This document shows positions 1 through 39,527 of a DNA stretch of 39,527 bases, piece after piece. Source of the DNA: a virus; the IMG/VR virus record IMGVR_UViG_3300049048_000049, positions 1 through 39,527 of that record. One strand, written 5' to 3'. Made by a program: the position numbers and the translations under genes. Under the pieces are notes generated by a model. It searched no databases and had not been told where the DNA came from. It worked only from the letters and a program-made list of their open reading frames with translations. Within the stretch, counting starts at the first letter, position 1; each line of letters begins with the position of its first letter.

Positions 1-1
1 G

Positions 2-742
2 ACCGGGGCGCGCCGCTGGCGCGGCCGCGACGAGGTGCCGGTGCCGGCGAACCTGGGGCATGTGCGCGCCAACCGCGAGGCCGCCCTGTTCTCGCACGTC
101 TGGAACTATGCCCGCGAGGAAGGGCTCACGCGGCTGCCGAATCCCTGCGCCGGTGTCGGCAAGTACGAGGAGGAAGGCCGCGACGCCGCGCCCGACGCGG
201 AACTGGTGACCCGCGTGCTGGACGAGGCTGACCAGCCGCTGCAGTTCGCCATGCGCTTGGCCGACATCATCGGCCAGCGGCCGGCCGACGTGCGCCGCTG
301 CAGCGAGACCGACATCGAGGGCGACGTGCCCGGCGGGGTGCTGAAGGTGCGCCAGGGCAAGACCCAGGCGAAGCTGCGCATCGTGATCGAGGGCCACCTG
401 GCCGCCCTGCTGCTGGAGATCCGCGAGTACAAGCGCCGCATCGCAGCGGAGCGCCAGGCCGCCGGCAAGCCGGTGGTGCACACCATGGCGCTGCTGGTCA
501 ACGAGCGGGGCCAGGCGCTGACGTACAACATGCTGCGCAACCGCTTCGACGACGCCAGGGAGCGGGCCGGCGTGGAGAAGGGCCTGTTCCAGTTCCGCGA
601 CTTCCGCGCCAAGGTGGCCACCGAGACCGACGAGGCCGAGGGCACGCGCGCCGCGCAGGCGCTGCTGGGGCACACCACCGAGGGCATGACCGCCACCTAC
701 ATCCGGCACAAGGTGGGCAAGAAGGTGCGGCCGATACGATAG
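2..742 (+). CDS. int: Tyrosine integrase, C-terminal part (continues from 38957-39527)
   Basis: This is the catalytic part of a phage tyrosine recombinase that integrates and excises the genome at attP, 120 bases downstream. The 5' end is cut by the window start. Joined to 38957-39527 across the 126-base end overlap it gives one 388-residue protein. In that numbering the catalytic residues appear to be R235 (GQRPADV), R344 (FRDFRAK), H366 (LLGHTTEG) and the nucleophile Y375 (ATYIRH). The usual HxxR histidine is replaced by Phe, which I recall from other phage integrases of this type. No frameshift is seen. The first 20 bases differ from the equivalent bases near the right end. Confidence 0.95.
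   Translation, partial: TGARRWRGRDEVPVPANLGHVRANREAALFSHVWNYAREEGLTRLPNPCAGVGKYEEEGRDAAPDAELVTRVLDEADQPLQFAMRLADIIGQRPADVRRCSETDIEGDVPGGVLKVRQGKTQAKLRIVIEGHLAALLLEIREYKRRIAAERQAAGKPVVHTMALLVNERGQALTYNMLRNRFDDARERAGVEKGLFQFRDFRAKVATETDEAEGTRAAQALLGHTTEGMTATYIRHKVGKKVRPIR
21..146. repeat. Terminal overlap, left copy
   Basis: These 126 bases are identical to 39402-39527. The repeat lies inside the integrase and both copies keep the same reading frame. The simplest reading is a circular molecule, or a circularly permuted or terminally redundant one, assembled past its own start, with a unit length of 39,381 bases. It is not a biological duplication unless reads show two integrase copies. Confidence 0.9.
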
Positions 743-748
743 CTGGGC

Positions 749-978
749 TGTTCCGCAATCGGAATCAGGGCCGCGCCAGCAAAGGCTCTCCAGACCCCCA
801 AATCTGCCGGTTTGCGGAACACTTTTTTAGCTAAGTGCGCGTCAGCATTGACGATGGCCCGGGACTCTTAATCCGTAGGTCGTAGGTTCGAATCCTACAG
901 GACCCACCACTCACAGCAACGATTTCGCGCTATCGAAGTGGTAGCGGACTTCCGCAAAAAAGGCGGGGTGTTCCGCAA
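749..978. repeat. Integrase arm-type site candidates around attP
   Basis: The core TTCCGCAA occurs four times around the tRNA-like core: at 751-758 and, inverted, at 812-819 on one side, and at 950-957 and 971-978 on the other. Three copies extend to TGTTCCGCAA followed by two variable bases and CG (749-762, 808-821 inverted, 969-982). Repeats flanking a core on both sides are what arm-type binding sites for an integrase N-terminal domain look like. The copy at 812-821 is followed by six T (823-828) and could pair with 749-758, so part of this could instead end transcription of int, but the loop would be over 50 bases. Confidence 0.6.
862..909 (+). other. attP: attP core: 3' half of a tRNA-Lys(CUU) gene
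   Basis: The segment reads as the 3' part of a tRNA: anticodon loop CTCTTAA (anticodon CTT), anticodon stem 3' strand, variable loop, T arm (stem 882-886 with 894-898, loop TTCGAAT), acceptor 3' strand AGGACCC, A and CCA (907-909). No 5' half of the tRNA is present, so it is not a functional tRNA gene here. Phages that integrate into tRNA genes carry this segment so that the host gene is rebuilt on insertion. The host target should be a tRNA-Lys gene beginning GGGTCCT. Confidence 0.88.
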
Positions 979-991
979 TTCGATTGATTGC

Positions 992-1237
992 TTACTGCGG
1001 CCAGGCCTCGATCAAGGCTTTCCGCTTGGCCCGCTCGCACCCCGCAGTCCCCACCCAGCGAATCGCCCACTCCGCGAGATCCTGACCGGTCGCCCCCTCG
1101 GGCATGTCAGGGGGAACTGCGCACCGGGAGATCAGCGCAACCGGGGGCGGCGGGATCTGCGGCGCACTTGGCGGCACGGTTGAACAGCCGGCGAGCAGGC
1201 TCAGGGACAGGACAGGTAGCAAGGCTCTGAGATTCAC
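992..1237 (-). CDS. Rz1-like spanin outer-membrane lipoprotein
   Basis: An 81-residue lipoprotein with a short signal peptide ending in the lipobox LAGC (Cys about residue 18) and a proline-rich stretch (PPSAPQIPPPP), both hallmarks of Rz1. After lipidation it would sit in the outer membrane and join Rz to bridge the envelope and fuse the membranes at lysis. The GTG start at 1237 was chosen because GGAGG lies six bases upstream. The gene begins inside Rz in another frame and runs past its end, the overlapping Rz/Rz1 arrangement. It is the last gene of the leftward transcript. No strong hairpin terminator follows; a weak four-pair hairpin with a T run lies near 955-975. Confidence 0.82.
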   Translation of the reverse strand: MNLRALLPVLSLSLLAGCSTVPPSAPQIPPPPVALISRCAVPPDMPEGATGQDLAEWAIRWVGTAGCERAKRKALIEAWPQ

Positions 1238-1493
1238 GGCGCACCTCCACGATGGTTTCCACAATGACCCGCTCGCGCGCCTCGGCGGCGACGGTATAGC
1301 GCATCTCGGCGGCCCGCTGCAGTTCGCGGTTGCGGGCGGCCTGCTCTGCGGCGGCCTGCTGGACCTTCAGCCGCTCGGCATCGGCACGCCAGCCCTGCAC
1401 CTTCCAGGCCCCGGTGCCGCCCAGCATGAATCCGACCAGCAGCGTGGCGGCCAAGGTGGTGAACGGCCCGCCCATGAGGACCAGCGGGTTCAC
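1107..1493 (-). CDS. Rz-like spanin inner-membrane subunit
   Basis: A 128-residue protein with one N-terminal membrane segment (about residues 8-26, TLAATLLVGFMLGGTGAW) followed by a long charged, Ala/Glu/Arg-rich helix likely to form a coiled coil in the periplasm, the usual i-spanin plan. The GTG start at 1493 overlaps the endolysin stop (GTGA); an in-frame ATG at 1475 is the alternative but has no visible ribosome site. Size, position after the endolysin and the Rz1 gene overlapping its 3' end support the call. Confidence 0.8.
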   Translation of the reverse strand: MNPLVLMGGPFTTLAATLLVGFMLGGTGAWKVQGWRADAERLKVQQAAAEQAARNRELQRAAEMRYTVAAEARERVIVETIVEVRRESQSLATCPVPEPARRLFNRAAKCAADPAAPGCADLPVRSSP

Positions 1494-1993
1494 GCCGTGA
1501 CCTGCCCCAGCGCCTGCGCGTGGAACTCGTCCCAGGTGTGGCGGTGCGGTTTGCCGGGTCTCCATGTGCGGAGGTAGCAGTCCCAGGCTTCATCGTGGCT
1601 GGCGTCCAGGCTGGGCAGCGCCTTGCGGTCGGTCCACAGCAGCAGCCGGGCGAAGGCCGCGGCCAGAATGTCGTCATCCTCCAGCCGCGCGTGCACCAGC
1701 ACCGAGTCGAAGGGAACGCCCTGGTTGCCGCAGATGTAGTGCGCGTGCTCGTTGCTCGCGCGGTGCGTCATCACCCCGAACACCCCGCCGCCGCGCTCGA
1801 ACTGCCAGTAGCCGCGGGCTGGACCCTTCTCGTAGGGGCGGCCGGCGATCTTCTGCGCGCGGTACTTGAACCGGCTCTCCTGCAGGCCGATGGCCAGCAG
1901 CATGACGATGGCCTCCGGGCTGGTCATCTTGGGCGGCAGCAGCGCCAGCGCCGGGTGGATGGCACTGCGCAGGATGTGCTGCAGGATGATCAC
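1490..1993 (-). CDS. Endolysin, lytic transglycosylase/lysozyme-like
   Basis: A 167-residue protein likely to cut peptidoglycan glycan strands at the end of infection. The segment LLAIGLQESRF (about residues 32-42) followed by ARGYWQFE (about 59-66) matches the catalytic-Glu plus Gly/Gln pattern of the lysozyme-like/SLT fold. There is no signal peptide, so export through the holin lesion is expected. The GTG start at 1993 overlaps the holin stop. The holin-endolysin-Rz-Rz1 order supports the function. It is not a T7-type amidase, so the lysis enzyme has been exchanged relative to T7. Family assignment is by motif only. Confidence 0.72.
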   Translation of the reverse strand: MIILQHILRSAIHPALALLPPKMTSPEAIVMLLAIGLQESRFKYRAQKIAGRPYEKGPARGYWQFERGGGVFGVMTHRASNEHAHYICGNQGVPFDSVLVHARLEDDDILAAAFARLLLWTDRKALPSLDASHDEAWDCYLRTWRPGKPHRHTWDEFHAQALGQVTA

Positions 1994-2349
1994 GGCTTCA
2001 GCGCCTGTACTGCGGCCGCCGGGTCAGCCCGGAAGCGCTTGAGCATCATCGCCGCCCCGCCCATCACGAACCAGCCCGCGCCGCCAAGCACGGCATTCAC
2101 CGCCGCGTGGTGCATGTGCTTCATCGGGTCGAGGAACGTGAACCACGCCGTCGAGTCGAGGTAATCAAACAGCGCCTCACCGAACACGATCGAACAGGCC
2201 ATCGCCACGAACACCCGCAGGAACAGCTCCCGCTTGGTGCCGGGCATGTCCACGGCGATCATGATGGCGGCTCCGATCCCCGCCGGTAGCAGCTTGGTCA
2301 AGAGGGCGGATAGGAGGCCGCTGTCGGCCTGGAATAACGAATTGGGCAT
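1990..2349 (-). CDS. Holin
   Basis: A 119-residue membrane protein with three hydrophobic segments, roughly residues 10-33, 43-66 and 80-104, and a charged C-terminus (KRFRADP), which fits a class I holin that opens the inner membrane for the endolysin. The ATG at 2349 has GGAGG upstream (plus-strand 2355-2361). It is tightly coupled to the endolysin by a GTGA overlap. Sequence family not recognised with certainty; the call rests on topology and place. Confidence 0.8.
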   Translation of the reverse strand: MPNSLFQADSGLLSALLTKLLPAGIGAAIMIAVDMPGTKRELFLRVFVAMACSIVFGEALFDYLDSTAWFTFLDPMKHMHHAAVNAVLGGAGWFVMGGAAMMLKRFRADPAAAVQALKP

Positions 2350-2532
2350 GGCAGCACCTCCATAGTTGGAGAGGGTTCGTGAGGCGTCTGCCGAAGCGAG
2401 CGCGCTGTGTTCTGGGGGTTCGATTACCTCGTTGAGGTGTGGAGCGGCGCAGCAGGACTGTCCTGAGCACGGCGCCGCCGCGTTGCTCGTCCGGTGGTCG
2501 CTGGCTGGATGGCCTGTCATGGGCGGTCCCGG
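2350..2532 (-). other. Tailspike-holin gap with an imperfect hairpin (2444-2478)
   Basis: This 183-base gap holds no convincing gene. An imperfect hairpin occupies 2444-2478: outer stem GCGGCGC/GCGCCGC, inner stem AGGAC/GTCCT, with an asymmetric internal loop. No T run follows, so it is not a standard terminator. It could be an RNA processing or stability element that separates lysis from tailspike expression. Confidence 0.4.
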
Positions 2533-4404
2533 TTAGGTTTGCGTACCGACCACGACCCATCCGGCGTTCGTGGCGAGGTAGAGTTTGTCGTCGACCAGTT
2601 GATGCACCAAGCGGGACCGGAAGGAGGACGTGAACGTGGGCAGGGTCGACAGGTACTCGTGGCCGGCAAACAGAGTTCCCCCACTACCGGTTGCCGACTT
2701 GATGGTCTGATCTGGCGTGAAGTTCTTGAACTGATTCGAGCCCACCGTGATGGCCGTGCAGTTCGCGTCGTCGATTCGCAGTCCTACGTTGGACTGCCCA
2801 GCTGCTGTGCCGTTGTCAGCCAGCATGTTGGCGGCAACCAGCACATTGCTGGTGGAAAGACTCGCCCCGCTGTCCACAAGGACCTCGGGCAGATCACCAG
2901 CCAGCACGCTCTGCCATTGCCAGTTGTCGTGGCAGTGGTTGCCGGTGACCGTGACCGCTTGTGCCGCCAGGACCTTGATGGCTTCCGCCGTGCACTCACT
3001 GATGTGGTTGCCGCGCACGTTGACGTACTGCGACCGGTTGAACTCGCCCTGGCCCGCGTTGATCACGATACCGTTGCACGACACCCAGGTCACAGGAGAT
3101 CGGCCACCGCGGGCGATCATGTTGCCCTCGATGTCGACATAGCTGGAACCCTGGCACGCGATCGACACGCTGCCAGCCACGGTGCCCACTTCAAGCAAAT
3201 GGTTCCGCGCAACGACCACGTAGGAGTTGGGACTGGCAGTGCCTGCCGTGTCGCCGCTGGTGGCATCGTCGACGTTGATCCCGATCTCGCGCACGCGATA
3301 CAGGTCGTTGTCCACGATCCGGATGCGGGCGTTCCCTTTGAACACTGACACACCGACGCGGCAGTTGGAGAGCCGGTTCTGCCGAAGAGTGACGAACGCG
3401 TTCGACACGTTCAGGTCCACGCCATTCCCGCGGAAGTCCTTCAACTCACAGTTCTCGATCAGCACGCGCTGACAGCTGTTGGCCAGCTGGATGCCGCCGA
3501 AGTTGCCATCCGTAGGCGACGCAACATGGTTGCCCTGCAGCGTCAGGCCTGCGACTCGCACGTCGGTTTTGGTGTTGATCAGCACCATGCTTGCGATGCT
3601 GGCGGTAGCAGTCAGCACGCTGGCACCAGGACCTGCGCCCACGAGCGCCACCTTGGATTGCAGGGTCAGCCCTGCTGCCATCAGGTATGTCCCCGGGGGC
3701 ACATAGACGATGCCGCCGCCGGCCGCGCTCACGGCATCGATTGCCGCTTGGATCGCCGTATTGGATGCGACCGCTCCGGTGTTATCGGCGCTGTAAGGCG
3801 CATCGCGCACGGTGACACAGAGCTTGCCCTTCGCCCCCAGCGTCCCTGCGGCGTAGGTTTCGGCGTGCGAGAAGCCAAGCAGGCCCGCGCCGTCACTGTC
3901 CGCGAGATCAGCGCGCAGTCCTGCGTCGGTCCCTGTGCCGGCGGATACTGACGGCCGCCCTTGCGCGTCAAACACAAGGTACAGGCTGGCCCGGTCGGCT
4001 GCCGCGGGGAGTTCGTCCGCCGCTGCCTCGCCCGCCGGATAGCGCAACGATCGCCCAGCCTGCTCCTGCACCTGCTGAAGCATCAAGATCGGCGCGTCCT
4101 GGTCGGGGTTCAAGGTGTCCGAACGCAGATCGCCTTGGTCCTGGTAGTCGACAGTGCGCACGAATGCCATGTTCCGGCGGCGCACGACGGTGGTGTCCGC
4201 AGCTGGAGCAGTGACGAACGTGATGTTCCCGCCAGCGTCGTCGCCCACCCCGGACACGGTGTAGTCGGTCGTCAGCGTCTTGACGACACCGTCCACCGTC
4301 ACCTCGATGTCAGCCTGGTTGACGATCTTGAAGGTGTAGGGGAATACCGTCGTCACACCGTTGCCGGTGCTGCTGTTGACGGGGGTCTGCTGGGAAACGG
4401 TCAC
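2533..4404 (-). CDS. Tailspike: T7-fibre N-terminal domain plus pectate-lyase-like beta-helix
   Basis: A 623-residue receptor-binding protein. Residues 1 to about 150 match the N-terminal particle-anchoring domain of the T7 gp17 fibre family (TPVNSSTGNGVTTVFPYTFKI, then RRRNMAFVRTVDYQ and LNPDQDAPILMLQQ). From about 200 (IQAAIDAVSAAGGGIVYVPPG) a right-handed parallel beta-helix of the Pectate_lyase_3 type begins, with repeated short N/V/I-rich coils to about 540. Such spikes bind and often cut capsule or O-antigen. The GTG at 4404 was chosen because GAGGTG lies six bases upstream; the GTG at 4413 is an alternative. The gene lies just downstream of the large terminase and of late-motif copy 1. 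Confidence 0.87.
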   Translation of the reverse strand: MTVSQQTPVNSSTGNGVTTVFPYTFKIVNQADIEVTVDGVVKTLTTDYTVSGVGDDAGGNITFVTAPAADTTVVRRRNMAFVRTVDYQDQGDLRSDTLNPDQDAPILMLQQVQEQAGRSLRYPAGEAAADELPAAADRASLYLVFDAQGRPSVSAGTGTDAGLRADLADSDGAGLLGFSHAETYAAGTLGAKGKLCVTVRDAPYSADNTGAVASNTAIQAAIDAVSAAGGGIVYVPPGTYLMAAGLTLQSKVALVGAGPGASVLTATASIASMVLINTKTDVRVAGLTLQGNHVASPTDGNFGGIQLANSCQRVLIENCELKDFRGNGVDLNVSNAFVTLRQNRLSNCRVGVSVFKGNARIRIVDNDLYRVREIGINVDDATSGDTAGTASPNSYVVVARNHLLEVGTVAGSVSIACQGSSYVDIEGNMIARGGRSPVTWVSCNGIVINAGQGEFNRSQYVNVRGNHISECTAEAIKVLAAQAVTVTGNHCHDNWQWQSVLAGDLPEVLVDSGASLSTSNVLVAANMLADNGTAAGQSNVGLRIDDANCTAITVGSNQFKNFTPDQTIKSATGSGGTLFAGHEYLSTLPTFTSSFRSRLVHQLVDDKLYLATNAGWVVVGTQT

Positions 4405-4431
4405 TGTGAGCACCTCGCGCTGGCGCGGGCG

Positions 4432-6045
4432 TCACAGTTCCAGTTCTATCTCGTGAGTGCCACCCGCTGGGCGCCAATCGTCCCGCTGGTGTGCGGTCGG
4501 ATTCCCGACTACCTTGCCGATGCGCACCGGCTGGTCCGTCACTGCACCCGCCCCGGCGTCCAGCAGGTCGTCGGGCTGGTCGCGCACTTCCGGGTTCCAG
4601 TCGCGCATCTGCCCCTCGATCTGTGCCAGCACGGAGGTATGCGCCCACAGCATGCCGCTGGTGATCAGCGGCTCCAGCGCTTCCAGGATGCGGGCGTTCT
4701 TGTTCTGCACCGCCTGCTCCTCGCTGATGCCGCAGGCCAGCTTGCGCTGCTTCAGGGCCATGCGCAGGAACGACGGGGCAAACTGGCCGATGCCGTTGGT
4801 CTCCACGGTGACGCGGGGAACCTGGAACTTCTCCACCAGGTCGCACAGGTCCAGCACCTGGCCGCTGGTGATCTTCTTGCCGCTGTCGTCGGTCTTGGCG
4901 ATCTCACCTTGCAGCGCCAGCACCCGGTGCCAGTAATGCCGGCCGGCGGCGTCCTGCAGGTCCAGCACCGCGGCGGACACGTCCGATCGGACCTTGCCAG
5001 CCGACGGGTCCCAGCGCAGGGAACAGCCGACGATCTGCACATTGCCCAGCCACATCTCGCAGCTGCCGTTCGCGGTGATGATGCGCGGCTCGACCTCGTA
5101 GGGGATCACTCGGTTCGGGTCCAGCCGGATCTGGTGCACCGGCCGGCTGTGCAGCTGGTACTGGCTGTCCCAGTAGTTCGCGGTCTTGGTCTTGCGGCGG
5201 CGCTTCTCCAGGTCGGCGCGGGTGAAGCGCTCCGGCCAGGCGCAGTCGGCGTAGCAGTCGATCAGCCCGCCCGGGGCCGCGGCGAACACCAGCCGGTTGC
5301 CCTGCAGCTGGTAGTCCTTGCCCTCCTCCATCAGCCGCGCGCCGGCACCGATGCCGCGGAACACGTACTCCGGGCGGAACGGCAGTTCGTAGGCGGCCTT
5401 GGTGGCGTCCTCGATCCGGTGTTCCCGGCCGAACATCGGGATCGTCAGGCAGTCGGCGCCCATGGCTTCCATCTTGTCGTAGATCGAGTCGTGCGTGTGC
5501 GGGGTGCCGACGAACAGCTGCCGGCCGCCGGGCACCAGGATGAAGGTCTGCTCATTCAGGCGGTACTCCAGCTGCTCGCGGGCCTCGGGCGTGCGGATGT
5601 TGCGGGGCACCTCGATGTCGTCGTTCTGCGCCTCGTCGCATCGGGCCGACGTGACGTTCGACAGGATGCCGCGGGCGAACATGGACGCGTTGCGCGGGTC
5701 GTCGGCACCCTCCACCCACCAGGATTCCACCCCGCCGTCGCGGAACATGCCCTTGGTCAGCGGGTGCCGGCGCAGCACGTTCTGGGTGTCGCGGCTGGTC
5801 TTCCAGGCGGTGGGGTCGGCCTCCGACTGGTGCAGGATGCGGTAGGTCGGGTCGGCGTAGTAGCGCCAGGCGTTGTACACGCCCAGGATGGTCGACTTGC
5901 CGAAGCCGCGAAAGCAGCGCAGCACGGCCAATTCGCCGCGGTGCTGTAGCCAGTGCAGCGCGCGCCAGTGCACGTCGGGCACATTCCAACCCCGCTGCTC
6001 CGACCACAGCGCGAAGAAGGTCGGCAGGTCGACCTTACCCGCCAT
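4432..6045 (-). CDS. terL: Terminase large subunit (T7 gp19-like)
   Basis: A 537-residue packaging ATPase and nuclease. The Walker A-type motif is CFRGFGKST (residues 44-52). DDIEVPRN (about 142-149) corresponds to the acidic Walker B region of T7 gp19 relatives. The C-terminal half carries an Asp-rich nuclease-like segment (WDPSAGKVRSD, about residues 344-354) and VTVETNGIGQF near 415. The start overlaps the small subunit by 11 bases. As in T7 it lies at the end of the structural block rather than ahead of the portal. The last codons contain late-motif copy 1 (4495-4510). Confidence 0.93.
   Translation of the reverse strand: MAGKVDLPTFFALWSEQRGWNVPDVHWRALHWLQHRGELAVLRCFRGFGKSTILGVYNAWRYYADPTYRILHQSEADPTAWKTSRDTQNVLRRHPLTKGMFRDGGVESWWVEGADDPRNASMFARGILSNVTSARCDEAQNDDIEVPRNIRTPEAREQLEYRLNEQTFILVPGGRQLFVGTPHTHDSIYDKMEAMGADCLTIPMFGREHRIEDATKAAYELPFRPEYVFRGIGAGARLMEEGKDYQLQGNRLVFAAAPGGLIDCYADCAWPERFTRADLEKRRRKTKTANYWDSQYQLHSRPVHQIRLDPNRVIPYEVEPRIITANGSCEMWLGNVQIVGCSLRWDPSAGKVRSDVSAAVLDLQDAAGRHYWHRVLALQGEIAKTDDSGKKITSGQVLDLCDLVEKFQVPRVTVETNGIGQFAPSFLRMALKQRKLACGISEEQAVQNKNARILEALEPLITSGMLWAHTSVLAQIEGQMRDWNPEVRDQPDDLLDAGAGAVTDQPVRIGKVVGNPTAHQRDDWRPAGGTHEIELEL
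4495..4510 (-). promoter_or_regulatory. Late palindromic motif, copy 1 (upstream of tailspike)
   Basis: On the minus strand this reads AGTCGGGAATCCGACC, an inverted repeat GTCGG/CCGAC around a four-base loop. It lies inside the last codons of terL, about 90 bases ahead of the tailspike start. Near-identical copies lie at 17999-18014 and 23384-23399. Function unknown; candidates are a late activator site, a promoter element or an RNA processing hairpin. Confidence 0.5.
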
Positions 6046-6382
6046 GGGGCGCCTTGGCGCGAGCCAGCGCCTTGTTCACCGCCGCCTTGGCCTTCTTCTC
6101 GGCCGCCTTGATCTGCGCGTCCAGGTCGTCCTCGTCCTTCACCGCGCCCTTGTTGTCCGGGTCGGTGTGCTTGGCAGTCACGTCAAGCACGTAGCGCAGC
6201 ACGGCGCCGGTGGCCATGGCGTTCTTCTTGCACCAGTAGCGATTACCCCGGTCCTCCTGCGTCAGGTCGGCGGGGGATTGCCCGTCGCCCGGCCACTCCG
6301 TGGGGTCGGCCTCCAGGATGAAGGCATCGGCCAGGCGCTCGGACAGTTCCTGCAGGCGGGTCAGTTGGTCGGGTCGCATCAT
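6035..6382 (-). CDS. Terminase small subunit (T7 gp18-like position)
   Basis: A 115-residue, highly charged protein with helices at both ends (QLTRLQELSERLADAF; AQIKAAEKKAKAAVNKALARAKA), consistent with a small terminase that recognises DNA and loads the large subunit. It overlaps terL downstream and the internal virion protein gene upstream (ATGA at 6379-6382), and the T7 order gp18-gp19 is kept. No HTH is obvious by eye, so the assignment leans on size, charge and neighbours. Confidence 0.72.
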   Translation of the reverse strand: MMRPDQLTRLQELSERLADAFILEADPTEWPGDGQSPADLTQEDRGNRYWCKKNAMATGAVLRYVLDVTAKHTDPDNKGAVKDEDDLDAQIKAAEKKAKAAVNKALARAKAPHGG

Positions 6383-8853
6383 TGGCCTCCGATGGCGGAC
6401 AGGTCGGGCGCGCGTTCGGGCAGGGACTCGCCGGGCTCCCACCAGTAGTCCTGGCCCCATTCCTTCTTCGCCCGCGCCCGCATGCGCGCGAGGTAGCCGG
6501 GCGAGGCGCTCTCCTGGATCTGCTGCAGCAGCGCGTGGTCCAGCGCCGCTTTCGTGTACCAGAGGTTCACCAGCGGGGTGTTCGACTTGGCCCAGCGCAT
6601 CGCCTCGGCCTCAAACTTCGGGTCTTTGCCGTTGATCGCCTCGTGAATGTTCTCGAGCCCGACCTTCAGCCCGAGCTCGGACAGCGAGCCGATCACCGGG
6701 CCGGCCACGTTCTTGATGGCATTGGCCGCCGCGTCCCCGGGCGAATCGCTCGGGTCGGACAGCAGCAGGTCGCCCAGGATGCCCATGGCCCCGCCCTGCA
6801 GCGCGGCGCGGCTCCAGAACTTGGGTGTGGTCATGTCCACCGGGTCCTTGCCGGCGATGATCTGCTTGAGCTGGTAGGCGATGCCGCCCACCACCGTGAG
6901 GCTGGCCGCCATCGCGGCGCCGTAGGCCAGGCGGTTGAAGGGGGCGCCCTCGACCTTGGGCATGTCCATCATCCGGCGCCAGTGGCGCGAGATCATGGCG
7001 ATCGGGAAGGACTTGAACTGCATCACCGATCGGGCCAGTTCGCCCTGGATGGTGCCGGCCTGGTTGCCGCCCCAGCTGGCAATGCCGCGGGTCGCCATGT
7101 CCGGGTTCAGCACGGCGATCTCGCCCTCGTCCTTGATCAGGCCCAGCACCTTGGCCGCCACCTCCTGAGCGCGCGGGTCGCCAGTGGCGTAGATCGCCTC
7201 CGGGGTGAGCATGTCGAGCCCCTTGTACGGGGTCAGCTGCGCGGAGCGGATCACCGCCCAGTCGTCGGGAGTGATGCCGTGCCGCTCCATGCGGATCCGG
7301 TCGTAGTCGGTGAGCTTGCCCCAGTCGGTGCGGGACAGGCGCCCCATGCCGGACATCATGGTCATCTGGAAGGCGTTGCGCAGGCTGTCCGACCAGACGT
7401 TCATCAGCGACAGCTTCATGGTGCTGTTGGCCAGCCGGCCGGACCAGTTGTGCCCCAGGTGGTCGCCGCTCCAGCGGGACAGGTCGGACACCAGGGAGTC
7501 GGCGATCACGCCATGCCCGGCCAGGAAGTCGCGGGTCTCCTTGCTCGACTGCCGGCCGATGTTCTGGATCGCCTCCCAGTACGGCAGCTTGTTGTACCCG
7601 GTGGTCACGAAGAACGTGCCCAGGTCGGTGATGCTGGAGATCACCGCGCCGCCCAGCTTGGATGCGGTCTGGATGTTGCGCAGGTCGCGGCCGATGATGG
7701 CAATGCGCGGGCTCTGCGGCGTGGCGCTGGCGCCATTCAGCACGGACCAGTAGGACTGCGGCAGCAGGCCGAACACCCGCTTGTCCCCGCCGTCGGCGAT
7801 ACGCGCGGTGTCGGTCTGCACCCGCATCTGCTGCTCGGGGTTGGGGCCGTAGCGCTCCACCAGCCCGATGTCGCGCGCCATCCCGCCGATGTGGCCCACC
7901 ATGGCGTCGTACATGCTGCCGCGGCCGAACTCGGCCATGTAGCCCAGGTAGGCCTCGGCGTCCTTGAAGTGGATCTGACGCGACTCGCTGCCGGCGTTCG
8001 CGCGCGCACCGGTGCCCTGGAACTGGCCGGGGGTCGCCTTGTTCAGGCCGTCCGAGCTGATCGTGTCCCAGGCGCCGCGCAGGATGTCCAGCACCTCGGC
8101 GTCGGACATGCGGGAGCCGTCCTCGCGCAGGTAGCGGGAGCGGTCCAGGTTGGGCAGCAGCTTGGACGCCCAGCCATCCCGGCCGGCCGCCAGCACCCGG
8201 GCCTGCTCATGGGGTTGCGGCAGGTAGCCGTACTCCAGCTTGCGCACATCCCCACCGGCCGCGTTGAACCGGGTGCGCAGCGCCTCGATGGTGTCCAGCC
8301 ACGACTGCGCCGCCTTGCTGGCGACGCTGTTCCCGGTGCCGCCCTTGGCATTGCTGAAGATCTCGACCGCCAGGTCCCGGCTCATGGTCGGGTTGTCGGC
8401 GTCGAACAGGGCCATGAGCGCCTTGCGGCCGATGCCCGTGCCCTCGCCGCTCTTGCCGGCCTCCAGCAGGTCCAGCATGCCGCGCACGGCGTCGTTTTTC
8501 ACCCCGTCGGCGTAGTTGCTGGTGTTCTCCATGTCCCGCACCAGCGCCGCGGTCTGGTTGGAGCCGTAGGCCTGGCGCTGCTGGTCGATGCGGGCCTGGG
8601 TGTCGGCGGTCTTGACGATCTGCCGCTGGGCGTTCGCCACCTTGCGCGCGGCTTCCTCCTGGATGTCCTGCATCGCCTGGGTGGCGGCGGCCAGCATCCG
8701 GTCGTCGCGCGGCATCGCTTGCCAGGCCTGGGCGTCCTGCACCGCCAGCCGGCGCATGGTCGCGCTGATGCGGTCCTCGATCGCCTTGAACTGGGCGGGG
8801 GTCAGGACCCGGCCGGCGGCCTGCTGCACAGCTTGCATGCACTTCGGTGTCAT
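6379..8853 (-). CDS. Large internal (ejected) virion protein, T7 gp16-like position
   Basis: An 824-residue protein, long and helix-rich, in the place of T7 gp16, the largest internal core protein that enters the cell with the DNA. The N-terminal 130 residues are charged helices. Hydrophobic stretches occur near 415-440 (SKLGGAVISSITDLGTFFVTTGY) and 650-680 (YGAAMAASLTVVGGIAYQL), suiting a protein that passes the envelope. I see no clear transglycosylase motif. Homologues I recall are annotated only as phage internal proteins. It ends on terS by ATGA overlap. Confidence 0.7.
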   Translation of the reverse strand: MTPKCMQAVQQAAGRVLTPAQFKAIEDRISATMRRLAVQDAQAWQAMPRDDRMLAAATQAMQDIQEEAARKVANAQRQIVKTADTQARIDQQRQAYGSNQTAALVRDMENTSNYADGVKNDAVRGMLDLLEAGKSGEGTGIGRKALMALFDADNPTMSRDLAVEIFSNAKGGTGNSVASKAAQSWLDTIEALRTRFNAAGGDVRKLEYGYLPQPHEQARVLAAGRDGWASKLLPNLDRSRYLREDGSRMSDAEVLDILRGAWDTISSDGLNKATPGQFQGTGARANAGSESRQIHFKDAEAYLGYMAEFGRGSMYDAMVGHIGGMARDIGLVERYGPNPEQQMRVQTDTARIADGGDKRVFGLLPQSYWSVLNGASATPQSPRIAIIGRDLRNIQTASKLGGAVISSITDLGTFFVTTGYNKLPYWEAIQNIGRQSSKETRDFLAGHGVIADSLVSDLSRWSGDHLGHNWSGRLANSTMKLSLMNVWSDSLRNAFQMTMMSGMGRLSRTDWGKLTDYDRIRMERHGITPDDWAVIRSAQLTPYKGLDMLTPEAIYATGDPRAQEVAAKVLGLIKDEGEIAVLNPDMATRGIASWGGNQAGTIQGELARSVMQFKSFPIAMISRHWRRMMDMPKVEGAPFNRLAYGAAMAASLTVVGGIAYQLKQIIAGKDPVDMTTPKFWSRAALQGGAMGILGDLLLSDPSDSPGDAAANAIKNVAGPVIGSLSELGLKVGLENIHEAINGKDPKFEAEAMRWAKSNTPLVNLWYTKAALDHALLQQIQESASPGYLARMRARAKKEWGQDYWWEPGESLPERAPDLSAIGGQ

Positions 8854-8862
8854 ACTCTCTCC

Positions 8863-9054
8863 ATGCCCTTGTGGTTGTCCTGGACCCTGTTCGTCGTGCT
8901 GATCTTCGGCACGGTGCCGCTGTTCGTCTGGGCCAACACCGGCCGCCCGGCTGCCGCGTGGTACGCCTTCAAGCGGTACATGCTGTGCATGGCCATCCTG
9001 ATGGTGCCGGTCGCGGCAGTCGGCGGCGTGTACTGGCTCATCCTCATGCTGTAA
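8863..9054 (+). CDS. Small two-helix membrane protein on the opposite strand
   Basis: A 63-residue protein with two hydrophobic helices (about residues 3-25 and 38-62) joined by a basic loop (RPAAAWYAFKRYM). It is the only candidate gene on the plus strand within the 29-kb leftward block, fitting exactly between two minus-strand genes and overlapping the next stop by 11 bases. A minus-strand frame through the same bases looks much less protein-like. Isolated, counter-oriented membrane genes in late operons are often morons such as exclusion proteins. That is inference, and no promoter is evident. Confidence 0.55.
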   Translation: MPLWLSWTLFVVLIFGTVPLFVWANTGRPAAAWYAFKRYMLCMAILMVPVAAVGGVYWLILML

Positions 9055-10921
9055 GCGCGCACTCGGCGGCCACCTTCAGCAGCGGCGCGTCGGCGATTTC
9101 CTGGTCGGCCTGGGCCCGGATCTCGGCCAGCACCTCGGACATCGGGCGCGGCGCATCCATTCCTTCCAGCATCACCAGCATGTCGGGGCTCGTCTGCGCG
9201 ATGCGGTCGGTCTGCGTGGCCAGGTAGTCGCCGGTCGGGTCGGCTGCGCCCTCGGCCGCGGGTCGGGTCGGCTCTGCGGCTTGAGCGGCTCCGGCCTCCC
9301 TCGCCTCGGCGCGCGGCGCCTGCATCCCCGCTCGGCGCACCCCGGCCACCAGGTCCGTCACCATGTCGTCGGTGATCTCCACCGTGATGCCGGCCGCGCG
9401 CGCCATCTTGGTCACGGCGTCCTTCAGCACGGCCAGCAGCTGGTCCCAGCCCTGCAGGTTGCCGAGCTCGGCCTGCGCCGCCATGTCCGCCAGCACCTCC
9501 TCGACCGCCTCCATCTGGCCGATCTTCTGCTCCTGCATGTACCGCGCGGCCATCGTGCGGACCCGCTCGTTGCCGTCATGGATCAGCGTCAGCACCGGCT
9601 CGATGTCGGCGCCCACGGTCTTGCGCAGGCCGCGGTGAAAGGATTCATGCAGCCCGACGAAGAACGCCTCATCGACGCTGGCGATGTTCTGGCGCACCAG
9701 GAACGTGGTGTCGGTCTCGGGGTCGTACATGCCCCGCACCGGTTCGCCGTCCTGCAGCCGCGCGCGGCCGGTGACGGGCAGCTGGTCGATGCTGTCCACC
9801 ATCTGCAGGTTGCCCATGCCGGCGCGCTGCAGGGCCTCCACGGCGGTGGCGGCGGTTGCCTCGTCCAGTCCGGAGATCGCGCGGGCGGCGGGCGTCAGGG
9901 CTTCGACCAGGCGGGCGGCATCCACCGGCGCCACGTCGGCCACGTTCACCCGCAGGCCGGCGGCCAGCTGCTCGGCGGCGGTGTCCAGGGCGCGGGCATG
10001 GCCGGCGGCGGCCTCCAGGTCGGCGGGCCGGTGGATCCCTGCGGCTTCGCGCTGGGTCTGCAGGATGCTGACGTGCGCGGCGTCGACCTGCTCCGGGGTC
10101 GCGGTGCGTTGGGCCGCAGGCAGCGGCTCGGCCTTCTGGCCCGGTGCTGCATCGGCCGCCCGGCCCCGCGTGCCGCGCGCCACCAGCGCTCCGGCACCGA
10201 ACGCCGCCGAGCCCAGGAACGACACACCCAGTCCGAGTGGGTCGAACGGGTCGATCTCGGCCGCTTCCTTGCTGTAGTCGGCGGACTGCAGGATCTCGCG
10301 CGCGGTCGCCTGCTCCGCGATGAACGCCCCGGGCCCGCCGGCCACCGCCAGGCCGAGCGTCTGCCCGATGGTCTTGCCCGCCACCGGCAGCACCACCGCC
10401 AGTCCGGAGGCAACGCCCTTGACCGCGCCCAGCTTGGCAGCCGTGGCAGCGTCGACGCCTGCGTCCATGCGGCGCTGCGCCTCGTTGATGCCCTCGTCCA
10501 GCGTCATGCCGGCGACGGCACCGGGCGCCCCGCCCAGCGCGGAGTACGCCGCGGCCTTGCCGACGAACCGGGTCACGTCGTGCAGGACCATGGACGCCAC
10601 GCCGGTGGTCTCGGCGTCGGGGGTGAACTCCCGGATGGCGTCACGGATGGCGGCGTCCTGCTGCTTGAGCTCGGCTTCCAGCCTGGGGCGGTCGGTCGGT
10701 CCAGCACTGAACAGCGTCGGCGCACCGGCGGCGCCCACCGCCTCCGGCGTCATCAGGGATGTCATGGCCCGGCCCATCTCGGCGCCGGCACGCGGCACGG
10801 CCGAGCCCACCGCACCCCAGAAGCCTTTGAACCAGGGCGGGTCGGAGCGCGGGGCAGGCGCTCGGGCGGCGTCCGCCTTGATCGCGGCGTCGGCGGCTTC
10901 GGGGTAGAGGGCGTCGAACAT
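9044..10921 (-). CDS. Internal virion protein with zincin-like HExxH motif
   Basis: A 625-residue protein in the internal-core block. Residues 30-260 are rich in Ala/Gly with hydrophobic helices (ASGLAVVLPVAGKTIGQTLGLAVAGG near 170-200). At 425-429 it has HESFH, preceded by FFVGL and followed about 45 residues later by AVEEVLADMA (E474/E475). HExxH plus a downstream Glu helix is the pattern of zinc metallopeptidases, and similar domains occur in large polyvalent phage proteins delivered with DNA. The C-terminal part is low-complexity. It overlaps the next core gene by one base (TAATG). The peptidase call is motif-based only. Confidence 0.65.
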   Translation of the reverse strand: MFDALYPEAADAAIKADAARAPAPRSDPPWFKGFWGAVGSAVPRAGAEMGRAMTSLMTPEAVGAAGAPTLFSAGPTDRPRLEAELKQQDAAIRDAIREFTPDAETTGVASMVLHDVTRFVGKAAAYSALGGAPGAVAGMTLDEGINEAQRRMDAGVDAATAAKLGAVKGVASGLAVVLPVAGKTIGQTLGLAVAGGPGAFIAEQATAREILQSADYSKEAAEIDPFDPLGLGVSFLGSAAFGAGALVARGTRGRAADAAPGQKAEPLPAAQRTATPEQVDAAHVSILQTQREAAGIHRPADLEAAAGHARALDTAAEQLAAGLRVNVADVAPVDAARLVEALTPAARAISGLDEATAATAVEALQRAGMGNLQMVDSIDQLPVTGRARLQDGEPVRGMYDPETDTTFLVRQNIASVDEAFFVGLHESFHRGLRKTVGADIEPVLTLIHDGNERVRTMAARYMQEQKIGQMEAVEEVLADMAAQAELGNLQGWDQLLAVLKDAVTKMARAAGITVEITDDMVTDLVAGVRRAGMQAPRAEAREAGAAQAAEPTRPAAEGAADPTGDYLATQTDRIAQTSPDMLVMLEGMDAPRPMSEVLAEIRAQADQEIADAPLLKVAAECALTA

Positions 10922-12960
10922 TACGGCGCATCCCCCAGGGGCACGATCAGCGGCCGGCCGTCACCGCGCATCACCAGCCGGTCGCCGATGGCGATGGTGT
11001 ACGCCCCGGGCGTGCCGGTCGGGCCCAGCTTCGCGCCTGGCATCAGCCGCGCCAGCTGCTCGTCGGTCATCTGCTGGTCGCCGATGCGCGCACGCTGGCC
11101 ACCAGTGAGCGCGGCCACCCGCGGCGCGTCGTAGTCGCGCAGGGCCTTCATCACCATGCCGTCGGTCCAACCGTAGGGCTTGATGATCTTCTGGCCGCCC
11201 TGCTCCATGATCCCGCCCGTGACCATGTTCACCGCCTGGCGCACGTCGGCCGTGCCCTTTTCAGCCAGCAGGCCGGCGTAAGCAGCGAACACCGCATCCC
11301 CGGCGGCGCGCTGTGCCGCCTCGGAGCGGAAGGCGCCGCGGGTGAGCCCGTCAATCTCCTGCCGGATGGTGGTCGGGTCCTGCCCGCTCGGCCACTTGAG
11401 CCGCTGCTCCTTGATCGCGTCGGCGCCGGACAGCACGATCTCGGACACCAGCCGTCCGCTGGTGGTCTTGGCGCCCTGCGCGGCCAGGATGGTCGCAGCG
11501 GCCAGGGCGTCGTCCTTGGCGCCCAGCTGCTGGCCGAAGGCGCGCATCTGCCCCGGGCTCATGGACTTGGCCATGGCGCCGATGGCGGCGGCACGGTCGC
11601 GGGCGGGCATGGCCTGCAGCACCTCGGCCACCTTGGCAGCCTCCTGCGGGCGGAACAGCGACACGTCGCCGCCAGCCCACTGCCCGACCTGCTCGGCATC
11701 GCGGGCGCGCGCCACCAGCTGCTGCGGCAGGGTGGTGATGTCCATGCTCAGCGGGGCGATCTCCTTGATCACACCGCGCTCGGCCGCGGCCTGGTACGGG
11801 TCCGCTTTCAGGTCGGCCAGGGTTGCCTTGTGCGCCTTGGACAGCTTCTCGTACTGCGCCACCATGTCCGGCGTGGCGCCCTCCTTGTTCATCCGGCCTT
11901 GTACCTCGTCCAGCAGGCGCTGCTGGGCGGTCACCGGCTGGGAAGCGAACGCGGCATTGGCCGGGCCCGCGGCCATCAGCTGGCCCAGCGCCGCCTCGTA
12001 GGGCGTGCCCTTGAACTGCCGCATCACGGTGGCGGCGTAGGCCGGGTCCAGCGCCTTGCCAGCGTCCAGCACCGACTGCACCGCGGTCCACTCGCGTTCC
12101 ATGCGGCGCTCGTTCGTGCGCGCGGCGATCTCGGCCCGGCTCGCGGCCTGGGTCACCCGGACGTCGGCGGTCTGAATCAGGCTGGTGCGCTGCTGCGGGT
12201 CCAGCTCGGGCAGGTAGTTCGGATCCTTGAGCGCCTTCATCGCGGCGCCCGGGTCGGTGTTCACCAGCGAGGTGGCCTGCTGGAAGCGCACCCGCTCGGC
12301 GAACTGCTGCACCCGGGCGGCGGCCTGCGCCGGGTTCTCGCCGGCCTGGGGACCGGTGGCGGTCCAGAAGGCCTTCACGTTGGCGATCGCCTGGTCGGCC
12401 TCCTGCGGGCTGCGCTGTGCCAGGCGCTGCATCTGCTCGAAGTACGACAGCCCGCCGGCCAGGATGTCCTGCTTCTCGCGCTGGACCACCAGCTTGGACA
12501 CGGCGGAGCGCCCGCGCCCCACGGTAGACAGCACGGTTGCGCGCACGATCTCCTGGTTCTCCGGGTCGACGCCCTTGACCCCCTCTTCCAGCAGCTTCTG
12601 GCTGCGCGCGGCGTAGAGCTCGCCGGCCTTGGCCTTGTCGACGGTGCCGTCGGCCAGCCCGCTCTCGATCTCGTCGGTCAGGTCGGCCAGGCCGTTGCCG
12701 ATGGTCGCCTGGGCCGTGAGTGCCTTGACGCGCCGGGCTTCTGCCGCTGCCGCCTTGGCCTCGGCCGCCTGCTCGCGCGCCTGTTGCCGGGCCTCCTGGT
12801 CAGCGATGGCGATGTCCCGGCTGGCGATCTGCATGCCGGTATTTCCGACCTGGTCCACTGCGCGGCCGACGCTGGCCCCGTAGGCGTTCGGGTCGATGTT
12901 GATCTGGGGCGTGGGGCGCGCGACGGAATTCCCGAAGTCGCCGAGCGGGATGCGTGCCAT
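10921..12960 (-). CDS. Internal virion protein (T7 gp15-like position)
   Basis: A 679-residue, almost wholly helical protein with long charged stretches (EARQQAREQAAEAKAAAAEARR near 55-77). Place and size fit the second T7 core protein, gp15, which forms part of the ejectosome tube. No enzyme motif was seen. It is encoded directly after the gp14-like gene with one base between stop and start. Functional assignment is by gene order; family not recognised from sequence alone. Confidence 0.65.
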   Translation of the reverse strand: MARIPLGDFGNSVARPTPQINIDPNAYGASVGRAVDQVGNTGMQIASRDIAIADQEARQQAREQAAEAKAAAAEARRVKALTAQATIGNGLADLTDEIESGLADGTVDKAKAGELYAARSQKLLEEGVKGVDPENQEIVRATVLSTVGRGRSAVSKLVVQREKQDILAGGLSYFEQMQRLAQRSPQEADQAIANVKAFWTATGPQAGENPAQAAARVQQFAERVRFQQATSLVNTDPGAAMKALKDPNYLPELDPQQRTSLIQTADVRVTQAASRAEIAARTNERRMEREWTAVQSVLDAGKALDPAYAATVMRQFKGTPYEAALGQLMAAGPANAAFASQPVTAQQRLLDEVQGRMNKEGATPDMVAQYEKLSKAHKATLADLKADPYQAAAERGVIKEIAPLSMDITTLPQQLVARARDAEQVGQWAGGDVSLFRPQEAAKVAEVLQAMPARDRAAAIGAMAKSMSPGQMRAFGQQLGAKDDALAAATILAAQGAKTTSGRLVSEIVLSGADAIKEQRLKWPSGQDPTTIRQEIDGLTRGAFRSEAAQRAAGDAVFAAYAGLLAEKGTADVRQAVNMVTGGIMEQGGQKIIKPYGWTDGMVMKALRDYDAPRVAALTGGQRARIGDQQMTDEQLARLMPGAKLGPTGTPGAYTIAIGDRLVMRGDGRPLIVPLGDAP

Positions 12961-12961
12961 G

Positions 12962-13465
12962 TCAGTACTCCGCCCCGTCGTAGATGGGCACCGACTTCAC
13001 GGTCCGCACGCTGCCCGCCTGGTTGCTGCTCACGCCCTTCCAACCCTGCAGCGCGGTCGAGGTCGCCCCCAGCACGCTGCTGATCATCGCGTTGCGCCCC
13101 GCCTTCAGGGCCTGCCGGCCGGAGGCTTGCTGCGCGTCGGAGCGCCGCTTGCCGGTCAGCAAGGTGTTCATCGCGTCCATCTCCGCGCCCTGGCTGATCT
13201 CGTCCTCGATGGTCAGCGAGGAACCCTCATTCACGGCCACGCCGGAGGCGGCCAGCTGGGCCCGCGCCGCGCCGCGCTGCCGGTCGCCCGCCTTGCGGAT
13301 CCGGGCGGCTTCCTGCTCCGCGACATCACGCTCCTGCGCGGAGGCAATGGCTGCCTGCTTGGCTTGCGCCTCACCGGCCTTCATCTGTGCGCGGCCGGCC
13401 AGCAGTTGCCCGCCAGCGCTCACGCCGGCAGAGATGGCCAGCATCGTCGCTGCGCTTATGCACAT
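12962..13465 (-). CDS. Internal virion protein (T7 gp14-like position)
   Basis: A 167-residue protein that begins MCISAATMLAISAGVSAGG, an N-terminal hydrophobic glycine/alanine segment, followed by a long charged helix (QMKAGEAQAKQAAIASAQERDVAEQEAARIRKAG in outline, residues 27-60). T7 gp14 has the same plan and forms the outer-membrane pore during ejection. The ATG at 13465 was chosen for GGAGG five bases upstream. It overlaps the GNAT gene end by 10 bases. Confidence 0.75.
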   Translation of the reverse strand: MCISAATMLAISAGVSAGGQLLAGRAQMKAGEAQAKQAAIASAQERDVAEQEAARIRKAGDRQRGAARAQLAASGVAVNEGSSLTIEDEISQGAEMDAMNTLLTGKRRSDAQQASGRQALKAGRNAMISSVLGATSTALQGWKGVSSNQAGSVRTVKSVPIYDGAEY

Positions 13466-13911
13466 GGCGTCCTCCAGGTCCAAAGGGTTGCGGTCTGCTC
13501 GGCGCCCAGGGCGGCCAGCAGTTGTTCGGTGCGCTCCGGGTGCACGCCGGTGCTCACGCCGATGCTGGGCTCGGCGCCGATGGCCTCGGCCCACTTGCGG
13601 TAGGCGCGCACCAGCCGCGCAGCGATGGCGCCACCTCGAGCATCCGGTGCGATGAACAGGGCGAAGTCGGAGGCCTGCAGCAGGTCGCAGGCGTAGTGCG
13701 GGACCGCGATGGCCACCATCCCGCCGACGATCTCATCCTGGAACTCGGCCACCGCGGCGAAGCCCTGCGGGTGGTTGACGATGTTGCCCAGGCTGGCGGC
13801 ACAGCGCTCGGGCAGGTAGGGGAAGCCGCGGAACCGGGGCGATTCGGCGTGCATGAGCCCGCCCAGTTCCACCAGGCGCGGGATGTCGTCGTGTGTGGCG
13901 TTGCGGATCAT
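13456..13911 (-). CDS. GNAT-like acetyltransferase protein (T7 gp13-like position)
   Basis: A 151-residue protein of the GNAT fold: N-terminal IRNATHDDIPRLVELGG, a central strand with GGMVAIAV (about 68-75), and the acetyl-CoA-type segment LFIAPDARGGAIAARLVRAYRKW (about 87-109, R/Q-x-x-G-x-G/A-like loop). T7 gene 13, in the same place between gp12 and gp14, encodes a protein with this fold needed for core assembly. Whether acetylation happens is unknown. It lies two bases after the stop of the tail tubular B gene. Confidence 0.78.
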   Translation of the reverse strand: MIRNATHDDIPRLVELGGLMHAESPRFRGFPYLPERCAASLGNIVNHPQGFAAVAEFQDEIVGGMVAIAVPHYACDLLQASDFALFIAPDARGGAIAARLVRAYRKWAEAIGAEPSIGVSTGVHPERTEQLLAALGAEQTATLWTWRTPCA

Positions 13912-13913
13912 GA

Positions 13914-15860
13914 TCAGCCGTCGTTCACGGTGAACTTGCGTGTCACCGACAGGATGTGGAAGGGCATGGGCTCGGCCTGGGTGAACTCGAGTTCGTCCTC
14001 GCCGCGGCCCCAGCCCAGGTTCTCGATGCGCTTGACCCCGCTGAAGGACTCGGGCGGCTGGTCCAGCACCGCCGTGCCCAGCTGCCGGAACGCGATCGGC
14101 TTGCCGTTCACCTTGCAGCCGGTGGTCTCGTTGACCCGCACCGTCACTTCGCTGGTGCGCATGGCGTTGCCGGAGGCGGAGCCCATGCCGGTCTGGATCT
14201 CGGGGTCCAGCAAGGTGAGCGTGGGCGTGAACGGCAGGCCGATGTTCACCGCCGTGGCCGCGGTGTTGAGGGTGATGCTGCCGCCGCTGACGGTGAACTC
14301 GCCAGCGTAGAAGCCGTCCGTCACCGCCTGGACCGTCTGCCCTTCGAGGTGGTCCAGCCCGCTCCAGACGGTGGCCGATGCTCCGGTGCTCACGATGGCG
14401 CTGTCCAGCGTGGTGCTGTCGTCCAGGCGCTCGATGTAGCGCTGGGTGACTCCACCGATCGTCCGTCGCGCCACCATCCACACCTGGTCCCCGGTGGCGT
14501 CGGGGATGGTGGCCAGCGACTCGACCAGTCCGGAGAACTCCTCGTGCCATGCCCAGGCGGTCACCTCTTGCTCGGCGTCCAGCGTCACGGAGATCAGCGC
14601 CCCGTCGCCGCGTGCCAGCCAGATGATCGAGTCCGGCTCCTGCTGCCAGCACATATCGACGAAGCCGCCCTGCGTCAGGTGCTCCGACAACACCGACAAG
14701 TCCGGGCCGGTCCAGTCGTCGCGGGCTGCGTCGTAGCCGAACCGGCGCACCTTGCGGCCTGCGCGCTGGATGAACAGCTCAGTGTCGCGGTAGCGCACCG
14801 GCCGCACGTCGGCACAGCCGTAGTTGGTGCGGGTCTTGATCTGCGCATTGGTGGGCGCCAGCGGCCTCTCGACGCCACCGGTCACGGTGAACTCTCCGCC
14901 CGTGGTCAGCGCCACCAGCACCCGGTTGCTGGCCAGGTAGCGGATCGGGTTGACCTGATCCGAGGCGATGGTGAACGAAAACCCGTCGTCGTCGGCCGTG
15001 CCCTGCTGGAAGTCCAGGTAAGCGCCGGTGATGCTGCCCCAGATGGTCTGCGGGAACGACGGCGAACCGGCGGCCACCAGGCGCTGCTCGAACAGCGTGC
15101 CGGTGCGCGGATACCCGCGAGCCACGGACCAGGCCGGCAGGTGCAGGCTCCAGGCATCCGGCGGCGAAGCGGTCGCATTGACCAGCTCCTGCTTGATCAC
15201 CCCCTGCCACACGGTTGTGCTGCCGAAGCTGGTCAGCTTGACGATCCCGCCGTTGATCTTGATTGCGCCGTTGAACTGGCTGGCGTCGAACACCGCCGCG
15301 CTGGCCGTCAGGGTGACGAGCGCGCCCACCGGGCCGGCCAGGCTTGGCGTCAGGTCGGCGGCCGGGTAGGTGCCAGGCTCTTCGAACGGGGTGTTCAGGA
15401 ACGCGGTCGCGGCCAGCGTCCAGCTGGTGTCCCCGGCGCACACCAAGGAGTACGGCGCCACCGCCTCGTGGAACATGAACATCGTGTCGGCGCCCTGCGC
15501 GTAGTCGACGTCGAACAGCTGCGCCGCGGTGTACGGGCTGACGATCTCGTAGGGCAACCCTCCCGAGAGGACCGGCGCGCCATCCTTGTAGACCCGCATG
15601 TAGCCGTCGCCGAACTCCAGCATGTAGGCCGTGGAGTTGCTGCGCACGAACGGGATCAGCCGCGTGGCCTTGGTGGAGTCCTTGACCTCCTGCACGAACA
15701 GCGTGCCGTTTCGCCGCTTGGCCCCGCCGTAGACCTGCGGCACCATGTCGCGCATCTTCTTGGCGCCGTTCTGGTACTTGGAGACATCGACCCGGCCGTA
15801 CAGGAGCGGGCTGATCTCGCCCGCGCTGAAGTTGGTCTGCAGGAATGTCGTGCGCGGCAT
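13914..15860 (-). CDS. Tail tubular protein B-like (T7 gp12-like position)
   Basis: A 648-residue, beta-rich tail nozzle protein. The N-terminus FLQTNFSAGEISPLLYGRVDVSKYQNGAKKMRDM and the following RRNGTLFVQEVKDSTKATRLIPF segment belong to a family I recall in many podophage genomes directly after tail tubular protein A. The protein would form the tail tip through which DNA leaves and to which the tailspike attaches. The start at 15860 follows the upstream stop by one base. Confidence 0.8.
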   Translation of the reverse strand: MPRTTFLQTNFSAGEISPLLYGRVDVSKYQNGAKKMRDMVPQVYGGAKRRNGTLFVQEVKDSTKATRLIPFVRSNSTAYMLEFGDGYMRVYKDGAPVLSGGLPYEIVSPYTAAQLFDVDYAQGADTMFMFHEAVAPYSLVCAGDTSWTLAATAFLNTPFEEPGTYPAADLTPSLAGPVGALVTLTASAAVFDASQFNGAIKINGGIVKLTSFGSTTVWQGVIKQELVNATASPPDAWSLHLPAWSVARGYPRTGTLFEQRLVAAGSPSFPQTIWGSITGAYLDFQQGTADDDGFSFTIASDQVNPIRYLASNRVLVALTTGGEFTVTGGVERPLAPTNAQIKTRTNYGCADVRPVRYRDTELFIQRAGRKVRRFGYDAARDDWTGPDLSVLSEHLTQGGFVDMCWQQEPDSIIWLARGDGALISVTLDAEQEVTAWAWHEEFSGLVESLATIPDATGDQVWMVARRTIGGVTQRYIERLDDSTTLDSAIVSTGASATVWSGLDHLEGQTVQAVTDGFYAGEFTVSGGSITLNTAATAVNIGLPFTPTLTLLDPEIQTGMGSASGNAMRTSEVTVRVNETTGCKVNGKPIAFRQLGTAVLDQPPESFSGVKRIENLGWGRGEDELEFTQAEPMPFHILSVTRKFTVNDG

Positions 15861-15861
15861 A

Positions 15862-23671: not shown

Positions 23672-24187
23672 TCAAACGCGCGCGCGTGCGCGAGGCTCGG
23701 CCGGTTTTGCGGTCAGCATCGCCCCGAACGGGTTCGAGAAGTCCTTGCGGAACTCGCCGCGCCGCAGCATGTGCGCGTAGCTCTCGCTGATTCCCAGTTC
23801 TTCCGCCTTCTCGGCGACGTTGCCGACATGCGCACGTAGCTGCGCCACACCCTCGTCGGGCAGCTTGCTGTTCTTGCGGCGGCCGTGGGACACCTTGGCG
23901 GCAAAGGCCGGGGTGCTCCACCAGCCCGCCTCGGCGATCCGCTTGTTGCGCTGGCTGACGGTGATGGCCTGGAGGTGCAGCACGCACTTGGGGTTGCGGC
24001 AGCTGCAGGAGACCATCTTGCCGGCCGGAACCGGTCCGTGCTTGTCCTCCCACATGACGCGGCGGACCAGCAGCTTCTTGTTCTTCTCGCTGATGTACAT
24101 GGCGCCGCAGGCGTTCAGGGCTCCAGTCCACTCCAGGCATTGCCCAACCTCCACGCAGCGCGCGAGGATTCGTTCGATCACGTTCAT
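23672..24187 (-). CDS. Degenerate HNH-like protein with C-terminal HTH
   Basis: A 171-residue protein. The N-terminal part follows the layout of phage HNH homing-type proteins (CLEWTGALNACGAMYI, RRVMWEDKHGPVPAGKMV, SCSCRNPKCVLHLQAIT), but the usual catalytic His positions read Arg and Ser, so cleavage is doubtful. The C-terminal part (VAEKAEELGISESYAHMLRRGEF, about 124-146) is a good HTH. It occupies the place of lambda Q, after the nin-like genes and before the late genes. A DNA-binding late regulator derived from an HNH protein is possible; a residual nicking enzyme is the alternative. Confidence 0.6.
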   Translation of the reverse strand: MNVIERILARCVEVGQCLEWTGALNACGAMYISEKNKKLLVRRVMWEDKHGPVPAGKMVSCSCRNPKCVLHLQAITVSQRNKRIAEAGWWSTPAFAAKVSHGRRKNSKLPDEGVAQLRAHVGNVAEKAEELGISESYAHMLRRGEFRKDFSNPFGAMLTAKPAEPRARARV

Positions 24188-24624
24188 TCTTCCCACCTCG
24201 GCAAAGTCTTCGGCCATTCCCCCGCCTCGATCACGCGCTTGCGGGTCTGCGCGGCCATGTACGCCTCCAGGTCCCGGCGCTCCTGCTTCGGGTAGATCCG
24301 CTCGGTGCCAACCTTGGCGTGGCAGCCGGGGCAGCCGGGCCAGCCCAGGCGGCAGTCGCTCTTGATCCCCGTGCCCTTTCCCTCGTCGGAGTGGCAGAAC
24401 TGGCTGGGCCCGGGGTGGCCGCAGTGAGCACAGGAGAGCTGGCGCACCAGGCGCATGTAGCCCTGGTGCTGCAGCGGCTCGTCCTTCGGTGCCGGCGCGG
24501 CGGTGGTGCCGGAGTAGCTGCCGCGGTGCAGGCTGGCCACCGGGCGGCAAAGGTTGCGCAGGTTCTCCTCGCGCTGGGCGATCCGGCGCTCGCGGTGTTC
24601 CTGGGTCTTGCGGGCGAAGGTCAT
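24184..24624 (-). CDS. HNH/zinc-type phage recombination protein (NinG-like place)
   Basis: A 146-residue basic protein with a metal-binding pattern CAHCGHPGPSQFCHSDEGKG (about 72-91) and CPGCHAKVG (about 104-112), the Cys/His layout of DUF968 and RecA-dependent nuclease (Ref-like) HNH proteins. It follows ninB as ninG does in lambda and may act on recombination intermediates. Stop/start overlaps exist at both ends. The precise family was not checked. Confidence 0.6.
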   Translation of the reverse strand: MTFARKTQEHRERRIAQREENLRNLCRPVASLHRGSYSGTTAAPAPKDEPLQHQGYMRLVRQLSCAHCGHPGPSQFCHSDEGKGTGIKSDCRLGWPGCPGCHAKVGTERIYPKQERRDLEAYMAAQTRKRVIEAGEWPKTLPRWEE

Positions 24625-25073
24625 ACCTGCCAGTCCTCCCAGCGCCGGCCGGCCGGGAACTGCACTCCGAATGTGGTGGCCGCATGCGCCATGACCTGTT
24701 CCAGGTACTTGGACATGGGCTTGACCTTGAGGTCGCGAGTGGAGCGCAGCTCGCGCGTGATGCTCGGGCGCTTCTTGCCGGGCAGCGTGACCTTGCGCAC
24801 CTGGTAACCCAGGAACATGCGCTTGTAGTACAGGTGCCAGCCCTCGGCGGTGGCGCCGATGCCCTCGACCAGCGCCTGCTCGGTGATGTGCTTGTAGACG
24901 AAGCCCCACAGGAAGGCGTTCTGCTGCAGGCTGCGCTCGTCCTCGGCCTCGCTGATGCGCACGGACAGTTTCTTGCCGGCGGCCCACTGCTCCCGGCAGA
25001 ACGGGCGGACGACGTGGGCGAAGCTGGCCCCGGCCTGGTCGGGATCGGACCAGATGGCGGTGATCTCGTTCAT
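24621..25073 (-). CDS. ninB: NinB-like recombination protein
   Basis: A 150-residue protein. The segments SEAEDERSLQQNAFLWGFVYKHITEQA (about 40-66) and the C-terminal MSKYLEQVMAHAATTFGVQFP match NinB, the lambda Orf recombination mediator that binds SSB and loads annealing proteins. Here its partners could be the ERF and SSB proteins of the rightward operon. It is coupled to neighbours by ATGA overlaps. Confidence 0.85.
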   Translation of the reverse strand: MNEITAIWSDPDQAGASFAHVVRPFCREQWAAGKKLSVRISEAEDERSLQQNAFLWGFVYKHITEQALVEGIGATAEGWHLYYKRMFLGYQVRKVTLPGKKRPSITRELRSTRDLKVKPMSKYLEQVMAHAATTFGVQFPAGRRWEDWQV

Positions 25074-25339
25074 GCGATCGAGACCTCCACTGCCCATTGC
25101 TTTCCCCGCCGCTGGTCGTACTTCCACGACACGCGCGGGTCACGGTCGTCCACGCCGATCCATGCGGCGATCTGGTCCCGGATGCCCTTGCAGCTGGCGG
25201 GAAGAGAGTCGTCATCAAGCCCCGAGCTCGGCGCCACGCGGGTGAAGCTCACCGTGCACGGCAGCGCCGGCCGCGGCTGGCGGGTCAGCACCCAGGCGGT
25301 CGACTCGCGCTCGGACTTCACGCGGCGGGCACGCTGCAT
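25070..25339 (-). CDS. RusA-like phage protein with an uncertain start
   Basis: An 89-residue protein from the first ATG (25339). LDDDSLPASCKGIRDQIAAWIGVDDRDP (about 41-68) resembles the D-D-N-L...D...DD pattern of RusA Holliday-junction resolvases, though the Asn is Ser. The frame stays open upstream and reads SFSIPIRTINPLNRREHH, the usual beginning of this family as I remember it, but no ATG, GTG or TTG is found between there and the upstream ribosome site. Either a rare start is used or the N-terminus has been lost. Confidence 0.6.
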   Translation of the reverse strand: MQRARRVKSERESTAWVLTRQPRPALPCTVSFTRVAPSSGLDDDSLPASCKGIRDQIAAWIGVDDRDPRVSWKYDQRRGKQWAVEVSIA

Positions 25340-25554
25340 GTGGTGCTCGCGCCGGTTGAGGGGGTTGATGGTGCGGATGGGGATGGAGAAGCTGCAGCTT
25401 TCGCCCGCAGGATCTCCTCCTTCAACTCCCGGCCGTACATCGGGTCCGCCAGCAGTTCGTCCCGCCGGTGCCGGGCATGCTCCGTCCATCCCGGACGGTC
25501 GACCATCTCCAGCAGGTAGGTCGCGGTCTCGCGTAGGTGGGTGGGCCAGTGCAT
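25318..25554 (-). CDS. Small phage protein of unknown function
   Basis: A 78-residue protein. The first 50 residues (HLRETATYLLEMVDRPGWTEHARHRRDELLADP) look like a compact helical phage protein. The last 25 are Pro/Ser/Thr-rich and overlap the RusA-like frame, so the functional part may be shorter. GGAGGAGG lies about 11 bases ahead of the ATG at 25554. Family not recognised. Confidence 0.55.
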   Translation of the reverse strand: MHWPTHLRETATYLLEMVDRPGWTEHARHRRDELLADPMYGRELKEEILRAKAAASPSPSAPSTPSTGASTTCSVPAA

Positions 25555-25557
25555 GGG

Positions 25558-26052
25558 TCATGCCTCCTCCCTGACAGTTCCGATTCGCACCGGGCCGTCG
25601 CCGGCCGGCTGATGGTTCCGGCTGATCCGGTGGCGCTCCACGATCGCCTGCACGAACAGGAAGGCCCGACCGTGCGTGCGCGTTTCCTCGTCGAAGTCCG
25701 TCCGGCAGTCGGAGCCGCTGATCCGGTAGACCGTCCAGCCCATGCGCTCCAGTTCGGAGTCGCGGGCGAAGTCCTTTCCCTTGTCGGTGTGATAGGCCGC
25801 GCCGTCGCACTCGATCGCCACCTTGACCTTGGGATTGCCGAAGTCCACGAAGTACCGGCCAACCGGGTATTGCGGGTACAGCACCGCGTCATGGGCTCGG
25901 ATGTCGTGCCACAGCCAACGCTCGATGGGCGTCAGGTGGATTCCCGCCTCTTCCCACAGATACGGGTCAATGCCCCACTCATTGACCGCTTCCGCCATGA
26001 TCTGAGGGGTTGCCCAGCGGTAGAACTTCAGGATGGTTTCCCAGCGGTTCAC
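25558..26052 (-). CDS. DUF559/Vsr-like endonuclease domain protein
   Basis: A 164-residue protein. VKVAIECDGAAYHTDKGKDFARDSELERMGWTVYRISGSD (85-125) is the signature core of DUF559/Vsr-related PD-(D/E)XK nucleases, with Glu and Asp of IECDG as probable metal ligands and the trailing D..R/L...GW.V.R pattern. TPIERWLWHDIRA (about 41-53) is the usual lead-in. The GTG start overlaps the dnaB stop. It may act in repair, recombination or host DNA attack; the target is unknown. Confidence 0.8.
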   Translation of the reverse strand: MNRWETILKFYRWATPQIMAEAVNEWGIDPYLWEEAGIHLTPIERWLWHDIRAHDAVLYPQYPVGRYFVDFGNPKVKVAIECDGAAYHTDKGKDFARDSELERMGWTVYRISGSDCRTDFDEETRTHGRAFLFVQAIVERHRISRNHQPAGDGPVRIGTVREEA

Positions 26053-27434
26053 AGGTTGCCCCCTCGCTGGCGCGGCTCGCTCGAGCGGCTGGGCGCTTGC
26101 CCGCTCCAGCCTGCAAACCGGGTCTGCTCACCCAGGTAGGCCAGGTTCAGCACGCCGCACCGCCCTTGACGGTTCTTGGCGACGGACAACTTGGCGTAGT
26201 TCTGCCACTCCGGGCCGAGCTCCGGGTTGTTCATGATCGGCCGCTTGATGAACAGGATCACGTCTGCGTCCTGCTCAATCTCGCCGGAGTCCCGAAGGTC
26301 GCGCATCTGCGGCATCTGGTCCGGGCGTTCCTCGGCCTGCCGGTTCAACTGCGCAAGACACAAGACGCTGATCTCGAGCTCTTTGGCGAGCGTTTTGAGG
26401 CCCCGGCTGATTTCCCCGAGTTGGGCGTTACGGTTCGCCTTGGGATCGAGTCCGGTCATCAGGCCGATGTAATCGACCACCAGCACCTCGAGCCCGCCCT
26501 TGCGCTTGGCGCTCCGGGCCTTGGTGCGAACCTGATTGATGTTCAGCCCCCCCTGATCCGAAACGGAGAGCTGGAGGTGCTTGGCCTTCTCAACGCCGTC
26601 CATCACCCGATCCCAGCGCAAACCTTCGCCGTGGCGCGGGCGCTTGACCTCGGACATGGAGACGTTGCCCAGCATGGCGGTTAGGCGGTCCCGCACTTCG
26701 GACTGGCTCATTTCCATGGACAGGAAGGCCACCGGGCGCTGTGCGGCCATGTTGACGCCGATGGTCAAGCCGAGGGCCGTCTTGCCCATGCTGGGGCGAG
26801 CTCCCACGATGACGAGCTCACCGGGGCGCAGTCCGCCCTCGAGGTATTCGTCCAAGTCGTCCAGCCCGGTCGGCCAGGCGTGAACCTCGCCACGGTGCCG
26901 GCGCTCGAGCAACGCGGAGTGCTCGATCATTCCCTCGTAGGCTCCGACCCAATCGTCCCGGCCAGCGCTGGAGACGGTCAGCGCCAGGATCTTCTGCTGC
27001 GCCGCGTCTACGGCTTCGGCGGCGGTGCCGGTCGGGTTGAAGCCCGAGCTCGCAATCTCGTCCGATGCGGCGATCAGGCGGCGCAGCAAAGCTCGGTCCC
27101 GGACGGTCTCGGCGTAGCGGCGGATGTTGGCCGCGCTCGGGATGTACTGCGTGAGCTCGTTCAGGTACTTCAACCCGCCCGCTTCGCCCGCCTTGCCGGT
27201 TTGCTCGAGCTCGCTGTAGGTCGTGATCGTGTCGGCAGGCTTGCCAGCCCGCAGGAGCTCGGACACTGCACCGAAGATCAGCCGGTGTTCATGGCGGTAG
27301 AAGTCGTCAGCGTTCAGGAGCTCGCCTACGTGGTCCCATGCCGCGTTGTTCAGGAGCAAAGAGCCCAGGACGCTCGCCTCGGCTTCGATGGCCTGCGGTG
27401 GCACGCGCAGTTGGCTAATTTCGCGTTCGCTCAT
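26049..27434 (-). CDS. dnaB: Replicative DNA helicase, DnaB family
   Basis: A 461-residue hexameric helicase with both domains: N-terminal DnaB domain (PPQAIEAEASVLGSLLLNN, 12-30) and RecA-like C-terminal domain with Walker A GARPSMGKTA (211-220), LSMEMSQSEVRDRL near 240, the Walker B region VLVVDYIGLMTG and the Q/R motif LCLAQLNRQAEERPDQMPQMRDLRDSGEIEQDADV. The phage brings its own helicase, recruited by the DUF1376 protein, and would rely on host polymerase III. It is linked by ATGA to the upstream gene. Confidence 0.96.
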   Translation of the reverse strand: MSEREISQLRVPPQAIEAEASVLGSLLLNNAAWDHVGELLNADDFYRHEHRLIFGAVSELLRAGKPADTITTYSELEQTGKAGEAGGLKYLNELTQYIPSAANIRRYAETVRDRALLRRLIAASDEIASSGFNPTGTAAEAVDAAQQKILALTVSSAGRDDWVGAYEGMIEHSALLERRHRGEVHAWPTGLDDLDEYLEGGLRPGELVIVGARPSMGKTALGLTIGVNMAAQRPVAFLSMEMSQSEVRDRLTAMLGNVSMSEVKRPRHGEGLRWDRVMDGVEKAKHLQLSVSDQGGLNINQVRTKARSAKRKGGLEVLVVDYIGLMTGLDPKANRNAQLGEISRGLKTLAKELEISVLCLAQLNRQAEERPDQMPQMRDLRDSGEIEQDADVILFIKRPIMNNPELGPEWQNYAKLSVAKNRQGRCGVLNLAYLGEQTRFAGWSGQAPSRSSEPRQRGGNL

Positions 27435-28246
27435 GCTGCCGCCTTGTTCTCGTAATTGCCCTGCACGACCTTGGCGAAGTTGTCAGCCTTCATCAGCCAG
27501 CCCAGGTCGCAGGCCCATTGCGAGCTCTTGCCGGTCAGGAAGTCCGACCCGCCAACGTAGGCAAAGAACCTCGAGAACCAATCCAGCGCCTCGGCCTCGT
27601 TGGTTGCGTAGCGTTCCCCGTTCCGACGCTTGGCGGTCAACACCCACTTCCAGCGGGCTCGCATCGCGTCGGCGTTCTTGCCGGTCCAGAGCTCCGGCTT
27701 GGGTTGGGGGAGAGTCGGCAGGAACTTGCCGAACAGGTCGATCAGCTCGAGATGCGGGCAGGCGGGCAAAGCCGACTTGTCGGCTGGTATCTGTGAATAC
27801 TGGCTAGTGGTTATTGGCTTATGGCTAGGGTTTCGTGATGCTTCATCGGCAGAAACCGTTTCGCTTTCCGAACTAACCAAACGCAAACCGCTTGGGTTAG
27901 GCGGGATAACCGAATCGGTTATTTCCTTGGGTCGGCCACCCAACTTGCCGATTTCCTTGTTGGTGGCTGACTTCTCCTGCTTGATGGCAATTTCTTCGTC
28001 GCAGCGGGGTTGATGGAAGCCATCGGGTTCGCTGGTGAAGAACTCGCCAAGGATCGTGTCAACGGTCGAACGCTCTTCGTCCGACCGGGCGCCCACAAGG
28101 CGGTACACGGCCCGTTGATCCAGGGGAAGGGGTTTCTCGGTCGTGTAGTACACGTCCAGCAGCAGGCAGTACACGCCGTGCTCGAGCAGAGACAGGTGGC
28201 GCGTGGCTGCGGCGTAGTCGCCGATGTGCCGCTTGTAGTAGTTCAC
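27431..28246 (-). CDS. Replication initiator-like protein (DUF1376/YdaU)
   Basis: A 271-residue protein. Residues 1-110 (YYKRHIGDYAAATRHLSLLEHGVYCLLLDVYY, RVVGARS-like segments) are the DUF1376 winged-helix domain seen in prophage replication proteins. The C-terminal part is charged with a helical tail. In lambda-like phages this gene takes the place of O: it binds the origin and loads the helicase encoded next. The start is GTG at 28246, overlapping the upstream stop. The origin may lie within the gene; no iteron set was found by eye. Confidence 0.85.
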   Translation of the reverse strand: MNYYKRHIGDYAAATRHLSLLEHGVYCLLLDVYYTTEKPLPLDQRAVYRLVGARSDEERSTVDTILGEFFTSEPDGFHQPRCDEEIAIKQEKSATNKEIGKLGGRPKEITDSVIPPNPSGLRLVSSESETVSADEASRNPSHKPITTSQYSQIPADKSALPACPHLELIDLFGKFLPTLPQPKPELWTGKNADAMRARWKWVLTAKRRNGERYATNEAEALDWFSRFFAYVGGSDFLTGKSSQWACDLGWLMKADNFAKVVQGNYENKAAA

Positions 28247-28515
28247 TTGGCAAGACCTCGCTTGAGCTCAAGCTGCCGGACGTACTCAGGGCTGCGAGCC
28301 TTGATCGCCTCGGCCTGCAGCCGCTCATAGCGCATCGCTTCGCCACGGTCTGCCAGGCAGGAGGTCTGCTCATAGCGGGCGTAGGCAGCGGTCAGGTTCT
28401 CGCCCAACTGCTTGATGTGCCGCTCAAGCTCTTCGCAGGAATCCGCCGACACGCGCTGGAGGTCGAGGACGACATAGTCGCCGCCGAGTACAGGCAGAGT
28501 GGTAACTTGGGCCAT
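28243..28515 (-). CDS. Small early protein, function unknown
   Basis: A 90-residue helical protein (SADSCEELERHIKQLGENLTAAYARYEQTSCLADRGEAMRYERLQ) with no motif I can name. Overlaps with both neighbours show it belongs to the early leftward operon. Confidence 0.65.
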   Translation of the reverse strand: MAQVTTLPVLGGDYVVLDLQRVSADSCEELERHIKQLGENLTAAYARYEQTSCLADRGEAMRYERLQAEAIKARSPEYVRQLELKRGLAK

Positions 28516-28730
28516 TAGCATCCGCAGCCTTTTGAAGCCAACGAAAAGGCGTCCATGCAGCCGGGACGGATCGCGCTGTTGGCCCACAATGCCTTCAGGC
28601 TGAGCGTGCCGTCCGTGGTGGCGTTGGTGACGCGGGTGGGATGGGCGAAGCTCTGACGCTCGGGGGTGTAGTGCTTGCCTTCACCAGAGGGGGACAGCGG
28701 TCCCATCGGCCATTGGGTGTTGCGGCTCAT
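28515..28730 (-). CDS. Small early protein, function unknown
   Basis: A 71-residue protein with few hydrophobic residues and a Cys-rich end (GCGC). SLKALWANSAIRPGCMDAF is the only compact part. It overlaps the CII-position gene by four bases. Family not recognised. Confidence 0.6.
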   Translation of the reverse strand: MSRNTQWPMGPLSPSGEGKHYTPERQSFAHPTRVTNATTDGTLSLKALWANSAIRPGCMDAFSLASKGCGC

Positions 28731-29140
28731 ACCGACACCTTCCCGGCCAGCGCTTCCATCAGCACGCGCACCTTCATTTCCGCCTCGCTGGCCCGCTTCT
28801 CGGCCAGTTCGGCGCGGCGCTCGGCCTCGGTCTTGACCATGACCAGCGTGCAACCCACTTGGTAGGCCAGCCACTCGGGATAGATCGTGTTGCCCACCAC
28901 CTCGCAGAACTTGGCTTGCAAGTCAGCTTGCAGCGTGGCCTTGCCCTTCTTGATGTTGGAGAAGTACCCGGCGTCAATCTCCAGCGCGAGGTAAATTTCT
29001 TTGTCCTCCAAGCCCGACACGTTGCAAGCCAGCGTGAAGGCTGCGCCGCCGTTCTTCTGCGCCCGGACGACCTCAATGGAAACCTCGCTACGCTGGGGGG
29101 CGCGGCTCAGTGCAAGTTCAGGCTGTTCGTGGAGGGTCAC
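28727..29140 (-). CDS. CII-position phage regulator
   Basis: A 137-residue protein of a family I recall next to cro in many proteobacterial prophages: EVVRAQKNGGAAFTLACNVSGLEDKEIYLALEIDAGYFSNIKKGKATL (24-70) contains an HTH-like stretch, EWLAYQVGCTLVMVKTEAERR follows, and a C-terminal coiled coil ends the protein (AELAEKRASEAEMKVRVL). By place and layout it could be the CII-type activator or a replication regulator. GTG start at 29140 with AGGAG upstream. The 192-base leader before it (29141-29332) has no gene I would support and may hold a nut/terminator region, but no clear hairpin was found. Confidence 0.65.
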   Translation of the reverse strand: MTLHEQPELALSRAPQRSEVSIEVVRAQKNGGAAFTLACNVSGLEDKEIYLALEIDAGYFSNIKKGKATLQADLQAKFCEVVGNTIYPEWLAYQVGCTLVMVKTEAERRAELAEKRASEAEMKVRVLMEALAGKVSV

Positions 29141-29332
29141 AAGCGGCTCCTAAGTCTTTGAAGCGGGTTGAGTACCCTGCTCAGGCAAATAAAAAGCAGA
29201 CTGCGGCCCATGAACTGCAGAGCTAGAGTCACCGAAGAAAGAACGCCCGACCCGCAGGCCGAGCAAAGTGCGTTGATGCGCACAGGAGGTTGGGTTTCCG
29301 CTCATCAGGCGGCGAGAGAAGGACTGGGGCAC

Positions 29333-29575
29333 TTAGGCGGCCCTCTGTGCCTTGCGCCGGTCCAGCTCGGGCCAGATCAAGTGCCAGTCACCAGGACGCA
29401 ACTCCATGCGCGTGACCTGGCCGCTGGTGTGCTTCTCGATGGCAACGCAGGTTGCAGGAGATGGGCCGTTGGGGAAGCTGGCGATCTGCGACAGATAGGA
29501 CGGCGAGATTTCCAGCTTTTCAGCGAGCGCCTTCCCGTTGCCACGCTCGGCCTTGATGTACTCGCTAAGGTTCAT
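29333..29575 (-). CDS. cro: Cro-like repressor (YdaS-type HTH)
   Basis: An 80-residue protein whose N-terminus, LSEYIKAERGNGKALAEKLEISPSYLSQIA (3-32), is a YdaS/Cro-type helix-turn-helix. It is divergent from cI across a 74-base operator region and is the first gene of the leftward transcript, the role of Cro in lambda. The ATG at 29575 lies only nine bases past the -10 of its promoter and no ribosome site precedes it, so the mRNA is probably leaderless. An upstream in-frame GTG (29596) lies inside the promoter and is rejected. Confidence 0.88.
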   Translation of the reverse strand: MNLSEYIKAERGNGKALAEKLEISPSYLSQIASFPNGPSPATCVAIEKHTSGQVTRMELRPGDWHLIWPELDRRKAQRAA

Positions 29576-29583
29576 AGGCCATG

Positions 29584-29612
29584 ACTTTAGCCGCACCTAA
29601 AGACAAGCGCAA
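29584..29612 (-). promoter_or_regulatory. Right promoter (PR), driving cro leftward
   Basis: On the minus strand: -35 TTGCGC (29607-29612), 17-base spacer, -10 TAAAGT (29584-29589). Operator site 1 covers the -10 and operator site 2 overlaps the -35, so repressor binding would block it. The same hexamers and spacer recur at the left promoter. Confidence 0.75.
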
Positions 29613-29649
29613 GGCCTGCCTAAAGTCCCTTGTTTACAGTCGGCTAAAC
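29585..29649. promoter_or_regulatory. Right operator region, three 18-bp sites
   Basis: Site 1 (29585-29602) is CTTTAGCCGCACCTAAAG. Site 2 (29608-29625) keeps one good half, GCCTAAAG. Site 3 (29632-29649) is GTTTACAGTCGGCTAAAC and touches the cI start codon. Centres are 23 and 24 bases apart, the spacing of lambda OR. By analogy CI bound at sites 1 and 2 would shut off cro and could help its own transcription, while site 3 would shut off cI. Confidence 0.8.
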
Positions 29650-30282
29650 ATGGACTCCACACGCCGGGCAAGGCTTGCCAAGCTGATAGAACGCCAGTAC
29701 GCGGGATCGCGTGCGGACTTTTCGCGCGCCTCGGGCCTGACTGGAGGCAGAATTACTCAGTTACTCGACCCGTCTGAACCTTTTGGTGAGCGGGCGGCTC
29801 GTAGTCTTGAGTCTCGGCTCGGGCTACCGTCGCGCTACTTTGACGTAGATCAACTCAACAATACGGAACCGGCGCCAGACTTGGGCCAACAAGGAGTTCC
29901 GTTGATCTCATGGATACGTGCGGGTGATTGGGGCGAAGCATCCGACCCGTTTCAGCCTGGCGAGGCCGAGAGCTGGGTTCCCTCGGCTCGCGCACACAGC
30001 GCCCGCGCGTATGCCCTGCGCGTGCGTGGCGACAGCATGACCGCGCAGTTCGGCAAGAGCTACCCGGAGGGTTGCATCATCATCGTGGAGCCGGAGCGGT
30101 GCATGCCGGTCAATGGCGAGCGGGTGATTGCCAAACTGGACGGCTCCAACGAGGTGACATTCAAGGTCTACAAGGAAGAGGACGGCAGGCGCTGGCTTCA
30201 ACCATTGAACACGGCCCACGAACCGATCCGCCAGCCCTTCCGGGTGCTGGGCACGGTAATTGGCAAGTGGGAAGATGACTAG
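29650..30282 (+). CDS. cI: CI-like prophage repressor with S24 autoprotease domain
   Basis: A 210-residue repressor. Residues 5-60 form the DNA-binding part (LAKLIERQYAGSRADFSRASGLTGGRITQLL). The C-terminal part is a LexA/S24 peptidase: likely cleavage site Ala91-Gly92 in SWIRAGDW, nucleophile Ser129 in RGDSM and Lys162 in VIAKLDG. RecA-stimulated self-cleavage and SOS induction follow from the family. The ATG at 29650 has no ribosome site; TACAGT (29635-29640) is a possible -10 that would give an almost leaderless mRNA, as for lambda cI. Confidence 0.93.
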   Translation: MDSTRRARLAKLIERQYAGSRADFSRASGLTGGRITQLLDPSEPFGERAARSLESRLGLPSRYFDVDQLNNTEPAPDLGQQGVPLISWIRAGDWGEASDPFQPGEAESWVPSARAHSARAYALRVRGDSMTAQFGKSYPEGCIIIVEPERCMPVNGERVIAKLDGSNEVTFKVYKEEDGRRWLQPLNTAHEPIRQPFRVLGTVIGKWEDD

Positions 30283-30284
30283 TC

Positions 30285-30620
30285 GTGAAGTATCTCTTGG
30301 CTGCTCTCCTGGCATGTACGCTATCCAGTCAAGCTCAGACGCGCTCTGACGGCTTGGTGGCGATGAATTGGGTAGGGACACATAGCTGCGGCGTCTACCT
30401 ACAGGGGCGCAATGGGCCGCAGCGAGAGACCTACTCAATGATCTATCAGCAGTGGGGCGCCGGCTACCTAGCCGGCAGTAGCATTCATGGGCGCCACCGA
30501 GCTAGGGCAGATCTGGAGACTTACACCGCATGGCTGGACAAATGGTGCGCCGACGATCCATCTTCTGGCGTACTGGCTGGCATAGATGCGCTGCTCAAGC
30601 GGCTGTCTTCGTCGCGCTAG
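30285..30620 (+). CDS. Secreted small protein in the cI operon (possible conversion gene)
   Basis: A 111-residue protein with a clear Sec signal peptide (KYLLAALLACTLSSQAQ, cut after about residue 17) and a mature part with Cys residues near 35 and 87, giving one possible disulfide. GYLAGSS and WLDKWCADDPSSGVLAGIDALLKRL recall the layout of small periplasmic Rap1a/Tai-type proteins, but that is a weak likeness. The GTG start is two bases after the cI stop, so it should be made in the lysogen. A lysogenic-conversion or exclusion role is inference. Confidence 0.7.
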   Translation: MKYLLAALLACTLSSQAQTRSDGLVAMNWVGTHSCGVYLQGRNGPQRETYSMIYQQWGAGYLAGSSIHGRHRARADLETYTAWLDKWCADDPSSGVLAGIDALLKRLSSSR

Positions 30621-30883
30621 CAGCTACTACCTTACCGACTTGGCCCCGTTCACCAGCCGAGGTACGACACTTCCGATCGGACAATCCATGCCCTGCCACA
30701 GGAAAGCGCAGAGGGCCCTGCCCAGGCTTTGAGGTTGACCACGTAGTACCACTATGCTTTGGCGGTCTGGACGCGGCCAGCAACATGCAATGGATCACCG
30801 TCGAAGACCACCGATGGAAGACGCGGTGGGACGTGCGCGAGTGCCGTAAGCTCAAGAAGAACGCCAGCCGCCCGGCTCAGTGA
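30542..30883 (+). CDS. Probable exported HNH nuclease
   Basis: A 113-residue protein. RRRSIFWRTGWHRCAAQAAVFVALAATTLP looks like a basic plus hydrophobic export or anchor segment (about 3-33). The mature part SPAEVRHFRSDNPCPATGKRRGPCPGFEVDHVVPLCFGGLDAASNMQWITVEDHRWK has the HNH core VDH...N...H and four Cys for metal or disulfide; the same family in other bacteria carries signal peptides. It overlaps the preceding gene by 79 bases. ATG 30530 is an alternative start. A periplasmic nuclease made from a prophage could cut incoming phage DNA. Confidence 0.72.
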   Translation: MVRRRSIFWRTGWHRCAAQAAVFVALAATTLPTWPRSPAEVRHFRSDNPCPATGKRRGPCPGFEVDHVVPLCFGGLDAASNMQWITVEDHRWKTRWDVRECRKLKKNASRPAQ

Positions 30884-30904
30884 AGGGCCATCCCTCATCG
30901 TACT

Positions 30905-30927
30905 GCCCGCCGCGTGCGGGCTTTTTT
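30905..30927 (+). terminator. Intrinsic terminator of the cI operon
   Basis: GCCCGC (30905-30910) and GCGGGC (30916-30921) form a six-pair stem with loop CGCGT, followed by six T (30922-30927). It ends the cI and secreted-protein transcript just before the left operator. Confidence 0.92.
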
Positions 30928-30967
30928 ACGCTCGCAACCTGACGAATTCCCGACAAACCTAAACGGG

Positions 30968-31008
30968 CTTTAGAAATCTCTTGCGCTAATCTTTAGCTGC
31001 GCCTAAAG
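30968..31008. promoter_or_regulatory. Left operator region (at least two sites)
   Basis: Site L1 (30991-31008) is CTTTAGCTGCGCCTAAAG, the same 18-bp pattern as site 1 of the right operator. Site L2 (30968-30985) keeps a perfect CTTTAG half and is centred exactly 23 bases away. A further CTAAAC half (30959-30964) may belong to a weaker third site at irregular spacing. Two operator regions about 1.4 kb apart on either side of cI allow repressor looping as in lambda. Confidence 0.75.
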
Positions 31009-31009
31009 T
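30981..31009 (+). promoter_or_regulatory. Left promoter (PL), driving the rightward early operon
   Basis: -35 TTGCGC (30981-30986), 17-base spacer, -10 TAAAGT (31004-31009), identical hexamers and spacing to PR and overlapping operator site L1. A start near 31016 gives a leader of about 40 bases before the first gene. CGCTCACTTA at 31034-31043 is faintly like a boxA antitermination element, not enough to claim one. Confidence 0.75.
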
Positions 31010-31057
31010 CACCCCATCGAGCAGCCACCCCGGCGCTCACTTAGATGGAGCCGATGA

Positions 31058-31420
31058 ATGACGCAAGCAGAGCAAGCAACCCAGGGTGATGTTCATCCTG
31101 AAGCGCACTCCGGGAACACTGGCGCGCCGGACAGGCAAGCTCGCAAGCCCTTTCCGGTGCAGTTCGGCAGTTCATCAGAAGCGGACTTTGCTGACGGCAC
31201 CTGGACGTTCAACATGCATGGCCGCTTTGTCGTCGGTGCTGGTGGGTTCGCCATCGTCCCTCGCGCCCTGTACGACGAGCTGATTGCCGGGGCGCGTCAC
31301 TTCATGGCCTACGAAACCGCCATGCAGGCTGACGACCACATCGCGGGCATGCAGCACTACGCCGACGCCGCCGACAGGCTGCGCGCCGCACTTACCAAGG
31401 CCACTGGGAGCGCATCTTGA
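31058..31420 (+). CDS. First gene of the rightward early operon, unknown function
   Basis: A 120-residue protein. The N-terminal 35 residues are disordered-looking. The middle (FADGTWTFNMHGRFVVGAGGFAIVPRALYDELIAGARHFMAYE) is a folded domain I do not recognise. ATG at 31058 with GGAG seven bases upstream. It holds the place of lambda N but is not basic and does not look like an N-type antiterminator. Confidence 0.7.
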   Translation: MTQAEQATQGDVHPEAHSGNTGAPDRQARKPFPVQFGSSSEADFADGTWTFNMHGRFVVGAGGFAIVPRALYDELIAGARHFMAYETAMQADDHIAGMQHYADAADRLRAALTKATGSAS

Positions 31421-31740
31421 ACGCCACCCTGCCCCGCGACCTCGCCAGCCCCGAAGCCTGCGCAGCCCGTCAAGCACGCATTGCTGCTGCCAACGAGGCC
31501 CACCGCGCCCGCATGTATGCCTTGGCATCTGCCCGCGCTGCCTACCGCAAGCACGCCGTTCGCAATGCCTACGAACTCAAGCAAGCGCTGGAGAACATCG
31601 TCTCTGCATCGATGGGCCGGTGTGACAGCGTGACCGAGGAATACGCCAAGAAGGTGACGGACTTGATCTGTGATCTTGAGGGCGAGTTGTACGGGATGGA
31701 GTTGGAACTGAGCGCTATTCGCTCTATGGAGATGTCATGA
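31417..31740 (+). CDS. Small helical early protein, unknown function
   Basis: A 107-residue, largely helical protein (AARQARIAAANEAHRARMYALASARAAYRKHAVR, then VTDLICDLEGELYGMELELSAIRSMEMS). The TTG start overlaps the upstream stop (TTGA) with GGGAG upstream. A coiled-coil interaction protein is possible. Family not recognised. Confidence 0.65.
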   Translation: MNATLPRDLASPEACAARQARIAAANEAHRARMYALASARAAYRKHAVRNAYELKQALENIVSASMGRCDSVTEEYAKKVTDLICDLEGELYGMELELSAIRSMEMS

Positions 31741-32033
31741 GCAAGATCACGATCAAGGGCTACATCGTTCATCAGGTGTACCGCGACACCCCGCACGACA
31801 AGGGCACCTTCGCATTCCAGACTTACCCAGCCTTCGCGGGTAGCTCGATCTACATCCAGACGCCCGTCTGCGAGCATGAACTGACGGTCAACGTCCCGGA
31901 CGACTTCGACCCGCGTCCCGGCCAGATTGCCGCTCTGGAGAAGCAGAAGCAGGAGATGCGAGCCAAGTTCGCCGCCGCAGTCAAAGAGATTGACGACCGA
32001 ATCAACAGCCTGCTGGCGCTGGAGATGTCATGA
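31737..32033 (+). CDS. Small early protein, unknown function
   Basis: A 98-residue protein with a beta-rich first part (SKITIKGYIVHQVYRDTPHDKGTFAFQTYPAF) and a C-terminal helix (IAALEKQKQEMRAKFAAAVKEIDDRINSLLALEMS). The last residues LEMS resemble those of the upstream gene (MEMS), as does the DNA at both junctions. It is coupled to neighbours by ATGA overlaps. Confidence 0.65.
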   Translation: MSKITIKGYIVHQVYRDTPHDKGTFAFQTYPAFAGSSIYIQTPVCEHELTVNVPDDFDPRPGQIAALEKQKQEMRAKFAAAVKEIDDRINSLLALEMS

Positions 32034-32314
32034 ACGCTTACTGGATCAAGTTTACCGATGGCACCGAGGCGTGCTGCGAAGGTGGATCAGAGTTCGACGC
32101 TCAGCGGATCGCTGAGAAGCTGACGGGAAAGACCGTGGCCGATACGCCCAACAGTTGGACGGCGGGCGATGTGAAGCCGTTGCCCTATCCGGCAAGCCCG
32201 GTGATCTGGCAGTTGGATCATCCCTGCCACGGCAAGACGCCGCTGTTTTGCTACGAGCCCAAGCAGTGCGCTGGGCGATCCTCCTGTCCGCAACGTCGTG
32301 GGTGCGTGGAATGA
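32030..32314 (+). CDS. Small Cys-rich early protein
   Basis: A 94-residue protein. The first part (MNAYWIKFTDGTEACCEGGSEFDAQRIAEKLTGK) looks folded; the C-terminal half holds five Cys and a His (HPCHGKTPLFCYEPKQCAGRSSC), suggesting metal binding. Function unknown. Confidence 0.62.
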   Translation: MNAYWIKFTDGTEACCEGGSEFDAQRIAEKLTGKTVADTPNSWTAGDVKPLPYPASPVIWQLDHPCHGKTPLFCYEPKQCAGRSSCPQRRGCVE

Positions 32315-32388
32315 CCCCCGCAGACAAAGCCCTCTACATCGTTGCCCTTGTGGCTGTCGCTGTCATTGCTTGGGTGCCGCAGGTATGA
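32311..32388 (+). CDS. 25-residue membrane peptide
   Basis: TPADKALYIVALVAVAVIAWVPQV is a single membrane-spanning helix. ATGA overlaps with both neighbours make translation likely although the peptide is tiny. Function unknown; small membrane peptides in early operons can alter the host envelope. Confidence 0.55.
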   Translation: MTPADKALYIVALVAVAVIAWVPQV

Positions 32389-32567
32389 GCGCCGAGCTTG
32401 TCTTTGATGCACCGAAGCCGCCTAAGTGCAAGCACTGCGGCTACATCCGTGGCGAGCACAGGGCCAAGACGTACCAATGTCCTGCGAAGTGGTCGCGTGG
32501 CCGCGCAGGTTTCACGCACTACCTCGAAACAGTGTTTGAGGAAAAGGCGAAGCGAGGCGCCGCATGA
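32385..32567 (+). CDS. 60-residue zinc-ribbon-like protein
   Basis: A small protein with CKHCGYIRGEHRAKTYQCP (about 15-33), a CxxC...H...C metal-binding pattern, followed by a basic, aromatic helix. It overlaps both neighbours by four bases. DNA or RNA binding is possible. Confidence 0.62.
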   Translation: MSAELVFDAPKPPKCKHCGYIRGEHRAKTYQCPAKWSRGRAGFTHYLETVFEEKAKRGAA

Positions 32568-32704
32568 AGCCGCTGATCGACCTCGCCCGCCTGGCACTGG
32601 CACGCATGAAGAGCCGCACCGTCTGCCCTCTTGCTCCTGCTGACTTGGTGCTGGAGATTGCCATTGATCTTGCCAACCTGGAAAAACGCGATGCGCTGCG
32701 CTGA
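32564..32704 (+). CDS. 46-residue basic peptide
   Basis: KPLIDLARLALARMKSRTVCPLAPADLVLEIAIDLANLEKRDALR: two short amphipathic helices. It fits between stop/start overlaps, starting at ATGA and ending 14 bases inside the next gene. Function unknown. Confidence 0.5.
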   Translation: MKPLIDLARLALARMKSRTVCPLAPADLVLEIAIDLANLEKRDALR

Positions 32705-32921
32705 TCGTGGATGCAAACAAGGGCGCCAGCCCTGCCCGACTCCGTACACCTGTGGCGGTGCATTGCAGACGCACAACCACGGCGCTGTGATTGACACGCA
32801 GTTTGACCAACTGGCGAACAGCGAAGAGCCGGACTTTCCCGGCTGGACGGGATGGCTTGCAGTGGCAGTGCTGGTGGTGGTGTTTGTGCTGCTGTATGCG
32901 AGCTGGGTGTTCTGGCGATGA
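32691..32921 (+). CDS. Small tail-anchored membrane protein with Cys motif
   Basis: A 76-residue protein: N-terminal Cys-rich segment (MRCADRGCKQGRQPCPTPYTCGGA), a short acidic middle and a C-terminal membrane helix (WLAVAVLVVVFVLLYASWVFW, about 55-75). A cytoplasmic metal-binding head with a tail anchor is the likely topology. Function unknown. Confidence 0.6.
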   Translation: MRCADRGCKQGRQPCPTPYTCGGALQTHNHGAVIDTQFDQLANSEEPDFPGWTGWLAVAVLVVVFVLLYASWVFWR

Positions 32922-33142
32922 GCGCCGCTGACCACTGGCAGCAAGTCGAGCAAGAGCTTCATCAGCAATGGCTGGAAGAACAAGGGTTAGCCGCTACCCC
33001 TGACAGCGGCGTAACTAGGAAAAGCAATGAAGCAAATCGCATCGGCATTCGTGAAGGCGCAGCGGGCATTTGGCCCAGCGCTCAAGACCAACAGCAATCC
33101 GCACTTCAAGACGAAGTATGCGGACCTGTCGGCGTGCATTGA
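32918..33142 (+). CDS. Doubtful small ORF overlapping erf
   Basis: An ATG in ATGA overlap opens a 74-codon frame beginning SAADHWQQVEQELHQQWLEEQG, plausibly a helix. The second half overlaps the erf gene by 116 bases and looks like an out-of-frame reading. It may be a short real gene with an unselected tail, or a coupling ORF. Confidence 0.35.
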   Translation: MSAADHWQQVEQELHQQWLEEQGLAATPDSGVTRKSNEANRIGIREGAAGIWPSAQDQQQSALQDEVCGPVGVH

Positions 33143-33617
33143 GGCGGTGATCGACTCCCTTCACGAGAACGGGATCGCCGTGATCCAGCGCCAGCACGAG
33201 AGCGACAACGGCGTGACCGTGGAAACCATGTTCCTGCACGAATCCGGCGAAACGCTGGAGTGCGGACGACTGCACGTTCCCGCCGCCAAGCAAGACCCGC
33301 AGGGATACGGCTCGGCGTTGACCTACGCCCGGCGCTACAGCCTCATGGCTGCATGCGGCATTGCCCCGGAGGATGACGATGGCAACGCCGCCCAACGCAA
33401 GCCCGCCACCACGACCAAGCCCGGCCCCATCACTGCCAAGCAAGCAGCCGACATTCAGGCGCTCATTTCCGAGGTCGGGGCTGACAAGGTGGCCTTTCTC
33501 GCATGGGTGGAACAGGTCAGCGGCCAGGCCGTGGAGTCGATCAAGGACATCCCCAGCAACGCCCTACCCGCCGTCACCCGCGCACTGGAACAGAAGCGCC
33601 AAGCCTCCGCACACTGA
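33027..33617 (+). CDS. erf: ERF-family single-strand annealing protein
   Basis: A 196-residue recombinase of the P22 Erf superfamily. SAFVKAQRAFGPALKTNSNPHFKTKYADLSACIEAV (6-41) and the strongly conserved DPQGYGSALTYARRYSLMAACGIAPEDDDGN (about 91-121) define it. It anneals complementary single strands during phage recombination and repair, probably with the SSB encoded next and the NinB-like protein. The C-terminal 75 residues form a separate helical domain. Confidence 0.92.
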   Translation: MKQIASAFVKAQRAFGPALKTNSNPHFKTKYADLSACIEAVIDSLHENGIAVIQRQHESDNGVTVETMFLHESGETLECGRLHVPAAKQDPQGYGSALTYARRYSLMAACGIAPEDDDGNAAQRKPATTTKPGPITAKQAADIQALISEVGADKVAFLAWVEQVSGQAVESIKDIPSNALPAVTRALEQKRQASAH

Positions 33618-33628
33618 AAGGAAAGAAC

Positions 33629-34015
33629 ATGAACTCGATCACCATCGCCGGTCAACTTGGCAAAGACGCGGAAGTCCGGTTTCTGCCCAACGGCGACCCC
33701 GTTGCATCGTTCTCCGTGGCCGACAGCCAAGGCAAGGACAAGCCCACGATTTGGTGGCGTTGCAGCCTGTTTGGCAAACGTGCCGAGTCGCTGGCTCCGT
33801 ACCTGCTGAAAGGCCAAGCCGTCACCGTCAGCGGCACCGTGACAGAGCGCAAGTACACCGACAACAGCGGCCAGGAGCGCACTGTCATGGAGGTGCGCGT
33901 CAACGACCTCACATTGCAGGGCGGCAAGCGTGAGGCAGCACCGGCACCGGCTGCACAGCGCAAGGCACCGGCTGCGGCGGGCGGCTTTGATGACGGCGGG
34001 GACATCCCATTTTGA
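33629..34015 (+). CDS. ssb: Single-stranded DNA-binding protein
   Basis: A 128-residue OB-fold SSB: NSITIAGQLGKDAEVRFLPNGDPVASFSVAD at the start, the WWRCSLFGKRAESLAPYLLKGQAVTVSGTV core, a flexible Ala/Pro linker and the acidic tail DDGGDIPF that docks partner proteins. The ATG at 33629 follows AAAGGAAAG. It protects single-stranded DNA during replication and annealing. Confidence 0.95.
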   Translation: MNSITIAGQLGKDAEVRFLPNGDPVASFSVADSQGKDKPTIWWRCSLFGKRAESLAPYLLKGQAVTVSGTVTERKYTDNSGQERTVMEVRVNDLTLQGGKREAAPAPAAQRKAPAAAGGFDDGGDIPF

Positions 34016-34203
34016 GCTTACGGGGGAAAGCGCGACGCATGACCGGAAGCCCTGGCGTCACGAACGAGCAGGCGGCAGACAGAGCGATGCGGCGCGGCGA
34101 AATCAGCCATTGCGGCAGAAGTGAGCGGCCAAGTGATGCAGCCCGAAAAATGCGGAAGGTAGCCCGCCGCGTGAGTACCCCACCTACACGGAGAACACCA
34201 TGA
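34012..34203 (+). CDS. Possible small basic protein between ssb and Gp157
   Basis: A 63-codon frame from a TTG that overlaps the ssb stop to an ATGA overlap with the next gene, so the tiling is that of a real gene. The product is very basic and lacks hydrophobic core (RGKARRMTGSPGVTNEQAADRAMRRGEISH). ATG 34039 is an alternative start. It could equally be chance. Confidence 0.4.
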   Translation: MSLRGKARRMTGSPGVTNEQAADRAMRRGEISHCGRSERPSDAARKMRKVARRVSTPPTRRTP

Positions 34204-34703
34204 ACAAGCCAACTTTGTTTGAGATTGCGCGGGAGTACCGCACCGACATTGAAAAGCTCGGCGACCTCGATCTGCCGGATGAGGTGATCGCGGACACCCT
34301 GGAGTCGATGGGCGGTGATTTGACCGTCAAGGCATGCAACGTGGCGGCGTTCATGGCGCATCTGGAGACGGTGGCCGCAGGGATGAAAGAGGCAGAGAGC
34401 CGCATGAAGGCCCGTCGTCAGGCCGTGGAGCGCCGCAACGAGCGCATGCGCCACTACCTCCTGCACGGCATGCAATTCGCTGGTGTGGAGCGCATCGACG
34501 GCCCGGACTTCGTGCTGAGCATCAAGAAGAACCCGCCCAGCGTGGAAGTGTTTGACGAGCGCATGGTCCCTGCCGACTACATGAAGCAGCCGGAACCGCC
34601 GCCGCCCACCGTGGATAAGGCGCTGGTGAAGGCCGCGATTCGTGACGGCTACGAAGTGCCGGGTTGCCGCCTGGTCAACGGCTTCCGTCTTTCCATCGAA
34701 TGA
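34200..34703 (+). CDS. Gp157-family phage protein
   Basis: A 167-residue protein of the Siphovirus Gp157 family: LPDEVIADTLESMGGDLTVKACNVAAFMAHLETVAAGMKEAESRMKARRQAVERRNERMRHYLLHGMQ (24-92) followed by the LSIKKNPPSVEVFDERMVPADYM segment (about 102-124) and VPGCRLVNGFRLSIE. The long helix pair is typical. The family travels with SSB and annealing proteins and is thought to act in phage recombination or resistance; its mechanism is unknown. Confidence 0.88.
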   Translation: MNKPTLFEIAREYRTDIEKLGDLDLPDEVIADTLESMGGDLTVKACNVAAFMAHLETVAAGMKEAESRMKARRQAVERRNERMRHYLLHGMQFAGVERIDGPDFVLSIKKNPPSVEVFDERMVPADYMKQPEPPPPTVDKALVKAAIRDGYEVPGCRLVNGFRLSIE

Positions 34704-34711
34704 GGATCAGC

Positions 34712-35089
34712 ATGACGAACCAATCCGACCTCTTACAGATGCTGGAGCCCATTGCTTGGGAGCTTCGCAAGCTGGAGGATCAGCTTAACCGAGGCTTGCA
34801 GCCAAGGCGCGACCTTGAGGACGCCATTGCAGCTATCCGTGCAGGTGGTGCAGGAGAACAGCCGAAGCCCTCTCATGGTGATTCGACCGCCCGCGCCGGG
34901 GACATTGGCGCGTCGGATACTGCACGGCTTGACTGGCTCCAGCGTCAAGACCTGAACGAACTCTGTTTCGCCTTGGTGCAGGACGCGCCGCGTGACGGCG
35001 ATTACGTCATCAATGCTGGCAACGGCCCCTTCTACGGCGCGACCCTTCGCGAAGCCATTGATGCAGCCATGAAAGGAGCCAAGTCGTGA
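34712..35089 (+). CDS. Modular accessory protein with DxxRLxWL/AIDAAM module
   Basis: A 125-residue protein. The N-terminal helix (LLQMLEPIAWELRKLEDQLNRGL) is followed by a spacer and a C-terminal module DTARLDWLQRQDLNELCFALVQD...LREAIDAAMKGA that occurs in many phage accessory proteins of unknown function. The second module copy is at 35361-35831. ATG 34712 was chosen for the GAGGA ahead; ATG 34700 is an alternative. Confidence 0.65.
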   Translation: MTNQSDLLQMLEPIAWELRKLEDQLNRGLQPRRDLEDAIAAIRAGGAGEQPKPSHGDSTARAGDIGASDTARLDWLQRQDLNELCFALVQDAPRDGDYVINAGNGPFYGATLREAIDAAMKGAKS

Positions 35090-35364
35090 CCCACCCCGCA
35101 CAAATGCCCGCTAACCAAGGTAGTCCTGTAGCCGGAGCGAAGGAGACGAGTTCTCCCAGCACTGGATCTGTCTCTCAGACAGGCGCACCTACAGTACCGA
35201 CCTCAATGGAGAACGACGCAACGGAGGCGGCTGAGCTTGCAAAGCGGTTGCGTAGGTTGGCTTCTGAATTGGAGAGCGGCTACCTTAAAGACTATGTGCT
35301 GGACATTCTCGCGGCGGCGCAGCGTATTGAGTTGCCGGAACTTCAGCAGAAGGCTCACAAATGA
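35086..35364 (+). CDS. Small accessory protein, unknown function
   Basis: A 92-residue protein with a disordered Ser/Thr/Pro N-terminal half and a helical end (EAAELAKRLRRLASELESGYLKDYVLDILAAAQRI). GTG start overlapping the previous stop. Its N-terminal DNA contains CCTGTAGCCGGAG (35125-35137), also found at 38500-38512 in another small gene. Confidence 0.6.
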   Translation: MTHPAQMPANQGSPVAGAKETSSPSTGSVSQTGAPTVPTSMENDATEAAELAKRLRRLASELESGYLKDYVLDILAAAQRIELPELQQKAHK

Positions 35365-35831
35365 AGCCCGACCCAAAAATGGAGCAGGCTGTTGCGCAAG
35401 CCGCCATGAACCTGGCGAGCGCAACGCTGTCGCACGCCTTTTCAATCCCGATTCCGAATACGACGCCGCAACTCTACGTCTCACTGCATGAGGGCCAGCC
35501 GCTCTCTGCCGCTCCTACAGCACCAGCAGCACCAGCAGCACCCAGCGTAGAGCCGACAGATGCCCACCTGTGGATGCTTTGGGACCGCTTGCCTGTCAAG
35601 ACGCCGATTGCCTTGGCACGAGTTGCAATCAAGGAGTTCGCCACATCTCCCGCCGCCCCATCCCCCAGCCAGGGAGAGGCACTGGATGCGGCGCGGTATC
35701 GGTGGCTGACCGAGGACCACCCGAAGCACGAGACTCGCGCCGCCGTTTACGAGATTGCCTGCAAGCTGAACGTGCGAGGCAAAGGCGCGATTGACGCAGC
35801 CATCGACGCAGCCATGCGCAAAGGAGCCTGA
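35361..35831 (+). CDS. Modular accessory protein with DAARYRWL/AIDAAM module
   Basis: A 156-residue protein: helical N-terminus, an Ala/Pro-rich linker (PTAPAAPAAPSVEPTDAH), a short helical module and a C-terminal ALDAARYRWLTEDHP...GAIDAAIDAAMRKGA module related to that of 34712-35089. Function unknown. ATGA overlap with the upstream gene. Confidence 0.65.
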   Translation: MKPDPKMEQAVAQAAMNLASATLSHAFSIPIPNTTPQLYVSLHEGQPLSAAPTAPAAPAAPSVEPTDAHLWMLWDRLPVKTPIALARVAIKEFATSPAAPSPSQGEALDAARYRWLTEDHPKHETRAAVYEIACKLNVRGKGAIDAAIDAAMRKGA

Positions 35832-35835
35832 CACT

Positions 35836-36420
35836 ATGACCATCACCAAAGAGCAGGCCGAACGAGCACGGTCGAAATTGCAGCGCATCGCAACCCAGTG
35901 GGCGCATGTCTCTGTGCAGCAGGAGGCACTTGCCCATTCAGACACGATCTACAAGTTCATCGAGCAGGCCAGCACCGCACCAACACCGCTGACGGACGAG
36001 CGGGCAGCGTTTGAGGCGTGGGCGAAGGACCAGGGCTTCCCGCTTGGCGGGCTAGATCTGGCCGACGGCGAAAGCTATCTGGACCTGAGAACACAAGGCC
36101 CGTGGGACGCATGGCAAGCCCGCGCTCTACTGCAAGCAGCACCACAGGCAGCATCCCAAGCCAAGTACACCGACGCTGACATGCTCAAGTCGCACGCGGA
36201 CGGCTACGCCCTCGGTTTGCGTCAACTAGACCGTCCAGGCGCACCACAGGCAGCAGTGAGCATCGAGCAGCACACGAAGTCTTATTCGGAGGGCTTCACA
36301 TCTGGCAAAGCGTTTGGGCTTGCGCTCGCCGCCACTCAGCCCCAGCCAGCAGGAGAGCCGAAGCAGGGTGGCACCGCTGGCGTGACGGGCACTGATGGAG
36401 GTGGCGATGCGCCTCGCTGA
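35836..36420 (+). CDS. Accessory protein with low-complexity linkers
   Basis: A 194-residue protein. An N-terminal helix (EQAERARSKLQRIATQWAHVSVQQEALAHSDTIYKFI), a recognisable phage accessory segment (ERAAFEAWAKDQGFPLGGLDLADGESYLDLRTQGPWDAWQARALLQ, about 55-100) and repeated Ala/Gln/Pro linkers. GCACCACAGGCAGCA occurs twice (near 36138 and 36241). Function unknown. Confidence 0.65.
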   Translation: MTITKEQAERARSKLQRIATQWAHVSVQQEALAHSDTIYKFIEQASTAPTPLTDERAAFEAWAKDQGFPLGGLDLADGESYLDLRTQGPWDAWQARALLQAAPQAASQAKYTDADMLKSHADGYALGLRQLDRPGAPQAAVSIEQHTKSYSEGFTSGKAFGLALAATQPQPAGEPKQGGTAGVTGTDGGGDAPR

Positions 36421-36742
36421 AACCGCCTACGACATGCCCACCGGGATGCTGCTGCACGAAGCGGGGCGGCAATTCACGATGGCCGAACTGGTCCGCGATG
36501 GATGGCAGCAGGCTTTGTACCAGCGCGGCGGCTGGTTCCTGCTACTGGTCTGGGCCGAGCGCACCTGTGGCGTGCCGGTGCCTTCCGAAGCGCAGCCTTA
36601 CTGCTGGATCAGCCGGGGCGGTGGCGTGCCGCAAGTGATCTTTGAACCCCCGCGAGAAATTCAAGCCCACGCATGGATGCCGCTGTTCACTGGTGGCGTG
36701 GAACCGTGCGGCGAAACACAGCAGGAGAGCCGCGATGCGTAA
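36407..36742 (+). CDS. Small accessory protein, unknown function
   Basis: A 111-residue protein rich in Trp (AELVRDGWQQALYQRGGWFLLLVWAERTCGVP; CWISRGGGVPQVIF). ATG 36407 was chosen for GGAGG five bases upstream; ATG 36395 is in frame. It overlaps both neighbours. Family not recognised. Confidence 0.6.
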   Translation: MRLAETAYDMPTGMLLHEAGRQFTMAELVRDGWQQALYQRGGWFLLLVWAERTCGVPVPSEAQPYCWISRGGGVPQVIFEPPREIQAHAWMPLFTGGVEPCGETQQESRDA

Positions 36743-37214
36743 AGACTTGATCGACCCCGAGGACGGCGAGAACCGCGCCGTGCGGGCCTTTCTCCTGCAC
36801 TACGGAGCACCCGGACTGACCGTGGGCCGCATGCGCGAAAACCTGCGCCTGTCCGGCTGGGGTGGCTGCTGGCCGGAATGGGTCAACACACAGGACCGAG
36901 AGCACCTGACGAAAGGCGGCGCTCAGGACTGGCTCCGCCACCTGTTCGCGCTGGAGAACACCGCTGGCGTGCTGGCGTCGGACAAGTTCGGTGACGCCAA
37001 CCTGAGCAAGGGCAACGCGGGCGGCTGGACTGCTGACATGCCGACGTCCGACAAGCCCGACCTTGCCGCCCATGCGATTGAGGAATTGCACCAGCTAGGC
37101 TACACCGTGCGCGACGGCAGGCTGATCCCGCCTGACAACCTGCACGAACTGGCCCGCGTGGCTGGCTTCTCCACCGCTGGCGTGGCACCGTCTGACGGAG
37201 CACAGCAGCCATGA
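36735..37214 (+). CDS. Accessory protein with acidic N-terminus, unknown function
   Basis: A 159-residue protein. GENRAVRAFLLHYGAPGLTVGRMRENLRLSGWGGCWPEWVNTQDREHLTKGGAQDWLRHLFALE (11-74) looks like a folded domain; the C-terminal part holds AAHAIEELHQLGYTVRDGRLIPP. It directly precedes the methyltransferase with ATGA overlap. Family not recognised. Confidence 0.6.
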   Translation: MRKDLIDPEDGENRAVRAFLLHYGAPGLTVGRMRENLRLSGWGGCWPEWVNTQDREHLTKGGAQDWLRHLFALENTAGVLASDKFGDANLSKGNAGGWTADMPTSDKPDLAAHAIEELHQLGYTVRDGRLIPPDNLHELARVAGFSTAGVAPSDGAQQP

Positions 37215-38422
37215 TGTTCGGCAGCGTTTGCAGCGGCATCGAGGCGGCTAGCGTGGCATGGCACCCGCTCGGGTGGAAAGCCGCCTGGCTCGCCGAGATC
37301 GAGCCCTTCCCGTGCGCCGTGCTGGCGCACCACTACCCCACCGTTCCCAACCTGGGCGACATGACCACCATCGCCCGCCGGGTGCTGACCGGCGAGGTCG
37401 AGGCCCCGGATGTCCTGACCGGCGGCACGCCCTGCCAGGCGTTCTCGGTCGCCGGCCTGCGCGAATCCCTGGCCGACGAGCGCGGCAACCTGACCCTGAA
37501 ATTCGTGGAGCTTGCAGATGCAATTGACCATGTTCGAGGCCGAGCTGGAAAGCCCGCTTCCGTCGTCGTCTGGGAAAACGTCCCCGGCGTTCTCAGCACG
37601 AAGGACAACGCCTTCGGGTGCTTTCTGGCTGGGCTTGCCGGAGAGGATGACGCGCTGGAACCGCCAGGGGGCCGGTGGTCGGACAGTGGTTGTGTGTATG
37701 GCCCCCAGCGAGCAGTCGCGTGGAGGACCTTGGACGCCCAATACTTCGGGCTGGCCCAACGACGCCGCCGTGTGTTCGTTGTCGCAAGTGCTCGAGCAGG
37801 GTTCGATCCCGCCCAGGTACTTTTTGAGTGGCAAGGCGTGCGCCGGGATTCTGCGCCGAGCCGACAAGCGGGGGAAGGAACTGCCGCCGCAACTGCACCA
37901 AGCCTTACGGCAAGTGGCCGAGGTGTCGAGCGAAGCGGAGAGTCCCGAGGACAGGATCCAGTCGTAGCGGTCCATGCGCCGGAGATCGCGCGTTGCGTCG
38001 CAACGCGCGAGGGTTCATCGCAGGACTGGGAAACGACCACGATGGTGGCCCACAGCCTGCGCGGCGAGGGCTTCGACGCCAGCGAAGACGGCACGGGGCG
38101 TGGCACGCCGCTGGTGCCGGTTGCGGTGTCACTGCGCGGCCGGGAAGGCGGCGGCACCGCTGAGCTAGGCGACGAGGTGCAGAACGCGCTGCGCGCAAGC
38201 GGCGGCGGCGGGGACAAGGCTCACATTTTGGCGGCAATGCAGGTTCGCCGGCTCACACCCACTGAGTGCGCGCGCCTGCAGGGTTTCCCCGACGACTACC
38301 TCGACATCGACTACCGCGGCAAGCCCGCAGCCGATGGCCCGAAATACAAGGCGCTCGGCAACAGCTGGGCCGTGCCGGTCGCCCGCTGGGTGGGCCGCCG
38401 AATTCAGCAGGAGATTGCATGA
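37211..38422 (+). CDS. DNA cytosine-5 methyltransferase
   Basis: A 403-residue C5-methyltransferase: motif I FGSVCSGIEAASVA (3-16), motif IV GGTPCQAFS with catalytic Cys75, motif VI WENVPG (121-126), motif VIII QRRRRVF (183-189), a target-recognition region (about 200-340), then RRLTPTECARLQGFPDDY and the motif X KALGNSWAVPVARWVG. No partner endonuclease is adjacent, so it is probably an orphan enzyme protecting phage DNA from host restriction. Its target cannot be read. A second gene is nested in another frame at 37518-37967. Confidence 0.95.
   Translation: MMFGSVCSGIEAASVAWHPLGWKAAWLAEIEPFPCAVLAHHYPTVPNLGDMTTIARRVLTGEVEAPDVLTGGTPCQAFSVAGLRESLADERGNLTLKFVELADAIDHVRGRAGKPASVVVWENVPGVLSTKDNAFGCFLAGLAGEDDALEPPGGRWSDSGCVYGPQRAVAWRTLDAQYFGLAQRRRRVFVVASARAGFDPAQVLFEWQGVRRDSAPSRQAGEGTAAATAPSLTASGRGVERSGESRGQDPVVAVHAPEIARCVATREGSSQDWETTTMVAHSLRGEGFDASEDGTGRGTPLVPVAVSLRGREGGGTAELGDEVQNALRASGGGGDKAHILAAMQVRRLTPTECARLQGFPDDYLDIDYRGKPAADGPKYKALGNSWAVPVARWVGRRIQQEIA
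37518..37967 (+). CDS. Gene nested inside the methyltransferase (+1 frame)
   Basis: A 149-residue protein read entirely within the methyltransferase gene. It starts at an ATG with GGAG (37507-37510) seven bases upstream and stops at 37967. The sequence does not look like a random shadow: QLTMFEAELESPLPSSSGKTS, WTPNTSGWPNDAAVCSLSQVLE and especially IPPRYFLSGKACAGILRRADKRGKELPPQLHQAL match, as I remember them, uncharacterised proteins encoded beside or within phage cytosine methyltransferases. Function unknown. It covers methyltransferase residues from about 103 to 252, between motifs IV and the target-recognition region. Confidence 0.6.
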   Translation: MQLTMFEAELESPLPSSSGKTSPAFSARRTTPSGAFWLGLPERMTRWNRQGAGGRTVVVCMAPSEQSRGGPWTPNTSGWPNDAAVCSLSQVLEQGSIPPRYFLSGKACAGILRRADKRGKELPPQLHQALRQVAEVSSEAESPEDRIQS

Positions 38423-38724
38423 ATCTCAACCATACCCATGGAGGCCGCATGACGCACCGCCACGAAGTCACTACGACTCCCCCGCCGACCCATGTAGTTC
38501 CTGTAGCCGGAGACAGGGAGCGGGATGAACGAGCGAAGGGGCCTGACATGCACGGCACCTATGCCCGCTCTCTCCCTCCAGTAGATCGACAGCCGCTGAG
38601 TGATGAACAGATCGACGCGATCTTCGCAGCCAGCCACAACGTCAAAGATACACCGTGGCTCAACTGGCGCACCTTCGCCCGAGCCATTGAACGCGCCCTT
38701 GCTGGGGATGGGAGGAAAGATTGA
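38419..38724 (+). CDS. Small accessory protein, unknown function
   Basis: A 101-residue protein with a disordered N-terminal half and a C-terminal helical part QPLSDEQIDAIFAASHNVKDTPWLNWRTFARAIERALAG, a pattern (SDEQI...W..FARAIE.A) that I recall in many phage accessory proteins of unknown role. The ATG overlaps the methyltransferase stop and has AGGAG six bases upstream. Confidence 0.68.
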   Translation: MNLNHTHGGRMTHRHEVTTTPPPTHVVPVAGDRERDERAKGPDMHGTYARSLPPVDRQPLSDEQIDAIFAASHNVKDTPWLNWRTFARAIERALAGDGRKD

Positions 38725-38954
38725 GCGCTGAAGTCTTCCTCAACGACGAGCAGCTGGCCCAACTCACCGGCCGCCGCTTCAAGAGCTTGCAGATTGCCTG
38801 GCTCAAGGAAGCCGGCATACCATTCCGGGTCAACGCCACCGGCCACCCGGTGGTGACGCGTGCGGCTGTCGAAGGCCGCCAGGAACAGCACCAGCCTGCG
38901 CCGTCGCACAAGCCGCAGGGCTGGCAACCGCGAGTGATTGCCGGGAGAACCTGA
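38721..38954 (+). CDS. DUF4224 protein, candidate excisionase
   Basis: A 77-residue protein: FLNDEQLAQLTGRRFKSLQIAWLKEAGIPFRVNATGHPVVTRAAVE (6-51) is the DUF4224 domain, a small winged-helix-like unit usually encoded just upstream of phage integrases. The TTG start overlaps the preceding stop, and int begins three bases later. By size and place it may be the recombination directionality factor; activity is not shown for this family as far as I know. Confidence 0.78.
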   Translation: MSAEVFLNDEQLAQLTGRRFKSLQIAWLKEAGIPFRVNATGHPVVTRAAVEGRQEQHQPAPSHKPQGWQPRVIAGRT

Positions 38955-38956
38955 CC

Positions 38957-39527
38957 ATGGGGCGCAAGCCGAGCCGCTGGGCCAACCTGCCGAAGGGCAT
39001 GCGCGCACGCCCGCGCGGACAGAAGGTGCACTACTACCTGGACACCGGCGAGAAGCCGCGGCGCGAGATACCGCTCGGCAGCGACTACGTGCAGGCCGTG
39101 GCCAAGTGGGCAGAACTGACCAGCCGCCCAGCGCCGCCAGCGCCAGATGCGCCCATCACGTTCGTCGACGTGCTCGATGGCCGCGGGGTGTGCGACGGCT
39201 ACCGCAAGGACGTGCTGCCCACCAAGGCGCCGCGCACCCAGCAGGACAACGAGAAGGAACTGGATTGGCTGCTCAAGTTCTTCGGCGACCCGCCGGCCCC
39301 GCTGGACAGCATCGAGCCGGCCCACATCAAGCAGTACCTGCGCTGGCGCGTGAAGGCCGCCAAGGCTGCAGCCGACGCCAAGAACGAGGAGCGCCGCAGG
39401 AGCGGCCGCGACGAGGTGCCGGTGCCGGCGAACCTGGGGCATGTGCGCGCCAACCGCGAGGCCGCCCTGTTCTCGCACGTCTGGAACTATGCCCGCGAGG
39501 AAGGGCTCACGCGGCTGCCGAATCCCT
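38957..39527 (+). CDS. int: Tyrosine integrase, N-terminal part (continues at 147-742)
   Basis: The first 190 codons of the integrase. Residues 1-60 form the basic arm-binding part (GRKPSRWANLPKGMRARPRGQKVHYYLDTGEKPRREIPLG) and about 75-180 the core-binding domain (RTQQDNEKELDWLLKFFGDPP; HIKQYLRWRVKAAKAAADAKNEERR). The frame is open to the window end and runs on, through the 126-base overlap, into 147-742 to give 388 residues. Start ATG 38957 is two bases after the DUF4224 stop. Confidence 0.93.
   Translation, partial: MGRKPSRWANLPKGMRARPRGQKVHYYLDTGEKPRREIPLGSDYVQAVAKWAELTSRPAPPAPDAPITFVDVLDGRGVCDGYRKDVLPTKAPRTQQDNEKELDWLLKFFGDPPAPLDSIEPAHIKQYLRWRVKAAKAAADAKNEERRRSGRDEVPVPANLGHVRANREAALFSHVWNYAREEGLTRLPNP
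39402..39527. repeat. Terminal overlap, right copy
   Basis: Identical to 21-146. Immediately before it, 39382-39401 align with 1-20 at 15 of 20 bases; every difference falls on an A of this copy. Confidence 0.9.

Follow-up and report, generated by a model that had tools for sequence, protein, structure and literature searches.

A conserved gene nested in the +1 frame of a viral C5-cytosine methyltransferase gene, and its possible role as an element of the enzyme supplied in trans

The window analyzed here is the whole 39,527-nucleotide stretch of IMG/VR record IMGVR_UViG_3300049048_000049, a virus record with no host label. Toward its end lies a gene for a 403-residue C5-cytosine DNA methyltransferase (MTase), whose product matches PF00145 in Pfam across residues 1 to 399 (E=5.8e-36) and the DNA methyltransferase family phrog_116 in PHROG (E=9.4e-89). 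Motifs I (GSVCSGIEAA), IV (PCQ), VI (ENV), VIII (QRRRRVF), IX (RRLTPTEC), and X (GNS) can all be read in the frame 0 translation, and the PCQ is retained in nearly all complete relatives. The enzyme is also matched by phrog_864 ("DNA primase"), perhaps via a fusion, and that name may mislead. Intein-like insertions are present in two related MTases, at motif VI after ENV (L381) and at the catalytic motif, PC/Q (L019). A DUF4224 gene lies 3' of the MTase gene, as does another ORF that, judged by its sequence and without a Pfam match, looks like a phage integrase; because of these two neighbors, this end of the window resembles a temperate-phage early region.

A sequence-only reading of this DNA had pointed to a 149-residue ORF inside the MTase gene, with GGAG seven bases 5' of its start. 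Coordinates, frame, and site are all exact (Table 1); the nested ATG falls at MTase codon 103, and the peptide YFLSGKACAGILRRADKRGKELPP, which that reading quoted, is found in the nested translation. A nested ORF in one sequence proves nothing, because a GC-rich gene makes a long +1 ORF cheap: the +1 frame of the window survives in 10.5% of synonymous shuffles in which the MTase protein is fixed and codons are drawn from the same gene. The claim of a second gene rests instead on its relatives.

Table 1. Positions of the methyltransferase gene and of the nested gene and its parts in the window
Feature	Position	Strand	Evidence
C5-cytosine DNA methyltransferase (MTase), frame 0	37211-38422	+	ORF, PF00145, phrog_116
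Shine-Dalgarno-like GGAG, 7 nt 5' of the nested ATG	37507-37510	+	sequence
Nested gene, 149 aa, +1 frame relative to the MTase	37518-37967	+	ATG start 37518, TAG stop 37965-37967
Nested residues 1-85, N-terminal part predicted to be disordered, under weaker constraint	37518-37772	+	AlphaFold pLDDT ~54-65; synonymous-codon identity ratio about 1.4-2.2
Nested residues 88-140, conserved three-helix core (LSQVLE..PRYFLSGKACAGILRRADKRGKELPPQLHQAL)	37779-37937	+	pLDDT 91-97 at residues 101-140 and ~80 immediately before them

Stops in the nested frame of relatives, which the sequence-only reading had proposed as evidence against a second gene, did not occur: across 168 nonredundant loci none was observed, whereas 3.33 per sequence would be expected for a fixed MTase protein, indicating a frame that is open beyond what the first protein allows. 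Further, where MTase residues are conserved, observed codon identity is about 1.0 to 1.5 times the expectation outside the overlap and mostly 1.6 to 3 times within it, reaching 2.3 to 3.0 (codons ~104 to 240), and in both sets of aligned relatives (U1 and U2) the borders of this synonymous constraint coincide with the nested ATG and the nested stop. This shows purifying selection on the second frame independently of the first. At codons 211 to 225, identity is 0.85 to 0.89 in the nested frame versus 0.52 to 0.62 in the MTase, and at codons 206 to 232 the substitution phase flips, such that the least constrained site is position 3 of the nested frame. Over the latter codons, 60 to 62% of codon changes leave the nested-frame residue unaltered versus 6 to 8% outside the overlap, and only 10 to 11% are synonymous in the MTase frame. 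A profile hidden Markov model (HMM) trained on proteobacterial-type nested cores and scored on Firmicute-type cores gave a median of 76.5 bits versus a synonymous-shuffle mean of 4.4, with 66/66 loci above all 200 shuffles.

The start signals are conserved as well, in keeping with the good ribosome site claimed earlier. The nested ATG is kept in 65/65 aligned members of set U1 and 55/55 of set U2 (120/120 together), where a synonymous null would keep it in 35% and 50%, respectively. A Shine-Dalgarno-like match of at least 4 bases precedes this ATG in 65% of set U1 versus 21% of synonymous shuffles and in 100% of set U2 versus 36%. In 55/55 members of the Firmicute set, AGG encodes one particular MTase arginine, though it accounts for ~15% of arginine codons there, and this codon forms the GAGG of the ribosome site. 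The loci are partly non-independent and the pair and count statistics ignore phylogeny; this is unlikely to change the coding conclusion, given that the effects are large and repeated in two sets. On this comparative sequence evidence, we consider it confirmed that the segment is a dual-coding gene, with about 450 bases encoding two proteins and both frames under purifying selection, as had been proposed.

We then considered how widely the arrangement occurs. A tblastn search with the nested protein gave matches in 148 phage and 531 plasmid records, almost always beneath an annotated MTase gene, P1 dmt and P7 among them. From five scans, covering viral and genome contigs, and from annotated-phage records came 501 loci with the core, and in 496 of these it lies exactly in the +1 frame of the MTase-homologous frame. 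The phages and prophages bearing it are linked to Pseudomonadota, Mycobacterium, Acidobacteria, Bacteroidota, and others, as well as to Bacillota (Streptococcus, Ruminococcus, Clostridium, and Oscillibacter). Among distant pairs, the nested core is more conserved than the enzyme; for instance, Streptococcus phage Javan261 has 47% identity across 66 nested residues and 25% in the MTase. When MTases were gathered by their first ~100 residues only, i.e., 5' of the overlap, about 156/158 had the core in the +1 frame, a figure that describes this MTase clade and not C5-MTases at large because the sets are the best 80 matches to each of two queries. Two further MTases gathered in this way have the core in another frame, consistent with a local frameshift. 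In a phylogenetic tree, 67 nested MTases group together in a single clade, separate from 20 others. A minority of the MTases of Clostridium magnum and Oscillibacter have the nested core, and it is absent from all 24 newly fetched loci, which are ordinary C5-MTases from one phylum. Several more distant MTases (L793, L796, L797, L799, and L801) have a +1-frame segment resembling LxDILEESVDERYFLS (E of about 1e-6 to 1e-8), and the nested arrangement may extend past the studied clade to such enzymes. Free-standing copies were sought in five viral scans, one genome scan, and ~800 genomes: none among the 501 loci was convincing, and the ~800-genome sample held decayed or truncated fragments only. 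Strict coinheritance of the nested ORF and the MTase is, however, partly forced by the overlap itself.

The nested gene is also present, but unannotated, in dmt of phage P1. Its region occurs in 493 of 5,426 complete Escherichia coli genomes, nearly all on P1-like plasmids, and about half of the P1-like copies listed align to P1 only to nested base 406. Because many copies match P1 only to about this base, the variable region of the MTase seems to have been exchanged in P1-like copies, with the joint inside the nested core. In P1 and P7 the nested frame is intact on either side of the break, with different C-terminal helices. As for the enzyme, GenBank states that P1 Dmt "perhaps" methylates cytosine, and its cytosine activity is best regarded as putative; a genome-wide CRISPRi screen of P1 found dmt to be non-essential for plaques (PMC10695390).

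Structure prediction with AlphaFold, using 89 diverse homologues, revealed an apparently disordered, low-confidence N terminus and a confident helical core with helices at residues 88 to 93, 105 to 118, and 124 to 140. The core is basic and compact (net charge of about +3), and in the stretch LSxKACxGILRRAxKRGKxLP the A, C, G, I, R, and LP are among its residues that are invariant or nearly so. Sequence searches of the family against Pfam, NCBIfam, and PDB returned nothing convincing, and a Foldseek search of the core model against PDB found no match (the best hit, E of 2.6, was a sigma-factor fragment); one family member has a weak match to TIGR00675 (dcm; E=0.0029). A ribbon-helix-helix fold, suggested by a weak FitA-like Pfam match, was rejected (HHalign probability of 0.3% against PF01402), as was a helix-turn-helix domain (0.06% against PF01381).

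The sequence block had been described in the sequence-only reading as one that recurs in uncharacterized phage proteins, and such proteins can be named. Against BFVD, the best match of the core model is gp104 of mycobacteriophage Thibault (UniProt G1FGG9), which corresponds to the nested core with a different start. Similarly, 81/103 nested proteins match phrog_16143 (best E=2.6e-16), although the window protein itself has no PHROG match; this family of 139 positions, called "DNA methyltransferase," appears to hold nested proteins, and the enzyme's name may mislead. Neither is described as a nested gene in the entries examined. At the Thibault locus (L089/L261) and at L265 and L263, an insertion parts motif VIII from the remainder of the MTase; in Thibault it is annotated as an HNH endonuclease, and the nested core there gains the new start of gp104. 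A group I intron was rejected as the identity of the insertion at these loci, as Rfam gave no match; a comparable HNH insertion has been described (PMC11855218).

What the core might do is suggested by canonical C5-MTases. The nested-core HMM matches an ordinary MTase from the genome sample (L800) in frame, after motif VIII (E=3.4e-9), where the segment directly past the motif reads ...VPLKKVLEKHVPEKYYFSAKAVQGMLKN.... E. coli Dcm has a comparable stretch at the same place, which lies in solved structures (3ME5 and 3LX6) and can be likened to the nested-core consensus LSxILExxVPxKYYLSxKACxGILRRAxKRGK; in Dcm it is in frame with the enzyme, whereas in the window clade it is in the +1 frame as a separate ORF. 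In HHalign, nested cores scored 32.0 against canonical post-motif-VIII segments versus a maximum of 12.8 in 60 column shuffles, and 26.1 without L800; the corresponding probabilities are 82% with and 49% without this sequence, the canonical comparison set being small (10 to 12 MTases), with L800 supplying much of the signal. In the opposite direction, an HMM of the canonical segment matched 151/174 nested cores and 0/174 frame 0 chains downstream of motif VIII (both at E<0.01), and without L800 it matched 84/174 and 0/174, respectively. Because of this difference, the frame 0 enzyme of the clade can be said to lack an element found in several other C5-MTases, whose counterpart the nested frame encodes. 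By sequence, the small chain thus carries an element that the large chain lacks, as in a two-polypeptide C5-MTase. Convergence may account for some of the resemblance: because the nested core overlaps the codons of motif VIII, a frameshift of the canonical segment cannot by itself explain the first residues of the core (LSQVLE). Further, many sampled C5-MTases have no obvious in-frame element of this kind, and for that reason the fold may not depend on it in some families.

A second line of evidence comes from six split loci (L342, L349, L358, L362, L434, and L499), where the MTase frame stops near the core and the nested frame continues via the variable region to motifs IX and X. If the enzyme works at these loci and no frameshifting takes place, translation of its C-terminal half must depend on the nested start. 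Motif IX is in the small chain only at these six loci; in the window, the nested ORF ends before it. Two other loci (L449 and L403) have the N-terminal half of the MTase in frame with the nested core via an indel before or near motif VIII, and these joins could be errors, decay, or another fusion.

Two-chain C5-MTases are known. In M.AquI, the larger chain has motifs I to VIII and the smaller one motifs IX and X, and in M.EcoHK31I the small chain carries one motif only, IX (PMC3404938). The split loci resemble M.AquI, with the enzyme halves in two chains and motifs IX and X in the second, and M.EcoHK31I offers a precedent for a single element handed to a small second chain. The window shares with both systems the distribution of conserved C5-MTase parts between a large and a small chain, here proposed from sequence, but differs in that its large chain keeps motifs I to X and its small chain carries the post-motif-VIII element, with an ORF that falls entirely within the large gene, in the +1 frame. 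M.EcoHK31I has overlapping reading frames. Another alternative-frame protein within phage DNA methylase genes is the ShiLan domain, a hidden out-of-frame HNH endonuclease of mycobacteriophage methylases that is a homing insertion with a disjunct distribution (PMC11855218). Unlike it, the nested ORF does not represent an insertion, lacks both an HNH motif and a Pfam match, and occurs in nearly all MTases of its clade. Two-chain C5-MTases and the ShiLan insertion, the latter a different thing, are the nearest published cases; our literature search, which covered open-licence papers only, found no published description of the nested gene.

The account we favor, with some reserve, is that of a two-part C5-MTase whose nested protein supplies the missing piece in trans. 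Frame 0 would give the catalytic chain, with motifs I to VIII, the variable region, and motifs IX and X, and the internal Shine-Dalgarno sequence and ATG would start a second, shorter chain consisting of a disordered N terminus followed by a small three-helix domain. The latter would be the counterpart of the element that lies between motif VIII and the target-recognition domain in ordinary C5-MTases such as Dcm. Made from the same mRNA, the nested chain would most likely dock at the hinge between the catalytic and target-recognition domains and complete or tune the enzyme in trans. We infer translation in vivo, binding of the two chains, and a need for the nested chain in methylation activity. 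The broader proposition, that this is an ancient and widespread frame-split enzyme, its element lying in an alternative frame of the same gene and obligatory in trans, in phages and prophages of several phyla including P1, seems to us evenly balanced. Of the functions suggested in the sequence-only reading, assisting or extending the MTase agrees with the resemblance of the core to the post-motif-VIII element. That reading also held that a lack of homologues outside MTase alternative frames would count against a real gene; practically every copy is indeed nested, but near-total nesting fits a part of the same enzyme, canonical MTases have in-frame relatives of the core, and stops are uncommon in the nested frame.

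Regulation, another of those suggestions, would make the nested protein a distinct factor that regulates or inhibits the MTase or its mRNA, its likeness to the element reflecting mimicry or descent. A single mRNA from the same gene, a compact basic core, and a resemblance that would suit a mimic competing for that site are all compatible with such a role, but frame 0 chains without the element leave a mimic nothing to displace, and fusions to motifs IX and X put the nested part within the enzyme; we consider regulation improbable. It is still less probable that an independent counterdefense or antirestriction factor was overprinted by chance on the MTase gene. Here, the phage and prophage setting is apt, and phage MTases are themselves typically protective. 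However, PADLOC, which covers defense more than counterdefense, has no match for nested proteins without a fused MTase half, no free-standing copy was seen among the 501 loci or in the ~800-genome sample beyond decayed or truncated fragments, and the core resembles an MTase segment, so that the suggestion that the product counters restriction found no support.

The remaining readings dispense with a separately initiated protein. Programmed frameshifting from the MTase into the +1 frame, adding the element in cis, is suggested by both frames being open for ~130 codons, and one shift at the split loci would yield a canonical full-length chain. Against this, unsplit genes would require two shifts, constraint covers the entire nested ORF from its ATG, and the invariable ATG with its enriched Shine-Dalgarno sequence fits internal initiation, making frameshifting very unlikely. 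A noncoding cause, whether RNA structure or a DNA recombination joint, can point to the breakpoint in the core at which about half of the P1-like copies listed stop aligning, and its probability is close to nil: substitutions track the nested codon phase, stops are lacking throughout the nonredundant loci, and the nested frame of P1 and P7 stays intact across the break. The substitution phase refutes it as the full or main cause of conservation.

In our judgment, long same-strand nested genes with comparative evidence this strong are rare, and this one sits unannotated in a model phage, P1. If the nested protein does supply an element in trans, codon-altered versions of MTases of this clade that are cloned or synthesized would be left without a subunit, unnoticed; this is a possible reason why "orphan" phage MTases are inactive. 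More generally, as the unsplit, split, and in-frame states are all natural, the family presents a case for a split enzyme and an overprinted gene arising from each other.
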